Assembly: GCF_024159085.1 (NCBI RefSeq)
Contig: NZ_JAMZDE010000006.1
Span: 124,001-188,000 of the forward strand
Length of the DNA: 64,000 nucleotides
Direction: 5' to 3'
Origin: Idiomarina rhizosphaerae
GTDB lineage: Bacteria > Pseudomonadota > Gammaproteobacteria > Enterobacterales > Alteromonadaceae
This document shows, piece after piece, positions 1-64,000 of this stretch (position 1 is its first letter; each line of letters starts with the position of its first letter). Both the position numbers and the translations under genes were made by a program. The notes below the pieces were generated by a model. It worked only from the letters and a program-made list of their open reading frames with translations. It did no database searches and was not told the DNA's origin.

Positions 1-1159
1 TTATATAGACCAACGCCTGATGCAGGGCCTCTTGTTGCTCTTCACCTTCTGCTTCCGCGGCAATAGCAAGCTCATCAAGATATTCCTGAGTCAGCTCAAA
101 GTTAACTTTGTCGGCTACATACTCCGCCCAGTTATCAGTATCCATGGTAGCCATTTCCTTACTCATGGAGGCAATAGAGCTTTCAATTTTCATAACACGG
201 TCAGAATGCCAGGCATACTCACCGTCTCGCCCTAATGTCAGGCCGCCAGTTGAATGATCAGCCGTCATAACAATTAAGGTATTGGGGTTCTTTTCGCGGT
301 ACTCGCTCACCACTTTCAATGCGCGGTTTAGCCCGTCCATTTCGTGTACGGCACAAGCGATGTCATTAGCATGACCACACCAGTCAATTTCGCTGCCTTC
401 AATCATTAAAGCGAACGGCTGCTGCTTTTTATCTAGTAAACGCAAAGCGGTACGTGTCATATTGGCCAACGCATCAACATCGCCATCAATAGCAAAAGGC
501 AGACCTTTTTCCGCAAAAAGCCCCATCACAGGCGTAGTCTCAACAGAGCTCAGCTTTTGCATATCGGTTACTACCTGCATACCGTGCTCCGGCAATACAT
601 CCAGCCAGTTTTTGTCGTCACGGTTAAAATAGCTTTGTCCGCCACCTAGCATCACATCAAAAGACGGCTTACCTTCAACCACCTGAGTCGCAATTTTATC
701 GGCTATTTGGTTATATTCGTAGCGCGACGGGTGATGAGTGAAAAACGATGCCGGTGTTGCATGGTTAACTTGGGATGTGGATACCGAGCCGGTTGACCAG
801 CCATTCTCACGAGCCAGTTCCATAATGCTTTGCAGTGGGTATTTATCTGAATCGACCGCAATAGCCCCGTTATAGCTTTTCACACCCGTGGCCAAAGCGG
901 TTGCACCTGCGGCTGAGTCGGTAACCCAGGTATTATCATCCGGATAGGTGGTTGCGGCGCCTTTCAGCATGGCATCAAACTCAGTTTCAGCAATAGTTTT
1001 GCTGTCTAAATCAGACATGGCATAACGGTACGCGCTAATATATTCAAACCCCATACCATCACCAATAATATAAATAATATTGGGTTTCTGTTCTTCTGCC
1101 TGCACCATTGTTGATGCCAAAGCCAGTCCAATACCGGCTGCCAATGCTTTGAGTTTCAT
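1..1159 (-). CDS. phoA: Alkaline phosphatase, 3' end beyond the window
   Basis: Secreted alkaline phosphatase, which releases inorganic phosphate from monoesters in the periplasm. The reading frame is open from ATG at 1159 down to base 1, about 386 codons, so the C-terminus is missing only because the window ends. Residues 1-21 form a signal peptide ending in VQA. IIGDGMG near residue 34 supplies a metal-binding Asp and TDSAAGATA holds the nucleophile Ser at about residue 82, both standard for the family. Further metal-ligand motifs are visible (EGSEIDW, TADHSTGG). An AGGAG-like sequence precedes the ATG. No Pho box was recognised upstream. The family is clear; the symbol is assigned by family only. 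Confidence 0.88.
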   Translation of the reverse strand, partial: MKLKALAAGIGLALASTMVQAEEQKPNIIYIIGDGMGFEYISAYRYAMSDLDSKTIAETEFDAMLKGAATTYPDDNTWVTDSAAGATALATGVKSYNGAIAVDSDKYPLQSIMELARENGWSTGSVSTSQVNHATPASFFTHHPSRYEYNQIADKIATQVVEGKPSFDVMLGGGQSYFNRDDKNWLDVLPEHGMQVVTDMQKLSSVETTPVMGLFAEKGLPFAIDGDVDALANMTRTALRLLDKKQQPFALMIEGSEIDWCGHANDIACAVHEMDGLNRALKVVSEYREKNPNTLIVMTADHSTGGLTLGRDGEYAWHSDRVMKIESSIASMSKEMATMDTDNWAEYVADKVNFELTQEYLDELAIAAEAEGEEQQEALHQALVYI

Positions 1160-1234
1160 ACCACGACTCCTTTGTGAATAACCTAACCAGTATACCAAAG
1201 CGCGAATGTCAGGAATATGACGATAGCCGCAGAA

Positions 1235-2551
1235 TCATTGCCGTTTAGCGGTAATATTACCGTCAGCCAGACGAACTTCTATTGATTCACCCACAGCCAC
1301 TTGCTTTTCGCTACGAACAACATCGCCGTTTTCTGTAAGGACGATAGCGTAACCCCTTTCCAGAGTATTCAAAGGACTGACAAGGTTCAGAGACTGCATC
1401 AACTGTTGCTGCTGAGTTCGTTTGTCTTTTAAAACTCGTTGCATAACCTGCGGTAATCGTTGCTGCTGCGTCTGAAGTTTTTGCTGCAAACGCTGTAACT
1501 CTTTTTGCGGATGCATAGCCTGCAGGCGACCGTGTAAATAAGACGCTTGCTGCTTCTGTCGCGCCAGGCGGTTCTGTAACGCCCGGTTAGCTCTGGCTTG
1601 CAGTTCATCGGCCAACTGCGACTGTTGTTGCAACTGTCGTTGCGGGTGCTGCTGTTGCAGCCGGGTTTGTAAAAATTGCCAACGCTGCTGTAAACGCTGC
1701 AACAATCTTTGCTGCGCCAGACCTAAGCGCTGTTGCAGTGCCTGTGCCTTTTGCTGTTGCTGCTGTTGGTCTCTGGTGACTAACTCAGCGGCTGCGGACG
1801 GTGTCGGAGCGCGGACATCAGCAACAAAGTCGGCAATAGTAAAGTCAATTTCATGACCCACAGCGCTAATGGTTGGCATGGGCGCTGTCGCCAAAAGACG
1901 CGCAAAAATCTCATCGTTAAAACACCACAAGTCTTCCAGAGAACCACCGCCACGGCTGACTAACAGTACATCCACTTCATTACGTTCAAATGCCGTTTTT
2001 AGCATAGCCTGCAACCGCGGAACAGCTGCCTCTCCCTGTACCGCGCTCGGATAAATAACCACTTCCACGCCGGGATCCCGGCGTTTCATCACCGCCAGTA
2101 TGTCTTTTATCGCAGCACCGGTGGGTGAGGTCAGCACGCCGACTTTGCGAATATGATCGGGTAGTAAGCGCTTACGTTCCGCCGTAAATAACCCTTCAGC
2201 GGACAGTTTCTCTTTTAGTTGCTCATAACGCTGCTGTAAAAGCCCCTGACCGGCGTCTTCAACCTGCTCAATAATCAGTTGGTAGTCGCCCCGCGGTTCG
2301 TAAACCGTGACTTTAGCGCGTACCAGTACCTGCATACCATTTTGCGGCCGAACCTTTGCACGCTGATTCGCATTGCGGAACATAGCGCAGCGAACCTGAG
2401 CCCGCTCGTCTTTTAAAGTGAAATACCAGTGTCCTGAACCCGGCGCGGCAAAATTTGAGATTTCTCCAACCAGGCTTATTTGGCCAAAGCCTTGCTCTAA
2501 CAGTTGTCGAATCTCAGTATTTAACTGGCTGACCGAATACACCATGGGCAT
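1235..2551 (-). CDS. xseA: Exodeoxyribonuclease VII large subunit
   Basis: Large subunit of exonuclease VII, which with XseB degrades single-stranded DNA in both directions. The N-terminal 110 residues form the OB-fold DNA-binding domain (GEISNF, SGHWYFTLKD). The catalytic core follows, with GVLTSPTGAAIKD, VSRGGGSLEDLW and AVGHEIDFTIADF. A very glutamine-rich coiled coil occupies roughly residues 265-400. The full length of about 438 residues is normal. Several start codons lie close together (GTG 2554, ATG 2551, ATG 2545), so the exact start is uncertain; none has a strong ribosome binding site. The gene stands alone between the phosphatase and the methionine genes. Confidence 0.95.
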   Translation of the reverse strand: MPMVYSVSQLNTEIRQLLEQGFGQISLVGEISNFAAPGSGHWYFTLKDERAQVRCAMFRNANQRAKVRPQNGMQVLVRAKVTVYEPRGDYQLIIEQVEDAGQGLLQQRYEQLKEKLSAEGLFTAERKRLLPDHIRKVGVLTSPTGAAIKDILAVMKRRDPGVEVVIYPSAVQGEAAVPRLQAMLKTAFERNEVDVLLVSRGGGSLEDLWCFNDEIFARLLATAPMPTISAVGHEIDFTIADFVADVRAPTPSAAAELVTRDQQQQQQKAQALQQRLGLAQQRLLQRLQQRWQFLQTRLQQQHPQRQLQQQSQLADELQARANRALQNRLARQKQQASYLHGRLQAMHPQKELQRLQQKLQTQQQRLPQVMQRVLKDKRTQQQQLMQSLNLVSPLNTLERGYAIVLTENGDVVRSEKQVAVGESIEVRLADGNITAKRQ

Positions 2552-2621
2552 CACTCTTGTTTCGAAATTAAAAATAAATCATACCATATTCCGCTGACAA
2601 CGAAATAAACCCACCTAATTT

Positions 2622-2645
2622 AGACGTCTAAATGTCTTGACGGCT
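2622..2645. promoter_or_regulatory. Tandem MetJ boxes upstream of metX-like gene
   Basis: Three adjacent 8-mers match the MetJ consensus AGACGTCT at 8/8, 6/8 and 6/8 (AGACGTCT, then AAATGTCT, then TGACGGCT). MetJ binds as cooperative dimers to tandem met boxes and represses with S-adenosylmethionine. The array ends about 50 bp before the chosen start of the metX-like gene, as expected for repression of methionine biosynthesis. It also argues against the upstream TTG start at 2637, which would lie inside the operator. Confidence 0.8.
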
Positions 2646-2696
2646 TTATATCTATTTATTACAGTCGAAGCATCACTCAGAATATTGAGGTTAACT

Positions 2697-3605
2697 ATGG
2701 TTCAGCCAGTTGCCCGCAGTTTTTACGCAGACACTCCTTTCGCACGTCTTAAAGGTTATCGCTATGGCGATCCTGATAAACCGGTCGTTGTTGTTCAGGG
2801 CGGGATTAGTGCCAGTGGCCTAATCTGGAAGCCTGATAAGAGCGGTTGGTGGCAGTCACTGCATCCGCTCTTTTCAGAGCTGACTGATGTGCAAGTCATC
2901 AGCTTCGACTACCCCGGAGGCATAGGAGGCTCAGAGTGTCCGTCCGTGCCTTTAACGGTACAGCAACACAGTGAAGCCATACGACACGCACTGAAGCAGG
3001 AAACCGACAACCTACAGGCGTGGATCGGGGGATCTTTTGGCGGTGTTCTGGGACTTCAGTATGCAGCTGATCACCCAGCTGAATTGCTACGTTTAAGTGC
3101 TATTGGCGCGGCTCATAAACCGTCAGTTCATTCCGCTTTATTACGCTACTTTCAACAGGCACTCATTCAACGTTGCGATGATAAACAATCGGGCATTATT
3201 CTGGCACGCGCGCTGGCAATGCTGAGTTACCGTACCGCGGAAGAATTCGAACAACGTTTTAACCATGCGGACGATGCCTTTGAATACTTACTGTATCAGG
3301 GCGAAAAACTCTTGAAGCAAAACGGCAATGGCTGCCGCAGCTTATTTACGCACCTTACGCCGATACTCAACGATTACGCCATTGACCCAACCCGTGTACA
3401 GGCAAAAGTGCAGCTAGTCGATTTTAACAACGACGCTATTGCCCCGCCCAGTCTGGTTAATGAACTGGAAAACTTGCTTCCTAACACTTTTGGCCGGGTC
3501 ACTATTGAAACGCCTTTCGGTCACGATGGTTTTATCAAGAATGTTGAACAATACCAATCGGCTTTAACGCATTTTTTAACTGAATCTGAACTGGAGTCTG
3601 TATGA
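2697..3605 (+). CDS. metX: Homoserine O-acyltransferase, MetX-like alpha/beta hydrolase
   Basis: Likely activates homoserine by O-acetylation or O-succinylation, the first committed step of methionine synthesis. The alpha/beta-hydrolase fold has its nucleophile elbow GGSFGG at residues 111-116 (Ser113), a variant of the GGSMGG of classical MetX. A C-terminal FGHDGF supplies the catalytic His. At 302 residues it is shorter than typical MetX (about 370-380). ATG at 2697 has GAGG just upstream; an in-frame TTG at 2637 lies inside the MetJ operator and is rejected. The last four bases (ATGA) overlap the next gene, metY, so translation is probably coupled. The acyl donor cannot be told from sequence alone. 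Confidence 0.82.
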   Translation: MVQPVARSFYADTPFARLKGYRYGDPDKPVVVVQGGISASGLIWKPDKSGWWQSLHPLFSELTDVQVISFDYPGGIGGSECPSVPLTVQQHSEAIRHALKQETDNLQAWIGGSFGGVLGLQYAADHPAELLRLSAIGAAHKPSVHSALLRYFQQALIQRCDDKQSGIILARALAMLSYRTAEEFEQRFNHADDAFEYLLYQGEKLLKQNGNGCRSLFTHLTPILNDYAIDPTRVQAKVQLVDFNNDAIAPPSLVNELENLLPNTFGRVTIETPFGHDGFIKNVEQYQSALTHFLTESELESV

Positions 3606-4870
3606 AAGACGAAACACTGGCTATACACCATGGCTATGAAACTGATCCAACGACTAAGTCAGTAGCTACCCCCATTTACCAAACCGTTTCCTACGAGTTT
3701 GATAACGCACAGCACGGCGCTGACCTGTTTGACCTGGCAGTTGAAGGGAATATTTATACACGCATTATGAACCCGACCAACGATGTTCTGGAAAAACGTG
3801 TCGCAGAACTGGAACATGGTGTGGCGGCACTTGCCGTAGCTTCAGGTATGGCAGCCATTGAGTACGCATTAATTACGCTTGCCCGTCAGGGCGATAACAT
3901 AGTGACGACACCACAACTCTACGGCGGAACCTACACACTATTCCAGCATATGTTGCCTTCATTTGGCATTGAAGTCCGTTTTGCCGAATCGGATAAAGCC
4001 GAAGACATAGGCAAACTTATAGACGATAAAACTAAGGCGGTATTCTGCGAGAGTATTGGCAACCCGGCGGGAAACATCGCCGATTTAGAAGGCTATGCTG
4101 AGGTCTCCCACCAACATGGCGTTCCGCTGGTCGTGGACAACACGGTTGCTACACCGATACTTTGCAAACCCATTGATTTTGGCGCTGACATTGTGGTGCA
4201 TTCACTGACCAAATATATTGGAGGTCATGGCAATTCAGTTGGCGGACTAATAGTCGATAGCGGACGGTTTGACTGGGTTAAGCAAAAACAACGCTTTCCT
4301 CAGTTTAGCTCACCGGAACCGGCTTATCACGGCGTGATTTATACCGATGCGTTCGGTCCGGCGGCCTTCATAGCCCGCGTTCGCACTGTCGCCTTGCGTA
4401 ACACCGGAGCCTGCTTGTCACCCTTTAATGCTTTCCTGTTATTGCAGGGTTTAGAAACTTTACCTTTGCGTATTGAACGCCACTGCGAAAACGCGCTAAA
4501 AGTGGCTGAATACTTACAGTCGCACCCGGAGGTAGACTGGGTCAACTTTGCCGCACTACCGGAGCACACTAACTACGAACGGGCAAAAAAATATATTAAA
4601 AATGGAGTTCCTGCGTCGCTGCTAACCTTTGGCGTTAAAGGCGGCTACGATGCAGGTGTTGCCTTCTACGATAAACTAAAGCTGTTTAAGCGACTGGTCA
4701 ATATTGGTGACGCAAAGTCGCTGGCCTGCCACCCGGCTTCAACAACTCACCGCCAGCTGTCTGCCGAAGAACAGGCCTCTGTTGGCGTAAAACCAGAAGC
4801 CATTCGTTTATGTGTTGGCATTGAAAATGCGGAAGATATTATTGCCGATATCTTTCAGGCACTCGCTTAA
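3602..4870 (+). CDS. metY: O-acetylhomoserine (thiol)-lyase, PLP-dependent
   Basis: PLP enzyme of the Cys/Met metabolism family that converts O-acetylhomoserine and sulfide to homocysteine. It begins with MKDETLAIHHGYETDPTTKS, and shows the PLP-phosphate loop SGMAAIEYAL, the VDNTVATP strand and the PLP lysine in HSLTKYIGGHG. 422 residues is full length. The gene overlaps the metX-like gene by 4 bp and ends at a strong terminator. Together the pair gives direct sulfhydrylation of homoserine, bypassing cystathionine, under MetJ control. Confidence 0.93.
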   Translation: MKDETLAIHHGYETDPTTKSVATPIYQTVSYEFDNAQHGADLFDLAVEGNIYTRIMNPTNDVLEKRVAELEHGVAALAVASGMAAIEYALITLARQGDNIVTTPQLYGGTYTLFQHMLPSFGIEVRFAESDKAEDIGKLIDDKTKAVFCESIGNPAGNIADLEGYAEVSHQHGVPLVVDNTVATPILCKPIDFGADIVVHSLTKYIGGHGNSVGGLIVDSGRFDWVKQKQRFPQFSSPEPAYHGVIYTDAFGPAAFIARVRTVALRNTGACLSPFNAFLLLQGLETLPLRIERHCENALKVAEYLQSHPEVDWVNFAALPEHTNYERAKKYIKNGVPASLLTFGVKGGYDAGVAFYDKLKLFKRLVNIGDAKSLACHPASTTHRQLSAEEQASVGVKPEAIRLCVGIENAEDIIADIFQALA

Positions 4871-4880
4871 GCGCCCACAA

Positions 4881-4907
4881 AAAAGGCCACTGTTGAAGTG
4901 GCCTTTT
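4881..4907. terminator. Bidirectional terminator, metY / mscS-like
   Basis: An 11-bp stem (AAAAGGCCACT with AGTGGCCTTTT) surrounds a 5-base loop. T-runs on both strands fit termination of metY on the plus strand and of the convergent channel gene on the minus strand. Confidence 0.85.
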
Positions 4908-4924
4908 GTCAGAACAACAATAAG

Positions 4925-5743
4925 TTAATCGTCTTTTTTCAGGTGAACGTCCATTTGGGGAAAGGGAATACCAATGCCCTCTTCGTCCAGACGGTCTTTA
5001 ATACGCTCTAATAAGTCCCAGCGGGTCGGCCAGTAATCCTCGTTTTTCGTCCACGGGCGAACGTTAAAGTCGACTGATGAATTGCCAAGATTAGTCACCG
5101 TAACAACAGGCTCGGGATCTTTTAATACCCTTTCATCGCTGGTAATAACATCCATCAGGGCTTTCTTCGTCTGCTGCAGATTCGCGCTGTAACTTACACC
5201 AATAACCAGGTCGATACGGCGCAGTTCCTCGCGATTATAGTTAACAATAGGACCACCGATAATCTCAGAGTTAGGTACAAAAACTACTTTTCGGTCGGGG
5301 GTTTTCATAATGGTCTGAAAAATATTAATTTGCTCAACGGTTCCAGAAACACCACCAGCATCAACGTATTCACCCGCACGAATTGGGCGGAACATAATAA
5401 GCAGGACGCCAGATGCAATATTAGACAGTGAGCCCTGCAACGCCAGGCCAATTGCCAGGCCAGCCGCACCTAATATGGCAATGAAGGAAGTGGTTTCAAC
5501 GCCCACATGCGACAGTGCCATCATAATAGCGGCAATGAATATCACCGTTTTTAAGATTGCACCGACAAAGCTGATAACAGCACCATCAACCTCGCGCTTT
5601 TTCATACCTTTGGTCATGACACCCGTCACGGTGTTAGCAACAATTTTACCGACGATAAGTATCGCAATAGCGATGATAAATTTAATCGAGAAGCCGATCA
5701 GCATGTCCTGATTATCGTTAATCCACTGGACGATGTTATCCAT
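4925..5743 (-). CDS. mscS: Small-conductance mechanosensitive channel, MscS family
   Basis: Inner-membrane tension-gated channel that releases solutes on hypo-osmotic shock. The 272 residues match the minimal MscS architecture (E. coli 286). Three N-terminal membrane helices lie at about 15-40, 55-80 and 85-115. The third carries the Gly/Ala-rich pore motif GAAGLAIGLALQGSLSN, followed by the FRPIRAGEYV linker into the cytoplasmic beta domain. An osmotic channel fits a marine lifestyle. The gene is monocistronic and faces metY across a shared terminator. Confidence 0.93.
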   Translation of the reverse strand: MDNIVQWINDNQDMLIGFSIKFIIAIAILIVGKIVANTVTGVMTKGMKKREVDGAVISFVGAILKTVIFIAAIMMALSHVGVETTSFIAILGAAGLAIGLALQGSLSNIASGVLLIMFRPIRAGEYVDAGGVSGTVEQINIFQTIMKTPDRKVVFVPNSEIIGGPIVNYNREELRRIDLVIGVSYSANLQQTKKALMDVITSDERVLKDPEPVVTVTNLGNSSVDFNVRPWTKNEDYWPTRWDLLERIKDRLDEEGIGIPFPQMDVHLKKDD

Positions 5744-5823
5744 ACAAATTCCTTATTTCGCAAAGACTTTAATTAGTGATTTATTATTACAGTAATCATA
5801 AACGTTTTTGCCCGCAAGTGGGA

Positions 5824-6570
5824 TCACAAGCGAAATGAGTAACGTCCACGCGAATCTGGCGTTCCCATGTATTGCATCATTTTAGCCAGCCCTTCCGGGG
5901 TTTCCAGAGTCGGCTTAACTGTCCCCTCAGCACTGAAACTTTGGCTGTTAATGCTACCTTTAAAATCTAACCCAAGACTGTTGTTGCCATTCATGGCTAA
6001 GCCCACCGAGTTATTGTCATTACAGCTAAGTTCCACCGGAAAGTCTCCCAACGACTGCCATTGATTATTCACCAACACCCGAATTTGCTCGCCTTGTGCC
6101 TTACCTTTTAACTCGTCACACCAACGTACCGGCCCGGGAGCAGTAACAACAAAACTGTCTAATGACAAACGCCAGTTTCCCCCGGTCTTTAAAGGTAAGC
6201 GTGTATTTGCCAACTGCAACAGAGCATTAACATCACCACTGGCGGTAATATCTTTGGCCCCGACTTTAGTGGACCCCGCCAGCAGACGTCCATTCAGCGA
6301 AAACGGATTGTTCTTTGCAGGCAAATTGACATCCATCACCAGCTCGCCCAGAAATACCGACGACACCTGCCAGTTCCAACTGAGGTTAGTCAGTACGATA
6401 TCGTCAACTGCCACCTGCCCGGCAACACCATTCCACAAACTCCCACTGACCTGAGAGAGCCGGACGTTATCCGGCAAAGGAAACCAGTAGATGACCCTTG
6501 CCGGTAACATTACCAGCATGGCAACCAGATACACGACCACTAACCAGGGTATCCAGCGTTTTAAATTCAT
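5824..6570 (-). CDS. gspN: Type II secretion system protein N
   Basis: Last gene of the gsp operon. 248 residues with one N-terminal membrane anchor (about 8-28), then a periplasmic domain repeating the GspN pattern (PDNVRLSQVSGSLWNGVAG, GNWRLSLDSF). GspN is an optional inner-membrane component of the type II secretion (T2SS) apparatus. It overlaps gspM by 4 bp (ATGA), consistent with operon translation. Confidence 0.88.
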   Translation of the reverse strand: MNLKRWIPWLVVVYLVAMLVMLPARVIYWFPLPDNVRLSQVSGSLWNGVAGQVAVDDIVLTNLSWNWQVSSVFLGELVMDVNLPAKNNPFSLNGRLLAGSTKVGAKDITASGDVNALLQLANTRLPLKTGGNWRLSLDSFVVTAPGPVRWCDELKGKAQGEQIRVLVNNQWQSLGDFPVELSCNDNNSVGLAMNGNNSLGLDFKGSINSQSFSAEGTVKPTLETPEGLAKMMQYMGTPDSRGRYSFRL

Positions 6571-7085
6571 GAAGCCTCACTTACTAATAGTTTACGTAAA
6601 CGCACCTGTCCGGGCGTATTTAATTTTGCAATATCTACAGCTTTTAGTGCTAACCCCTGGCGTTGCTCCAGTTCAGCTAAAAAGCTTAATAAATCAGAAA
6701 AAGCCACCTCATCAACACTTAACAGATACTCCTGCCCCTGAGGCTGCAAACGCGCAATTTGAATATCCTGTGCCGCTGCAGCACGATTAATGCGTTGACT
6801 GACAGAACCCGATGCACTTTGTTGCTGAGAGTTGCTCTCTTCCAGCTTTTTATAGCGCGCTATTGCCCGCTGAACCCATTGGTACTGCTGCTGTTGAGCT
6901 GCAAGCTGACGCTCTGCATTGGCTACTGCCTGGGAGCTGGGCTGCCAAATGACAAAGTACAGAAAAGCAATAAACAGTACTCCTGCCAAAACAGCTAACA
7001 AGCTCTGCTCGCGGTGGTTAAACTGCTGCCAGCGTTGCTTACCTAAATCCAGATAAGGCGTTAAATGACGACTAATTCTTTTCAT
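6567..7085 (-). CDS. gspM: Type II secretion system protein M
   Basis: Bitopic inner-membrane protein of the T2SS assembly platform that pairs with GspL. 172 residues with a membrane helix at about 30-48 following NHREQSLLAVLAG, then a coiled coil (NAERQLAAQQQQYQWVQ) and a small ferredoxin-like periplasmic domain. It overlaps gspL by 4 bp and gspN by 4 bp. Confidence 0.92.
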   Translation of the reverse strand: MKRISRHLTPYLDLGKQRWQQFNHREQSLLAVLAGVLFIAFLYFVIWQPSSQAVANAERQLAAQQQQYQWVQRAIARYKKLEESNSQQQSASGSVSQRINRAAAAQDIQIARLQPQGQEYLLSVDEVAFSDLLSFLAELEQRQGLALKAVDIAKLNTPGQVRLRKLLVSEAS

Positions 7086-8302
7086 GACTGCGCCCCCTGA
7101 GCATCGAGTTGCACGGTTAAAGACCCCGAAACTTGTTCACCCCGGTTGCTCATGGAGCCGGCTTCAACAGTTAACCCTTCGGCTTTTGCCGCCTGTTGAA
7201 AAGCCTCAAATTGAGAAAAGCTGCTGGCGGTTGCCTGTAAGCGCAATTCATTGTTTTGAAAGCGAAGTAACTCAAGCTGCAGTTCAGGCTGCGACTTAAA
7301 CGCAGGAGCCAGTTGCTGCAAAACCGCGAGCACTGACGCTTCATCCGCGCTACCCAGTCCAAGGCTTTCCAGTTGTCGTTGTAACTGTACTTTTAAGTTC
7401 ACAATACGAGTCTGACCGGGAAAGGCATCACGATAGAGTTCCTCAGCCTGCGCTTTTAAAGTGTCACGCTGAGACTCCAGTTGCCAATAGCGTACGCCGT
7501 TTAATAACACGGCCAAAACAAAGAGTACACTCGCGGCAGTAGCCAGCCCCTTCCAGGGCAAGTCAACTGAACGTTTTGCCCGTTGTGAGCGATAAGCCCC
7601 CTGCCTTAAGTTAATACAGTTCCCTGTCGCGATACTTTGCACGGCAATAGTAAAAGGCACCTCAATATCAGCAGGTGTTAAAGGTGCTGGCGATTGCGGC
7701 CAGTTTAACGCGCCATAGTGAATAATTTCCGTTGGACTGTCTTGTTCAGCAGCAAAAGCTGGTGCTAACTGGGCAAACTGGTCTTTTTCTATAGTAAAGC
7801 CCTGCCATTCAGCGGTTCTGACAATAACACTGTCGGCGAGCTCTATCGCCTGCCAGGTATCGTTCTGATGCGGCAACAGAAAACAGTCGGGCACCCAGAA
7901 AGCCGAATCAATACCGGCTTCGGTTAATACCTGCAACCAGTAATTCATTCGTTCTTTAGCAACTACAGCAACCGGCAATTCTGTGCCTTTTAGATCCGGC
8001 CAGGCAAAGTGCAACTGCTCAATATCTGTCGCCAGCTCTTCTTCCAAAGCATAAGGAATAATGCGTTGTAAATGCCTTTTTGTGCCTGCGGGCAATGTCA
8101 CTTTCGTCATCGAAACATCTTGCCCGGGCAAGGCTACAATGACTTCGCAACGGTTGGCTTTGTCTTTTAACTGAGCAAGCTCTGCTACCGAACTCAGCTC
8201 TCCACTGGCAATTAATTCTTGCTGTCCTTTGTGCCAGACCAACCAGGGTATGGGTTCGTTGGTACCATAAGCCGGTAACCGCAGAATCAGTGTTTCATGC
8301 AT
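7082..8302 (-). CDS. gspL: Type II secretion system protein L
   Basis: Links the cytoplasmic ATPase GspE to the inner-membrane platform. Residues 1-240 form the actin-like cytoplasmic domain (LPGQDVSMTKVTLP, RIIPYALEEELA). A membrane helix follows near 250-268 (LATAASVLFVLAVLLNG), then the periplasmic ferredoxin-like domain. 406 residues is the usual length. The start lies 3 bp from the end of gspK. Confidence 0.93.
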   Translation of the reverse strand: MHETLILRLPAYGTNEPIPWLVWHKGQQELIASGELSSVAELAQLKDKANRCEVIVALPGQDVSMTKVTLPAGTKRHLQRIIPYALEEELATDIEQLHFAWPDLKGTELPVAVVAKERMNYWLQVLTEAGIDSAFWVPDCFLLPHQNDTWQAIELADSVIVRTAEWQGFTIEKDQFAQLAPAFAAEQDSPTEIIHYGALNWPQSPAPLTPADIEVPFTIAVQSIATGNCINLRQGAYRSQRAKRSVDLPWKGLATAASVLFVLAVLLNGVRYWQLESQRDTLKAQAEELYRDAFPGQTRIVNLKVQLQRQLESLGLGSADEASVLAVLQQLAPAFKSQPELQLELLRFQNNELRLQATASSFSQFEAFQQAAKAEGLTVEAGSMSNRGEQVSGSLTVQLDAQGAQS

Positions 8303-8305
8303 AAA

Positions 8306-9292
8306 CTAATCTCCCATCGCCCGGTACAAAGTTTGTACTCGACCTTCGTTTAAATGTAATACCGAGCGCGCTCTCATTTCTACTTCGCCCCACTGAATCA
8401 TCGCAATCAACTGAAAATACTCACTACTCACGGTCAGTTCCGACAACTCACCTTCTAATTCCGATCGCACTCCCGAAAGCTCAGCTAACTCAGCGAGTTC
8501 TTCATCGGATTCGTAGCCTTGAGGCGGTCGATTACTCAGCAACGCCATAGCGTCAGCAAGTGCTAACTTACCTTCGGTAATCCCGGTTAAAATCGCAGCC
8601 TGATCCTGTTCCAAAGTATTAATATTAACTTTTAAATCTGTCTCATTCGGAATAACGCAAGCAACAGAGTGTAGAGTATTGACAATTTTAGCGCTGTATC
8701 CACGCACCATTCTTAGCTCGCTCATCTCAAGGAGTTGGCTGTTTGCGGCCAAATAAGGCTTAGGTAAACTCTCGTAGTCAGGGTCTTCGGCACCGTTACT
8801 GCCCGACAACTGACTGTCTTCATCCAGCCAGTCTACCAGACTGTCGGTTAAAATCTCGGCCTGATAGTTATCAATCTCCAGTGCTTCCAGCAGCGCTTTG
8901 TATTGTCGTTTGCGTTTTTCCAGAGTCCCGGGGTCTTCTGCATCGGTAACCAGGCTATTAAGGTTAAAGCAGCTGTATAAATCCCTGACTTTCGCGGCAA
9001 TCTGCCCACCTTCTACCGGAAAAGGTCCGCTGCGCTGAGCCCAGTTTTGTTCTTTATGCGCAACTCCATCGTTCTCTTCCAGCTCAGTTTGCAGCACTTC
9101 TTTTAGAACATCCTCTGCGCTTAACCACATCCAGTAGCTTTGTTCAGCTTGCTGCAAGTTACCCATACGAGTTATTTGCAACTGTAGCTTTCCGCCTAAA
9201 TTCACAGCAATAACCGACACAATAGCAATAACCAGCAAAACCGTTATCAGTGCAGCTCCGGTCTGTAATGACTTACCCCGGCTAATTTGCAC
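8306..9292 (-). CDS. gspK: Type II secretion minor pseudopilin K
   Basis: Large minor pseudopilin at the tip of the T2SS pseudopilus, acting with GspI and GspJ. The basic leader MQISRGKSLQTGAALITVLL lacks the Glu+5 typical of other pseudopilins, as is usual for GspK. The hydrophobic helix extends to about residue 32. The alpha-helical insertion with SLVDWLDEDSQLSGSNGAED is characteristic. 328 residues is normal. The start overlaps the end of gspJ by 11 bp. Confidence 0.93.
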   Translation of the reverse strand: MQISRGKSLQTGAALITVLLVIAIVSVIAVNLGGKLQLQITRMGNLQQAEQSYWMWLSAEDVLKEVLQTELEENDGVAHKEQNWAQRSGPFPVEGGQIAAKVRDLYSCFNLNSLVTDAEDPGTLEKRKRQYKALLEALEIDNYQAEILTDSLVDWLDEDSQLSGSNGAEDPDYESLPKPYLAANSQLLEMSELRMVRGYSAKIVNTLHSVACVIPNETDLKVNINTLEQDQAAILTGITEGKLALADAMALLSNRPPQGYESDEELAELAELSGVRSELEGELSELTVSSEYFQLIAMIQWGEVEMRARSVLHLNEGRVQTLYRAMGD

Positions 9293-9965
9293 GTTGCAGC
9301 CCTCCGCTATTACTTTCCACTTGCTGTCCTACTGCGGCTATCAAAAACACGCGTCTGATGGTGCCAAAGTTTTTGCTACGAATGGTCACTTCAACGGCTT
9401 GAGGTAAATCGCCGGAGCTTTCCCAGCTGTCGCTCCAGCCTTGTTCTAGTCCCTGATTCGCGTTACTCACGCCATCACTGCGGTAAAACCGAAAAGACAG
9501 TTCTTCAACGCCTTCTAATAAGGTCTGAACGGATGGCTCTGAGGAGCGATCATTAACGAAAGTCTCGGTTACTCGCTGCAAATTCCCATCCCATAAACGG
9601 TAAACTACCGGCTGCAATTCGCTTCGGGGCATCATGTTACCGGGGTTATCAAAACCACTTCTGACAAAGGCCAGCACACCGCCGTCAGAATCGAAGTAAC
9701 CCGGATCATTACTCAGGTATTGATGGGTAACCTCGACACCAGATGGCCGCGTTGGTTTAGCGACCATTTGCCGAATATCCTGCTGTATCAGCAACTGGCT
9801 GAACTGCAGACGCTCCAGCTGTTCACGCTGTTTTTGAGATTGCTCTTCGGTATTGACCATCTGGTTCAGAACCTGAAAGCTGGCAATACCGATAATGGCA
9901 AATATCACCATGGTCACCAGCACTTCTACTAAGGTAAAACCTTTGTTTGCGGCGTTAACGCTCAT
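9282..9965 (-). CDS. gspJ: Type II secretion minor pseudopilin J
   Basis: Minor pseudopilin of the GspI-J-K tip complex. The prepilin leader MSVNAANKGFTLVEVLVTM is cut by the prepilin peptidase after Gly9, exposing the methylated Phe and Glu+5. I chose the ATG at 9965, because the longer frame from 10001 would put 12 residues before an otherwise standard leader. This start overlaps the end of gspI by 11 bp. Confidence 0.92.
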   Translation of the reverse strand: MSVNAANKGFTLVEVLVTMVIFAIIGIASFQVLNQMVNTEEQSQKQREQLERLQFSQLLIQQDIRQMVAKPTRPSGVEVTHQYLSNDPGYFDSDGGVLAFVRSGFDNPGNMMPRSELQPVVYRLWDGNLQRVTETFVNDRSSEPSVQTLLEGVEELSFRFYRSDGVSNANQGLEQGWSDSWESSGDLPQAVEVTIRSKNFGTIRRVFLIAAVGQQVESNSGGLQRAN

Positions 9966-10347
9966 TGCTCGTTTCCCCCGCTGAATCGGGTTTACGCACA
10001 TAACGGGTTAACCGAAAGTGTTCGCGACCGTCCTCGTTTTTCATCACTTTCACCGTTACTGCAACAACATTTGGCGTTACCGTTTCAACCACCTGTTGTT
10101 GCCAGTACCAGGTAACACCAGCCTGCTCCTGCTGGCCGCTACGTTTATCTTCAAGTGGCCACTTGTTCTCAAGCGACAATTCCGCGAGACGATTAGAAGC
10201 TACGTACTGAGCAAAGGTTTTATCCTGTAAAGCGCTTAGCCCAGTCAGGTGCCCACTTGCGGCCTGCAATGCGGCAAGCGCCGCCAGACTGAATACCGAC
10301 AAGGCGACCATCACTTCAATTAAGGTAAAGCCGCGTACCCACCGCAT
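9955..10347 (-). CDS. gspI: Type II secretion minor pseudopilin I
   Basis: Minor pseudopilin that nucleates the pseudopilus tip with GspJ and GspK. Very short leader MRWVRG followed by FTLIEVMVALSVFSLAALAAL. 130 residues, with the conserved RLAELSLE region around 60-70. Starts 2 bp after the end of gspH. Confidence 0.92.
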   Translation of the reverse strand: MRWVRGFTLIEVMVALSVFSLAALAALQAASGHLTGLSALQDKTFAQYVASNRLAELSLENKWPLEDKRSGQQEQAGVTWYWQQQVVETVTPNVVAVTVKVMKNEDGREHFRLTRYVRKPDSAGETSNER

Positions 10348-10349
10348 AG

Positions 10350-10916
10350 TTACTCCGGAGCCTCGGCAGAAATACTAACTTGCCAGCTGTTTTCAGCAAT
10401 AAGCCAACGATCAGCATCGGGGTCGTTTAAATACTCAATATGCACTTCAAATAGTGTCATTTCACCGCTGGGTAGAATCAGAATATCGGGAATTATGCTG
10501 TCTTCGTCACTTTCCTCAGCAAACAACCCGCTACTCAACGACTCGTTCTGTTCCAGTATTTCCAGACCCCGGCTAGTGAACTGCCAGCGTAGTGGACTCT
10601 CTGTTTCCTGAGCGCGTAAACCACGAACGTGCTCTTCGCGCCATTGCTCGTCTTTCCAGAACAAAAAACGATAGCCATCTTCTTGAAATTTTAATCCGAG
10701 AGGTTGTTGTCGAACCATAGCGTATTCGCGGGCATAGTTTAGCTGTTGACGTAAACTCACGGCCGCATTTTGAGGGGAGTCCTGGCCCCGTTCACCGCCG
10801 GGCAGCGTAAACATAACAGCGCTGGCGATGAGACCGAGAATGGCCATCACCAGCATAACTTCAATTAAAGTAAAACCAAATTGACAACGCTTATTGATCA
10901 CGGTCGTTGTTGCCAA
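10350..10916 (-). CDS. gspH: Type II secretion minor pseudopilin H
   Basis: Minor pseudopilin connecting the tip complex to the GspG shaft. The prepilin leader MATTTVINKRCQFG is followed by FTLIEVMLVMAILGLIASAV, then a soluble beta domain with LRQQLNYAREYAMVRQQP. 188 residues. The start lies inside the end of gspG (26 bp overlap). Confidence 0.9.
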   Translation of the reverse strand: MATTTVINKRCQFGFTLIEVMLVMAILGLIASAVMFTLPGGERGQDSPQNAAVSLRQQLNYAREYAMVRQQPLGLKFQEDGYRFLFWKDEQWREEHVRGLRAQETESPLRWQFTSRGLEILEQNESLSSGLFAEESDEDSIIPDILILPSGEMTLFEVHIEYLNDPDADRWLIAENSWQVSISAEAPE

Positions 10917-11328
10917 TCATCCAGTTGCCAAAATCATCATCCGTTCCGGGCTGACCATCCTGGCCTGGGGAAAAAATATCGACGTCATCGTACTGACCGG
11001 GATTCAGTAGCAAATAATCGTTACCGTAGGGGTCCTGAGGTAAACGACGAATATAACCACCGTTACGGTAGCTGCGTGGCTGCGGATCCATGTTCGGTTC
11101 ATTGACTAAGGCTTCAAGACCCTGCTCAGTCGTCGGGAACATACCGTTATCTAAGTGGTACTGAGCCAGTGCGTTTTCTAAAGCGACAATATCAGCTATC
11201 ACTTTTTGTTCATTCGCTTTTTGCTGGTTACCCAGTACGTTCGGCAACACCATAGTGGCCAAAATACCGATAATGGCAATAACCACCATTACTTCGACCA
11301 ATGAAAAACCTTGTTGATTACGTCTCAT
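10891..11328 (-). CDS. gspG: Type II secretion major pseudopilin G
   Basis: Major subunit of the pseudopilus that works as the T2SS piston. Leader MRRNQQG then FSLVEVMVVIAIIGILATMV. The signature LDNGMFPTTEQGLEALV and the calcium-binding C-terminal loop (SPGQDGQPGTDDDFGNW) are present. 145 residues is the standard size. Confidence 0.96.
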   Translation of the reverse strand: MRRNQQGFSLVEVMVVIAIIGILATMVLPNVLGNQQKANEQKVIADIVALENALAQYHLDNGMFPTTEQGLEALVNEPNMDPQPRSYRNGGYIRRLPQDPYGNDYLLLNPGQYDDVDIFSPGQDGQPGTDDDFGNWMIGNNDRDQ

Positions 11329-11330
11329 AG

Positions 11331-12557
11331 CTAAAGCCCTACACTATTATTTAATTGTAAAATGGGTTGAATGATAGACAGCACAATAAAGAACACGATA
11401 CCTGCCATCGTCACTATCAGCACCGGCTCAAATACTTTTAAACTAACCGACACCAAGTTTTCAAATTCTTTATCCTGATTATCGGCCGAGCGTTTTAACA
11501 TTTGTTCCAATTCACCGGATTTCTCGCCTGCAGCTATCATGTGCAGCATCATTGGCGGGAACAACCCCGTTTCCTGTAACGCACCACGCATTGATGCCCC
11601 TTCCCGGACGCGTCCGGCCGCTTCATCTACCGCCTGACGTATGGCTAAATTACCAATGACCGACGAGGTAATACGCAACCCGTCAAGCAAGGGTACCGCT
11701 GAAGAAGTCAATATGCTTAAAGTCCGGGCAAAACGGGCAGTACTTACCCCTCTTATGACCTTACCCAGCATGGGAAGTTTTAACAGGCTGCGATGATATT
11801 TCAGGCGGTTCTTTTCATTTCTTAACCACTGGTTAAAAGCCACCAGTACCAGAACAATACCAATAAGTAACCACAGCCCCCAGTTTTGCAGAAATTCACT
11901 AATGGCTATCATAGCCAGAGTGGTTGGCGGCAAGTCCTGGCCCATAGTGGAAAAGTTATCCACTATTTGCGGTACAATAGAAACCAACAGAAAAACCACA
12001 ATGCCGATAGCAACCAAAGTTAGCATAAGCGGGTAGATAAGCGCCTGGGTCAGTTGGCTTTTCATGTGCTGGCGTTGCTCAGTATAGTTTGCCAGCTCAT
12101 CCAGTACAGTATCTAAATGACCAGACTTTTCCCCGGCAGCCACCATAGCAGTATATAAAGAATCAAAAACACCGGGAAACTCTGACATCGCTTCGGCAAG
12201 GCCATAACCTTCAACCACTTTACTGCGCACCGACATCAGTAATTTTTTCAGGCGCGGCTTTTCAGTTTGATCAGCAACCGCCAACAATGCCTGCTCAATG
12301 GGCAACGCTGAACCTACTAAGGTGGATAACTGACGGGTAATTAGCGCTAAATCCTGTGCTTTAACCTTTCGTTGCGGAAGCCCAAACCGGGGCTGTAGCG
12401 TTTTCTTTCTGTCTTGATCCGCTGCCGGCTCAATGGTTAAAGGCATTAAGCCTTTTTCACGCAATAACTGACGTACCTGTCGCTCAGTATCGGCTTCCAG
12501 TACACCTTTTTTCTTTCTGCCATTAGCTTCAACGGCTTGGTATTCAAATGCTGCCAC
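11331..12557 (-). CDS. gspF: Type II secretion inner-membrane platform protein F
   Basis: Polytopic platform protein contacting GspE and GspL. 408 residues with two homologous GspF domains (about 70-195 and 275-398), each carrying an AAGEKSG(H/E)L motif, and three membrane helices (about 170-190, 220-240, 375-400). It lies 3 bp from gspE and 2 bp from gspG. Confidence 0.95.
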   Translation of the reverse strand: MAAFEYQAVEANGRKKKGVLEADTERQVRQLLREKGLMPLTIEPAADQDRKKTLQPRFGLPQRKVKAQDLALITRQLSTLVGSALPIEQALLAVADQTEKPRLKKLLMSVRSKVVEGYGLAEAMSEFPGVFDSLYTAMVAAGEKSGHLDTVLDELANYTEQRQHMKSQLTQALIYPLMLTLVAIGIVVFLLVSIVPQIVDNFSTMGQDLPPTTLAMIAISEFLQNWGLWLLIGIVLVLVAFNQWLRNEKNRLKYHRSLLKLPMLGKVIRGVSTARFARTLSILTSSAVPLLDGLRITSSVIGNLAIRQAVDEAAGRVREGASMRGALQETGLFPPMMLHMIAAGEKSGELEQMLKRSADNQDKEFENLVSVSLKVFEPVLIVTMAGIVFFIVLSIIQPILQLNNSVGL

Positions 12558-12560
12558 CCT

Positions 12561-14045
12561 CTACTCCTCGCGGGTAACCCGCAGCACTTCTTCCAGCGTT
12601 GTTTTGCCTTTCAGTACTTTTGCTAATCCGTCCTGGCGAATACCGGGCGTCGACTGCCGAATATACTTTTCAATAGACTGTTCACCGTGACCGTTATGGA
12701 CTAACTCACGTACATGATCGTCCACCAGCAGCAGTTCATGAATACCCGTACGCCCACGGTAACCGGTATAATTACATCGCTCACAACCCGCGGCACGATA
12801 AATCACACTGGTATCGGAAGCAGCAAGTCCCAGCATATTCTTTTCTTCATCATCAGGCTCGTGAGGCTGTTTGCACTCGCTACAGAGTGTCCGCACCAGG
12901 CGCTGTGATAACACAGCTAATAAGCTTGATGAAAGCAGGAAAGGTTCTACGCCCATGTCTTCCAGACGAGTAATAGCGCCGGCGGCCGTATTGGTGTGCA
13001 ATGTAGACAAGACCAGGTGACCGGTAAGCGACGCCTGCACCGCAATTTGCGCGGTCTCTACATCACGTATCTCACCAACCATTACTACGTCCGGGTCCTG
13101 GCGCAAAATAGCGCGTAAGCCGCGGGCGAAGGTCATATCCACCCGAGGGTTAACCTGAGTCTGCCCAATACCATCAATGGCGTATTCTATCGGGTCTTCG
13201 ACTGTCAGAATATTACGGTCTTTAGAATTAATTTCGCTAAGCCCGGCATACAACGTCGTACTTTTACCTGAGCCCGTGGGGCCGGTTACCAAAATAATGC
13301 CGTGGGGTTTGTAAATCAGTTCCTGGAAAATTTTTCGGTTGCCGTCAGTCATTCCCAGTTCAGTCAGGTTGAGCCGCGCGTTGTTCTTATCTAATAAACG
13401 CAAAACAACCCGCTCACCATGGTTCGACGGCATAGTCGACACCCGGACATCCACTGCCCGGCCAGCAATAAGCAAAGAAATGCGCCCATCCTGTGGGACA
13501 CGCTTTTCGGCAATATCCAGCTGTGCCATAACTTTTATGCGCGACACCAGCAGCGATGACAACTTACGATTTGGTCGCAACACTTCGCGCAAAACGCCAT
13601 CTATACGAAAACGTATGAGCAAAGCTTTCTCAAAAGTCTCAATATGAATATCTGAGGCGCCCTCTTTTATCGCTTCGCTCAGCATGGCGTTAATCAGCTT
13701 AATAATAGGCGCGTCGTCTTCACTTTCGAGCAAATCTTCGGTCTGCGGCAGCTCATCAGCCAGAGAGAATAAATCGGACTCGTTGCCAATATCTTCCATT
13801 AACTGCTGGGCTTCCGATGAGTCTCGTTGATAAGCACGGGTTAACAGGCTTTCAAAGTCGCTTGCGGCATGCTCCTGAAGAGTGACCGGTTGACCCAGCG
13901 CGCGCCTCACTTCTTTTAACGCAGCAGCCGAAATACCGGCGCGGCAATGCAAAATTAACGGCTCACCCTGCTCAACCACCACGCCAAAGCGCTTAGCAAA
14001 GCTGAAAGGAAGGCGAGCTGTTGCAATGGCACTGGCTTCAGTCAT
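12561..14045 (-). CDS. gspE: Type II secretion ATPase E
   Basis: Hexameric cytoplasmic ATPase that powers pseudopilus assembly. With the start at 14045 ([16 protein letters not shown]) Walker [10 protein letters not shown] lies at about 255-263. The Asp box, Walker B ([12 protein letters not shown]) and His box ([15 protein letters not shown]) follow. A zinc module with two CxxC pairs (CSEC, CERC) is near residue 390. A start 12 codons upstream at 14081 is possible but would overlap gspD by 44 bp; the chosen start overlaps by 8 bp. Confidence 0.95.
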
Positions 14046-16128
14046 TTTGCGGCTCTTCATTCTGTTCGTCGCTCTTCTCACTACCCTGCTTTTTCAGGTA
14101 TTCGTCAAAGCCCGGCGGTAACGTCAGTTCACTGTCCCAGTCGTTAAGCAACGGTGAGTCTTCAGAAGGCATTAGCGAGATACCGCGCGAACGTTCATCC
14201 AGTTGCAGCGCCCGCATATAATTGTATTTTGCCGAACTTAACTCACGCATACGGTTCCCGTCACGGACTATGGTGGGACGGATAAAAACCATCAGATTGC
14301 GCTTTTGCTTAGAGGTTGAAGTTGAGCTAAATAATTTACCCAAAATAGGGATATCGCCCAAAATAGGAACTTTAGATACAGATTCCTGCACGTCTTCATC
14401 AATCAGACCGCCCAGTACAATGGTCTCGCCATCGTCAGCCATAACTGTAGTTTTCAGCTCACGCTTATTAATAATAACGTCAACCGCAGTGGCACCACTT
14501 AAACTGGACACTTCCTGCTCTATCGTCATTTGTACGGCGTCACCCTCGTTAATTTGAGGCGTTACTTTTAACTTAATACCTATCTCGGTGCGATCAACCG
14601 TCTGGAACGGGTTATCGTTGTTATCACCCGTAGTAGAGCCACTAATAGTAGGCACTTCCTGACCAACCAGGAAACTCGCTTCTTCGTTATCGACGGTAAC
14701 AATACTTGGAGTGGCCAGAATATTTGAACGCTTATCCTGAGTAACGGCCTGAACCACCGCAGCCCAGTCATTCTGAATGGTACCGAACATCATACCGTTT
14801 ACCGAACCCAATAAATTCGCCAACAACGAAACATCGCCGGGTTCATCCGGTTCTGTCGTCGTCACCTCGACCCCTCCATCTGTTATCCGAGTCGTCGTTG
14901 TACCTTCCCTTTCACGCGCCTGATAAGCACCCGCAGCCAAACTTCCAATAGGTACCTGATTACCATTATTATACTGAACCATACCGCCGTCTTCACTGAT
15001 CCACTGCACACCAAAGTCAACGTTATCGCCTTCCATAATCTCAACAATAATGGCTTCAACCTGAACCTGAGCACGGCGAATGTCTAAGTCGTGAATCACT
15101 TTTTCCAGCGACGCCAGCATATCTTTTTGGGCGGTAATGACCACTGAGTTTGTCGGCTCATGCGGGCTGATACTGACCGTTTCATCACCTCCGGTACGAC
15201 GGCGCTGAGTTGCCCCACCGCTACTTGACTGTTGTTCAACTTCAGCCTGAATAGAACGGCTGACATCTTTCAACACTTCAACCACTTCAGGCGCTTTCGC
15301 ATACTTTAAGTAGAAAACACGAGTGTTACCTTCGGTTTTTAAGTCCTGATCAAGCTGTTTAATCAGCTTGACGACTCTGGCACGGGCACGGGGCTCACCG
15401 CTAACAATAACGCTATTACTACGATCGTCGGCAACAATTTTAGGAATAAGCAATGCCGGTACGCCTTCATTATTTTTCTCGAACAGCGACTGAGCTATAC
15501 GAACAATTTCACTGGCTGACGCATACTCCAGGCTAATCATATCAACATCCTGATCGCCAGCCCGGTCTACCCGTTCAATAATCTCAACTAAACGCTGCAC
15601 TGTTTCAGCGCGCCCGGTCATCATGATCACATTTGATGGGTCATAACTGACGACCATGCCACCACCGCTTTGATCATTTAACTGACGCAATAAAGGAGCA
15701 AGCTCCCTTACGGAGACATTCTCTACCGGCACAACCCGGGTCACCATAGTGTCGCCCATAAGTTTTGTGTCACTACCAATAACAGGCAGCGAAGAGGTTT
15801 TTGCGTCTTTATCACGAATGACTTTCAGGACGCCGGACTCCATTTCAACGGTGGCAAATCCGTAGACCTCAAGAACATTAAGAAAAAACTGATAGTACTG
15901 CTCTTCATCCATCACATCGTAGCTGCGCACATCAATTTTACCCCGCACGTTAGGGTCAATAATGATGGTTTTGCCTAAGTTTCGGCCGACAACCTGAATA
16001 AACTCGTTAATATCAGTATTTTTAAAACTGGCGGCATATTCTTCGCTGCTTAATGGTGAACTCATCAGTGTTAATGCCAAACCGAGAGCTCCCAACCATG
16101 CTTTTAAGCCACTCTTTGCCACTGTCAT
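14038..16128 (-). CDS. gspD: Type II secretion outer-membrane secretin D
   Basis: Forms the multimeric outer-membrane channel of the T2SS. 696 residues: signal peptide to about 29, N0 domain ([20 protein letters not shown]), repeated N1-N3 secretin domains, and the C-terminal secretin core with [16 protein letters not shown] and [13 protein letters not shown]. The tail is rich in Glu, Asp and Asn. Its start is 1 bp from the end of gspC. No gspS pilotin gene is in the window. Confidence 0.96.
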
Positions 16129-16129
16129 A

Positions 16130-17044
16130 TCAATTATCCTGTTTTACCGGTAGCTCAAACGACAGTTCCATCCTTTCACCGCCGCGCTCAATTTCTATGG
16201 TGACCCGCTCTTGTTCCGACAGTTCCTGACTAGCAAGCATGGCCTGCTCCATGTCGGTCAAATCGAACCCGTTAATAGCCACTGCAAGATCACCGTTCTG
16301 GAATCCAGCATCCCGAAATAACTCGGGGTTCTTGCCTGAATTCAGTTTGTATCCTTTTAACTCGCCATTAATTTGTACTGGCGAAATATTCACGTAATCG
16401 AGTAACGACGAAGGATTATCAGCAACCTGTGCCAACTGTTGTTCGACAGTTGCATCATCATTAACCGGATTGCTGTCATCACTATCGACAGGTACCAGCG
16501 CACCGCTGTTATCTGAGTCACCTACAATTAGAGACAGTGCAGGCCTGTCTTCACCAATGTCTTCCATTTTCAAAGTTTCTAATCGGCCGTTATTATCAAG
16601 AATAACGCGATCTGCATGAATCTCTTCTACAGTCACAGATGAACTGCCAAGGCTCTCACCAATAATGTAGGTTTGTTGCTTGCTGCCTTGCTGAATAATA
16701 GCCGCAGAACGTTCAGGGTTAGAACTGGCAGATACGCCTATCAGACGGACGTTTAATGATGTTTTCGGCGCATTTTGAACGCTTTCAGAACGGTTTCCCC
16801 GCTCTGCTGCTCCAAAAAGATTCAGCGCTGTTAAAGTCTCTAAATTCATCGAGCCAGTTGCAGTAGAGTCAACCGTAACTATAGGTAACACTGCGCTGTC
16901 GTCGGGCTCTGCAGGGTTAATTAGTGACCAGGTAAACCGAGCCAGCAATACCGCAACCAAAAACCATGCGAAAGCCGTTAGCGCTTGCATTAAGCGGCGC
17001 CACATTTGAGTATCTTTAAATATTTGTTGGAGTCGGGCAGTCAC
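16130..17044 (-). CDS. gspC: Type II secretion protein C, first gene of the operon
   Basis: Bitopic inner-membrane protein that couples the platform to the secretin. 304 residues: membrane helix at about 22-40, homology region (LNLFGAAERG ... LNVRLIGVSAS) contacting GspD N0, an acidic linker, and a C-terminal PDZ-like domain (DYVNISPVQINGELKGYKLN). It is the most upstream gene of a 12-gene minus-strand operon whose members overlap or sit within a few bases of each other. The promoter must lie between it and hslR. Confidence 0.94.
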   Translation of the reverse strand: MTARLQQIFKDTQMWRRLMQALTAFAWFLVAVLLARFTWSLINPAEPDDSAVLPIVTVDSTATGSMNLETLTALNLFGAAERGNRSESVQNAPKTSLNVRLIGVSASSNPERSAAIIQQGSKQQTYIIGESLGSSSVTVEEIHADRVILDNNGRLETLKMEDIGEDRPALSLIVGDSDNSGALVPVDSDDSNPVNDDATVEQQLAQVADNPSSLLDYVNISPVQINGELKGYKLNSGKNPELFRDAGFQNGDLAVAINGFDLTDMEQAMLASQELSEQERVTIEIERGGERMELSFELPVKQDN

Positions 17045-17155
17045 TTTATTCTTATTCTTGTTACACTGACAAAAGGCGATTCATGCATTCTAGCGCAGGC
17101 GACATGAGTCAACAATCGGTTAACACAAAGTTTATAACGAATTCGTTGCGTTTTT

Positions 17156-17557
17156 ATGACAAAAACTCGAAAAGAAAGTCCCATTCGTCTGGATAAATGG
17201 CTGTGGGCAGCAAGATTCTACAAAACCAGAGCACTTGCCCGACAAATGATTCAGTCAGGCAAAGTACATTATGATGGGCAACGTAGCAAGCCTTCTAAGG
17301 TTGTGCAGGTTGGCGCTATTATCACTTTGCGGCAGGGCTTCGATACAAAAGAAGTTGAAGTCATGGAGTTAAGTGAACAACGCCGCGGCGCCAGCGAGGC
17401 GCAATTACTCTACAGGGAAACTCCTGAGAGCGTAGAAAAGCGCGAAAAAAATGCGGAAGCAAGAAAACTTAATGCGTTGTATAATCCGCACCCGGATGGA
17501 CGGCCAGATAAGAAACAGCGCCGTCAACTTATCAGAATGAAAGACAGCGGTGAGTAA
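17156..17557 (+). CDS. hslR: Heat-shock ribosome-associated protein Hsp15
   Basis: S4-domain RNA-binding protein that recognises stalled 50S subunits carrying nascent chains. The S4 domain is at residues 9-70 (IRLDKWLWAARFYKTRALARQMIQ); a basic tail ends RPDKKQRRQLIRMK. 133 residues as in E. coli. It is followed 30 bp later by hslO, the enterobacterial heat-shock pair. Confidence 0.94.
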   Translation: MTKTRKESPIRLDKWLWAARFYKTRALARQMIQSGKVHYDGQRSKPSKVVQVGAIITLRQGFDTKEVEVMELSEQRRGASEAQLLYRETPESVEKREKNAEARKLNALYNPHPDGRPDKKQRRQLIRMKDSGE

Positions 17558-17587
17558 ACCGCTTGTTGTCGATAAACAGGAGTGCCC

Positions 17588-18412
17588 ATGGAATACCCAA
17601 CTGACCAATTGTCACGCTACACCTTTGAAGAGCATGATGTGCGGGGTGAGCTCGTTCAGTTGACCAGCAGCTATCAAACCTTGCTCCGTGGTCATGACTA
17701 TCCTGCACCTGTTCAGGAATTGCTTGGGCAAATGATGGCAGCAGTATCATTACTAACCGCCACTTTAAAGTTTGAAGGCCATATTGCAGTGCAACTTCAG
17801 GGCGACGGGCCTCTTAACTTTATTGCCGTTAATGGCAATCATAATCAAGAGTTAAGAGGCATCGCACGATTAAAATCCGAGCTTGGTGCAACGGATTTAC
17901 AATCGATGATAGGAAAGGGTCAGTTGGTCATTACCTTAACCCCGGATACTGGTGAACGTTATCAGGGCGTTGTCAGCGCGGATGCCGACTCCATCTCTGC
18001 CATGCTAGAAAACTACTTCGAACAGTCAGAGCAATTGCACACCCGGGTTTGGTTACACGCCGATGGCGAACACGCCGCAGGCATGTTGTTACAGCGCCTG
18101 CCCGCTACCGGGAAGGACTTAACCGGGTTCGAACATCTGGCAACTCTGACCAATACAATTACCGCCAAGGAAATTTATACGTTACCCGCAGAAGAGTTAC
18201 TGCACCGCTTGTATCACGAAGAGAAAGTGCATTTATATCCATCGCAATCCGTCAGTTTTGTTTGTGGATGCTCGCGTGAACGTACGTTAGAGGCATTGGC
18301 TTCAGTAAGCCCGGAAGAAATTCAGGAAATTTTAGCCGAGGAAGGCGAAATTATGATGAGGTGTGATTATTGCCTGACCGAGTACCGCTTTGCGCCGGCA
18401 GACTTCAATTAA
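17588..18412 (+). CDS. hslO: Redox-regulated chaperone Hsp33
   Basis: Holdase chaperone activated by oxidation. The four zinc-binding cysteines are visible near the C-terminus as CGCS and CDYC. 274 residues from ATG 17588, with AGGAG five bases upstream; an in-frame GTG at 17582 would overlap that ribosome binding site and is rejected. Second gene of hslR-hslO, ending at a terminator. Confidence 0.95.
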   Translation: MEYPTDQLSRYTFEEHDVRGELVQLTSSYQTLLRGHDYPAPVQELLGQMMAAVSLLTATLKFEGHIAVQLQGDGPLNFIAVNGNHNQELRGIARLKSELGATDLQSMIGKGQLVITLTPDTGERYQGVVSADADSISAMLENYFEQSEQLHTRVWLHADGEHAAGMLLQRLPATGKDLTGFEHLATLTNTITAKEIYTLPAEELLHRLYHEEKVHLYPSQSVSFVCGCSRERTLEALASVSPEEIQEILAEEGEIMMRCDYCLTEYRFAPADFN

Positions 18413-18422
18413 CAGAGACAAA

Positions 18423-18448
18423 AAAGCCTGCATAATTAGCAGGCTTTT
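18423..18448. terminator. Bidirectional terminator, hslO / der
   Basis: Stem AAAGCCTGC / GCAGGCTTT with a 7-base loop. A/T runs on both sides serve hslO on the plus strand and der on the minus strand. Confidence 0.82.
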
Positions 18449-18459
18449 CTCGTTTAAAA

Positions 18460-19899
18460 CTACTTTTTCTTTTTCAGGAACTTCATCAGGCGTCTGCGTT
18501 TTCGCTGCTGCGACAAAGTAAGCTGGTTTTTCTTACCTTCATACGGGTTAACCGGTTCACGGAATTCTACTTTTATTGGCGTACCCATAACGCCCAAAGA
18601 CTTCCGGAAGTAGTTAATTAAATAACGCTGATAAGCGCCCGGCAAATCTTTTACCTGGTTACCATGAATAATAATACGCGGTGGATTATAGCCACCCGCG
18701 TGCGCATATTTAAGTTTCACCCGGCGACCACTAACCAACGGCGGCTGATGTTCTTCCTGCGCCATTTCCATTATTTTCGTAAGCTTAGAGGTACTAATTC
18801 GTTGCGTTGCGCTGGTGTAAGCTTCTTCAACCGACTCAAATAAATGGCCAACGCCCGTACCGTGCAGTGCGGAGATAAAATGCAAGCGGGCGAAGTCGAC
18901 GAAACCTAAGCGTCTATCCAGCTCGCGCTTTATCTCTTCTTTGTGGTCATTTTGCAAACCATCCCACTTGTTCACCGCTATAACAATTGAACGACCGGCA
19001 TTTAACGCAAAGCCAATTAAGTTGAGATCCTGATCACTGATGGTTTCGCGTGCATCAACCACAATAAGAACAACGTTTGCGTCTTCAATTGCCTGCAAGG
19101 TCTTAACCACCGAAAACTTCTCAATAGCCTCACCAATACGCCCACGACGACGGACTCCTGCGGTATCAATCAGAACATATTCACGCTCGTTCCGCTGCAT
19201 AGGAATATACACGGAATCGCGAGTAGTGCCGGGCATGTCATAAACGACAACCCGCTCTTCACCCAGTATACGATTGATTAAGGTTGATTTACCGACGTTC
19301 GGACGACCGACAATAGCCAGTTTTAATGGCAGTTTGTCGTAGTCAATTTCATCATGCTCCAGCTCTTCAGACTCAACGTCCTTGGGGACGATAACATCTG
19401 GGTATTCTTCCGCTATTGGCTTAAAGCAAATCTCTAGTAACTGCTCAACCCCACGACCGTGAGCCGCCGCAATACCGTAAAGTTCGCCTAAAGATAACGA
19501 ATAGAAGTCGGCCATTGCCGAATGGGCATCTATACCGTCAATTTTGTTACAGACCAGGTAAACTTTCTTATTCTGTTTACGCAAATGGTCGGCAATGGCC
19601 TGATCGCCAACGGTGACTCCGTCACGCGCATCGACCATGAAAAGAACGACATCGGCTTCGTCAACAGCAAGCAGTGACTGCTTTGCCATTTCCTCGTCAA
19701 TGCCTTCTTCATCACCATGAATACCACCGGTATCAATAACAATAAATTGATAACCGTCGTAATTTGCCTGACCGTATTTACGATCCCGGGTTAACCCGGG
19801 AAAGTCCGCTACCAGTGCGTCGCGAGTCCGCGTTAAACGATTAAAAAGCGTGGATTTCCCCACATTTGGGCGCCCAACCAGCGCGACAACAGGTAACAT
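18460..19899 (-). CDS. der: Ribosome-assembly GTPase Der (EngA)
   Basis: Essential tandem-domain GTPase for 50S assembly. Two complete G domains are visible, each with GRPNVGKST (residues 8-16 and about 203-211), DTGG or DTAG, and NKxD (NKID, NKWD). The C-terminal KH-like domain and basic tail [15 protein letters not shown] follow. 479 residues. Last gene of the ndk-to-der backbone block; 3 bp after bamB. Confidence 0.97.
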
Positions 19900-19902
19900 C
19901 TC

Positions 19903-21144
19903 TTATTCATTTCCTGATTGAGTATCGAGCGCGATGATATCACCGTCCCGAGTTTGTACATACATAATGTTGTTATCTACGACAGGAGCAACATAGACTC
20001 CATCGCCGCCAACTTCATAACGACCCACAATGTTGCCGGTCTCGCTATCTAACCAATGCAGATAGCCGTCAAAATCGCCAACAACAATATTACCGCGATG
20101 CCATGCCGGTGCGCTCAACTTACGCCCAAACAGCTCAGTGTTACTCCAACGCTCAATACCACCGCTCTGGTCAAGTGAGTATACGTGGCTGTTCACATCG
20201 GTTAAGAAAATTCGGCCACTAGTCACCAACATGTTCTCAAACGCTTTGTAGTCGCGTTTCCAGCGCACTTCGCCACTCATGAGTTCAAGCGCGACCAGCT
20301 CTCCGTTGAACGCAACCATATACAGGGTAGTTCCCTGCGTAGCGGGTCTTGCGTCAACGTCGGCTAAACGTTCCAGTTCTGTACTTCCACTGGGCTTACC
20401 AATAGGCTGACTCCAGGCTTGCTGCCCACTGTCTGCAATTAGCACCATACCGGAACCGTTGCTATCACCAACTACAACACCACCACTAATAATCGCCGGA
20501 GCGGAGGCACCACGAACAGTCAGCATGGGGGTCTGATACTCATATTCCCATTGTTCTTCACCGGTTTCGGCATCCAGACTAATGACCTTTCCACCTCCAG
20601 TGTGAACAACAACACGACCTTCGCCGACGGCTGGGTCTGACATGACCTCGTTATTCACCTCTGTATGCCAAACAAGATCGCCAGTCTCAGCATCTAAAGC
20701 AACAACATCACCATTTTCAGTACCAAGAAAAACACGATTATATTGAGCAACTAAGCCACCAGATATGCGCGCCGGGAATGGGCTAGCAAATAAGCCGCTA
20801 AACCAGCCTTCATCCGTTGCTTCATCAAATCTAATACGCTGACGCAAATCAATTCGCCACAAGCGCTCACCTGTGGACTTATCAAATGCGCTGACGATGC
20901 CATTTCGGTCAGCGGCGAAAACCTTGCCATATTCAACCACAGGATTCAGTCGGGAGAAGTGCTCACCAATACCGCTTCCGACAGAGGCGTCCCATAAAAC
21001 TTTTGCTTGTACTTGCTCGGAAATAGGCTGAAGTACAGCAAACTTAGGCTCTTCATCATCGTCACCGAAAATGGAGCAACCACTAACAAGAACTGCAGCA
21101 GTCAATAACAAACTGCCTTTGGTAAAGCGTTTAATCAATTGCAT
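19903..21144 (-). CDS. bamB: Outer-membrane assembly lipoprotein BamB
   Basis: Beta-propeller lipoprotein of the BAM complex. The lipobox LLLTAAVLVSGC ends at Cys23, and PQQ-like repeats (ALDAETGDLVWHTEV, SLDAETGEEQWEYEY) form the eight-bladed propeller. 413 residues. Its start overlaps the stop of yfgM by one base, as in the conserved yfgM-bamB-der order. Confidence 0.95.
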   Translation of the reverse strand: MQLIKRFTKGSLLLTAAVLVSGCSIFGDDDEEPKFAVLQPISEQVQAKVLWDASVGSGIGEHFSRLNPVVEYGKVFAADRNGIVSAFDKSTGERLWRIDLRQRIRFDEATDEGWFSGLFASPFPARISGGLVAQYNRVFLGTENGDVVALDAETGDLVWHTEVNNEVMSDPAVGEGRVVVHTGGGKVISLDAETGEEQWEYEYQTPMLTVRGASAPAIISGGVVVGDSNGSGMVLIADSGQQAWSQPIGKPSGSTELERLADVDARPATQGTTLYMVAFNGELVALELMSGEVRWKRDYKAFENMLVTSGRIFLTDVNSHVYSLDQSGGIERWSNTELFGRKLSAPAWHRGNIVVGDFDGYLHWLDSETGNIVGRYEVGGDGVYVAPVVDNNIMYVQTRDGDIIALDTQSGNE

Positions 21145-21758
21145 TATGACTTAACCAGGCTGTTGAGTTTCATTTGCAGCGCCGGAGTCAATGACTCACC
21201 AGCCTGCAATGCGCGTTCGTATGCGGCACGAGCTTCTTCGGTATTACCCTGCTCAGCCAAAATGTCGCCTTCAAGCTCTGCGGCAAAGCCCGCATAAGCT
21301 TCTGGCAAAGGTTTCTTAACCAAGCTTAAAGCAGCGTCAAGCTGTTCCTGAGCAATTAATACCCGAGCTAGGCGGATACTGGCTAAGGCCGACATGTTTT
21401 CATCTTCAGCGCTGTCGACAACCGACTGCAGTGCTGTAACCGCCGTTGCTAAATCAGCGCGCTCCACCGCGTGCTGAGCCAACTGCAAAGCCACCAACTG
21501 CGCGTAAACATTTTCAGGGTTTTCGCTAACAAACTCTTGCGCTTTCAGTACCGCATTTTCGCTACCTTCGGAGAGCTCGGCCGTCAATTGCTCATAGTTT
21601 GCTGAAGCACGCTGCTGAGTTTCCAGCGTATGCTGATCATAATAACGCCAGCCATAAAACAAACCAAAGCCAATTACCACACCGGCAACAATACCTTTAC
21701 CGTGTTCTTTCCAAAACTCTTTTAAACGTTCTACTTGTTGTTCTTCGGTATTATCCAC
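21144..21758 (-). CDS. yfgM: YfgM/RcsF-associated TPR protein
   Basis: Ancillary SecYEG-associated membrane protein (YfgM family). N-terminal cytoplasmic segment with EEQQVERLKEFWKEHGK, one membrane helix at about 22-42 (GIVAGVVIGFGLFYGW), then a periplasmic TPR-like helical domain. 204 residues as in E. coli (206). Four bases separate it from hisS. Confidence 0.9.
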   Translation of the reverse strand: MDNTEEQQVERLKEFWKEHGKGIVAGVVIGFGLFYGWRYYDQHTLETQQRASANYEQLTAELSEGSENAVLKAQEFVSENPENVYAQLVALQLAQHAVERADLATAVTALQSVVDSAEDENMSALASIRLARVLIAQEQLDAALSLVKKPLPEAYAGFAAELEGDILAEQGNTEEARAAYERALQAGESLTPALQMKLNSLVKS

Positions 21759-21762
21759 CTGA

Positions 21763-23040
21763 CTACCCTCTTGTCAGCGGCTGCAGAAACTCAATAAGTG
21801 CCTGCCAGCCCAGAGTTTGTTGTTCTTCAGCAGTTCGTAACGGTTTTACGGTTACCTGCTGCTGAGCGATTTCATCTGCACCGATAATCAGTGCCACTTG
21901 TGCACCCGACTTATCCGCTTTCTTCATTTGTTTTTTCATAGAACCGCCACCACAGTGGCTTACCAGTCGAAGTTCCGGTAACTCATTTCTCAGCTGTTCG
22001 GCAATTCGCGGGGCATTTAGTTCCGCTTCTTCGCCTAGCGGCATTAAGTAAGCATCTACCACTCGTCTTGGGGTCAGCTTACCTTGTTCTTGTAACAACA
22101 GTACCAGGCGTTCCATGCCCATCGCAAAACCGACCGCCGGCGTTGCCTTACCACCTAACTGTTCAACCAGCCCGTCATAACGACCGCCGGCACAAACGGT
22201 ACCCTGAGCGCCCAGAGCCGTGGTAACCCATTCAAACACGGTACGGTTGTAATAATCCAGACCACGAACCAAACGTTCGTTTAAAGTATATGAAATACCA
22301 GCCGCTTCCAGGCGAGCCGTTAATTGCTCAAAATGCTCTTTAGATTCAGCGTCCCAGTATTCAGATAAACTAGGTGCACCTTCCAGAATCTTCTGAGTAT
22401 TTTCGTCTTTACTGTCCAGAATACGCAATGGGTTGCTTTCGAGCCGGCGTTTACTGTCTTCATCCAGCTCGCTTTCATAGCCAGACAAGTAAGCTTTTAA
22501 CGCATTGCGATAATTCGCCCGGGCTTCATTAGATCCCAGAGAGTTCAGTTGCAGCTCGACCTGATCGGCAATACCAAACTCGCGCCATAATCTGGCTGAA
22601 AGCAGAATGACTTCCGCATCAGCATCGGCGCTATCTAAACCAAAGGTCTCAATACCAAACTGATGAAACTGGCGATAGCGACCTTTTTGCGGGCGTTCGT
22701 AACGGAACATAGGGCCCATATACCACAACCGCTGAATTTGGTTGTACAACAAACCATGTTGATTCCCCGCACGCACGCAGCTCGCTGTCCCTTCTGGGCG
22801 CAAGGTCACGCTTTCGCCGTTGCGGTCATCAAAGGTATACATTTCTTTTTCAACAATATCGGTAACTTCACCAATAGAGCGTTTAAACAGTTGTGTGCTT
22901 TCCAGCACCGGCATGCGGATTTCGCTATACCCGTAGCTTGCAGCAACACGCCGTATTACTGCTTCAACCTGTTGCCAGGCCGGACTCTGCTCTGGCAACA
23001 AATCATTCATGCCACGAATTGCTTGGATTGTATTCGCCAC
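21763..23040 (-). CDS. hisS: Histidyl-tRNA synthetase
   Basis: Class II aminoacyl-tRNA synthetase. Motif 2 ([12 protein letters not shown]), the HisA motif [15 protein letters not shown], motif 3 ([15 protein letters not shown]) and the C-terminal anticodon-binding domain are all present. 425 residues, as in E. coli. Lies between ispG and yfgM in the conserved order. Confidence 0.97.
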
Positions 23041-23112
23041 GGAACCTTCTCGTCTGGTTATCGATACAGAAAATAAGCGGGTATTATAGGGACTTTGTCG
23101 ATGCGGGTAAAA

Positions 23113-24231
23113 TCAACCGTTAATTTCTTTTACGTCAATTTTATTAGCTTCAATGAACTTAACCTGTTCGCGAATTTGAGCTTCCAGTTCATCCACTAAA
23201 TTTTGGTTGTCCAGCCGGAGTTTTTGACGTGCTCCGCCAATGTACAAGCCACTTTTGTTTTTCGCACCGGCAAGGCCGACATGCGATACCAGAGCCTCGC
23301 CCGGGCCATTAACCACACAGCCTATTATTGAAACATCCATTGGAATAGTAATATCTTCCAGACGCTCCTCTAAGGCATTAACGGTGTTAATAACATCGAA
23401 TTCTTGTCTGGAACAACTTGGGCAGGCAATAAAATTAATACCCCGTGCGCGAATACGCAGTGACTTTAATATATCAAAACCTACTTTAATTTCTTCAACC
23501 GGGTCGGCAGCGAGCGAAACCCGTAGCGTGTCACCAATACCCTCAGCCAGCAACATGCCTAAACCAACGGATGATTTCACCGCGCCGCTGCGTTTCCCAC
23601 CGGCTTCGGTAATACCTAAATGCAGTGGTTGATCAATTTCTTTCGCCAATAAACGATAGGATTCAACGGCTAAAAATACATCGGAAGCTTTAACGCTGAC
23701 TTTAAAATCGTAAAAGTCCAGCTTATAGAGAATATTGACATGCCGCATTGCCGATTCTACTAACGCCTCAGCTGTCGGCTCCCCGTATTTTTCTTGCAGA
23801 TCTTTTTCCAGCGAACCGCCATTGACCCCAATACGAATTGGAATGTTGCGTTCACGTGCTGCATCTACTACGGCTTTAATTCTGTCTTCGTGACCAATAT
23901 TGCCCGGATTAATACGTAGGCAATCCGCGCCATATTCGGCAACTTTAAGCGCAATACGGTAATCAAAATGAATGTCAGTGACTAAAGGCACTGGACTGCG
24001 CTGCTTTATTTGCTTAAAAGCTTCGGCAGCTTCCATTGTTGGTACAGACACACGAACAATATCGGCACCAGCTTGAGCCAGGGCTTCGATTTGCGCTACG
24101 GTCGCATCAACATCGGTTGTTTCGGTATTTGTCATGGACTGCACAGCAATCGGTGCGCCATCGCCAATAGGCACATTACCTACATACAAGCGGCGGGAAG
24201 GGCGGCGTTTAATTGGATTTTCGTGCATCAT
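23113..24231 (-). CDS. ispG: 4-hydroxy-3-methylbut-2-enyl diphosphate synthase (GcpE)
   Basis: Penultimate step of the MEP isoprenoid pathway. A [4Fe-4S] cluster is bound by the cysteines of [10 protein letters not shown] and of [12 protein letters not shown]. The TIM barrel begins [21 protein letters not shown] chose ATG 24231 (tandem ATG ATG with AAGG upstream), giving 372 residues as in E. coli; the longer frame to 24336 runs into rodZ and is unsupported. 16 bp separate it from rodZ. Confidence 0.96.
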
Positions 24232-24247
24232 AACCTTAAATTGACCT

Positions 24248-25333
24248 CTACTGCTCTTCTGACGGTACGGTAAAGCGCGCGACACGACCAGTCCGGAACT
24301 GGTCCATATTAAAGGCATTACCGTTAAAGCTGACATTAACAGCTTCAGGTTTACACAGTGTTACTGAAAAAGGTGCTTCGCCCGGAACCGGCATACGGTA
24401 GCCCGCAGCTTTTACACCAACAGCCTGAGTTTCACCGGAAGCATCATCAATTTTAACCCAACATTCTTCGTTAAACTCTAACACCAGGCTGGCTGAAACA
24501 GCTTCTGGTTGCGGCGACGGCTCAACAGCTTCTGACTCGACCGAAGTTTCAGCTTGGTTATCTGTCTGCTCGACACTTTCAGTTGGTAACTCTTGGGTAT
24601 CGCTAACATCATTAGCCGCCGACTCAGTGTTAGCGGCCTGCGATTCGTCGTTATTCTCGCCGCTTTCACTAACGGGCTCTTGTACCGACTCGACCGCAAC
24701 ATTAGTGTCATCAGCTTCAACTTCTGACTCTAATATAGCTTCATCTTCATTCGGCTCAATTTGTGGTTCTGTCGGTTGGTTTAAAATTTCAATTTCACCA
24801 AGGTTACCAGCTTCACCGTCAGTATCTGCCGGGGAAATCTCTGAACTTCCCTGAGTACCTGTTTCGCCTTCACTAAAACCAAGATCCGGCTCTTGCCACC
24901 ACCAAATAACCAAGGCCACAACAATAATGATAACCACATAAGTAATTAACATTAAGCGGTTGTCGCTCTCTTCATGCTTTTTCCGTCTTGAGAAGCTTTG
25001 CATCTGACTGCTTTCAACTTCTTTATAGCCTCTGGCTTTATAAGCTTCAAACAACTCAGTGTCGTCTAAATCAAGCAGTTTAGCGTAGGAGCGCAAATAG
25101 CCTTTAATAAAGGTTGCCGTAGAAAAAGTTGAATAATCATCAGCTTCCAGCAATTCAATAATCTGCTTTCGCAAACGCAACTGGTCTGCAACCTCGCGTT
25201 GCTCTAAACCTTTGGCTTCACGGGCTTCTCTCAGAATTTCGCCAGGACCTTTACTCGGCTTTTGCTCTGTTTCTTGTGCCGCTTCCGCTTCTGGCTTTTT
25301 GTTATCTTGTGTTGATTCGTTTTCAGCAGTCAT
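24248..25333 (-). CDS. rodZ: Cytoskeletal rod-shape protein RodZ
   Basis: Bitopic MreB-binding protein. Cytoplasmic helix-turn-helix at about 28-95 ([24 protein letters not shown]), membrane helix near 133-152 ([20 protein letters not shown]), a long Glu/Ser/Thr-rich acidic periplasmic linker, and the C-terminal DUF4115 beta domain ([18 protein letters not shown]). 361 residues from ATG 25333; the upstream extension to 25393 overlaps pilF and is rejected. Confidence 0.93.
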
Positions 25334-25353
25334 GATTGTAAGGGGTTTCCCTG

Positions 25354-25815
25354 TTATGGTTGAGCTGCGTCGTGACTTACCTGTGCCAGACATTCGGCTC
25401 TATTAGCCTCAGCTCTGGCATGATGTGGATACGCTGGATCCAATGCCACTTTATCAAAATACCTGAGTGCTTTTTTCCAGTCACCAGCCACACACAGTGC
25501 AACCGCATAGTTATTGTACAATGCACCGCTCATAGGTTGCCATGATAATGTCTGTTGGTAAAGTGACAAAGCTGAATCAACGTCATTTGTCGCTAAATAC
25601 CATTGCCCTAAGGCAAGATTGGCATCCAGAGACAGGGGGTTGTTCGTCAATGCGGTTTGCAAATGCGGATACGCAAGCTTCAATTTCCCTTGCGCCAAAT
25701 AAGCAAGTCCAAGCTGCAACCGTACATCATTACCCACAGATACCGACTGTTCAGGGTTAGCGGTACAACCATATAGCGCTGCGGCTATCAATAATAAAGC
25801 GGTTCGCATTATCAC
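25354..25815 (-). CDS. pilF: Type IV pilus biogenesis lipoprotein PilF/PilW, short form
   Basis: TPR lipoprotein that in pilus-bearing bacteria localises the PilQ secretin. The signal ends in the lipobox LIAAALYGC at Cys17, followed by TPR helices (RLQLGLAYLAQGKLKLAYPHLQTAL, ANLALGQWYLATNDVDSAL, MSGALYNNYAVALCVAGDWKKALRYF). At 153 residues it is clearly shorter than the usual 230-260, with room for about three TPRs; the frame ends QVSHDAAQP. The position between rlmN and rodZ is the conserved pilF site. Whether it still supports pili is unknown. Confidence 0.82.
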   Translation of the reverse strand: MIMRTALLLIAAALYGCTANPEQSVSVGNDVRLQLGLAYLAQGKLKLAYPHLQTALTNNPLSLDANLALGQWYLATNDVDSALSLYQQTLSWQPMSGALYNNYAVALCVAGDWKKALRYFDKVALDPAYPHHARAEANRAECLAQVSHDAAQP

Positions 25816-25842
25816 ACTCCTTGTGCCTGCGACTCTGTAAAT

Positions 25843-26979
25843 TTACGTGGTCTTTACAGCTATTGCCTCTCCACCACGCTGTTTCTGCTGACGTTTCAGT
25901 ATGCGTTTTGTACGATCGATGACATCGCCCACTAATTGCCCGCAAGCTGCATCGATATCATCCCCACGAGTTTTCCGTACCATTACCGTCAAACCGTACT
26001 CCATAAGCACTTTGGCAAAACGGTCAATTCTCGAATTACTGGAGCGTCCGTAGTCCGAGCCAGGGAAAGGGTTAAATGGAATAAGGTTAATTTTACTCGG
26101 GGTGTCTTTTAAGGTTTTTGCCAGCGCATGTGCCTGATCGGTTGAATCATTAACATGGTCCAGCATGACATACTCTACCGTTACTTTACGCTGAGCTTTT
26201 GACTGCTCAACATAACGACGGCTCGATGCCAGAAATTCTTCAATATTGTACTTCTTATTAATAGGTACAATTTCGTTGCGCAGCTCATCGTCTGGCGCAT
26301 GCAACGAAATAGCCAACATCACATCAATGCGTTCACGCAATTTTTCCAACGCAGGAACAACACCTGAAGTACTTAAAGTAACGCGGCGTTTAGATAAACC
26401 GAAACCCAGGTCATCCAACATTAACTCCATTGCCGGAACAACATTGTTTAAGTTAAGCAATGGTTCACCCATGCCCATCATGACAACGTTCGTTACGGGT
26501 TTAATTCCGGTTTTGCCATAAGCACCTAAAAGCTGGTTCACCCGCCATACCTGACCGATGATTTCCGCCACACTGAGGTTACGGTTAAAGCCCTGAGCCC
26601 CTGTTGAGCAGAAAGTACACTCTAATGCACAACCAACCTGAGAGGACACGCACAAAGTAGCGCGATCCCCCTCGGGTATCCACACTGTTTCCACGTCCTG
26701 ACCGTCAAACAAGGTCATAGCGAACTTAATAGTGCCGTCCGATGACTGCTGCTGTTCACGAACTTCAGGCGCGCGTATTTCAGCGACTTGCTTGAGCTTT
26801 TCACGCAATGCTTTATTAAGATTGGTCATCTCATCAAAGTCATCGACACAAAAGTGATACAGCCACTTCATTACCTGTTCAGCACGAAATGGTTTCTCAC
26901 CCATCTCACGAAAGAACTCTTTAATTCCCTCACGATTCAGGTCGAGTAAGTTCACTTTTTTATCTATTGCGTTGGTCAT
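25843..26979 (-). CDS. rlmN: 23S rRNA/tRNA adenine-C2 methyltransferase RlmN
   Basis: Radical-SAM enzyme methylating A2503 of 23S rRNA and A37 of some tRNAs. The cluster motif [11 protein letters not shown] (CX3CX2C) is near residue 115, and the conserved late cysteine lies in DIDAACGQL. 378 residues. Between ndk and pilF, the ancestral order. Confidence 0.96.
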
Positions 26980-27014
26980 AAAGCTCCGGTTTTCTGATGT
27001 GCCTCGACATTTTT

Positions 27015-27082
27015 GTAGCCTGACGTTTAAATCAGGATCTCACCTGACGTAAACGTCAGGCTACCTAAGAACATCAGGCTAC
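27015..27082. repeat. Nested intergenic hairpin between rlmN and ndk
   Basis: A perfect 15-bp inverted repeat pairs 27015-27029 (GTAGCCTGACGTTTA) with 27050-27064. An inner 5-bp stem (TCAGG 27032-27036 with CCTGA 27043-27047) sits in the loop. A partial third copy of the arm (TCAGGCTAC) ends at 27082. There is no T-run, so it is not a standard terminator. It resembles a REP- or MITE-like dispersed element. Confidence 0.7.
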
Positions 27083-27096
27083 ATTCAAATACAGTC

Positions 27097-27528
27097 TTAG
27101 CGAGTGCGCTGGCAAACTTCTTCGTCGCTGAAGAAGTAAGAGATTTCACGTGCAGCAGATTCAGTTGCATCTGAACCATGTACCGCATTTTCGTCTATAG
27201 TTTCAGCATAGTCGGCACGAATAGTTCCTGCCAGTGCTTCTGCAGGATTCGTAGCACCCATGATGTCGCGGTTTTTACGTACAGCGTCTTCACCTTCAAG
27301 AACCTGAACAACGATAGGGCCTGAAGTCATGAATTCAACCAAAGCACCAAAGAAAGGACGTTCTTTGTGTTCTGCGTAGAAACCTTCTGCCTGTTCTTTG
27401 CTTAAGTGCATCATTTTAGCACCAACAATGCGAAGACCAGCAGATTCAAAACGGTTGTAGATAGCGCCGATTAAGTTTTTTGCAACTGCATCAGGCTTGA
27501 TAATTGATAGAGTGCGCTCTAAAGCCAT
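27097..27528 (-). CDS. ndk: Nucleoside diphosphate kinase
   Basis: Transfers the gamma-phosphate from ATP to nucleoside diphosphates through a phosphohistidine. The active-site His lies in [17 protein letters not shown], and the N-terminus [17 protein letters not shown] is canonical. 143 residues from ATG 27528; the frame extends five codons further to 27543 without support. First gene of the rlmN-to-der block, separated from rlmN by the nested hairpin. Confidence 0.97.
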
Positions 27529-27663
27529 GGTTATAAACTCCAATAAAATTAAGGGATAAATCAGTCGCGCGGATTATACGTGAGATCGGCGCAGAAATCG
27601 AATACCCAGTGATTGTTTTTTCATTCATTCTCAGCTAGGATGAGTGAACTTATATAGCCATAT

Positions 27664-27671
27664 AGACGTCT
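27664..27671. promoter_or_regulatory. Perfect MetJ box upstream of msrA
   Basis: AGACGTCT, within the 12-bp palindrome ATAGACGTCTAT, lies 23 bp before the msrA start codon. The preceding 8-mer AGCCATAT matches the consensus at 5/8. It is identical to the central box upstream of the metX-like gene. MetJ normally needs at least two boxes, so function is probable but not certain. Confidence 0.55.
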
Positions 27672-27694
27672 ATTTGACGATAAGGAGTTCTGAC

Positions 27695-28240
27695 ATGGCG
27701 AACAACGAATATGAACAAGCCACTCTTGGCGGAGGTTGCTTCTGGTGTGTTGAATCAGCCTTCTTGCAGGTAAAGGGCATTCAGTCAGTAAAGTCCGGTT
27801 ACACGGGCGGTCATACCGTTGACCCAACTTACGAGCAGGTTTGCAGCGGCGAAACAGGGCATGCCGAAGTTGCACAACTCCAGTACGATCCGGAGCAGAT
27901 CTCTTACCGTCAAATCTTAGAAATCTTTTTCACTCTGCACGATCCAACTCAGGTAAATCGTCAGGGCAACGATGTGGGTACACAATATCGCACATCAATT
28001 TTCTATCATAACGACGTGCAAAAACGCGAAGCTGAAGACATTATTGCTGAACTTGAGGCTGACCGGACCTTTACTGATCCGATAGTGACCGAAGTCTCTA
28101 AGCTGGAAACCTTTTATCCGGCCGAGGATTATCACGAAAATTATTACGCCAGAAACCCGGAAAACCCCTATTGTCAGGCGGTAATTTCACCAAAGCTGGC
28201 TAAATTCCGTAAAACTTTTGCAGGTCTGCTTAAAGACTAA
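27695..28240 (+). CDS. msrA: Peptide methionine-S-sulfoxide reductase A
   Basis: Repairs S-form methionine sulfoxide in proteins. Catalytic motif [11 protein letters not shown] near residue 12 and the downstream YTGG, GHAEV and [10 protein letters not shown] are present. 181 residues from ATG 27695, with TAAGGAG 8 bp upstream; the longer frame from 27644 would begin upstream of the MetJ box and is rejected. Convergent with iscS, ending 4 bp beyond its stop. Confidence 0.95.
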
Positions 28241-29394
28241 GCTGCGCCTCTTAAGGTTCCGATAGTGCGGTGGATAAGTTCTATCGCACTGTCAATGTCT
28301 TCTTCGGAAGTATAACGGCCAATGCTAAAGCGCAATGAACTCATTGCCAGCTCATGTTCAACGCCTAATGCTCTTAACACATACGAGGGTTCAACACTGG
28401 CCGAAGTGCAGGCCGAGCCCGATGAGAGCGCAAGATCTTTTAACGCCATTAGCAACAGTTCACCATCAACTCCGGCAAAACTGATATTGGTAATATGCGG
28501 AACCCGTTGCTGGTCAGAGCCATTCAAAGTTACACCTTCTAACTGGCTAACCCCTTTCCATAGTCGCTGACGCAAGTTTTCAACTCGTGCCGGCTCCAGT
28601 TCCAGCTCGTTACGGGCAAGTTCCGCAGCAACGCCCATACCCACAATCTGGTGAGTTGGTAACGTGCCTGAGCGCATGCCACGTTCATGACCACCGCCAT
28701 GCATTTGCGCAAGCAGCCGAACTCGCGGAGTGCGGCGTACATACAATGCGCCAATGCCTTTAGGTCCATACATTTTGTGAGCAGAAAGCGACAGTAAATC
28801 GACCGGTAATTTCGCCATATCCATTGGCACTTTGCCGGATGCCTGAGCGGCGTCAACATGAAATATGGTGCCGTTTTCACGACATAAATGGCCAATGGTG
28901 GTTATATCCTGAAGCACACCTATTTCGTTGTTAACCAGCATCACGCTCACTAACACCGTATCTTCACGCAAGGCTGAGCGGAACAAATCCATATCCAGCA
29001 AGCCGTCAGTTCCGACATCCAGATAAGTCACTTCAAAGCCTTCTTTTTCCAGCTGCGCGCAGGTATCTAAAACCGCTTTGTGCTCGGTTTGAAGTGTAAT
29101 AACGTGTTTGCCTTTATCTGAGTAATATTGGGCGGCGCCTTTTATGGCAAGGTTATCTGATTCAGTAGCGCCTGAGGTAAAAACAATTTCGCGCGCGTCG
29201 GCGTTAATAAGATCTGCAACCTGATTCCGGGCAATATCCACAGCTTCTTCTGCCTGCCAGCCGTACTTATGGGAACGCGATGCCGGATTACCAAACAAGC
29301 CATCCTGCGTTAAACAACCCATCATTTTTTCTGCTACAACAGGGTCTACTGGCGTGGTTGCAGCATAATCAAAATAAAGGGGTAACTTAGACAC
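28237..29394 (-). CDS. iscS: Cysteine desulfurase IscS, short C-terminus
   Basis: PLP enzyme that takes sulfur from cysteine for Fe-S clusters and tRNA thiolation. The PLP lysine is in [12 protein letters not shown] and the catalytic Cys in [17 protein letters not shown]. The protein has 385 residues and ends [15 protein letters not shown], so it lacks about 20 residues of the C-terminal tail that in E. coli IscS (404) contributes to IscU docking. It follows iscR by 30 bp, but the gene after it is the convergent msrA; no iscU, iscA, hscBA or fdx follow. Confidence 0.92.
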
Positions 29395-29424
29395 TTGCTT
29401 GCTCCTGACAACTTAAAGGCAATA

Positions 29425-29904
29425 TTATAGGTGAGAGTTTAACTTAATCTCTTCTTCACTGTGGTTATGCAACGCATTTTGTCTATTCAGAACGTCACCC
29501 ACGTCCTGCTTTTTCATCAACTCGGCCAGAGTAATACCGTCCAGAAAGTCAGATATTCTGTCGCTTAACCCTTCCCACAGAGAGTGGGTCAGACAGCGTT
29601 CGCCGCCCTGGCAGTTAGCTTTACCCTGACAACGTGTTGCATCAATTGACTCGTCCACCGCATGAATGACGGCACCAACAGAGATATCACTTGCGGCACA
29701 GCCCAAGCGATAGCCACCACCCGGACCTCGCACACTGTCCACCAACCCGTGCTTACGTAAGCGCGAAAACAACTGCTCTAAATACGACAGAGATATTCCC
29801 TGACGCTCAGAAATATCCGCTAACGGCACGGGACCATTTGCCGTAAAAAGCGCAACGTCCAGCATAGCTGTTACTGCGTATCGACCTTTTGACGTCAGGC
29901 GCAT
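29425..29904 (-). CDS. iscR: Fe-S-sensing transcriptional regulator IscR
   Basis: Rrf2-family repressor whose [2Fe-2S] form represses isc genes. N-terminal winged helix [19 protein letters not shown]; three cluster cysteines spaced as in E. coli ([15 protein letters not shown]) with the following His. 159 residues. It has its own type 1 IscR box upstream, so autoregulation is likely, with iscS co-transcribed. Confidence 0.96.
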
Positions 29905-29953
29905 GGTGGTTTCCTCTGCTGTTTAATTCATCGTTAATGTATTGAGATTCTAC

Positions 29954-29978
29954 ATTCCCGACTATTTTAGTCAAGTAT
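29954..29978 (-). promoter_or_regulatory. IscR type 1 binding site and promoter
   Basis: The 25 bases match the type 1 IscR consensus at every position but one, with inverted halves CGACT and AGTCA around an AT-rich centre. On the minus strand a TTGACT -35 lies in the site, followed 16 bp later by TAGAAT as -10, about 40 bp before iscR. The site overlaps the stop region of trmJ. Confidence 0.82.
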
Positions 29979-30693
29979 TGCCTGTTGATTTGTCCACAGA
30001 GGCTAAGATGCCACGTAAAATATTAATTTCATTTTCTTCCGGGCGAGCGCGGTTAAATAAACGACGCAACTTCGTCATGACTTGTCCGGGGTGCTGACGA
30101 ACGATAAATCCGGTTTGACCCAGAGTTCTCTCCAGATGCTCGTAAAAACGTTCTAAATCCTCAGCGCGCGGGTATTCGGGTAAGTTTTCCGGGGCACGTT
30201 GTTTCGATTCAAGCCACTGCATACGTAGCTCATAACTCACCGTCTGCACCGCCATAGCCAGGTTCAGCGAGCTGTAATCCGGGTTGGTTGGTATATGTAA
30301 GTGGAACTGGCTTTGCTGCAGCTCTTCGTTGGTTAATCCACTGTTTTCACGACCAAATACCAGAGCAACCTGATGCTGACTGGTTTCCTCTAACACCTTT
30401 GCTGCACATTCCCGCGGGCCTAACAGCGGCCAATCCAATGTTCTGTTACGAGCGCTGGTGGCAATAACCAGACCACAGTCGGCAATGGCCTCCTGCAAAG
30501 TATCCACAATAGTCGCCGACGCTAAAATATCGGTTGCGCCCGCAGCTAACGCCGATGCGTGACTGTCAGGCTCCTGCACAGGGTCGACTAAGGTTAGTTT
30601 AGACAACCCCATAGTCTTCATGGCACGGGCGACAGAGCCTATGTTTCCGGTATGAGACGTATTCACCAGAACAATACGAATGTTATCAAGCAT
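29971..30693 (-). CDS. trmJ: tRNA Cm32/Um32 2'-O-methyltransferase TrmJ
   Basis: SPOUT-class methyltransferase acting on position 32 of tRNAs. The N-terminus [20 protein letters not shown] and the knot motifs ([27 protein letters not shown]) are standard. 240 residues from ATG 30693, with AAGGGA upstream; the 38-codon extension to 30807 overlaps the divergent suhB start and is unlikely. Upstream of iscR, as in enterobacteria. Confidence 0.95.
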
Positions 30694-30801
30694 GGCGTTT
30701 CCCTTGAGTTTTTCTCGGCTTATGGAAAAGTTTGGCATGATACCGTAACACTGGTATGATCCGCGACCGAAAATTGTTCTTTTACAGCACAGGTAATTGG
30801 T

Positions 30802-31578
30802 ATGCATCCGATGTTAAATATTGCGGTGCGCGCAGCGCGTGCGGCCGGCAAAATTTTAGTTAAAAATTTCGACCAGGGCAGTCCTGTTGAAGCCGAATCA
30901 AAAGGTTTGAACGACTGGGTTACTGATATGGATAAAGCCGCAGAGCAGGCTATTATCAACACAATCAAAAAGTCTTACCCTGATCACGGCATCATCGCAG
31001 AAGAAAGCGGTACTCAGGCTGGAAAAGAAAACGACTTCCAGTGGGTTATTGATCCGCTAGACGGCACGACCAATTACATGCGCGGTATCCCTCATTTTTG
31101 TATCTCTATAGCGTTACTTCACAAAGGTTCTGTTCAACAGGCCGTTGTTTACGATCCTATGCGCGAAGAATTATTCACGGCTACACGCGGCGCCGGTGCG
31201 CAGCTAAATGGTCGTCGTTTACGTATTTCACCTAAAGTGGAATTAAAAGGCGCTATTTTAGCAACGGGTTTCCCGTTCAAAATGAAAAACCGTTTACCGG
31301 AATACCTGGAAATGTTCAGCAAGTTGTTTGAGCACTGTGCCGATGTTCGTCGTGCAGGCGCAGCAGCACTAGACTTAGCTTACGTTGCGGCAGCACGCCA
31401 CGACGCCTTCTGGGAAATGGGTCTTAAGCCGTGGGATATGTTGGCTGGCGAATTATTGGTTCGCGAAGCCGGTGGCATAGTCAGTGACTTTCAGGGTGGC
31501 CACAACTACATTCAGTCAGGCAACATAGCAGCCGGTGCGCCAAAAGCATTAAAACAAATGCTGGCACAAATTCGCTAA
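30802..31578 (+). CDS. suhB: Inositol-1-monophosphatase / rRNA-processing factor SuhB
   Basis: Mg-dependent inositol phosphatase that in E. coli also joins the Nus-factor antitermination complex on rRNA operons. Begins [17 protein letters not shown] like E. coli. The metal motifs [13 protein letters not shown] and [15 protein letters not shown] are present. 258 residues. Divergent from trmJ and closed by a strong terminator. Confidence 0.96.
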
Positions 31579-31616
31579 GCTCTTTCTAAAAACAAGAGCA
31601 GTAAGCCCAAAAGCAA

Positions 31617-31653
31617 AACGCCGTCTGAGGTAACCCAGACGGCGTTCTTTTTT
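31617..31653 (+). terminator. Terminator after suhB
   Basis: Stem AACGCCGTCTG / CAGACGGCGTT with an 8-base loop, followed by a T-rich run. It also sits just downstream of the convergent DUF3545 gene. Confidence 0.88.
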
Positions 31654-31822
31654 ATAATTCGATTTCTTCTAAATCGAGGTCTAGCGAGTAATCCATTTCA
31701 GAGAGTTCTTCCCGCAACCGGTACTTCTCTTTTAGTTGTTCTATTTCACGCCATTTACGTTTTGCGGCGCGGCCCTTTCCAGACTTGTCATTTACCTTTT
31801 GCAGTTCTTCTGAATGATCCAT
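31652..31822 (-). CDS. DUF3545 small charged protein
   Basis: 56-residue protein with the DUF3545 signature AAKRKWREIEQLKEKYRLREEL, seen across Alteromonadales and Vibrio; function unknown. Highly charged, probably helical, with an acidic end SLDLDLEEIEL. I chose ATG 31822 because AGAGGG precedes it and the family signature follows directly; the longer frame to 31936 encodes an unrelated Cys-rich stretch. Two copies of a 12-bp palindrome lie upstream. Confidence 0.75.
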   Translation of the reverse strand: MDHSEELQKVNDKSGKGRAAKRKWREIEQLKEKYRLREELSEMDYSLDLDLEEIEL

Positions 31823-31889
31823 GGTATGACCCTCTGCTTTTTTTGATACAACTTTTTTAATTATGGTATTAGCGCTGCAGTTAATCTGT

Positions 31890-31971
31890 TTGTTAACAAA
31901 AAAACCACAACTCATAAGTACCACACACCAGGCCACATTAAAAGAACTTTGTTACGCTTTTGTTAACAAAT
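31890..31971. repeat. Two identical TTTGTTAACAAA palindromes 70 bp apart
   Basis: Perfect 12-bp palindromes at 31890-31901 and 31960-31971, start-to-start spacing exactly 70 bp. They lie between the DUF3545 gene and the downstream end of a small membrane-protein gene. They look like paired operators for an unidentified dimeric regulator. Confidence 0.55.
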
Positions 31972-31991
31972 GATGGCGAAGGTGTGAAGAA

Positions 31992-32444
31992 TTAGGTGAT
32001 CAACTCAACTTGAGGGTAATGCGTCTTAAAGAAGTTCTGAACGGAGTCAAATTGCTGAATCGGAAACACATAATGATGGCTAATTTGGTAGTTAAAAGGA
32101 AAACTCAAAATAGCTGAGTTTTTATCATATTCACCAACAGCCACTCGCTTTAACTTTTTAGCCGGCACCTGCTCAAGTCCTACACGCAATTGCTCACCCT
32201 GTACACCCAGCAACGCCATCATATTTTTTACTTCGCTTCGGTTGTGCGACCGATTCCCAAAAGCGTCAGGGGTAATATAAAAAGCCAACAACACAAGCAT
32301 AGCCCCATACAATTGTCCCCAAAATCCCAACTCAAAATAAAACAAGAGAAAATAGGGAAGAAAGATCAAAGCCAATCTTATCCATTTAGGAATTTTTAGC
32401 ATGTGCTCATTAAGTTTCTCTTTGAAGCTAAGGTGTTTATTCAT
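31992..32444 (-). CDS. Hypothetical two-helix membrane protein
   Basis: 150 residues, family not recognised. Two adjacent hydrophobic segments at about 20-38 and 42-58 form a hairpin; the remaining 90 residues are soluble, with no catalytic motif I can name. It lies 7 bp downstream of the NERD gene, so the two are probably co-transcribed and may act together. Confidence 0.65.
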   Translation of the reverse strand: MNKHLSFKEKLNEHMLKIPKWIRLALIFLPYFLLFYFELGFWGQLYGAMLVLLAFYITPDAFGNRSHNRSEVKNMMALLGVQGEQLRVGLEQVPAKKLKRVAVGEYDKNSAILSFPFNYQISHHYVFPIQQFDSVQNFFKTHYPQVELIT

Positions 32445-32451
32445 TTATCTG

Positions 32452-33150
32452 TCATTTTTTAAGCGTTACTAACTGCTGCACGACGGCATCAATATTCGAA
32501 GGTGCCCGTTTGGGCTGATAGTTCAAAATATACTCGACCAGTCCTTTACGTTCAAGAATGGCCACGCTGGGAGGTGAAGACAACTTAACCCGAGCGCTGC
32601 GGTGTGAAAAAAATACAACGCCGTCTATCCAGGTAGATGCGCGGTTTTTCTTCAAATGCTCTGCCAATACATGTATTTGCTTTTTTAACTGCTTTATTGG
32701 ATTTCGAACTTTGGCTGTATACCGGCCACCTTTGCGCCCTACTTTATGGGCTACCCAATTAGAAGATTGCTCATCTCCCGTTACTTTAGAGTTGTTGTTT
32801 TTTACTTCCACAACAAACACACCGTTAGGGCCCACCACGATTAAATCCAGCTCCGTGAAGCCGCGTTTTGCTCGCGAATTGGGTACGTCGACCTGATTAA
32901 ACAGCACATAGCTATCGGGGAGCTTTTTTAGCAGCTTCAGTGTTTTTAATTCGCCTCTGGCACCCGAACGCTTAGTAGATGCCGCCCCAATAATACTGAA
33001 GAGGTAAATTAATCCGACAATCCACCAGAGATTTGGTAATTTGTACATTAAAAAACCCGCAATAGGTGCGCCAATAATAGCGACCCATACGCGGGCTTTA
33101 TTCACTTCTTGCGAAAGACGATTTTTGGTTATGTACTGCGTGTCGGCCAT
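32452..33150 (-). CDS. NERD-domain (nuclease-related) membrane protein
   Basis: 232 residues: hydrophobic N-terminal hairpin (about 22-60) followed by a NERD domain at about 65-175. The nuclease-fold acidic core is visible: ELDLIVVGPNGVFVVEVKN contains the D-x(n)-E-x-K pattern of restriction-like folds. NERD proteins are suspected nucleases, but activity is rarely shown. Nearby genes (RhuM/Fic protein, small membrane protein) suggest an accessory or defence-associated patch. Confidence 0.82.
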   Translation of the reverse strand: MADTQYITKNRLSQEVNKARVWVAIIGAPIAGFLMYKLPNLWWIVGLIYLFSIIGAASTKRSGARGELKTLKLLKKLPDSYVLFNQVDVPNSRAKRGFTELDLIVVGPNGVFVVEVKNNNSKVTGDEQSSNWVAHKVGRKGGRYTAKVRNPIKQLKKQIHVLAEHLKKNRASTWIDGVVFFSHRSARVKLSSPPSVAILERKGLVEYILNYQPKRAPSNIDAVVQQLVTLKK

Positions 33151-33188
33151 GACAATTTGACTGCTTTATTTCCCAAACTGGTGGCTAT

Positions 33189-34350
33189 ATTAAACCACCA
33201 AAACAGACATTCGTCAGCTTTAATCCTTAGTTATCGGCTGGCTCCTTCAGCAGAATAAAGTGTTCTATCAAACGAATCATCGGCTCTTTTTGATTTGGTA
33301 AGCTCTCAGCTACCAGTAGTGCCAGAGCCACGAGAGTGTTGTCGTTAATCAACCGCTCAACGGGCTTAGCTAATAAATGCTGATTTAATCGCAGATACCA
33401 CAAAAATAGGAAAGAACCGGAGCGTTTATTGCCGTCGGCTAGTGGATGGTTTTTAATTACAAAGTACAATAAGTGGGCAGCACGGCTGGCTATGTTCGGG
33501 TAAAACAGCTCATCTGCAAACCCTTGTTCTATGGTCGCTAATGCCGAGGAAAGCCCGATCCCACGAACCTGTCCGAATAATTCAGTGGCTTCGCCTTTAG
33601 CTATAAGTGTTTTTCTAAGCTGTTGAATGGCATCGGCTGCATTATCTGGATCCAGAGCCTGCATACCATTTTGTCTGGTGCCTATTTCCGCTAAAACTTG
33701 CTCGTCATAACCTTGCAGCAGTGACCAGGAACGAGCGTACTCACTTATAACCTGAGCAACGGCTTCACCAGCTTCAGATACCAAGCCTTGGTTGCTCAGT
33801 GTACGACTGAGTAGATTCAGAGCCTGTTCAAACTCAACGCCCCGCTCTTGCAGCCGACGTTGGTTTAAAGTGTAGCCTTCAACCAGGTGCTCTTTTAATA
33901 TTCGGGTTGCCCATTGGCGGAACTGTGTCGCGCGTTTGGAGCTCACGCGGTAGCCCACAGAAATAATGGCATCAAGGTTGTAATGTTTTACACGACGGCG
34001 GACTTGTCGTTTACCTTCTTGCCGAACTACCGAGAAATCCTCGGTAGTTGCCATTGCTTCCAGTTCACCTTCCCTGTAAATATTCTTCAGGTGCAAACCG
34101 ATGTTATCGGTCGAGGTATCGAATAGTAATGACATCTGAGCCTGGTTCAGCCAAACTGTATCCTGTTCCAAAGCCACTTCCAGTTGTGCCTGCCCATCCT
34201 GGCTCTCAAATATTTGAATTTGCTTGTCATTCACGCTTCATCCCTCATCCTTGAGCTTTGTGTCTTCATCAAGCGCTCTAGCATAGTCGGCATTTCTTCA
34301 TTCGGTCACAATGCTTTCATTAAACCACCAAAGCAGTCAGACGTCAGCTT
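33189..34350. repeat. 32-bp direct repeat bracketing the RhuM/Fic gene
   Basis: Copies at 33189-33220 and 34319-34350 match at 28 of 32 positions; both begin ATTAAACCACCAAA and end CGTCAGCTT. The interval between them holds just the RhuM/Fic gene and its promoter, about 1.1 kb per repeat unit. No transposase or integrase is present. Confidence 0.7.
33227..34234 (-). CDS. RhuM-family protein with C-terminal Fic/DOC domain
   Basis: 335 residues. The N-terminal RhuM/virulence-protein domain covers about 1-125 (VWLNQAQMSLLFDTSTDNIGLHLKN, QFRQWATRILKEHL). A Fic-like domain follows, with the motif HPLADGNKR at 263-271, which matches the core of the Fic loop HxFx(D/A)GNxR except for Leu in place of Phe. 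Fic domains usually transfer AMP or other nucleotides to target proteins, and DOC members phosphorylate EF-Tu. The role of RhuM-Fic fusions is not established. Flanked by a 32-bp direct repeat, suggesting insertion as a unit. Confidence 0.85.
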   Translation of the reverse strand: MNDKQIQIFESQDGQAQLEVALEQDTVWLNQAQMSLLFDTSTDNIGLHLKNIYREGELEAMATTEDFSVVRQEGKRQVRRRVKHYNLDAIISVGYRVSSKRATQFRQWATRILKEHLVEGYTLNQRRLQERGVEFEQALNLLSRTLSNQGLVSEAGEAVAQVISEYARSWSLLQGYDEQVLAEIGTRQNGMQALDPDNAADAIQQLRKTLIAKGEATELFGQVRGIGLSSALATIEQGFADELFYPNIASRAAHLLYFVIKNHPLADGNKRSGSFLFLWYLRLNQHLLAKPVERLINDNTLVALALLVAESLPNQKEPMIRLIEHFILLKEPADN

Positions 34351-34357
34351 AAAAGCT

Positions 34358-34657
34358 CTACTGCTTTTGTCTTATAGCCTCAATCAATTCATCTTTACTC
34401 TTTTGACTGCGGTTATCAATATTGAGCTGCTGCGCTCTATTGTATAACTCATCTTTAGTGCGCTCTTCCAGACGGGTATTGGGGTTACCTGTCCCCTGAG
34501 TAGTGGTGTTATCGGTAACCCCCTCCTCGCGTCGCTGCTTATTCACAGTGCGACTGGCAATTTCCTCTGCTTCGTCTTCACTCTTTCCGTCATCCAGCTG
34601 TGACTGCTTAATATGCTGATACATACGCTCGTCTTTGTCGCGCCAAACGTCTGGCAT
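34358..34657 (-). CDS. Small hydrophilic protein with Rho-N/SAP-like C-terminus
   Basis: 99 residues, almost devoid of hydrophobic stretches. The C-terminal 40 residues (RTKDELYNRAQQLNIDNRSQ, then KSKDELIEAIRQ) resemble the Rho N-terminal helical domain found in small stress-linked proteins. ATG 34657 is preceded by a near-perfect AGGAGG. It is followed on the same strand, 29 bp upstream, by a second small hydrophilic protein; the two likely form an operon. Function unknown. Confidence 0.7.
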   Translation of the reverse strand: MPDVWRDKDERMYQHIKQSQLDDGKSEDEAEEIASRTVNKQRREEGVTDNTTTQGTGNPNTRLEERTKDELYNRAQQLNIDNRSQKSKDELIEAIRQKQ

Positions 34658-34686
34658 GGTTGCCTCCTTTCTCAATCAGTTGTTAA

Positions 34687-34884
34687 TTACTGAGAGTCCC
34701 GGCCACGTTGCTCTGGGGCAATCTGCTTATCTTTCTGCGAGTGAGTGTCATGAGTTGAATTTGGCCGACGGTGGTCTTCACGGCTCTGATTTTCTTTGTC
34801 CTGCTGTGACTGCAGCTTCCGCTTTTCTTCTTCGCTAAGATCCTGCTCGTCTTTTTTAATTTTCGGATTCATTGGCCCGGTCAT
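34687..34884 (-). CDS. Small, highly charged hypothetical protein
   Basis: 65 residues composed almost entirely of Lys, Glu, Asp, Gln, Arg, His and Ser, so probably intrinsically disordered. A strong TAAGGAGG precedes the ATG, which is the main reason to accept it as a gene. Paired with the Rho-N-like protein just downstream. The composition recalls stress-induced hydrophilins, but that is an inference. Confidence 0.6.
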   Translation of the reverse strand: MTGPMNPKIKKDEQDLSEEEKRKLQSQQDKENQSREDHRRPNSTHDTHSQKDKQIAPEQRGRDSQ

Positions 34885-35099
34885 AAAGCCTCCTTAATCG
34901 TTAGAATGTCAGTGCGTTTTCTCAACTTCTTAATTATTAAGTGTAGTAAAAAAAGAAATGAAATAAAGGTTCGTTGCCCCCTGACTTTAAAGATCCACAT
35001 CAATTGCTATGCAACACCTATTTAATGGCAGAGCTTATTAGACTCAACTAAGATTAGGAGCAACCACAACAAAGTGGTTTCGGCTATTAAGGGATTCTC
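34885..35099. other. Intergenic region between divergent genes
   Basis: About 215 bp between the minus-strand small-protein pair and the plus-strand serine hydrolase. It must carry both promoters. I see A/T-rich stretches but no clear -35/-10 pairs, repeats or RNA structure. Confidence 0.5.
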
Positions 35100-36452
35100 A
35101 TGAAATGCTTAAGTCATAAAATGTTCAGCTTATTTGCAGGTGCTGTGGTGCTAGTGAGTCTTTGTTCTCATAGCTACGCGCAAACAGCTTCCTACTCCGA
35201 TGCAAAAGCGACTGACCCAGAAACGCTAGGCTGGATGCAAGGCTTCCCGCCATCGCCAGAGAAACTCATCATGCAGCCTGAATCAGACTTCTTTAGCTTT
35301 CCGAAGCTGCGTTGGACGGTATGTCATATTCGCGAACTCATGCCGACGAAACGCGTGAGAAAGGGATCCGAACCTCCATTATCGTTAGAATACGCTATTG
35401 ATAAAAATATCGATTCAGTGACTTTCAACACTATGGGTACGGAACAAACCATGACGTGGAGGGACTCTCTTGGAGCAAATTATACCGACGGCATTCTTAT
35501 ACTTCATAAAGGCAAAATTGTTTATGAACACTATTCGGGGTGTCTGGACGAGGGGGGTAAACACGCTGCTATGTCGATGACTAAGTCCATGACCGGACTG
35601 CTGGCAGAGATACTCGTTGTAGAAGGTGCGCTTGACGATACCGTAAAAGTTTCATCAATAATTCCCGAGCTTATCGATAGTGCTTTTGGTAGTGCAACTG
35701 TACGTCAGGTTATGGATATGACCACGGCACTAGATTATAGCGAGGATTACTCCGATCCAAACGCAGATATATGGATCTACTCAAAAGCTGCCAATCCCTT
35801 GCCGAAACCCAAAGAATATAAAGGCCCGAACGGCTATTTCGAATATCTACAAACCGTCAGACAAAAAGGCATTCACGGAGAAGCCTTTGGTTACAGGACG
35901 ATTAACACTGATACTCTTGGCTGGATCATTTCGCGGGTCACGGGTAAAGATTTAACCCAACTATTATCTGAACGTATCTGGAGCAAAATAGGGGCTGAGC
36001 AAGACGCTTACTTTACTGTTGATGCAAAAGGAACTCCCTTTGCAGGCGGCGGACTTAGCGCAGGCCTGCGTGATCTCGCACGTGTTGGCCAGTTGGTGCT
36101 AAACCGCGGAAGAATCAACGATCAGCAATTATTTCCAGAAGAGGCGGTCGCCAACATACAAGCCGGCGGCGATAAAGAGGTTTTTGCTAAAGCAGGTTAC
36201 AGCACGCTAAAAGGCGGAAGTTACACAAGTATGTGGTGGGTTTTACACAACGAGCATGAAGCTTTTGCAGCACGAGGCGTTCATGGGCAGACCATTTATA
36301 TTGATCCAACGGTAGATATGGTAATAGTGAGGTTAGCGTCTTTTCCTACCGCTGCAAATGCCAAGATTGACCCAACCTCGCTACCGGCTTATCAAGCGGT
36401 TGCTGAGTACTTAATGGGAAAAGGTGAATCCACAGAGGCAGCGTCAGAATAA
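35100..36452 (+). CDS. Secreted serine hydrolase, beta-lactamase/class C family
   Basis: 450 residues with a signal peptide to about 28 (LVSLCSHSYAQ). The serine beta-lactamase/penicillin-binding fold has its SxxK motif SMTK at 159-162, inside AAMSMTKSMTGLLAE; DYSED provides the Tyr-Ser motif and the late HGQTIYID replaces KTG. Such periplasmic enzymes are esterases, peptidases or amidases; the substrate cannot be named. Monocistronic. Confidence 0.85.
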   Translation: MKCLSHKMFSLFAGAVVLVSLCSHSYAQTASYSDAKATDPETLGWMQGFPPSPEKLIMQPESDFFSFPKLRWTVCHIRELMPTKRVRKGSEPPLSLEYAIDKNIDSVTFNTMGTEQTMTWRDSLGANYTDGILILHKGKIVYEHYSGCLDEGGKHAAMSMTKSMTGLLAEILVVEGALDDTVKVSSIIPELIDSAFGSATVRQVMDMTTALDYSEDYSDPNADIWIYSKAANPLPKPKEYKGPNGYFEYLQTVRQKGIHGEAFGYRTINTDTLGWIISRVTGKDLTQLLSERIWSKIGAEQDAYFTVDAKGTPFAGGGLSAGLRDLARVGQLVLNRGRINDQQLFPEEAVANIQAGGDKEVFAKAGYSTLKGGSYTSMWWVLHNEHEAFAARGVHGQTIYIDPTVDMVIVRLASFPTAANAKIDPTSLPAYQAVAEYLMGKGESTEAASE

Positions 36453-36511
36453 CAAAGATCTGATTCACAAAGGCTAACGTAATTGAATAAAAACAACTAA
36501 GTAGCCTGTTT

Positions 36512-36763
36512 ATGAACCTGACTGAATCTGAAGTATCACGCGTTATAGAAATGGCGTGGGAAGACCGCACGCCATTTGAAGCTATTGAAGAGCAATTTGG
36601 CCTGCAGGAAAAGCAGGTTGTGAAGTTTATGCGCTCGCAACTTAAGCCGGGCAGCTTCCGCTTGTGGCGGGAACGTGTGTCGGGGCGCAATACCAAACAC
36701 CGCAAATTACGCCCCGCGGGAGTTTTACGAGGCTACTGTCCAACACAATATAAACAGCGTTAG
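36512..36763 (+). CDS. DUF2805 / TIGR03643 family protein
   Basis: 83 residues matching the DUF2805 (TIGR03643) family: LTESEVSRVIEMAWEDRTPFEAIEEQFGL is a helix-turn-helix-like segment, followed by the basic GSFRLWRERVSGRNTKHRKL. Widespread in marine bacteria, function unknown. Convergent with the cytochrome b561 gene, 11 bp apart. Confidence 0.85.
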   Translation: MNLTESEVSRVIEMAWEDRTPFEAIEEQFGLQEKQVVKFMRSQLKPGSFRLWRERVSGRNTKHRKLRPAGVLRGYCPTQYKQR

Positions 36764-36774
36764 GCAATAACCTA

Positions 36775-37299
36775 CTAAAGCATACTTTTCAGAACCTTGT
36801 CCTTGCGAATAAAGTGATGATGCAAGGCCGCAGCAACGTGCAAAGCAACCAGTGCCATAAGTGCTATTGCCAGCCAGCCGTGCAGTTCCCGGAATATGGC
36901 ATAGTTCTCAATATCGACATTAAGCGCAGCCGGTAAGCGGAACCAGCCAAATACGTCAATTGGACGCCCGGCAAAGTACTGCATTAAATACCCTGAAATT
37001 GGCATGGCGAACAACAGCAAATAAAGCAGCCAATGAGAAGCCTTAGCGACAAATTTCTGCAAGCTTGATAAGTCTCCGGGTAGTGCCGGAATTTGATGGA
37101 ACAAACGATTCACTAAACGAGCAATAACCAGTACGGCAGCTACAACTCCAAAAGCTTTGTGCACGGTTAAAATGCTTAACTGCCAAGGCTCTAAAGAACG
37201 AACCATCAATAGACCAGCCGCCAGCATCGAAATAACCAAAGCCGCCATAGCCCAATGAAACAAGCGCATCGACAAGGAAAATTTTTGTGTGTTACTCAT
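36775..37299 (-). CDS. Cytochrome b561 family protein
   Basis: 174 residues, four membrane helices (about 12-32, 46-66, 88-108, 142-162) with haem-ligand histidines in FHWAMAA, VHKAFG and HVAAALHHHF. Members pass electrons between quinol and periplasmic partners. It overlaps the upstream catalase-like gene by 8 bp, so the two are translated together, suggesting it feeds electrons to that peroxidase. Confidence 0.9.
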   Translation of the reverse strand: MSNTQKFSLSMRLFHWAMAALVISMLAAGLLMVRSLEPWQLSILTVHKAFGVVAAVLVIARLVNRLFHQIPALPGDLSSLQKFVAKASHWLLYLLLFAMPISGYLMQYFAGRPIDVFGWFRLPAALNVDIENYAIFRELHGWLAIALMALVALHVAAALHHHFIRKDKVLKSML

Positions 37300-38272
37300 T
37301 GCCCTGTTCCTCCAGCTCGCCCATTAACGCTTCTTTTGCTCTGCGCCGATAAGACTCGGCATAAGCCGCGGAACGAGCCCGTAGTATGGGATCACGGGTT
37401 GCTTCAATACCAGTTGGTAACACCAGAGGGTCGTAATTTATACCGTGGCATTCGCCCTGTAACTGCGGCGTTACCCCGGTAATAACAATTTGCCCCGCCG
37501 TAATCTGCTCACGGCTGTCCGGCCATGCCTTTGCAGGATTGTTCTCGTCATCTTTCTCATTTGCCAACGTAAAAACCCAGTCGAAAATGACATTTTCTTT
37601 CGCTACCCGGTTGGTAATTTCTTGGTGCAGAGCATCCACACCTTCTAAATTGCCAGCAGAAACTGAAACCGTCGGTTGCATAGTCCAGCGTACGGCTTGC
37701 TTTTCACCCTTTGAATTCACCAAATAAAACGCGTTAATGCTGTTATAAGTTTCGGCTGCAAAACTCCCACTGGGTTGGTACTGCGCTTTCCAGCTTAAAA
37801 AGTCATTGCTCTCAGGGTGTTCGGCAAAAAACGCTTGTATTGCTTTGGGGCCTGCCTGAATCGCCTGAATTTGCTGGTAAAACGTATGCGGGTCTTTAAC
37901 CGCCATAACGGGGGGCGTATTCATCGCGATCCGCCATTGCTGGGTAGGGCTCATGGCAAAGCTCAAGGCCAAACTGCGCACCGGTGCCTTTAAATCGGGA
38001 GCCGTTGGATTATTCCCTGCAACAGAAAAACGCCCAATAAAAGGCATGGATCCCGTTTCAAATAGTGCCGCTTTTGAATAGCTGGCTAACTGTCCGTTTG
38101 AACGAAACTCACCACTAAGGCAAATACCTTTTGCGTGAGCTCTGCGGAAGCCTTCATGGGCGGTTTCTCCCTGCTGTAAATTAACAAACTCTTGCGCACT
38201 AACTTTGGGGGGATCATCGGCTGCCACGCTCATTATTGGCGCCAACAATAATGCCAGATATTGTTTTTTCAT
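37292..38272 (-). CDS. Periplasmic catalase-family peroxidase
   Basis: 326 residues with a signal peptide (ALLLAPIMSVAAD) and the catalase-related fold of the SrpA type. The distal His region is EGFRRAHAKGICLSGEF, and PFIGRFSVAGNNPTAPD follows. It lacks the large N- and C-terminal domains of true catalases (about 480 residues). Family members act as peroxidases. The partner is cytochrome b561, encoded directly downstream with overlap; an exported quinol peroxidase pair is the simplest reading. Confidence 0.87.
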   Translation of the reverse strand: MKKQYLALLLAPIMSVAADDPPKVSAQEFVNLQQGETAHEGFRRAHAKGICLSGEFRSNGQLASYSKAALFETGSMPFIGRFSVAGNNPTAPDLKAPVRSLALSFAMSPTQQWRIAMNTPPVMAVKDPHTFYQQIQAIQAGPKAIQAFFAEHPESNDFLSWKAQYQPSGSFAAETYNSINAFYLVNSKGEKQAVRWTMQPTVSVSAGNLEGVDALHQEITNRVAKENVIFDWVFTLANEKDDENNPAKAWPDSREQITAGQIVITGVTPQLQGECHGINYDPLVLPTGIEATRDPILRARSAAYAESYRRRAKEALMGELEEQGNE

Positions 38273-38313
38273 GTCGAAAGTACTCTTGTTATCATTCTTT
38301 CGGTTAGAGTATA

Positions 38314-38712
38314 TCAGTCAATCGAGCACTGCGAGCAGCGTTCTTTACCTGTTAATAGCTTGGAAATGCGGTTGCGGTATCGCGCGAAAAATAAGTAGGC
38401 TTTATCGGCAAACCACCGAATGACAGGCCAGCGTAAAGGCGCGATCATCCAGCCTTTACCCACCTGCGACCAGGCTGCATAGGTTACATCCAGGCCATAA
38501 ATCATTTCACCTGAACGGATCTGCCCGTGTAAATACTGGTTAGCCTTAGCAACGTCTACCGCAGGGTAACGCTGATTAAAATCCGGCTCGTTAATATTCT
38601 CAAACTGGATGCTTCTTTGTTCATCCAGTTTCCTTAAATGCCGCATTTCTTTCACGCACAACGGACACCCACCGTCGAAGAAGATAACAAGTTTCGAACT
38701 TTGTTCTGACAT
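38314..38712 (-). CDS. DCC-family thiol-disulfide oxidoreductase (DUF393)
   Basis: 133 residues, thioredoxin-like, with the family's DxxCPxC signature in VIFFDGGCPLCVKEM, and the WSQVGKGW and WFADKAYLFFARYRNR regions. Redox role presumed. Starts at ATG 38712; GTG 38721 is an alternative. It sits just upstream of the peroxidase/cytochrome pair on the same strand, which suggests a shared oxidative-stress role. Confidence 0.85.
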   Translation of the reverse strand: MSEQSSKLVIFFDGGCPLCVKEMRHLRKLDEQRSIQFENINEPDFNQRYPAVDVAKANQYLHGQIRSGEMIYGLDVTYAAWSQVGKGWMIAPLRWPVIRWFADKAYLFFARYRNRISKLLTGKERCSQCSID

Positions 38713-38906
38713 TAGAACCACCGTTTTGCGAATTACACCTTCTTATACGCTGTTTTTGCGTATTTGATTCATAATGTAATGCGAAAATCGGTTTGCTTAG
38801 CTCATAATACGACATTGCCAAGCAGCCAGACTTAATAAGCAGTGCTAGTCTTTTTATGACATATGGCGCAGACGCGCTGCAATTCGCTCCAAAATAAGAG
38901 GCAAGG

Positions 38907-39782
38907 ATGCCAGAACTCTCTAAAATTCGTTTCGTTTACTTAGCGGTATTTTTTATCGCTGTCTTTTGTGCCTTTCCTGCAGCCGCGTTACAGGCCTCAA
39001 CACAAACCCAACTGGCAAAAGTGTACGAACAGGACACAACCAATCCCATCAGCGACTATCTGGTGAGTGAAAAGTACGACGGTATCCGGGCCATTTGGAC
39101 AGGCTCGCAACTACTGACCCGACAAGGCAACCTGATATCGGCTCCGGAATGGTTTACTGCACCACTACCCGCCGTTTGGCTTGACGGTGAACTGTGGACA
39201 AAACGTCAAAACTTTGAGGTGCTAAGCTCTATTGTGCGCACCCAAACACCAAAGCACAGCCGTTGGCGGCAAGTGAAGTATATGGTGTTTGATATGCCTG
39301 ACGCACAGCTACCTTTTGAGGAACGATACAAAAACTACTCAAAGTTAATTGAGCAAGTAAACGCTGAACATATTAAAGCAGTACAACAACAGCGGTTTCA
39401 TTCCAATCATGAGTTAAGCGAACACCTGAAAGCTATGGTTGAGCATGGTGCAGAAGGCCTGATGCTGCACTTAGCTACAGCGCTTCATCAATCCGGCAGA
39501 AGTGACGCTTTATTAAAATTAAAACCCTATTTCGACGAAGAGGCCGAGGTAATTGCGCATTTACCGGGCAAAGGCAAATATACAGATATGCTCGGTGCGC
39601 TGCGCGTGCGTAATCAGCAAGGCATTGAATTTTCTATTGGCACCGGATTCACCGACGCTGAACGCGCAAACCCTCCGCCTGTCGGCAGTATTATTACCTA
39701 CAAGTACCACGGCTACACCAAGAATAACGTGCCACGCTTTGCCAGCTTTTTACGAATTCGGGAGGGTGTGGAAGGTGAATAA
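38907..39782 (+). CDS. ligE: Exported ATP-dependent DNA ligase (LigE type)
   Basis: 291 residues: N-terminal hydrophobic segment (about 9-31) consistent with a signal peptide, then a minimal ATP-dependent ligase. The adenylated Lys is K56 in SEKYDGIRAIW, and later nucleotidyltransferase motifs (LDGELW, AEGLMLH, LLKLKPYFD) and an OB domain follow. Gram-negative LigE proteins of this size are periplasmic and are linked to DNA uptake or extracellular DNA. The symbol is by family resemblance. Confidence 0.88.
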   Translation: MPELSKIRFVYLAVFFIAVFCAFPAAALQASTQTQLAKVYEQDTTNPISDYLVSEKYDGIRAIWTGSQLLTRQGNLISAPEWFTAPLPAVWLDGELWTKRQNFEVLSSIVRTQTPKHSRWRQVKYMVFDMPDAQLPFEERYKNYSKLIEQVNAEHIKAVQQQRFHSNHELSEHLKAMVEHGAEGLMLHLATALHQSGRSDALLKLKPYFDEEAEVIAHLPGKGKYTDMLGALRVRNQQGIEFSIGTGFTDAERANPPPVGSIITYKYHGYTKNNVPRFASFLRIREGVEGE

Positions 39783-39828
39783 GCTTTTAGACACGGTGCG
39801 TATGCAAAAAATACAAAGAAACCACGAA

Positions 39829-39856
39829 TTGACAACGTTGCGCAACACGCTACACT
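39829..39856 (+). promoter_or_regulatory. higBA promoter with palindromic operator
   Basis: TTGACA and TACACT, 16 bp apart, form a good sigma-70 promoter just before higB. A perfect 10-bp palindrome GTTGCGCAAC (39837-39846) sits in the spacer, an expected position for autoregulation by HigA. Confidence 0.7.
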
Positions 39857-39864
39857 AAGAGCTC

Positions 39865-40143
39865 ATGATCAAAACTTTCAAGCACAAAGGACTGAGGCTT
39901 TACTTCGAAAGTGGAAGTACTCGCGGAATTAAAGCGAGCCATACTGCGAGATTACGCATGCAGTTGGTGGCATTAAATACCGCTATGAAAGTTTCAGATC
40001 TCGACATTCCGGGATACAAACTCCACCCGTTAAAAGGTAGTCGAAAAAATATTTGGTCGATAGCGGTTAGTGGCAACTGGCGTTTAACCTTCGAGTTTCG
40101 TGATGGTCATGTATATCTGCTTAATTACGAGGATTATCACTGA
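39865..40143 (+). CDS. higB: HigB-type toxin of a toxin-antitoxin pair
   Basis: 92-residue RelE-superfamily mRNA interferase: IKTFKHKGLRLYFESGSTRGI, GYKLHPLKGSRKNIWSIAVSGNWRLTFEF and the end LLNYEDYH are typical of HigB. Toxin-first order with the antitoxin overlapping by 1 bp (TGATG) is the hallmark of higBA. Confidence 0.92.
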   Translation: MIKTFKHKGLRLYFESGSTRGIKASHTARLRMQLVALNTAMKVSDLDIPGYKLHPLKGSRKNIWSIAVSGNWRLTFEFRDGHVYLLNYEDYH

Positions 40144-40439
40144 TGTCTATTATGTTTGACCCCGCTCACCCAGGTGAATTTATTCTAGCAACCTATATGC
40201 AGCCTTTTGGCTTGAGTTGCCGGTATTTAGCTACAAAGTTAAATGTTTCTCCATCCACTTTAAACAGAGTTTTAAAATGCCAAAGTGGCATAAGCCCTGA
40301 AATGGCGTTGCGTTTATCGAAAGCTTTAGGCAGAAGCCCGGAGAGTTGGCTAGCGATGCAGGATGCGTACGATTTATGGCATGCTGGAAAAAACTTAAGT
40401 TTAGATAAGGTTCAGAAGCTTGATCTTACAGTCGCATGA
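40143..40439 (+). CDS. higA: HigA-type antitoxin
   Basis: 98-residue Xre-type helix-turn-helix protein with the family start DPAHPGEFILATYMQPFGLS and the HTH LATKLNVSPSTLNRVLKCQSGISPEMALRLSKALG. Neutralises HigB and represses the pair. The coding sequence ends abruptly against a histidine-kinase remnant. Confidence 0.92.
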   Translation: MSIMFDPAHPGEFILATYMQPFGLSCRYLATKLNVSPSTLNRVLKCQSGISPEMALRLSKALGRSPESWLAMQDAYDLWHAGKNLSLDKVQKLDLTVA

Positions 40440-40450
40440 TAAATGCCTAA

Positions 40451-40675
40451 CAGGCTCGCGATAAGCTGAGTTTTGAACAGAGTTCCCGCATCCAATCAAT
40501 TCACCGCCAGCAACTTGAACATGCTCTCATCCCCTTTTACAGCACTAAAGTCAACGGCTCAGGCATTGGCTTAACACTGTGCCGAGATATTGTTGAAGCT
40601 CACGGCGGTAGCATTAACTTACGTAATCAACCGGAAGGGCTCGAAGTTAAGCTGTTGCTTAAACTCCCATCATAA
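40451..40675 (+). pseudogene. Remnant of a histidine kinase C-terminus
   Basis: A 74-codon frame without a start encodes ALIPFYSTKVNGSGIGLT, then LCRDIVEAHGGSINL, the G-box end of a sensor-kinase ATPase domain, closing with a normal stop. Upstream of about base 40490 the similarity fades, and the HigBA pair occupies the place where the rest of the kinase should be. It is a decayed or displaced gene fragment. Confidence 0.75.
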
Positions 40676-41234
40676 CGTCCCAAAACGAGTATTGATATTT
40701 GTACTCCAGTGGAAGCGTATAAGACACCGTCTTTTCTTGTCCATTAATGATGAGCTTAAAACTGACTTTTTCCAGGAGCTTTTCAGGCATGCCCTTTTCG
40801 TAGTGCAGAACAACAGACTCCCGGCAACCCACCTTACCCGAGCATTTTGATACCGTTGACTCAACCTTTGACGGCATGATGCGTACACCCGATTCAGAAT
40901 AGTGCTCCAGAACCACCGACTCGGGTATCACCTCTACGCCGGACTCATCACTCAAATTGAAGCTTAAAAATGATTTTCTCCAGGTCGACTCCGGCGTTCC
41001 TTGATGACTATTGTACACATCGTTCAAATGCGTAATCTCGACCAGATCGCTAAACCGACTGTCTGCGTTAACTTTATAAAGAGTGCTGTAAAACTCGTAC
41101 TGGTTGTCATCATTGTCAGCATACTTATTTTTATAGGGAACAGGTGACCCATCCCGCTTTACGGCATAGTTGTAATGCCCGCAACCAGCGATCAATAAAG
41201 AGGCCAGAGCTGTCAAAATTGTCAGTCGTTTCAT
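40659..41234 (-). CDS. Hypothetical lipoprotein
   Basis: 191 residues with a lipobox (LASLLIAGC, Cys18), thus an outer-membrane or periplasmic lipoprotein. The remainder is beta-rich with two cysteines (SKCSGKVGCRE) likely to form a disulfide. No family recognised. Its stop overlaps the end of the kinase remnant on the other strand. Confidence 0.7.
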   Translation of the reverse strand: MKRLTILTALASLLIAGCGHYNYAVKRDGSPVPYKNKYADNDDNQYEFYSTLYKVNADSRFSDLVEITHLNDVYNSHQGTPESTWRKSFLSFNLSDESGVEVIPESVVLEHYSESGVRIMPSKVESTVSKCSGKVGCRESVVLHYEKGMPEKLLEKVSFKLIINGQEKTVSYTLPLEYKYQYSFWDVMMGV

Positions 41235-41412
41235 AATAAGGTTTCGACACCGTGAAGCCGATTTTCAAATATTTTAAAGTACGCAGTCACCTGCGCAGGA
41301 GCAACATCTTTTACAATAAAGACTACATACCCATGCAGTATTCTTGCCCATGGGCTCAAGAGCTGGTTAGACCTGCCGATAAAGATGGATTATTGTTGGC
41401 TGGAATATCCAG

Positions 41413-42723
41413 ATGTTTAATCGCCGCCTCAAAAATGAACTCGAAGATCAGCGTAAAGAATTAGCGATGCTCCGCCAACTGGCTAGCCAGATGGATCGTG
41501 GCATGCTGTCCATCACACTGAACTCCGACTTCTGCATATCTGCCGTAAACCAAAGCTTTGCTGATGTTCTGGGCTACCAGCGCGAACAGCTGTTAGGGCG
41601 ACCCATGTCGGAGATTGTACCAGCTTACGTCCCGAAGCTAGCTTGTTTTCGAGACTTTAATCAGGCCGTGGCAAAGCTCGCACCGATAAGCGATGACTAC
41701 CGCTACTTGCGTGCTGACGACTCCCTCGCCTGGCTTCGTATCAGTTGGCTTCCGATACAAAACGCTGACGGCAAACTATCCCATGTACAGGGATATGGTC
41801 GCGATGTAACCAAAACAGTTGAAGGCAAAAAAGAGAGTGAAGCATTCATTGATGCGCTGATCCGCTCCACTGCGGTTATTCAGTTTAACCTTGATGGCAC
41901 CGTAATCACCGCAAACGAACAGTTTCAGCAGGCCATGGGCTACCGGCTCGAACAAATTGCAGGCAAACACCACCGTATATTCTGTACACCAGAAGAGGTT
42001 CAGTCGCCCGAATACGCCGCCTTCTGGAAAAAACTAAACAACGGCGAGTACGTAGCGGACCGTTTCAAACGAGTCGACAGCCGTGGCGAAGAAGTTTGGC
42101 TTGAAGCCACTTATAACCCGGTTTACGACGCCGAGAACAACTTATCTAAGGTTGTGAAATTTGCCAGCGTGGTCACCGACCAAGTGGAACGGGAAGCTCA
42201 GGTAAGAGAAGGTGCAAGCGTCGCCTACGACGTTTCACAACAAACTGATGTAAGCGCCCAAAAAGGCTCCGCTGTGGTTCAGAAAACGGTAGAAACCATG
42301 CAGCAGATAGCCAGACAAATGCAAGGGACGAGCGAGAGCATTGAAGCGCTGGGTAAACAATCCCTGCAGATAAACGCCATAGTGCAAACCATCGGTGGCA
42401 TCGCAGAGCAGACAAACCTGCTGGCACTAAACGCCGCTATTGAGGCCGCCAGAGCCGGTGAACAAGGCCGCGGGTTTGCCGTGGTTGCCGACGAGGTTCG
42501 GAATCTGGCTGCCCGCACCAGTAAAGCCACAGAAGAGATTGTAAGAGTCGTCGAGAAAAACCAGACTCTCTCTGATGAGGTGATGCGTCAAATGTCCAGT
42601 ACCCGAGAGGAGGCAGAACAAGGCCTGGAATTAGCCAACCAGTCGGGAGCCGTCATTGTCGAGATTCGGGAAGGAGCTAAACAGGTGGTCAACGCTGTAG
42701 AACGCTTCGCTAATGAATTATAG
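41413..42723 (+). CDS. PAS-PAS methyl-accepting chemotaxis protein, BdlA-like
   Basis: 436 residues, no membrane helix, so a soluble receptor. PAS domains at about 30-135 and 145-255, then a signalling domain with the hairpin-tip sequence [20 protein letters not shown] and [17 protein letters not shown]. The layout and size match BdlA, the Pseudomonas biofilm-dispersal regulator (about 417 residues). The sensed signal (redox, oxygen or ligand) cannot be inferred. Monocistronic. Confidence 0.88.
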
Positions 42724-42767
42724 TAGCGATGAGGTGCCCGATTGCTCCCTAAGCTACTCCTGTTTAC

Positions 42768-43910
42768 TCAAGACAGTACCGCAGTAATCGTTATACCAAT
42801 GAAAGTGGCTATGGCATAACCCAACACACCGACCAGCATACCGGGGGTGACAAGGTGACGCCAACCTTTACTGGCAGCCAGTGCCGCAGCGGCGGCCGGG
42901 CCGAGGATGCAAGCACTTGAGGCTATCATCATTTCCGCCAGGCTGAACCTGAACCGGGCACCAAGCCAAACCAGCAAAATAATATGCACCATAACGAGAA
43001 TAACCAGGAAAGCCACCATGGGCAGCGCTACGTCTACCATTGCGCCTAAGTCGGCGCCAAACCCAATGGTAGCGAAAAACACGTACATAAAAATGGTTCC
43101 TAAATGGTAATCAAACTGAATTTTCCTGGTGACTATAGCGGGCATGAAGTTAGCAACTATCAGTGACAACAGCGTTATCGCAATAATGAACATACCTGAA
43201 AATGGGAGTAGCGAAGCGACAAACAAACCTATGGTGCAAATGACCGCGCTCAGTAGTAAGGAAAAAATGACCCCGACTTCTGAAATCTTTTCTGGCTGAA
43301 TACCATTATCTCCCTGCTCACCGGCTTTACTTAAGTCAACGGTTCGGACACGCTCCCTACTTTTAAAGCGAGCAGCGACAAAATTTATCGCCGGTAATGC
43401 CATCAATAAGGTAAGAAAGACCATAGCCCCCAACGCATCAGCAGTGAGTGCTGCAGTATAAAGCGATGAATCCGCAAAGTTCACCGCCGCCGCAGTTGCC
43501 ACAAAGTTAGCGCTGCCACCAATATAGCTGGCGGAGAATACTCCTACCAACTGGCTTTCTGCCGCTCCCATATCAATCGCAAAAGCACCCACCACCGCAC
43601 CAATTAGAGTAAATGCGACAGCTAACAAAAAGGCAATAAGCATAAAACGGCTTTCGCGAAATGCCAGGCGCAGATCGGCGCTAAATAACAGCATGGGAAT
43701 AGCTAATGGCACCAAAACCGCTTGAATAGTGCTGTATAACGGTGCCTGATTAGGCAGAATACCTAAATTTCCCACCACAAAACTCAGCAGCAGTATGATT
43801 AAGGGTGCCGAGAGTGTGCTGCCCAGCTTGGTTTTCTCGCTCTGGTAGCCAATAAAAACAAGCAATAGCAAGCAAGCCAATAGCGCCATGGTGTTTTCTG
43901 GATCAATCAT
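42768..43910 (-). CDS. DUF819 family multi-spanning membrane protein
   Basis: 380 residues with about ten membrane segments; DUF819 family (YjcL-like). Begins LLVFIGYQSEKTKLGSTLSA; the GASYIGGSANFVATAAA-like segment near 130-145 is characteristic. The family is thought to transport small organic acids or amino acids. It lies 9 bp downstream of the DgcA-like racemase gene on the same strand, so it is a good candidate importer for that pathway's substrate. Confidence 0.82.
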   Translation of the reverse strand: MIDPENTMALLACLLLLVFIGYQSEKTKLGSTLSAPLIILLLSFVVGNLGILPNQAPLYSTIQAVLVPLAIPMLLFSADLRLAFRESRFMLIAFLLAVAFTLIGAVVGAFAIDMGAAESQLVGVFSASYIGGSANFVATAAAVNFADSSLYTAALTADALGAMVFLTLLMALPAINFVAARFKSRERVRTVDLSKAGEQGDNGIQPEKISEVGVIFSLLLSAVICTIGLFVASLLPFSGMFIIAITLLSLIVANFMPAIVTRKIQFDYHLGTIFMYVFFATIGFGADLGAMVDVALPMVAFLVILVMVHIILLVWLGARFRFSLAEMMIASSACILGPAAAAALAASKGWRHLVTPGMLVGVLGYAIATFIGITITAVLS

Positions 43911-43919
43911 GTGCTGCCC

Positions 43920-45026
43920 CTAGTTTATCGTTATTGCGCGGTCGAGTTCCGATTCGATAAACTCAGCACCATGACCTACTCCGTCAGGTAATACGATTTT
44001 ACCGCCCTCGTTCGCAACATATTCAAGTCCGCCTTTAACCGGATCCGCACAATAGTGCAGCGCAGAATCCAAATCTATAAACTGAATATTTGGCCGGGCG
44101 CAGGCCACATGAGCAGCTGCCGAAAGCCCTAAGCGGCTCTCACCAAAACACCCAATCATACAGCGCACACCAGACGCTTCGGCAATACTGTTAATTTTCA
44201 GTGCGGTATTAATTCCTCCAGATTTCACCAGCTTAATATTCAGAAAGTCCACCGCGTCGGCTTTAATCAAACGCAACGCATCAATATGGTTAAATACGCT
44301 TTCATCAGCGCAAATGGGCATTCTTGTATTCGCACGCAACTGCGCGAAGCCGTCCACGTCCCACGCAGGCAATGGCTGTTCAAGGTACTCTATGTCCAGC
44401 TTCTCTAAGTAATGCAGGTTTGCCATTGTCATGGGGTAATCCCAGCCCTGATTACAGTCAATACGCAGCTTAATAGTCTCACCAACTGCCTCACGCACCG
44501 CAGCAACATGCTCCACATCAATCAAATCAGCTCGGCCGGTTTTCAGTTTTATCGTCGAGAACCCTTCGGCTACCAGGCGCTTTGCCATGGCTACGGTTTC
44601 TTGCACCGAATCCTGATGGCCGATGGTATGGTCGGTTTCCAGCGGCCGCCTTTGCCCACCTAAAAATTGATAAAGCGGCATGCCTGCTTGTTTGGCTGCT
44701 AAGTCGTACATCGCCATATCAAACGCGCAGATCATACTGGTCGCCCGGCCACTGTAGCGCCTTAACACCGCTAAATTATCTTCCATGGCTAACGCGTCTT
44801 TACCCACCAACAGGCGTGCCAGATCTTGCCCCAGCGCATAACTACTCTCCTGTGTGTCACTGGTTATCGCTGACATTGGACTGGTTTCACCCCAGCCATA
44901 CAGGCCGCTATCGGTTTCAATTTTCACCACCACATTGCGGGCTGCAGCAATCACACCTATGGGTGTTTTAATCGCGTGATGCATCTCGACATTCAATAGT
45001 GCCAGCTTAATCGCGCTGATCTTCAT
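43920..45026 (-). CDS. dgcA: Enolase-superfamily racemase: DgcA-like / dipeptide epimerase
   Basis: 368 residues of the muconate-lactonizing-enzyme subgroup. Catalytic bases: KxK at 160-162 (TIKLKTG), metal ligands D190 (RIDCNQGW), E216 (EYLEQPL) and D241 (CADESVF), and a second base in NIKLVKSGG (265-268). These positions closely match L-Ala-D/L-Glu epimerases. Because a DUF1611/DgcN gene lies in the same cluster, the N-acetyl-D-glutamate racemase DgcA is the likelier reading; dipeptide epimerase is the alternative. Transcribed with the DUF819 gene. Confidence 0.8.
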   Translation of the reverse strand: MKISAIKLALLNVEMHHAIKTPIGVIAAARNVVVKIETDSGLYGWGETSPMSAITSDTQESSYALGQDLARLLVGKDALAMEDNLAVLRRYSGRATSMICAFDMAMYDLAAKQAGMPLYQFLGGQRRPLETDHTIGHQDSVQETVAMAKRLVAEGFSTIKLKTGRADLIDVEHVAAVREAVGETIKLRIDCNQGWDYPMTMANLHYLEKLDIEYLEQPLPAWDVDGFAQLRANTRMPICADESVFNHIDALRLIKADAVDFLNIKLVKSGGINTALKINSIAEASGVRCMIGCFGESRLGLSAAAHVACARPNIQFIDLDSALHYCADPVKGGLEYVANEGGKIVLPDGVGHGAEFIESELDRAITIN

Positions 45027-45086
45027 AGTTTTTCCTTTAGTGAATCAAAACATTCTTGATGAACTATAAGGCTGTTAAATTTAAAA

Positions 45087-45100
45087 ATAAAGCTGTACAA
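45087..45100. promoter_or_regulatory. Shared cluster operator candidate 1
   Basis: ATAAAGCTGTACAA, identical to a 14-bp sequence upstream of the D-aminoacylase gene 5.4 kb away. It lies in the divergent region between the racemase gene and the TonB-receptor gene, where one regulator could control both directions. Confidence 0.6.
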
Positions 45101-45218
45101 GATGTTTTTTGTTGATTATTGTTTAACCACTAAGGCAGTAATGATCACGAATAATTAACGAAAAAATCACCAAAAAGTAACCAGAATATAATAAACAACA
45201 GGTGAAAGTAGGTATCCT

Positions 45219-47483
45219 ATGAACAACAAAATCAATTACTTAACCCGTAGTATTCGAATTTTAATTTATGGTATGTCGGTCGTTTCAGTCAGCGCTTTGG
45301 CTCAGCAAGCAGAAGAAAATGACAAACAATCGGTTGAGGAAGACAGTTTAGAAATCATTGAAGTCACCTCCTCCCGACGTGTCCAGACCATTCAAGATAC
45401 CCCCGCAGCAGTTTATGCCGTCGACCCAGACTCCTTTATTCAACGTGGTTTAACCTCCATATCCGATGTGGTTGAAGAAGCGCCGGGATTCAGTTTCAGT
45501 AGTGCAACGGGTCAGGCAGGACGCGGCTCTATTAGTGCCCGCGGTGTAAGCCAACAAAATGACTCGCCGGTAACGGCCATATACTTAGATGACGTACCAC
45601 TGACCAGTAGCACCGGCTTTGCCGCTGGCGGTCGCTTATTCTTTGACGGCTTACTGGGAGACGTGGCCCGGGTTGAACTCGTTAAGGGCCCGCAAGGTAC
45701 ACTATTTGGTGCAACCGCCATTGCCGGAGCGGTGCGTTATATTACTAACAAACCTGAAGTGTACGACTCACGCGGTAAGTTCACCGTCGATTACTCTCAA
45801 ACCAAAGGGGGCGATTTAAACCAGCTGTATCGCGGTTTTTATAGCTTTCCGCTAATTGAAGGCAAGCTGGGTCTTACCTTAGCAGGCTTTTCTCAGGATA
45901 ACGGCGGCTACGTTGATCAGGTGAGTCCAGCAACGGGTTCACTGATTCGTGAAAATGCCAACGACTCCGAAAACCACGGCTATTCCGCCGATCTTTATTA
46001 CACCCCAACCGATAAGTTTGATATTCGCCTGAAAGCAATGAAACAGGAGTCATCCTTTAACTTAAGCTCCGCGGTGCGCATTGCTTCTATCGACAAAGAC
46101 GAAGCCTATGGTGAATTTTTGTCTGACGCGGCCTATGGCTCCGATGAGCTGACCCAAACCTTATACTCAGTCAGCGCCAGTTACGAGATGGAAGGAGCAG
46201 TGCTGGATTTCACCAGCAGTAAAGCGGAGTATGAAGGTGCTGCAGCGGAGGATGTCGTATCACTTTACGGACCTATTATCGAACAGTTAGAGGGACTACC
46301 TGCTGGTAGTGTCGAATCAGCTCCCCTCTCACGCGATGTGGGATCCGACAAGTCGGTGCATGAACTTCGACTAACATCGACCACTGAAGGAAATTATGAA
46401 TGGTTGGTCGGACTGTTTTATTCAGATGAATCGACCCAAAACTCACAACGCTTAACCGGCATGCCACAAGATATTCTGGCACTCAACGCCGAGTTCCCAA
46501 GTGACTACAACGAACTCGCAGCTTTTGGTAACTATACCTATTACCTAACCGATAATTTTGATGTTACCGCAGGCTTGCGAGTATCAAAAACTGAGCAGTC
46601 ACTTATTTTTGTTCAGGAAGGTCCGCTACTTGGTGGCGGCAGCGTTGTTGAAGAACTGGAAACAGCCAAAGAAACAGTTGAAACTTACCTGTTAACAGCG
46701 CGATACAGACCAACTAATGACACCTCGTTTTATACCCGCATCGCAAGCGGCTACCGGCCAGCTTCGTCGAACTTAAGTGTGAGAAACCCTTTTACCGGTG
46801 AAATACTCTCACAACCAGTTGTCGAACAGGATGATTTATGGAGCTATGAAGTTGGTGTGAAAGGTTCGTTAGCCGACGACAAGTTTAACTATGAATCAGC
46901 ACTTTATTACATTGACTGGAAAAACTTCCAGACCATCGTCACCTTTTTTGGTATTGGTACCGACGGCAACGCCCGTAACGGCATTACGGTGCAGGGTTGG
47001 GAAGGCAGTTTCGATTACCAAATTACGCCGAACTTAGCCTTCAAAGCAGCGGCTGCTTACAATGAAAGCACATTGAATGAAGATGAACCCGAACTGTTTG
47101 GCTTAAAAGGTGCCACGGTGCCAAACACACCAAAATGGACCTTTAACTCCAGCGTTTTTTACGACTACCAACTGCCTTACAACATGAATGGCTGGATTAG
47201 CGCTAGCGCAAACTATAAAGACAGCATGAACTCAGCCTTTGTTAATGGTGACCCGGAAAACCCCTCGGTTAATTTACCCAGTGATGACTTCACCACAATC
47301 AACCTGACCACCGGCGTTGAAAAGAATAACTGGCTATTCACGTTGTACGTGAACAACCTGCTGGATAAAAAGGCCTACACCTTCTTTAACGCTAATGCCG
47401 TACCGGGCAGCGATGTCGTGGATATCACGGGTATTCCCCTGGAACCCCGTACCATCGGTGTATCGGTCTCGTATTCATTTTAA
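45219..47483 (+). CDS. TonB-dependent outer-membrane receptor
   Basis: 754 residues: signal peptide to about 28 (SVVSVSALAQQ), a TonB-box-like segment EDSLEIIEVTSSRR, plug domain with ISARGVSQQNDSPVTAIYLDDVP and VELVKGPQGTLFGATAIAGAVRYIT, then the 22-strand barrel ending in ...VSVSYSF with terminal Phe. Its cluster position points to uptake of peptidoglycan or peptide material rather than siderophore, but that is inference. First gene of a plus-strand unit with dgcN and ykvI-like. Confidence 0.93.
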   Translation: MNNKINYLTRSIRILIYGMSVVSVSALAQQAEENDKQSVEEDSLEIIEVTSSRRVQTIQDTPAAVYAVDPDSFIQRGLTSISDVVEEAPGFSFSSATGQAGRGSISARGVSQQNDSPVTAIYLDDVPLTSSTGFAAGGRLFFDGLLGDVARVELVKGPQGTLFGATAIAGAVRYITNKPEVYDSRGKFTVDYSQTKGGDLNQLYRGFYSFPLIEGKLGLTLAGFSQDNGGYVDQVSPATGSLIRENANDSENHGYSADLYYTPTDKFDIRLKAMKQESSFNLSSAVRIASIDKDEAYGEFLSDAAYGSDELTQTLYSVSASYEMEGAVLDFTSSKAEYEGAAAEDVVSLYGPIIEQLEGLPAGSVESAPLSRDVGSDKSVHELRLTSTTEGNYEWLVGLFYSDESTQNSQRLTGMPQDILALNAEFPSDYNELAAFGNYTYYLTDNFDVTAGLRVSKTEQSLIFVQEGPLLGGGSVVEELETAKETVETYLLTARYRPTNDTSFYTRIASGYRPASSNLSVRNPFTGEILSQPVVEQDDLWSYEVGVKGSLADDKFNYESALYYIDWKNFQTIVTFFGIGTDGNARNGITVQGWEGSFDYQITPNLAFKAAAAYNESTLNEDEPELFGLKGATVPNTPKWTFNSSVFYDYQLPYNMNGWISASANYKDSMNSAFVNGDPENPSVNLPSDDFTTINLTTGVEKNNWLFTLYVNNLLDKKAYTFFNANAVPGSDVVDITGIPLEPRTIGVSVSYSF

Positions 47484-47520
47484 TCCATCGTTAAATTTCA
47501 AGAAGTAAGGCAGGTAGCGT

Positions 47521-48573
47521 ATGAGTACTATGAAGATTAAGTTGCCCTATGTCATTTTCCTGGGCGACGTAGAGGATAAAACGCTGGTAAAGACAGGAGC
47601 GGGTCTTGCTAAGTGGTGCGGCGATGACGTTTTGGGACAACTTAGACTAGCCTCTTGTGCGGTCGATCTTGGCCTTACAGAATTAACGCTCACCGAGGCT
47701 ATTGCTAAAGGTGCAAAGAGCTTGGTTATTGGTGTTGCAACGGTAGGCGGTAGCGTCAAACCAAGCTGGTTGCCTACCTTCGTGCAGGCATTGGAGGCAG
47801 GCTTGGATATTATCAATGGACTACATACAAACCTGAGTAATATTCCCGAATTGGCAGAGGCTCAACAAAAAAGTAGTGGGCAAATTATTAATATACGTCA
47901 GGTCACCGGAGAATTTCCTATCGCAACAGGCAAGAAGCGCCGGGGAATGCGGCTGCTGACGGTTGGAACCGATTGTGCAGTTGGCAAAAAATATACCGCC
48001 CTGGAACTCAGTTTAGGCCTGAACACGGCGGGAATAGACGCCACGTTTAGAGCCACCGGCCAGACCGGTATTATGATAGCAGGCGAAGGTCTGCCGGTGG
48101 ATAGCGTAGTCAGCGACTTTGTCAGCGGTGCAGCAGAGCTCATCTCGCCAGATAATAATGCCGACCATTGGGATATTATTGAAGGTCAGGGGTCGCTCTT
48201 TAACCCGTCATTTTCAGCGGTCAGCCTCGGTTTACTGCATGGCTCACAGCCTGATGCCATTATTGTTTGTCACGATGTCGCCCGCGAAACTATTAGTACC
48301 TGCCCTGACTATCAATTACCGACTCTGCAAGCCTGTATCGATCTGCATTTGCAATGCGCCCGAATTGTTAACCCCACCGTCCGTTGTATTGGTATCAGCG
48401 TTAATACCTCGTCGCTGAACCAGGACAAGCGAGAGGAATACTTGCAGGCACTCGAACAAGAATTAGGTTTACCCTGTGTTGACCCGTTAATCACCGGGTG
48501 CGACACTCTGATTAAAGAGCTGATGATGCAATTTTATCCGCAGCAAACCAGGCTGGCACATGCCGAATTATAA
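47521..48573 (+). CDS. dgcN: DUF1611 protein, DgcN-like D-glutamate N-acetyltransferase
   Basis: 350 residues of the DUF1611 family. N-terminal Rossmann-like domain (about 8-135) and a P-loop-like GTDCAVGKKYTA at 149-160, then the IIEGQGSLFNPSFSAV region. Family members named DgcN acetylate D-glutamate, working with the DgcA racemase to yield N-acetyl-L-glutamate. Both partners being in this cluster supports the assignment. Its end overlaps the YkvI-like permease start by 14 bp. Confidence 0.82.
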   Translation: MSTMKIKLPYVIFLGDVEDKTLVKTGAGLAKWCGDDVLGQLRLASCAVDLGLTELTLTEAIAKGAKSLVIGVATVGGSVKPSWLPTFVQALEAGLDIINGLHTNLSNIPELAEAQQKSSGQIINIRQVTGEFPIATGKKRRGMRLLTVGTDCAVGKKYTALELSLGLNTAGIDATFRATGQTGIMIAGEGLPVDSVVSDFVSGAAELISPDNNADHWDIIEGQGSLFNPSFSAVSLGLLHGSQPDAIIVCHDVARETISTCPDYQLPTLQACIDLHLQCARIVNPTVRCIGISVNTSSLNQDKREEYLQALEQELGLPCVDPLITGCDTLIKELMMQFYPQQTRLAHAEL

Positions 48574-49699
48574 TCGTTGGATTCGTGGGTTTAGTATTTA
48601 CCTGGTACCAGGCCTGGTATTCCAGTCGGTTATTGTTGGTGGCGGTTATGGCACAGGACGCGAAATAACTGAATTTTTCTTAGTTCACGGCGTGCTCGGC
48701 GGCTTCTTTGGTATGCTCATATCCTGTCTGGTGTGGGGCGCTGTTTTAGCCGTCGCCTTCGAGTTTGCCCGCATTACCAAAAGCTACAACTACAAAAGCT
48801 TCTTTCAAGCTCTGCTCGGTCGCTTTTGGTGGTTATTTGAAGTTATTTACTTATTAATAGCCTTATTGGTACTTGCCGTACTCGGCTCAGCCGCCGGCGA
48901 AATTATCAGCCAGCTACTGGACGTTCCTGCGGTAATTGGCGTACTCACACTAATGCTGTTTGTCGGCATACTCACCTTTTTCGGTAGCAAGCTTATAGAA
49001 CGTGTTTTTGTCGGCTGGTCGGCGCTATTATTTTTGACTTACATAGCGCTATTCGCCAGTACGTTCACCAATTTTAATGACGAAATTATTGGCCATTTTA
49101 ATGCAGCAACAATAACGGGAGCCTGGGCTGTCGATGGTGTACGTTACGCAGCCTATAACCTGAATGCTCTCGCTGCCGTGCTATTTATTGTACCGCGCTT
49201 TGTTAAAACTCAACACGCGGTCGGTGCCGGTTTATTGGCTGGTGTAGTCGCCATAGTGCCAGGAATTTTTGTGTTTTTAACCTTGTTGGCGAACTATCCG
49301 GGCGTATTGACTGCGCCCGTCCCTGTCACTCAGGTGTTATCTGCACTTAATCTCGTTTGGCTGTTAGTGCTGTTTCAGGTGATGTTATTTGGCACTTTTA
49401 TTGAAACGGGTACCGGTGTCATTCACGCTATTAACGAACGCGTTGCCGGAACCTTTCAAACGAACCGCAAAGCCTTTCCACAGTGGTTACGGGCAGCTAT
49501 AGCGCTCAGCTTTTTATTTATTGCTACGTTTTTAGCTAACAAAATAGGCATTATCAGCCTAATTGCCAGCGGCTATGGTCTACTCTCTTACGCCTACATT
49601 GCGGTAGTCATTCTACCCTTGCTAACCGTTGGCCTGGCCAGAATACTCCTGCACCGGCGCAGGCAAGAGCAACTGGCAACCAACTCTCTAAACAATTAG
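48560..49699 (+). CDS. YkvI-like amino-acid permease
   Basis: 379 residues with about ten membrane helices; YkvI family, related to the LeuT-fold amino-acid transporters. SVIVGGGYGTGREITEFFL in helix 1 is the unwound-helix pattern typical of the fold. Translationally coupled to dgcN. A likely importer for the amino acid released by the secreted hydrolases of the cluster. Its 3' end overlaps the convergent regulator by 12 bp. Confidence 0.82.
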   Translation: MPNYNRWIRGFSIYLVPGLVFQSVIVGGGYGTGREITEFFLVHGVLGGFFGMLISCLVWGAVLAVAFEFARITKSYNYKSFFQALLGRFWWLFEVIYLLIALLVLAVLGSAAGEIISQLLDVPAVIGVLTLMLFVGILTFFGSKLIERVFVGWSALLFLTYIALFASTFTNFNDEIIGHFNAATITGAWAVDGVRYAAYNLNALAAVLFIVPRFVKTQHAVGAGLLAGVVAIVPGIFVFLTLLANYPGVLTAPVPVTQVLSALNLVWLLVLFQVMLFGTFIETGTGVIHAINERVAGTFQTNRKAFPQWLRAAIALSFLFIATFLANKIGIISLIASGYGLLSYAYIAVVILPLLTVGLARILLHRRRQEQLATNSLNN

Positions 49700-50353
49700 A
49701 TCCTGAGTGTAAAACTGCTTGTTCTGGAACACAGCGTCCAGCACCCGTTCTTCAGTTTGCACTATCATGTCGTTAATACAGGCGTGAATGCGTTTGCGAT
49801 CATCGGTGCGCATCACGTCAATAATGGTGCTTTGCTGATCACTCGAATAAGGAAATGCTTCCTTAGTTTTTATGTAGAGCCAATAAATACGCATAGCGGT
49901 ATCTTCTAATTGACGCACCCAGTCAATCATTAATGGATAGCCAATAGGCTCACATAGCGTGAGGTTAAGCTCTTTATTTACTTTCAGTAGCTCAAGCGCC
50001 GTCTCGTCATCTTTGAAAGGAAGCAGACTGGATATTTTTTTATTCAACGCCGTTATTTTATCGAAATCAACTTTAGACGCGCCAGCAATGATCTCCGGCA
50101 ACAGCATGCGTCGCAGCATAAAGTTTTGCCTTATTTCGAGCAATGTCAGCGGTGCTACCTGAGTGATCCGAGGAGATAGCGTGACCAAAAAATGTTGCGC
50201 TGCCAGACGTTCCATCATATTTCTCGCCATTGCGCGACTAATACCAAAAGTCTCACTCAGAATATTTTCTGACACTTTTTGGCTGGGTGGCAATGCCTGA
50301 GTAACGATGGCATCCATAATCATGCCATACGGATCCGCAGCTTCTTGTTTCAT
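49688..50353 (-). CDS. GntR-family regulator (FCD type) of the cluster
   Basis: 221 residues: winged helix at about 8-75 (VSENILSETFGISRAMARNMMERL) and an all-helical C-terminal FCD effector domain (MLLPEIIAGASKVDFDKI, HACINDMIVQTEERVLDAV). FCD domains bind metal and small carboxylates such as amino or organic acids. It sits inside the cluster on the opposite strand, facing the D-aminoacylase gene, and is the natural candidate for the shared motif. Confidence 0.88.
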   Translation of the reverse strand: MKQEAADPYGMIMDAIVTQALPPSQKVSENILSETFGISRAMARNMMERLAAQHFLVTLSPRITQVAPLTLLEIRQNFMLRRMLLPEIIAGASKVDFDKITALNKKISSLLPFKDDETALELLKVNKELNLTLCEPIGYPLMIDWVRQLEDTAMRIYWLYIKTKEAFPYSSDQQSTIIDVMRTDDRKRIHACINDMIVQTEERVLDAVFQNKQFYTQDLIV

Positions 50354-50426
50354 GATGGCCTCTTCTCTCTGCTAAAACCAGATAGCTTATTATTAAAAAC
50401 TTACCCGCTAGTATAACAGCATGTCA

Positions 50427-50451
50427 TTAAATTTAATCCTGTACGGCAAGT
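50427..50451. promoter_or_regulatory. Related operator candidate upstream of the GntR gene
   Basis: TTAAATTTAA followed by CTGTAC resembles the layout upstream of the receptor gene (TTAAATTTAA, then GCTGTACAA). It lies in the 214-bp divergent region between the regulator and the D-aminoacylase gene, an autoregulatory position. The match is partial. Confidence 0.4.
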
Positions 50452-50500
50452 ATTTAATTTTGACGGAATAGAACAACTAATAAATCAGCCATAATTAAAT

Positions 50501-50514
50501 ATAAAGCTGTACAA
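50501..50514. promoter_or_regulatory. Shared cluster operator candidate 2
   Basis: ATAAAGCTGTACAA, identical over 14 bp to the site upstream of the TonB-receptor gene. It lies 54 bp before the D-aminoacylase start codon, where it could overlap a promoter. Confidence 0.6.
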
Positions 50515-50567
50515 AAAGAAATGAATGTGGTTAATTAATCGACAAGAGCAATAAAGGAAGCACGCAA

Positions 50568-52139
50568 ATGTGGCAATACAATAAACGCTCCTTGTTGAAC
50601 GTACTGTTTATTATAAGTTTAAGTTTGAGCTTCGGAATTCCGAGAGCTTTCGCTCAAACCACTTCAGCTGAAGAATACGATATCGTGTTACTCGGTGGTC
50701 GCGTCATTGATCCCGAAACTGGATTGGACGATATTCGCAACATAGGCATTAACGACAGCAAAATTGCCATAGTTACGGACGACTCTATTACTGGCGAACA
50801 GAAGGTAGATGCCAAGGGGTTAGTGATAAGCCCCGGCTTTATTGATATGCATGCCCACGGACAAACCATTCTATCCGGTCGGGTACAGGCCTTTGATGGT
50901 GTCACTACCGCACTTGAGCTGGAATCAGGCACTTTTCCTGTGGACGAATTCTACGAAATACGCGCGCAAGAGGGCCGCCCCATTAACTATGGCGCTTCGG
51001 TCAACTGGCTCAGCGCCCGCATTGCTACCCTACTGAATGTTGAACCCTCTAGTGAGGCCAGCTGGTTTTCAGAAATGATGAACCGTAAGGGTTGGCAAAA
51101 TTCAATTGCCACCCGTGAGCAGCTCAGTGAAATTGAACGCCATGTGAGCGAAGGTTTAGACGCCGGAGGCCTGGGTGTGGGATTTCTGACTGGCTATGCG
51201 CCGGGCTCTGGACAAAAAGAATACTACCACGTGAGCAAGCTTGCCGCAGAGCGCGGAGCTCCAACGTTTACCCATGCACGTTACTTATCAATGGCCGAGC
51301 CGCAGAGTTCATTTGAAGCCATTCAGGAAATTATTAGCGTAGCCGCCAGTACAGGTGTCCACGCACACATTGTCCATTTAAACTCTATTAGCCTGAAAGA
51401 TATTAAACTCATAGCAGACATGATCAGCACGGCACAGGAAGCTGGGGTAAAACTTTCCACTGAAGCCTACCCTTACGGTGCTGGTGCCACCTCCATTGGT
51501 GCGGAAATGTTCCGTGGAAAAGGTTGGCGTGAACGTATTGGCAATATCAGCGCAGAGAATTTTGCCGTTGACGGCAAGCGCCTTTCCGAAGTTGAGTTTG
51601 CTCAGTTACAGGAAGAAGCACCAGGCACCGATATTATTATTCACTTTCTTGAAACCGAAAACCTTGCTGAGCGGGCTTTTATCGATCATGCGCTGCTCAT
51701 GCCAGACGGTGTCATCGCCTCTGATGGCGGTGACTGGCTGAATGATGGCGAGCCGGTTGATGAACTCACTTGGCCACTGCCAAATTCGGCCTGGTCACAC
51801 CCTCGCAGTGCCGGCACATTTACGCGCTTCATTAGCCAATACGCCGTGCAGCGAGAACAGCTACCACTAAGCGATGCTATCGCAAAAGTCAGTCTTCTAC
51901 CGGCGCAGCTACTGGAAGACTACGTGCCCTCCATGAAGCATAAGGGCCGAATCCAAGTCGGCAGTGATGCCGATTTAGCGGTGTTTTCACTCACAGAACT
52001 GGCGGATGCCGCCACTTACGCCAATCCAGCTCAATTGTCTCGTGGCATGAAGTACCTGTTGGTAAACGGCCAATTTCTTATTCACGACGGTGTGTTAAAC
52101 ACCGACGTTTTACCAGGCAAAGCAATACGTAATAACTGA
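50568..52139 (+). CDS. Secreted N-acyl-D-amino-acid deacylase family amidohydrolase
   Basis: 523 residues: signal peptide to about 30 (LSLSFGIPRAFAQ), then a metal-dependent amidohydrolase. HAH at 95-97 in SPGFIDMHAHGQ, HARYLSMAE, HIVHLNS and the DGG(D) segment ASDGGDWL are metal-site motifs of the D-aminoacylase subtype; the closing LAVFSLTELADAATYANPAQ is typical of the family. It would release D-amino acids from N-acylated forms in the periplasm, upstream of import and the DgcN/DgcA route. Confidence 0.87.
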   Translation: MWQYNKRSLLNVLFIISLSLSFGIPRAFAQTTSAEEYDIVLLGGRVIDPETGLDDIRNIGINDSKIAIVTDDSITGEQKVDAKGLVISPGFIDMHAHGQTILSGRVQAFDGVTTALELESGTFPVDEFYEIRAQEGRPINYGASVNWLSARIATLLNVEPSSEASWFSEMMNRKGWQNSIATREQLSEIERHVSEGLDAGGLGVGFLTGYAPGSGQKEYYHVSKLAAERGAPTFTHARYLSMAEPQSSFEAIQEIISVAASTGVHAHIVHLNSISLKDIKLIADMISTAQEAGVKLSTEAYPYGAGATSIGAEMFRGKGWRERIGNISAENFAVDGKRLSEVEFAQLQEEAPGTDIIIHFLETENLAERAFIDHALLMPDGVIASDGGDWLNDGEPVDELTWPLPNSAWSHPRSAGTFTRFISQYAVQREQLPLSDAIAKVSLLPAQLLEDYVPSMKHKGRIQVGSDADLAVFSLTELADAATYANPAQLSRGMKYLLVNGQFLIHDGVLNTDVLPGKAIRNN

Positions 52140-52203
52140 TAAGTAACACCCAAAAATAATAAAAAATTAAAATAATAAAGACAGAACAACCAAGGAGAAA
52201 GTT

Positions 52204-54120
52204 ATGCAGGTTCATCAAAAAATAAGCAGCGGTGCGCAGTTTTTTGCACTGTGCAGCTTGTTACTGATTACCTTGTTATTCAGTATTCTGACAAGTGCTC
52301 AGGCAAGCGCACAAGAGCAGCTAGAGAACATCGATACATATATAGACGGTACAATTGAAGCCCAAATGATTCTGGAGGACATCCCGGCTGTCACCGTATC
52401 CGTGGTGAAAGACGGCGAGCTTTTATTCTCCAAAGGCTACGGCTTGGCGGATATTGAAGAGCAGGAACCGGTGAGTGCAGAGACCTCTCTCTTTCGCATT
52501 GGCTCTACCTCTAAGCTATTTACCTGGACCGCCGTCATGCAGTTGCATGAAAAAGGTCAGCTTGATCTGGATGCCGACGTTAACCAGTATCTGGATTTCG
52601 AAATTCCGGCTACCTACGAGCAACCTATTACCCTGCGCCATATTCTATCGCACACCGCTGGTTTCGAAGATGGTGGTTTAGGCTATTTAATTCACTATTT
52701 CCCGGACAAAGGTCCTGAATTAGCCGACGCAATGAAAATGTACATCCCAACCCGCGTCAACCCACCGGGTGAAGTATCATCTTATTCCAACTACGCGACC
52801 GCGCTGGCTGGTCTGATAGTACAGAACGTATCCGGCACACAATTTAATCAGTACGTTGAAGAAAATATTTTTGCACCACTGAATATGAAATACGCGAGCT
52901 TCAATGAGCCTCTGTCCGACAGCATGAACGAGCATATGGTCAAAGGCTACACCCGTGAGATGGGTAAGTTTGCGGAGCAACCATTTGAAATGATCAACGC
53001 CTTTGGGCCAGCCGGCGGGGCTTCCGCAAGTGCCGATGCTATGGCCAAATTCATGATCGCCCATCTGAACAATGGTGAGTTCAACGGCAACCGGATCCTC
53101 CAGAAAGAAACCGCAGAGCAAATGCATTCGCTCTTATTTACCGCGGATGAACGCTTCTCGGGCGGCATGGCACACGGCTTTTACGTCAGCGACTATAACG
53201 GTCATCGCGTTATTGGCCACGGTGGCGATACCATGCAATTCCACACCGACTTAGCCATAGATAAAGACCAGAATCTCGGTATCTTCGTCTCTTATATGTC
53301 GACTGTGAGTAATGCCGCACGCAATAATTTTGTAAAACAAATTTATGATCATTACTTCCCGCAACCACTTAAGCAGCTAAAACCTCCGAGCGACTTCGCC
53401 GAGCGTGCTGACAAGTATGCTGGCTCTTATACCTTCTGGCGCCGTAATATTAGCTCCATTGAAAAGGCCTTAGGCATTATGGGTGGCACTATTGATGTTG
53501 TTCCAACCGAAGATAATACCCTGATGGTCACGGGTCTTTATCATCCGCGCCAGTTTGTTGAAGTGGACGATAACTTATTCCGTCAGGTTGACGGTGACGA
53601 GCAGATAACCTTTGTGTCCCGCAGCGGCGATGGCATTGATACACTGTATTTCGAAAGCTTCCCGTTTATGGGCATGGAGCGTACCCCAACCTTTGAAACC
53701 GGGTTATTCAAGCTGCTATTACCAACCTTCATTTTACTGCTGTTCTTACAGGTTGTGATTAGCTGGTTCTACAAGCGCAAACACTACAAAACCCTGCCTT
53801 CGGCAAACCGTTCGCTGGTGTATAGCGCACTATGGATGAGTCTGTCTCATTTAGTCGCTGTTATCTTGTTGGTTGGCATTGTGCTGGGCTATCAGGATGC
53901 TCTGTATAGCGGTATTCCGTTCATACTAAAAGCGGCCCTAGTACTGCCTATTATCGCCGTGCTGCTGACGCTGTTTAGCATTTACACCTACGTTAAGCGC
54001 ATTAAAACAGGTGAAGCCTCTACGCTAAGCCACATTTACTACAGCGTCGTCATATTAGCCGGAGTTTATATGGCGGTGTACTACTATTACTGGAACATCC
54101 TGGGCTGGAACTACTACTAA
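52204..54120 (+). CDS. Secreted serine hydrolase with four-helix membrane tail
   Basis: 638 residues. Signal segment to about 36, then a class C beta-lactamase/D-aminopeptidase-like domain with SxxK (STSK, 101-104), YSNYATALAG as the Tyr motif and GHGGDTMQFHTD. A lipocalin-like linker is followed by about four hydrophobic helices between 500 and 635, tethering the catalytic domain to the inner membrane facing the periplasm. It follows the D-aminoacylase gene by 64 bp and probably shares its transcript, making a D-amino-acid peptidase plausible. Confidence 0.85.
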   Translation: MQVHQKISSGAQFFALCSLLLITLLFSILTSAQASAQEQLENIDTYIDGTIEAQMILEDIPAVTVSVVKDGELLFSKGYGLADIEEQEPVSAETSLFRIGSTSKLFTWTAVMQLHEKGQLDLDADVNQYLDFEIPATYEQPITLRHILSHTAGFEDGGLGYLIHYFPDKGPELADAMKMYIPTRVNPPGEVSSYSNYATALAGLIVQNVSGTQFNQYVEENIFAPLNMKYASFNEPLSDSMNEHMVKGYTREMGKFAEQPFEMINAFGPAGGASASADAMAKFMIAHLNNGEFNGNRILQKETAEQMHSLLFTADERFSGGMAHGFYVSDYNGHRVIGHGGDTMQFHTDLAIDKDQNLGIFVSYMSTVSNAARNNFVKQIYDHYFPQPLKQLKPPSDFAERADKYAGSYTFWRRNISSIEKALGIMGGTIDVVPTEDNTLMVTGLYHPRQFVEVDDNLFRQVDGDEQITFVSRSGDGIDTLYFESFPFMGMERTPTFETGLFKLLLPTFILLLFLQVVISWFYKRKHYKTLPSANRSLVYSALWMSLSHLVAVILLVGIVLGYQDALYSGIPFILKAALVLPIIAVLLTLFSIYTYVKRIKTGEASTLSHIYYSVVILAGVYMAVYYYYWNILGWNYY

Positions 54121-54142
54121 AAGCTCTTAGTGTGACTTACAC

Positions 54143-54167
54143 AGCCCTCCACCGGAGGGCTTTTTTG
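54143..54167 (+). terminator. Terminator after the serine hydrolase
   Basis: Stem AGCCCTCC / GGAGGGCT with a 3-base loop, followed by a run of T. It ends the D-amino-acid cluster; map converges from the other side. Confidence 0.85.
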
Positions 54168-54180
54168 TGTTAACTCTTTA

Positions 54181-54954
54181 TCAAACACTCTCTTCAGTTC
54201 TGAGCGTCAGTACCTCGTAACCATCTGAAGTAACGGCCACTGTATGTTCCCACTGAGCAGATAATTTCTTGTCGCTGGTAACAACCGTCCATCCATCTTT
54301 CTTAACTTTAATCTTGGCTTTACCCTGGTTAATCATGGGCTCTATTGTAAACACCATTCCTTCTTTCAGAACCAAACCCTTCCCCGGCTGGCCGTAGTGC
54401 AAAACTTGCGGTTCTTCATGCATTTCCCGGCCTATACCGTGACCGCAATACTCGCGCACAACAGAATAGCCATTCTTCTGGGCATAGCTCTGAATAGCAT
54501 GACCAACATCGCCCAGTGTCGCGCCAGGCTTTACCTTCCGTATTCCCTGCCACATTGCCTCATAGGTTTTATCAACTAAGCGTTTGGCCAGTGGACTGAC
54601 ATTGCCAACCATATACATTTTGCTGGAGTCGGCAATGAATCCATCCTTTTCCAGGGTAATATCAACGTTGATGATGTCTCCGGATTTTAGCTTTTGCGTG
54701 GTCGAAGGCACACCGTGGCACACAACCTGGTTGACCGAGCTATTAAGAACATACTGGTACCCATACTGACCTTTACTCGCTGGACGAGCGTTCAACTGAT
54801 CTATGATGTACCTCTCCGCCAGATCGTTGATGTCCATGGTTGAGATACCGATTTCAATGAAGTCATCCAGGTAGTCAAAAACCATTGCAAGAAGACGGCC
54901 TGACTCCCGCATAACATTTAATTCGTCAGTACTTTTCAGCTTTACACTAGCCAC
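54181..54954 (-). CDS. map: Type I methionine aminopeptidase, ParD-associated
   Basis: 257 residues with all metal ligands in order: VCHGVPST, INVDITLEKDGFIADSS, HGIGREMHEEP, TIEPM and WEHTVAV. Removes N-terminal methionine from nascent proteins. This is unlikely to be the housekeeping copy, which normally lies near rpsB; here the gene overlaps by 8 bp a small ParD-like gene, and the two look like one operon. Confidence 0.93.
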   Translation of the reverse strand: MASVKLKSTDELNVMRESGRLLAMVFDYLDDFIEIGISTMDINDLAERYIIDQLNARPASKGQYGYQYVLNSSVNQVVCHGVPSTTQKLKSGDIINVDITLEKDGFIADSSKMYMVGNVSPLAKRLVDKTYEAMWQGIRKVKPGATLGDVGHAIQSYAQKNGYSVVREYCGHGIGREMHEEPQVLHYGQPGKGLVLKEGMVFTIEPMINQGKAKIKVKKDGWTVVTSDKKLSAQWEHTVAVTSDGYEVLTLRTEESV

Positions 54955-55153
54955 CGACAGCCTTCCTTATGTCCACGTCGGCCAACTTCATCTGGTCACG
55001 CAAGATATCCGAAAAAGACATGCTGGGGTTCGCTTCGGCTAGCATACCTACTTTTATCCAGTACTCGGCCTGAGCATTAATAGAGCGAACCATAACTGAA
55101 CTCGCCTTGCGAATTTCCCCATGCAGTTCGTCATCAATTTTGACAATTCCCAT
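54947..55153 (-). CDS. ParD-like antitoxin-family protein
   Basis: 68 residues from ATG 55153 with the ParD-like family pattern GIVKIDDELHGEIRKASSVM, then INAQAEYWIKVGMLAEANPS, a ribbon-helix-helix-like N-terminus. Instead of a ParE toxin the next gene is methionine aminopeptidase, overlapping by 8 bp. The pairing recurs in other bacteria as far as I recall, but no function is established. Confidence 0.8.
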   Translation of the reverse strand: MGIVKIDDELHGEIRKASSVMVRSINAQAEYWIKVGMLAEANPSMSFSDILRDQMKLADVDIRKAVGG

Positions 55154-55225
55154 AGCAGCCTCTGAATATATAGAGTGTATATGAATCATATATTCAAAAT
55201 GGGAGTCTTACAATATTAGCGCTTA

Positions 55226-55567
55226 TTATGCCTTCTCAGCGGCTGCATAGATCCACGTTTCCTTGCCCGACTTTAACTTCGCAGCTATGCGAACGTAATC
55301 AACCACTTCGTAGTCATCCGCTTGCGCTAACTCTGCATCCGTAACCTCAAATACTGTACCCTCAATTTCGTCTTGCCGGGAACCAGTAAAACGTAAAATC
55401 GGATGAATTGATTTACCGCTTTCACGAAGCACGCGCTCATCAGTAATTGTAATTTCGCCGACAACGTAGCACTGCAGAACATCTTTGCTGCCTGCCAATT
55501 CTCGACCAAAATTAGCAATCTGTACTTCTTTTTGCTGAAGTGTCCCATACGAAAACAATAGTGGCAT
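55226..55567 (-). CDS. Gamma-glutamylcyclotransferase-fold (AIG2-like) protein
   Basis: 113 residues with the family start LLFSYGTLQ, and EGTVFEVTDAELAQADDYE containing the catalytic-type Glu of GGCT folds. A small protein of this family typical of mobile cassettes. It is preceded on the minus strand by an attC-like element. Confidence 0.85.
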   Translation of the reverse strand: MPLLFSYGTLQQKEVQIANFGRELAGSKDVLQCYVVGEITITDERVLRESGKSIHPILRFTGSRQDEIEGTVFEVTDAELAQADDYEVVDYVRIAAKLKSGKETWIYAAAEKA

Positions 55568-55597
55568 CGTTACTCCAATATTTGGGTTGCATTAAAG

Positions 55598-55646
55598 GTA
55601 TAACGCCCCGGCATAAGCGGAACTGAGTTAAACGCCTTGGTTATAC
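55598..55646. repeat. attC-like element between cupin and GGCT genes
   Basis: 49 bp bounded by perfect 7-bp inverted ends GTATAAC (55598) and GTTATAC (55640), matching the R''/R' layout RYYYAAC...GTTRRRY with minor deviation. Inner AACGCC copies lie near both ends. It overlaps the stop codon of the cupin gene, as is usual for cassette attC sites. Confidence 0.6.
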
Positions 55647-55952
55647 GCTGCCTTCACGTTCTACCACCAGAATTCGAGCCTGGCCTTTGGGGTGAGCAAC
55701 ATGCTCGGTACCAATTGAAGCAAAGAAAATGTCTCCGGCGTTTAGTGTTGCCGATTTCACTTCGTTGTTTTCTTTGTACAACATTTCTACAGTGCCATCC
55801 ATTACAGCAAAAACCTCTTCGCCGTCATTTACGTGCCACTTATAAGGTTGATCTGTCCAGTGCAACCGAGTGGTAACGCCGTTCATGTTGGCAATATCCT
55901 TTGCACCCCATGCCTTATCTGCTGTGAATTGCTTACTTCTAATGACTTCCAA
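55641..55952 (-). CDS. Small cupin-domain protein
   Basis: 103 residues with both cupin motifs (WHVNDGEEVFAVMDGTVEM and AGDIFFASIGTEHVAHP), a metal-binding beta barrel. TTG start at 55952 preceded by AAGGAGG. Substrate unknown. Its stop lies inside an attC-like sequence. Confidence 0.82.
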   Translation of the reverse strand: MEVIRSKQFTADKAWGAKDIANMNGVTTRLHWTDQPYKWHVNDGEEVFAVMDGTVEMLYKENNEVKSATLNAGDIFFASIGTEHVAHPKGQARILVVEREGSV

Positions 55953-56033
55953 TTTATTATCCTCCTTACTACTACTTTTAAAAACGCATCGGCGAAGTGG
56001 AAACGAAAATAAACGTCGCCTTAACTGGCTAAA

Positions 56034-56423
56034 TTATAAGGAATGTCGCTCCCACTGGCCTCTGTTTATCTTATACAAAACATGATCGCAAAGCGGGTGA
56101 GAAGGTTCTAAGTCTGGGTGCTTAAAATTACAGGCATAAGACATTCCAATTTTTTTCATTACGGCTTGAGAACGTATGTTGTGCGCTGTTGTAAAAGAGA
56201 CCACCTCTTCTAAACCCAAGTGAGTAAAAGCATAGCGCAGTGACGCTTTAGCAGCCTCGGTTGCGTAACCCATGCCCCAATATGGTTTCGCCAGGCGCCA
56301 GCCAACTTCAACACATGGTGAGAATGGCATATTTTCTTTGGGGGTGTGCAGCCCGACAAACCCTATAAATTTACTCTGACCAGGGTGCTCTATCTGCTGC
56401 GGCCTGCGCCATAGCGCAAACCG
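56034..56423 (-). pseudogene. GNAT acetyltransferase lacking its N-terminus
   Basis: The frame encodes the C-terminal half of a RimJ/RimL-like acetyltransferase (FIGFVGLHTP, VEVGWRLAKPYWGMGYATEA, VVSFTTAHNIRSQAVMKKIG). Upstream it runs unbroken into the TetR gene's 3' end and meets a stop at 56424, so the first 50-60 residues are missing. The apparent junction coincides with the TetR stop (about 56390). An internal ATG at 56330 could give only a partial domain. Confidence 0.75.
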
Positions 56424-57001
56424 TCAACTAACAGGTCCAACATGCGATGAGTGTGGGCAATGCCGTCATCCCCTTTGGCCACAGAAAGGTTGCCAATACC
56501 CCGCAGCAGATCGTAGGCCTCGACATCCCCGCGGATGTCGCCTGCCGCCACCGACGCCTCAAGCAGTGAAACCAAAGCAGGCTCAAACCGGGAGCGGAAG
56601 TATTCGGGCAATTCATTAAACGCAGGGTCGCCGGAGTGCAGCGCCGCAGCCAGCCCTTTCTTGGTGGCAAGAAAGTCGGTGTAATGCCTCAGCCAAAGCG
56701 TAAGGGCAACGTCTGGCGGGTGTTGCGTCGACAGCACTTCCGCCTGAGCGGCACAGCCGTCCACCTCTCGGCGAAACACTCCAGCCACCAGGTCGGAACG
56801 CTTAGGGAAGCGCCGATACAGCGTACCAACTCCAACCCCCGCCTTAGCGGCGATATCCCTGACAGGAGCATCCACCCCCACTGTAGTAAACACCTCTTTC
56901 GCCGCTTCAAGTACGGCATCCTCATTGCGCACGGCATCCGCGCGCAATGATCGTTTCGGTGACTGTTCCCCTACATTTTTTTGTTTAGGCCCCCCAGACA
57001 C
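56390..57001 (-). CDS. TetR-family repressor
   Basis: 204 residues from GTG 57001, which has a good GAGGAG upstream; a longer frame to 57154 would cover the divergent promoter and is rejected. HTH at about 15-60 (VLEAAKEVFTTVGVDAPVRD, AGVGVGTLYRRFPKRSDLVAGVF). Base composition looks more GC-rich than neighbours, suggesting recent acquisition together with the divergent hydrolase. Its stop abuts the broken GNAT. Confidence 0.88.
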   Translation of the reverse strand: MSGGPKQKNVGEQSPKRSLRADAVRNEDAVLEAAKEVFTTVGVDAPVRDIAAKAGVGVGTLYRRFPKRSDLVAGVFRREVDGCAAQAEVLSTQHPPDVALTLWLRHYTDFLATKKGLAAALHSGDPAFNELPEYFRSRFEPALVSLLEASVAAGDIRGDVEAYDLLRGIGNLSVAKGDDGIAHTHRMLDLLVDGLRYGAGRSR

Positions 57002-57044
57002 GTACTTCTCCTCTTTCAAAAGCCACAATACACCATTGAACCAC

Positions 57045-57075
57045 TTGACAAACGGATCATTGATCCGAATAATAT
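57045..57075 (+). promoter_or_regulatory. Promoter with TetR operator in the spacer
   Basis: TTGACA (57045-57050) and AATAAT (57068-57073), 17 bp apart, form a near-consensus promoter reading toward the hydrolase. The spacer contains the perfect inverted repeat CGGATC-ATT-GATCCG (57053-57067). A degenerate second copy (CGGAACGCCGATCC) lies about 15 bp downstream. Binding by the divergent TetR would block the promoter. Confidence 0.78.
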
Positions 57076-57171
57076 TATCAAGCGGAACGCCGATCCATAT
57101 ATAAACGGTGGGACGCTCCGTTTCTACTATAGGCGAATATTGCCCCTCACCCAATACTTTGGAGTTTCGAC

Positions 57172-58140
57172 ATGAACAATCTTATTAATGCCTCCCGTCA
57201 TATCCCCATTGATACTGCACGCTCGATTCTCTCTGTCAGTCCAATCACGCTGACCACACCGCAACGGAAGCAGCCGCTCGAATTACGTATTACGGCACCA
57301 GTCACCGGCAACAAACTGCCAGTGATTTTATTGTCCCACGGTCATGGCCCTTCACTGTACCTTCCGTCGAAAGATGGCTACGGTCCGCTGGCTAACTTCT
57401 ATGCGGAACAAGGGTTTGTCGTCATTCAACCAACCCATGCCAATTCCAAAGTCGCAGGCTTTGCTTCAGACGCACCGGGCGCGCCGCTATTCTGGCGAAC
57501 ACGGGTTGAGGAAATGCAGCTCATTCTGGATCGGATGAATGACATCGAAGACCAGGCACCTGCCATTGCTGGCCGTCTTGATCACAACAGAATCGCCGCA
57601 GTCGGCCACTCAGCAGGCGCTCACACTGTCGGTATGCTGCTGGGAGCCCGGCTCACAGACCCAAAAGACACGTCCGCGACAGACGTCGATTTACTTGATC
57701 CACGCATCAAAGCAGGGGTTCTACTCGCGGCTCCTGGAAATGGAGGTGACGACTTGAGTGAGTATGCCCGTGAGCATTTCTCAGAATTGAACCCAGATTT
57801 TACTTACATGACCACCCCCACGCTGGTGGTTTTTGGAGACGCCGATGTGAGTCCCCATTTGACCTCCCGGGGTGCTGACTGGCACGCAGACCCTTACCAC
57901 TTCAGTCCAGGCAGCGACTACTTGCTAACGCTCTTCGGAGCCAAACATGGGCTGGGCGGCATCGCTGGTTATGATGCCAAAGAAACGGACGATGAAGACC
58001 CGGATCGATTAGCGGTCACCCAACGCATGACCTCCGCCTATCTGTATTCAGCCCTTTATGAAGGAGACACCCGGTGGACCGCAGCATGTAACGCCCTGAA
58101 AGCCCATGCTCATCAATGGGGTCAGGTAGACTCTAAATAA
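57172..58140 (+). CDS. Alpha/beta hydrolase, chlorophyllase/dienelactone type
   Basis: 322 residues without a signal peptide. Oxyanion region LLSHGHGPS, nucleophile elbow VGHSAGAH, acid in FGDADVSP, and a late His in AKHGLGG. Resembles chlorophyllase-like and PAF-acetylhydrolase-like hydrolases. Divergent from and presumably repressed by the adjacent TetR; probably detoxifies or degrades an ester that is also the inducer. Confidence 0.87.
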   Translation: MNNLINASRHIPIDTARSILSVSPITLTTPQRKQPLELRITAPVTGNKLPVILLSHGHGPSLYLPSKDGYGPLANFYAEQGFVVIQPTHANSKVAGFASDAPGAPLFWRTRVEEMQLILDRMNDIEDQAPAIAGRLDHNRIAAVGHSAGAHTVGMLLGARLTDPKDTSATDVDLLDPRIKAGVLLAAPGNGGDDLSEYAREHFSELNPDFTYMTTPTLVVFGDADVSPHLTSRGADWHADPYHFSPGSDYLLTLFGAKHGLGGIAGYDAKETDDEDPDRLAVTQRMTSAYLYSALYEGDTRWTAACNALKAHAHQWGQVDSK

Positions 58141-58154
58141 TCTATCGCTTTAAA

Positions 58155-58430
58155 CTAAATGCTTATCTCTTTTACTATTGCCCACAAGGATAAGACTATG
58201 CTGGCAATAAAGCCAAGGGCCACGAGCCCTAATAAGGTGTAGAACCCGAATCGAAAAGCGTTCAAAATGCATTCGTAAACTACGGACAGCGGTGGCTTTG
58301 CTTTTAATAGAAGGCTTCCTGTCCGAGAATTCGCGCTGAAATAGGCTGTGTAAATTGAATACAATACACCCACCGCCATCCCAACATAGGTGACTGAGAA
58401 ATATGCTTCAAGAAAATGTATCCAGCCCAC
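58155..58430 (-). CDS. Hypothetical small membrane protein
   Basis: 91 residues with two predicted membrane segments (about 8-30 and 60-85). No family recognised. Downstream of the DUF4272 gene on the same strand, separated by about 70 bp that contain a weak TAACGCC...GCGTTA-type sequence. Confidence 0.55.
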   Translation of the reverse strand: MGWIHFLEAYFSVTYVGMAVGVLYSIYTAYFSANSRTGSLLLKAKPPLSVVYECILNAFRFGFYTLLGLVALGFIASIVLSLWAIVKEISI

Positions 58431-58500
58431 TTTTTATCCTATATACATGTAACGCCACGAACGCCGGCGATAAAAATTATGCTAAACCGCAACTCTAGCC

Positions 58501-59151
58501 CTATGTGTCCAATGAGATATTGTCCCATTCTTTCTCTGCATCGCAGATCCACTCAAGAGCCTTCCTCCGCTCCATAACGATATCCAAGTCAACAAGCGCT
58601 GATTTCTCACCCTCAAGATTTCGTTGCCGTGCAAACCAGTGTGCACGGTAGAGCATATCCAGATTGGAAAAGAGCTCTTTTTTGGATCTCAGGTGATATG
58701 AAGCAATAAAACTGTGAGCCGCTTCCTTTTCTGCAAAGTTTGGAAGCATTGATGCCAGGCTATCTTCAACACCTGTGCTCAACGAAAATGAATCGTGCTT
58801 CTGGCCAGCCCAGGCAAAAGCCCAAATGGCTTCTATAGTCCAGTACAGATCAGTCTTCTGCTGATCATTTAAGCTTTCATACCCGGAGTCAAGAATCTCT
58901 TTTTCTTTGGGCGACAAAGCTTCTAATAAATCGTTTTCATCCAAGTATTCTTTGATGAAGGTTTCAGGTGCTTTGAAATGCAATTGAAGTAAAGCGCCCA
59001 TCGCAATCCACCGTTTGGCAACAACATCTTCAGTTCTGTTCTCAGAATCATCCAGAGCGGGTAGGTGGTCGATGACTTCAATACCAGCCCTGCGTAGAGC
59101 CGCAGTATTCTCAGACTTTATTTTGTGTAGGCTAAATTCCAAATTGGACAT
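58501..59151 (-). CDS. DUF4272 family protein
   Basis: 216 residues from ATG 59151. DUF4272 features: ALRRAGIEVIDHLPALDDSE near the start, VAKRWIAMGALLQLHF, WTIEAIWAFAWAGQKHDSF and the closing RRKALEWICDAEKEWDNISLDT. Function unknown; the family is often found in toxin-immunity and cassette settings. Confidence 0.82.
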   Translation of the reverse strand: MSNLEFSLHKIKSENTAALRRAGIEVIDHLPALDDSENRTEDVVAKRWIAMGALLQLHFKAPETFIKEYLDENDLLEALSPKEKEILDSGYESLNDQQKTDLYWTIEAIWAFAWAGQKHDSFSLSTGVEDSLASMLPNFAEKEAAHSFIASYHLRSKKELFSNLDMLYRAHWFARQRNLEGEKSALVDLDIVMERRKALEWICDAEKEWDNISLDT

Positions 59152-59182
59152 TATAGTTCTCCAACGCATCAGTCAGCCCATT

Positions 59183-59521
59183 CTAATCGACCTTCGAAAT
59201 GAATTCACGAACCTCGTCAGAACTTAATGGCCTCACTAGACGAGCCACTTCATTGCCATTGTGCAAGAGTATCAGAGTCGGCCAAAGCTTTACCTTGAAC
59301 GCACGCCCCAGTGGTTTGCCCTTGCCGTCGTATATTTTAATATGACGTAGCCCTGAATGTTCAGTTACTGCTTCTTTTATCGCAGAACTTGCCGCCTGAC
59401 AGTGCCCACACCAGGGCGCGCCAAACTCAAGTACAACGTCACCGGATAACTCGCCAGTTTGTTCAAAGGTAAACGCTTCTTCTGCGTAATCGGAGTTAGA
59501 GCCAATATCATCGGTTTTCAT
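59183..59521 (-). CDS. Thioredoxin-like protein with CGHC active site
   Basis: 112 residues, thioredoxin fold: VVLEFGAPWCGHCQAASSAI carries CGHC (PDI-like rather than the CGPC of thioredoxin), and KLWPTLILLHNG carries the cis-Pro. No signal peptide, so probably cytoplasmic. 31 bp upstream of the DUF4272 start. Confidence 0.88.
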   Translation of the reverse strand: MKTDDIGSNSDYAEEAFTFEQTGELSGDVVLEFGAPWCGHCQAASSAIKEAVTEHSGLRHIKIYDGKGKPLGRAFKVKLWPTLILLHNGNEVARLVRPLSSDEVREFISKVD

Positions 59522-59625
59522 TCCACCTACTCCTGAATAGAATTTACAAGAATGCCCAATAAAGCTATCGCTGTGTTTGGCTTTGTTAAGTAATTACAGC
59601 TGCCTAGTAACAGGTACCTTAGTCT

Positions 59626-59931
59626 TTATTTAGCATTTTCGATGCGTCTTAACATAATACTTCCCATGAGCGTTGGGATCTTTGACTGCCGGGAAACCAG
59701 CATTTCCTCGTAGCCCCCAACCGCCTCCATGCCATGCACCGCCGACCAAAAAACACCCTCCCCATCATCTTCCTTATTACGCTCAAATACAGCGAATATG
59801 GCAGGGTAGAATTTCTGTGGTTCACCCGACGCGAAAACTCGCTCAAGTAAGCCTTCAAAAGCCAGCCAATTACCATCTACTGGCTCAAAATTCTCTATTT
59901 TTTCTATGAGTTCAGAAGTTTTCATATTCAC
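59626..59931 (-). CDS. Hypothetical acidic protein
   Basis: 101 residues, mostly helical in appearance, with SGEPQKFYPAIFAVFERNKEDDG and VFWSAVHGMEAVGGYEEMLV. Size and composition resemble immunity-type proteins, but no family is certain. GTG 59931 or ATG 59925 start. Confidence 0.6.
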   Translation of the reverse strand: MNMKTSELIEKIENFEPVDGNWLAFEGLLERVFASGEPQKFYPAIFAVFERNKEDDGEGVFWSAVHGMEAVGGYEEMLVSRQSKIPTLMGSIMLRRIENAK

Positions 59932-59983
59932 TTAATCCCTGCAGCAAGCGCACTGCATTTTGGCGTTGGTTTGCCTGCGAATT

Positions 59984-60502
59984 TTATATGCAATTTGCAA
60001 CATGCACTTTGAGCTCCTTTTCAGACCAGTTCTCCAGTTCAAGAACTGCAGCGTAGGGGTCTCCAGAAATTCCCATAACCTGACAAATAGCAGGTTCTGT
60101 TTTGAGACCGCTCTCTTTAAGCTGCCGTATCCTGTCGATGAACTCATTGCCCCCGATTTTTACAAGGCGTTTCATTACCTGATAGTGGCGATATGCAGCC
60201 TGCAACTCCACTGGCGTTTTCGACGCATAGACTTCAATTAAAAATTGGTTACAGTGAAACTGACCTAAAGCGTGATCTTTGCGTGGGCGCATGCTGTAAG
60301 CTTCATAGCCAGAATAAGCCGATTCAAATGCCTCGATAAACGCTTCCTGTTCCTGGTACGTACAAACGATATCAATGTCGCTTTCCTTCGTATCCAGAGA
60401 AACAAATATCGTACTAACGACTTCCGGCGAGTATGCGTTGAGCTTAATCAGAATTCCCGATTCTTCTATCGCTTTGTTGGCACCGGCCATTTTGCTATTC
60501 AT
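59984..60502 (-). CDS. DUF4269 family protein
   Basis: 172 residues of the DUF4269 family: a nucleotidyltransferase-like SxDSDIDIVC-type segment (DTKESDIDIVCTY) and the closing TEPAICQVMGISGDPYAAVLELE. Probable minimal nucleotidyltransferase fold; substrate unknown. Separated from the ClbS-like gene by an attC-like sequence. Confidence 0.82.
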   Translation of the reverse strand: MNSKMAGANKAIEESGILIKLNAYSPEVVSTIFVSLDTKESDIDIVCTYQEQEAFIEAFESAYSGYEAYSMRPRKDHALGQFHCNQFLIEVYASKTPVELQAAYRHYQVMKRLVKIGGNEFIDRIRQLKESGLKTEPAICQVMGISGDPYAAVLELENWSEKELKVHVANCI

Positions 60503-60600
60503 TCCAACCTATTATTATCTTTTTTTGATTTAAACACATAGAACCTAAATACTAGAGCCTGAAGCGTAGCTGCCACACCAAAAACGATACATCCCAATTA

Positions 60601-60650
60601 CCCATTAACGCTGACTCCTGGTGAAATAAACGCCCACAGCATGGTTATGT
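60601..60650. repeat. attC-like element near the ClbS-like gene
   Basis: CATTAACGCTG at one end and CAGCATGGTTATGT at the other allow AAC/GTT and GCTG/CAGC pairing as in attC outer stems, across 48 bp. Terminal matches are imperfect, so it is a weak or decayed site. It begins 7 bp beyond the stop of the ClbS-like gene. Confidence 0.4.
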
Positions 60651-60656
60651 GATATT

Positions 60657-61196
60657 TCACAGTAGCCCTTTGTTTTTCTTAAATCGCCTAACCTTACTAC
60701 GCATGTTTTTCATTGGTGATGATGTATTGAACTGAATCATGCGGCCCAACGTCCATTTATCGTACCAAGTAGTTTCGTAGAGAGCATAGTTACTTAAGCT
60801 TGAAATCAGCGAAAGCAGTTCATTAACTGTCGATTCAAGCTCCTTTAGCAGGGCTTCATATTTCCAATCAGCATATTGTTCATGGAAATGCTCTGCAAGC
60901 AAACCCAACTGATTCCATTTAAAACCGGCTTCTGGAAATTCAACTGGCAGCCCTTGAGCCTTCAACCTATGCCATTTCAATACCAACTTACCCCAACCAA
61001 TAAGGTAAGCAACCGTGTCACAGACGCTTACTTGCGTGCCTTTTATGTTCCCCTCAACATTACGCTCTCGTGTCAATTCGACAGGTATTGTCAGATAGTC
61101 TGCCATGAGCTTGTCAAATATTGAGTTGATAGCAAGTTCCAACTCTTCTTTTGATTGTGGAACAGATGAAAACGGCTTGTTATGTGTTTTTCTCAT
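60657..61196 (-). CDS. ClbS/DfsB family four-helix bundle protein
   Basis: 179 residues from ATG 61196. ClbS/DfsB (DUF1706) features: SKEELELAINSIFDKLMADY, VSVCDTVAYLIGWGKLVLKW, and YDKWTLGRMIQFNTSSPMKN. ClbS is a cyclopropane hydrolase giving colibactin self-resistance; most relatives have unknown substrates. Start overlaps the upstream small membrane-protein gene by 17 bp. Confidence 0.87.
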   Translation of the reverse strand: MRKTHNKPFSSVPQSKEELELAINSIFDKLMADYLTIPVELTRERNVEGNIKGTQVSVCDTVAYLIGWGKLVLKWHRLKAQGLPVEFPEAGFKWNQLGLLAEHFHEQYADWKYEALLKELESTVNELLSLISSLSNYALYETTWYDKWTLGRMIQFNTSSPMKNMRSKVRRFKKNKGLL

Positions 61197-61494
61197 AACC
61201 AGAACCTTGCACAAAAAATTTGAACGCTAAAAGTGGTGGCAACAAAATGGCTGCCCAAATAGTTGATAGAAACAAGATAGCCATGAGGATGGATATACCA
61301 CCTCCCTCCAGCTCAAAATTAATGGTGTATGCTGTGATCACAGATAAAACCACGCATAAAAAAGTCATTTTAATAGGTGGAAAGTAATACTTCTCAGGAA
61401 GCCATTTAGCTGATAGTGACCAAACCAGCAAACATGGCCCAGCCGAAAGACATGCCAGTAAAACTATAAAGCCTATGAATATGATTATTTCCAA
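61180..61494 (-). CDS. Hypothetical small membrane protein
   Basis: 104 residues with about three hydrophobic segments (3-27, 42-60, 70-95). TTG start at 61494. No family recognised. It lies directly downstream of an attC-like site on the minus strand and overlaps the ClbS-like gene. Confidence 0.55.
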   Translation of the reverse strand: MEIIIFIGFIVLLACLSAGPCLLVWSLSAKWLPEKYYFPPIKMTFLCVVLSVITAYTINFELEGGGISILMAILFLSTIWAAILLPPLLAFKFFVQGSGYEKNT

Positions 61495-61512
61495 CTACAG
61501 AATTCTCCCTGA

Positions 61513-61593
61513 AAAATAACGCCGCCACACACGCGAGCAACCTGTTGCGAGTCGAGCGTCGCAGGCGCGTCATATTGGCGTTTGTTAGAGCTC
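61513..61593 (-). repeat. attC-like element downstream of the GNAT gene
   Basis: On the minus strand it opens CTCTAACAAACGCC and closes GGCGGCGTTATTTTTC, giving the TAAC...GTTA and AACGCC...GGCGTT pairings of integron attC sites. An imperfect internal palindrome (CCTGCGA / TCGCAACAGG) fills the middle. About 80 bp, in the normal size range. Confidence 0.55.
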
Positions 61594-61706
61594 ATACGTT
61601 TCAGAGACCCACATGAAAAACCTACAGGTTTATCGTTCTGATATATGGCTATGCAGGTATACCCTTCGCAATAAGGTGATACTCATCGCCTCCATAGCTT
61701 ATTTTT

Positions 61707-62201
61707 TTAGATGTTTTTAATCACATATTCATGAAAACCTTCCGTTTCAGGTGGATCAACTTTCATGATATGCACATTAATTAATCTCGCAAAAAACCTA
61801 TCCCAAAATTTTAATGCCTCGCGGTCTTTTTCATAAACGGCTACATGCCATTGCATTGAATCATCTAACATTAACTCACTAACAACGTGCATAGCGATGC
61901 CTTGCGAACGGTACTTGGGTAGGATAAAAATATCTGACAGCTCTGGCATTTCACGATCTAATATCTCAGTTGGCTCCACAGTTACAAAGCCAGCTATATG
62001 ATCATCAACAAGAATCATGTAAGCATCGCAATCTTCTTCACCAGCAGCGATATCACTAAGGTATTCTTCATCAATATCAAACCTACCTGAACTATCAAGA
62101 TCTTCTTTATCAAAAGCACTTTGATGGTATTGATAGAATTGCCACAGCATAGAAAATGCAGCTAAATCAGTTTTCGTTAATTTACGCAGTGCGATGTTCA
62201 T
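61707..62201 (-). CDS. GNAT-family N-acetyltransferase
   Basis: 164 residues from ATG 62201. N-terminus MNIALRKLTKTDLAAFSMLW, acetyl-CoA loop FILPKYRSQGIAMHVV near 105-120. Upstream translation to 62261 reads through an attC-like site and is not coding. Substrate unknown. Bounded by attC-like sequences on both sides, so it looks like an intact integron cassette. Confidence 0.85.
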   Translation of the reverse strand: MNIALRKLTKTDLAAFSMLWQFYQYHQSAFDKEDLDSSGRFDIDEEYLSDIAAGEEDCDAYMILVDDHIAGFVTVEPTEILDREMPELSDIFILPKYRSQGIAMHVVSELMLDDSMQWHVAVYEKDREALKFWDRFFARLINVHIMKVDPPETEGFHEYVIKNI

Positions 62202-62257
62202 TCTAACGCCTTCATTAAGCCGCTCCGCGCAGCGGCCAGTAAAAAACTTAGATGCCA
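62199..62257 (-). repeat. attC-like element just upstream of the GNAT gene
   Basis: Read on the minus strand it contains CCGCTGCGCGGAGCGG, then CTTAATGAAGGCGTTAGAAT, which closely resembles the right half of aadA-type 60-bp attC sites. The left end ATCTAAG pairs imperfectly with GTTAGAA. The strongest attC candidate in the window. Confidence 0.65.
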
Positions 62258-62261
62258 GCAC

Positions 62262-62440
62262 GCTTTATGTTTTGAGAAGGCTCAATATCCAACTTACGGT
62301 TTTCTTATGTATCTGACATTAAACGAGTTAATTAGCCGATACAACAATAAATGAGCAATAATACTGATAAAAATGAGCGTTAGGTTAAACTAGAACTAAA
62401 GGTAAAATCGTTTATCAAAAAGCCCTATGCGAGACACACC
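62262..62440. other. Intergenic region between GNAT and VOC genes
   Basis: About 180 A/T-rich bases between divergent genes. No gene, repeat or clear promoter pair was found. Confidence 0.45.
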
Positions 62441-62788
62441 ATGAACTCAACTAAAATTAATTACATTGAACTTCCGGCGCGGAGCCTTGAAGCAACCAAG
62501 CGCTTTTTCCAACAGGCTTTTGGCTGGGAGTTTGTAGACTATGGTCCGGAATACGCGGCTATTCAAAACGCCGGAATTGACGGCGGCTTTTACCAATCCG
62601 ACTTAGTTGCTCAAACGTCGAGCGGCAGTGCGCTGGTGGTGTTATACAGCAAAGACCTTGAGCAAAGCCTGAAAAGTGTCGAGGACGCGGGCGGTAAAAT
62701 CCTCAAGCCTATATTTGATTTTCCCGGTGGTCGACGTTTTCAATTCACCTGCCCTAGCGGGAATGAGTACGCAGTATGGTCGGAATAA
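62441..62788 (+). CDS. Glyoxalase/VOC family protein
   Basis: 115 residues, two beta-alpha-beta-beta-beta units: INYIELPARSLEATKRFFQQAF, GWEFVDYGPEYAAI, and FPGGRRFQFTCPSGNEYAVW. Metal-dependent fold of glyoxalase, dioxygenase and fosfomycin-resistance enzymes; the substrate cannot be inferred. Confidence 0.88.
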   Translation: MNSTKINYIELPARSLEATKRFFQQAFGWEFVDYGPEYAAIQNAGIDGGFYQSDLVAQTSSGSALVVLYSKDLEQSLKSVEDAGGKILKPIFDFPGGRRFQFTCPSGNEYAVWSE

Positions 62789-62889
62789 CAGTTGATGAAC
62801 TTATTGAATACGGAAATCTGGTTGTAGATTCTGCCAATGAGTTCACACTATCTTTTTATGGGCCTCAGCCATACAGCCATAATTTTTAG
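62776..62889 (+). CDS. Possible 37-residue small protein
   Basis: A frame starting inside the end of the VOC gene (ATG 62776) encodes 37 protein-like residues including DELIEYGNLVVDSANEF, and its stop overlaps the stop of the convergent HipB-like gene. There is no clear ribosome binding site. It could be the truncated start of a lost gene. Confidence 0.25.
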   Translation: MVGITVDELIEYGNLVVDSANEFTLSFYGPQPYSHNF

Positions 62890-63170
62890 TCCTCTAAATG
62901 CTTATTCTTATTTGACCAAAAATCATCAGCCGGGCGGGAAGGTTCAACGGTTTGACTGCTCTCTGCCTGATCCGGATCAGTAATCGATAATTCAAGCCTT
63001 AAACCAGCCAGGATACGCAGTAAAGTCGAGACTTTAAGATCCTGACCAGACTCAACTCGTTGATATTGTTGCTGCGACATACCAATAAGCATCCGCATAT
63101 CTTTTTGAGATAAGTTCTGCTTTTTTCGCTCTGCAATCAATCGTTCTGCAATGTCTTCTATCTTTTTCAT
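62886..63170 (-). CDS. HipB-like Xre-family regulator, orphan
   Basis: 94 residues: HTH at about 8-60 (LIAERKKQNLSQKDMRMLIGMSQQQYQRVESGQDLKVSTLLRILAGL), then an extended polar tail. This matches HipB-type antitoxins, normally followed by hipA. Here the next minus-strand DNA holds no kinase gene. Three evenly spaced palindromes upstream imply strong autoregulation. Confidence 0.83.
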   Translation of the reverse strand: MKKIEDIAERLIAERKKQNLSQKDMRMLIGMSQQQYQRVESGQDLKVSTLLRILAGLRLELSITDPDQAESSQTVEPSRPADDFWSNKNKHLED

Positions 63171-63173
63171 AAA

Positions 63174-63250
63174 ACAACTTATAAATTGTACTTTAATTCA
63201 ATATACAACATTTAAATTGTAAATCAAAATAGAAACTACTTTTAAGTTGT
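63174..63250. promoter_or_regulatory. Triple operator ACAA-N8-TTGT upstream of HipB-like gene
   Basis: Three 16-bp palindromes lie at 63174-63189, 63205-63220 and 63235-63250 (the third with ACTA in place of ACAA). Centres are 31 and 30 bp apart, about three helical turns, so bound dimers would lie on one face. The pattern parallels the multiple operators of hipBA. Confidence 0.75.
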
Positions 63251-63376
63251 TATTCTAAAAAGATCGACAAGCCAGACGACGCTGGCATCGGCTATTTCAT
63301 AGAAATTGACGCTACATAGCTTTTTACGTAAGTTACTTACAACTAAACCGAAGTAATCAAAAACAAGGAAGAAAGC

Positions 63377-63592
63377 ATGTCTAAGTTTACGGAATACAAA
63401 GTCATTCATATTGCGGAAGGTGGCTGTGGTACTTTGCTTCTGGGCTCAAGTGGTCTGCCGTTAAAGAAAATTGAATCCACTTTGAACCAGGAAGCTGCCG
63501 ACGGCTGGCAAATGGTGTTTCAGGTACTGGAGCAAAAACGCTTTTGGCTGTTCTGGACACGTGAAGCGGCCATTGTCACTCTGGGTCGATAA
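63377..63592 (+). CDS. DUF4177 small protein
   Basis: 71 residues matching DUF4177: YKVIHIAEG near the start, ESTLNQEAADGWQMVFQVL and FWLFWTREAAIVTLGR. A compact alpha-beta protein of unknown function. Preceded by AAGGAAG. 8 bp before the YidD-family gene, so probably co-transcribed. Confidence 0.8.
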   Translation: MSKFTEYKVIHIAEGGCGTLLLGSSGLPLKKIESTLNQEAADGWQMVFQVLEQKRFWLFWTREAAIVTLGR

Positions 63593-63600
63593 AACCGAGC

Positions 63601-63825
63601 ATGATAAAGCGGCTCATTTTAGCCTCAATTCGCTGGTATCAGCGTCGTGGCGGTTCGCGCCACTTCTTTAATACCGAGTGCAATTTTGAGCCATCTTGTT
63701 CGCAGTATACTTATCAGGCCATTAGCCAATACGGTAGCTGGCGCGGTATAAAGCTTGGTGTCGCGCGCATGAAGCGTTGTAACGACCCTGACTGCGTGCA
63801 TAAAAAACATGACCCAGTTCCCTAA
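63601..63825 (+). CDS. yidD: YidD-family membrane-insertion efficiency factor
   Basis: 74 residues: LILASIRWYQRRGGSRHFF, CNFEPSCSQYTYQAISQYG and a Cys-containing tail, the complete YidD signature. YidD normally lies between rnpA and yidC near the origin and aids YidC insertion. Here it is outside that context, following a DUF4177 gene, so it may be a paralogue. Confidence 0.85.
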   Translation: MIKRLILASIRWYQRRGGSRHFFNTECNFEPSCSQYTYQAISQYGSWRGIKLGVARMKRCNDPDCVHKKHDPVP

Positions 63826-63839
63826 ATAAGGTAGCCCTT

Positions 63840-64000
63840 ATGTCTTACGAAATGTCTTCTGAGCAGTTGCGAGATGAAGAAGAAGCCCTGCGTAACCAAA
63901 TACGCGAGCTAACGCCTGAGCAGCGAAAAGAATACTACCGCCTTGAAGGTCAGAAAATTAAAGACCCTGACACCTACGCGGTACTGAACTGGTTCATTAT
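63840..64000 (+). CDS. Partial gene, possible TM2-domain protein N-terminus
   Basis: ATG 63840 opens a frame running off the window (53 complete codons). The visible part is a charged helical stretch (SSEQLRDEEEALRNQIREL) leading into DPDTYAVLNWFI, which resembles the entry to TM2-domain membrane proteins. Starts 15 bp after the yidD stop. Confidence 0.5.
   Translation, partial: MSYEMSSEQLRDEEEALRNQIRELTPEQRKEYYRLEGQKIKDPDTYAVLNWFI

Follow-up and report, generated by a model that had tools for sequence, protein, structure and literature searches.

Positions 42,768 to 54,120 of the window (the whole 64,000-nucleotide stretch of Idiomarina rhizosphaerae DNA analysed here) carry eight contiguous genes, which we interpret, at a rough probability of 0.57, as a GntR-controlled regulon for D-glutamate-type scavenging in which an enolase-superfamily racemase/epimerase, termed RAC below, has displaced DgcA. 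A sequence-only reading had described eight contiguous genes, DgcN among them, forming a D-amino acid scavenging cluster; all of them are present, as listed in Table 1, and a scavenging role for a cluster built on DgcN is supported by signs of co-regulation and by the recurrent company of hydrolases. Across Gammaproteobacteria, Alphaproteobacteria and Bacteroidota, the neighbours of DgcN or RAC repeatedly include D-aminoacylase-type hydrolases whose N-termini are signal-like, together with PF00144 hydrolases and peptidases for D-peptides (M19, M55). The identical eight-gene order, which that reading had proposed to search for elsewhere, was found in P. aestuarii, P. homiensis and Pseudidiomarina sp. 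CB1, three named genomes of that genus. The cluster is more than a chance arrangement, because this order is kept in the three genomes and a promoter element is common to both of its divergent promoter regions. Neither Rfam models nor a tRNA scan gave a match in the window.

Table 1. Features of the cluster, numbered from the first letter of the window.
Feature	Position	Strand	Basis or remark
DUF819 permease	42768..43910	-	PF05684, 193.5 bits; downstream of racemase gene
RAC, enolase-superfamily racemase/epimerase	43920..45026	-	profile matches, tree, residues, fold
Promoter/operator-like element TAAAGCTGTACAA	45088..45100	+	divergent racemase-receptor intergenic region
TonB-dependent outer-membrane receptor	45219..47483	+	Plug domain
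DgcN-type D-glutamate N-acetyltransferase (DUF1611)	47521..48573	+	NF041892, 460 bits
YkvI-like permease	48560..49699	+	APC-superfamily fold (model); 14-base overlap with dgcN
GntR/FCD transcriptional regulator	49688..50353	-	weak FCD and GntR matches
Second copy of element TAAAGCTGTACAA	50502..50514	+	before amidohydrolase gene
Amidohydrolase, PRK09061 subfamily, signal-like N-terminus	50568..52139	+	NF006560, 651.5 bits
PF00144 serine hydrolase, signal-like N-terminus	52204..54120	+	218.5 bits; SxxK, YxN and HGG motifs

From their upstream sequences the eight genes look like one regulon, since both divergent promoter regions carry the same rare element, AAAGCTGTACAA, the core of which recurs before orthologous genes elsewhere; the TonB receptor and permease genes lie under the same element, and a weaker copy is found at 50,426-50,458. 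The pattern AARGCTGTACAA occurs three times in the 2.87 Mb genome, twice in the two cluster promoters, and once when reversed; of its four occurrences in Neptunicella three are cluster promoters, and the reversed pattern occurs twice. Matches to [AG]GCTGTACA numbered 15 in 239 kb of GntR-bearing loci, a count that includes the near-identical loci L068 and L091, versus two in 461 kb of other loci; within the GntR-bearing loci, 20 shuffles gave a mean of 2.95 matches (maximum 6) and the reversed pattern gave four. All element matches in GntR-bearing loci are intergenic and lie before TonB, amidohydrolase, PF00144, M19 or RAC genes. Of the ten loci with a GntR gene, window included, eight carry the element core before orthologous genes, and L080 (a contig of 4.8 kb) and L083 lack it. 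Relatives of the regulator (62-80%) are encoded in nine further RAC loci, and its two domains occur in the correct order with scores below the cut-offs (PF00392, 21.0 against 27 bits; PF07729, 22.3 against 24.3 bits). The GntR protein would bind the element, and the genes would form operons.

The DgcN-DgcA pathway for D-glutamate (treated in part of PMC10845958) comprises activities listed in an excerpt of PMC11747546 as EC 2.3.1.312 and 5.1.1.25. Judged by its sequence, the DUF1611 protein of the window is very probably a DgcN, matching NF041892 over its full length at a score just under the cut-off of 480 bits and PDB 7xrj, an entry whose name does not contain 'DgcN', with 341 bits. In the DgcN tree (53 labelled rows, with near-identical or duplicate loci left out) it is sister to the DgcNs of the Neptunicella and HF-Dia07 clusters, and DgcNs linked to RAC are intermixed with those linked to DgcA. 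As the sequence-only reading had said, RAC possesses the catalytic residues of a racemase (K160/K162, D190, E216, D241 and K265); its label DgcA-like, and with it a canonical DgcN-DgcA pair, is not supported. RAC scores 143 bits against the DgcA model NF042940 (cut-off 400), and in the racemase tree (106 rows kept after dropping nine duplicates) a 100/100 branch splits its clade from that of DgcA. Its own clade, which is well supported, lies next to dipeptide epimerases (3q45, C. hutchinsonii); in a further set, labels were given to 25 of the 27 RAC rows, all except L074 and L089. No DgcA was found in the 99.9% complete genome, where the best NF042940 match is RAC itself and RAC is the only protein above the MR_MLE_C cut-off in a PF13378 search. 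A viral_contigs search with the racemase returned no relative.

Position 24 is glycine in all 27 RACs, with no arginine at positions 23-26, whereas Arg24 is present in 8/8 Ala-Glu epimerases, where we take it to have a role in glutamate binding, and Arg23 in 32 of 43 DgcA-type sequences. In RAC, the candidates for binding a glutamate side chain would be Arg or Lys at position 20 (21/27) and Arg298 (27/27). Score, tree and residues together rule out that the racemase is DgcA. The KxK motif, D-E-D metal ligands, second lysine and DxD motif of the dipeptide epimerase/MLE subgroup are kept in 27/27 RACs and also by DgcA, so that they do not separate the two. D321 and D323, which are presumably tied to dipeptide binding, are conserved in all 43 and in 42, respectively, of the DgcA-type sequences; because DgcA retains both, they are no proof of dipeptide specificity, and the motif is compatible with N-acetyl substrates.

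Across genomes, RAC directly adjoins dgcN on the same strand in ten loci (Polaribacter, Maribacter, Emcibacter, Sphingomonadales, MOLA455 and Saprospiraceae) spanning Bacteroidota and Alpha- and Gammaproteobacteria; six of nine examined genomes of these loci lack DgcA, and three of the ten retain it. Counting scores of at least 300 bits as presence, DgcA is absent from 12 of 21 genomes with RAC and DgcN, several of them MAGs of unstated completeness, versus 0 of 36 DgcN genomes without RAC (Fisher 4e-7, kinship uncorrected); nine of the 21 retain a DgcA, and within Pseudomonadota only, 6/15 lack it (Fisher 3e-4, likewise uncorrected). Another enolase-superfamily enzyme that could do the work exists in the Bacteroidota genomes without DgcA and in P. 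homiensis and CB1. The survey took in G000 and 24 of 52 loci. It included 23 of the 27 loci at 50% or more, L081, L085 and L087 lying in genomes covered via L076 and L084; L075, a Polaribacter MAG, was left out, and L117 was added for DgcN-DgcA genes, its genome (G270) being excluded from the RAC counts. The 37 control genomes, drawn from a set of 46, all match DgcN strongly, and the remaining nine are G000 and eight with a distant match only; the best DgcA score in these 37 DgcN genomes of the order is 383-503, except in Neptunicella (318) and the split G175. In P. homiensis and CB1 a second copy of dgcN stands next to a LysR-like gene, and none of the ORFs beside it resembles dgcA. RAC also occurs without any DgcN in P. 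shioyasakiensis, and therefore has a use without acetylation.

RAC and DgcA lie on one contig within 15 kb in five genomes. Lys162 of DgcA is lost in two, Neptunicella (T162) and HF-Dia07 (S162), which are the only losses among the 43 DgcA-type sequences, each in a cluster that also carries RAC. It is intact in Woeseiaceae L086, in NORP106 and in Emcibacter L073, where DgcA lies 2.8 kb from RAC in one cluster, which rules out that the lysine is lost in every RAC-bearing cluster.

The TonB receptor scores below the curated cut-offs of the listed NCBIfam receptor models and has a relative (52%) in the Neptunicella and P. shioyasakiensis clusters. The two permeases are indeed unrelated, as had been proposed. 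The DUF819 permease is a candidate importer of the racemase substrate; in Neptunicella, HF-Dia07, P. shioyasakiensis and Pseudidiomarina the gene after the racemase encodes its orthologue. The second, presumably the family named YkvI, has no Pfam match; its AF2 model (pLDDT 82.9) best matched AdiC in the PDB (E 1.7e-5, TM 0.67), and also LeuT, ApcT and metal and nucleobase carriers, which fits a predicted APC-superfamily fold. This permease adjoins DgcN, DgcA or RAC in other genomes. The PF00144 hydrolase has C-terminal hydrophobic segments. The proposal of an exported D-aminoacylase held in part: the amidohydrolase lies well over the NF006560 cut-off (340 bits) and has a signal-like N-terminus, judged by eye, and its subfamily is one that we take to carry the label 'D-glutamate deacylase', but the cysteine ligand of characterised D-aminoacylases is absent. 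Its 523 residues contain no cysteine, with ELE at the place of that ligand, which rules out subtype V, for which an excerpt of PMC12017989 describes a Cys/His/His metal site.

In the scheme that we infer, for every substrate, the receptor cargo and the activity of RAC on N-acetyl-D-glutamate alike, the exported hydrolases would trim peptides and other conjugates, the TonB receptor would take substrate through the outer membrane and the two permeases would import the products. DgcN would then N-acetylate D-glutamate (or a closely similar acidic D-amino acid, or the amide of one) and RAC would turn the N-acetyl-D form into N-acetyl-L-glutamate, which could join arginine/glutamate metabolism; ArgB is present, by sequence. 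Displacement of DgcA by RAC for N-acetyl-D-glutamate is the most likely reading of these comparisons. RAC, coming from the dipeptide-epimerase side of the superfamily, may still act on dipeptides imported by DUF819. With a little less than an even chance, RAC evolved independently into an N-acetyl-D-amino-acid racemase, and so is another 'DgcA', derived from dipeptide epimerases, that probably still epimerises dipeptides; DgcA would be dispensable because a single RAC would serve both the free-D-glutamate and the D-dipeptide branches of one regulon. DgcA would then have been kept beside RAC in Emcibacter, left without its lysine in Neptunicella and HF-Dia07 and lost in Pseudidiomarina, and several lineages of Proteobacteria and Bacteroidota would have exchanged one partner for the other.

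We regard it as rather unlikely that RAC acts solely as an epimerase of X-D-Y dipeptides imported by DUF819, with DgcN and the YkvI-like permease forming a separate free-D-glutamate branch whose N-acetyl-D-glutamate either goes to an unrecognised enzyme or is the end product. The closest solved structures by both sequence and fold are the dipeptide epimerases 3q45, 1jpm and 3jva, DUF819 and PF00144/M19 peptidases accompany RAC even where DgcN is missing, and elsewhere in Neptunicella DUF819 also lies near an Ala-Glu epimerase, at a locus that includes an NlpC/P60 gene. Emcibacter NORP245 keeps a DgcN-DgcA-YkvI cluster apart from its RAC-DUF819 cluster, and the intact DgcA of Emcibacter L073 shares its cluster with RAC and DgcN as if the two enzymes did distinct work. 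Against this, DgcN is kept without DgcA in G000 and the three Pseudidiomarina genomes, RAC occupies the place of DgcA beside dgcN at the ten loci, and the loss of Lys162 from DgcA in two RAC-bearing clusters and the retention of D321/D323 by DgcA-type sequences weigh in the same direction.

That the same architecture serves mainly another D-amino acid (D-Asp, D-Asn, D-Gln or a hydrophobic one) is improbable; the missing arginines of RAC and a DgcN score just below its cut-off would suit it, yet the window DgcN is 59% identical to its Neptunicella sister, which adjoins a DgcA-type gene, and the RAC-linked DgcNs do not form a clade of their own. Ordinary muropeptide recycling of the Ala-Glu epimerase type with incidental neighbours would account for a dipeptide-epimerase-like enzyme adjoining hydrolases and a permease, but is very improbable: its clade and its missing Arg24 rule out RAC as an L-Ala-D/L-Glu epimerase, Neptunicella keeps its separate Ala-Glu epimerase locus with the NlpC/P60 gene, and a Pfam search found no NlpC/P60 domain in the eight proteins.

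The C. hutchinsonii protein 3q45, a dipeptide epimerase by its PDB title, resembles RAC closely (244 bits, Foldseek rank 1, 38% identity, TM 0.93) and shares Gly24 and the GxFxESRLG motif; unlike it, RAC belongs to a separate clade and neighbours dgcN in ten loci. The B. cereus N-succinyl Arg/Lys racemase 2p88 (PDB title; Foldseek rank 6), an N-acyl-amino-acid racemase of similar fold, would by analogy be a precedent for N-acyl use; RAC is 29% identical to it, and its substrates are other ones. YkfB (1jpm; PMC5808125, in part) shares the fold, both catalytic lysines and D321/D323, and differs in clade and in having Arg24. Like the DgcN-DgcA pathway, the window pairs a DgcN-type acetyltransferase with an enolase-superfamily racemase; unlike it, the racemase comes from another clade, and the receptor, two permeases and exported hydrolases share the same putative regulon. 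A GntR/FCD gene stands where the canonical dgcN locus (L013) has, by eye, a LysR-like gene. The original paper on the pathway reportedly appeared in ISME J in 2023. Among the matches listed in the open-licence literature there was no description of a DgcN-dipeptide-epimerase pairing.

D-amino acids are counted among recalcitrant marine organic matter in excerpts of PMC10845958 and PMC12363236. If RAC replaces DgcA, surveys for canonical DgcA would miss degraders in Pseudidiomarina, Polaribacter and the SAR92/Porticoccaceae group, and the series from intact through lysine-less to absent DgcA provides a testable case of enzyme displacement; the shared promoter element would define a putative regulon joining outer-membrane uptake, hydrolysis and racemisation. 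The suggestion that the TonB and hydrolase layers would extend the known pathway had in part been foreshadowed by published work. In a passage of PMC3400609 (2012), the gene of a TonB receptor adjoins that of a D-aminoacylase in NOR5-3, a marine gammaproteobacterium, with N-acyl-D-amino acids as the proposed substrate; DgcN, a racemase or a regulator are not mentioned in that passage. Upstream of the Neptunicella cluster lie D-aminoacylase/RidA/SSS/GH20-like genes, which were left out of the cluster because they resemble, mostly by eye, the oxidised-chitin (Ong-like) set, the OngB comparison being taken from an excerpt of PMC12017989.

The eight cluster genes lie contiguously, at the positions the sequence-only reading had given them, in a genome of 2.87 Mb (completeness 99.9%), and dgcN overlaps the gene of the second, YkvI-like permease by 14 bases. 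This permease had no Pfam family in the family scan; its AlphaFold2 model (pLDDT 82.9) matches AdiC, LeuT and ApcT and places it in the APC superfamily, to which metal and nucleobase carriers belong too. The complete gene order, sought in other genomes, recurs in P. aestuarii, P. homiensis and CB1. Both P. homiensis and CB1 (L153) hold a further copy of dgcN, next to a gene that by eye looks LysR-like, as in canonical clusters; neither genome has a DgcA-level match, nor a dgcA by the second dgcN.

Features of the cluster and of the compared loci (L, locus; G, genome)
Feature	Location	Family scan	Putative transcription unit (from gene layout)
DUF819 permease		PF05684	leftward, with racemase
Racemase (RAC)	43920..45026, -	enolase superfamily	leftward, with DUF819 permease
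TonB receptor		TonB plug	rightward, with dgcN and second permease
DUF1611/DgcN		460 bits vs cut-off 480	rightward, with receptor and second permease
GntR/FCD regulator		GntR and FCD, both slightly under cut-off	divergent
Amidohydrolase		PRK09061, 651 bits vs cut-off 340	rightward, with serine hydrolase, behind GntR gene
Serine hydrolase		PF00144	rightward, with amidohydrolase
13-base element	45088..45100; 50502..50514
Chemoreceptor gene (PAS-PAS)	41413-42723
Additional hydrolase (beta-lactamase fold)	35100-36452	PF00144
MOLA455, M55 beside dgcN	L079:6225-11110
SAR92 H231, M81/MlrC near dgcN	L179:9019-14528
Neptunicella marina, upstream genes	L041:1-5496
Neptunicella, second DUF819 locus	L047:3997-7690
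P. homiensis, second dgcN (L152/L178)	G265:C2:361048-362025
Split DgcA, control genome	G175:C1:4356848-4357809
Maribacter, distant pair	G260:C1:487610-489474
Polaribacter, distant pair	G251:C56:79039-80794

The racemase had been called DgcA-like, a label that we reject, as it scores 143 bits against a DgcA cut-off of 400 and falls in a separate clade of a tree of 106 sequences, which included Ala-Glu epimerases and 43 DgcA-type rows. RAC and its 26 relatives form one clade (support 100/99), nested with dipeptide epimerases of the C. hutchinsonii type in a larger group (100/99) that is separate from the Ala-Glu epimerases and from the DgcA-type rows (100/100). The best structural match of the RAC model is 3q45 (38% identity, TM 0.93). 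The closest relative in the genome-collection scan is that of Pseudidiomarina aestuarii (73%); a 46% relative lies on a Candidatus Prometheoarchaeum (Asgard archaeal) MAG contig (L089), which may be a binning error.

The scan with the racemase yielded 52 loci, and RAC directly adjoins dgcN in ten loci, from Polaribacter (L069, L071, L072, L075), Maribacter antarcticus (L082), Saprospiraceae (L111), Emcibacter (L073, L083), Sphingomonadales (L080) and MOLA455 (L079). DgcA was sought in nine of these ten genomes and is absent from six; L073, L080 and L083 have it, L073 within the same cluster. Among 25 genomes examined, 22 carry DgcN and 21 of these RAC; DgcA (at least 300 bits) is missing from 12 of the 21, namely the window genome, three Pseudidiomarina, MOLA455 and SAR92 H231 in the Pseudomonadota, and three Polaribacter MAGs, two Saprospiraceae MAGs and Maribacter antarcticus in the Bacteroidota. 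Of 37 control genomes with DgcN, all from the window's order, the 36 without RAC all have DgcA matches (34 over the cut-off, one at 383 bits and one split by a stop), and Neptunicella has RAC and a DgcA match of 318 bits. The split copy, in two pieces, is either a pseudogene or a sequencing error. The difference in DgcA absence between RAC+DgcN genomes and RAC-less controls gives a Fisher value of 4e-7, or 3e-4 within the Pseudomonadota (6/15 absent), both ignoring kinship. By family, the losses number about four: Idiomarinaceae, Porticoccaceae, Flavobacteriaceae and Saprospiraceae.

The preferred explanation is that RAC has displaced DgcA, with a probability of about 0.57. The window genome holds neither DgcA nor, in a whole-genome profile search, any protein besides RAC over the MR_MLE_C cut-off, and the catalytic and metal residues of RAC are conserved. 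N-acetyl-L-Glu would then pass to ArgB, which was found in this genome. Against displacement, the other nine RAC+DgcN genomes still hold DgcA, and RAC lacks the arginines of both Ala-Glu epimerases and DgcA: position 24 is Gly in 27/27 RACs but Arg in 8/8 Ala-Glu epimerases, and Arg23 occurs in 32/43 DgcA-type sequences. In P. shioyasakiensis RAC occurs without DgcN, so it has a use that does not depend on DgcN; probably it epimerises dipeptides in partnership with DUF819. A separate Neptunicella locus, with a second DUF819 permease, an Ala-Glu epimerase and an NlpC/P60 protein, suggests that DUF819 may accompany dipeptide epimerases in general. In Maribacter and Polaribacter, a distant DUF1611 gene adjoins another distant enolase-superfamily racemase, and DUF1611-epimerase pairing may thus be more general than DgcN-DgcA. 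No description of the DgcN-RAC pairing appeared among the matches listed in our searches of open-licence papers.

In keeping with displacement, DgcA can apparently decay beside RAC. The K162-equivalent lysine is lost in 2/43 DgcA-type sequences, those of Neptunicella (Thr) and HF-Dia07 (Ser; DxD altered too), as pairwise comparison confirmed, and both sit in a cluster with RAC. In the Ala-Glu epimerase YkfB, mutating either catalytic lysine lowers activity (PMC5808125). The two lysine-less proteins are sisters, so the decay may be a single event. HF-Dia07 has another DgcA, an intact one, elsewhere (L122); Neptunicella has no such second copy. DgcA and RAC share a contig, at most 15 kb apart, in five genomes. 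In three of the five the lysine is intact: in Emcibacter L073 the two genes are 2.8 kb apart within one cluster, in Woeseiaceae L086 9.4 kb apart with seemingly unrelated genes in between, and in NORP106 14.7 kb apart. The window DgcN is sister to those of the Neptunicella and HF-Dia07 clusters. The label 'RAC-linked' takes five changes on the DgcN tree, which implies that DgcN partners were exchanged; 'dgcN nearby' takes seven on the RAC tree (25 rows).

The surroundings support a D-residue peptide or conjugate as the likely source material. Among DgcN/RAC clusters elsewhere, those of Emcibacter L180, Saprospiraceae L181 and L111, Polaribacter L071 and G058 L043 include genes of the D-aminoacylase type whose products, judged by eye, begin with signal-like sequences; those of Neptunicella and Emcibacter L180 include an M19 dipeptidase, that of MOLA455 an M55 D-aminopeptidase, and that of SAR92 H231 a member of M81/MlrC, the family familiar from the degradation of microcystin. 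The window genome encodes an M19 dipeptidase outside the cluster. For the window amidohydrolase, the proposed role as an exported D-aminoacylase agrees with its PRK09061 score; its sequence contains no cysteine, whereas characterised D-aminoacylases have Cys/His/His (PMC12017989), and its label 'D-glutamate deacylase' is therefore putative. The TonB and hydrolase layers had been put forward as extending the known pathway; the TonB-plus-D-aminoacylase idea is already partly in print (PMC3400609). Upstream of the Neptunicella marina cluster, D-aminoacylase-like, RidA-like, SSS-type symporter and GH20-like genes recall the oxidised-chitin (Ong) pathway; apart from the D-aminoacylase match, the labels are by eye. 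Another PF00144 hydrolase gene lies 6 kb off the window cluster.

The proposed co-regulated D-amino-acid scavenging cluster gained support from a sequence, TAAAGCTGTACAA, common to both divergent intergenic regions, and such a regulon is well supported by context and quite likely. AARGCTGTACAA occurs three times in the whole window genome, two of them in the cluster (reversed pattern, one), and four times in Neptunicella marina (G183; reversed, two), where three copies lie in the orthologous cluster, one each before the genes for the receptor, the amidohydrolase and the M19 dipeptidase. Ten loci with this GntR gene, including the window, were compared (GntR relatives 62-80%), and the core [AG]GCTGTACA lies upstream of cluster genes in eight: the window, three Pseudidiomarina, Neptunicella, HF-Dia07, P. 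shioyasakiensis (9-base core only) and Emcibacter L073; the other two, L080 and L083, lack it. The 239 kb of GntR-bearing loci hold 15 core matches against a shuffled mean of 2.95 (20 shuffles, maximum 6) and 4 of the reversed pattern; other loci hold 2 in 461 kb against a shuffled mean of 4.65. The AAAGCTGTACAA element is a candidate GntR operator. The chemoreceptor gene ends 44 bases short of the cluster, and a relative (45%) also lies near the Neptunicella cluster (L110).
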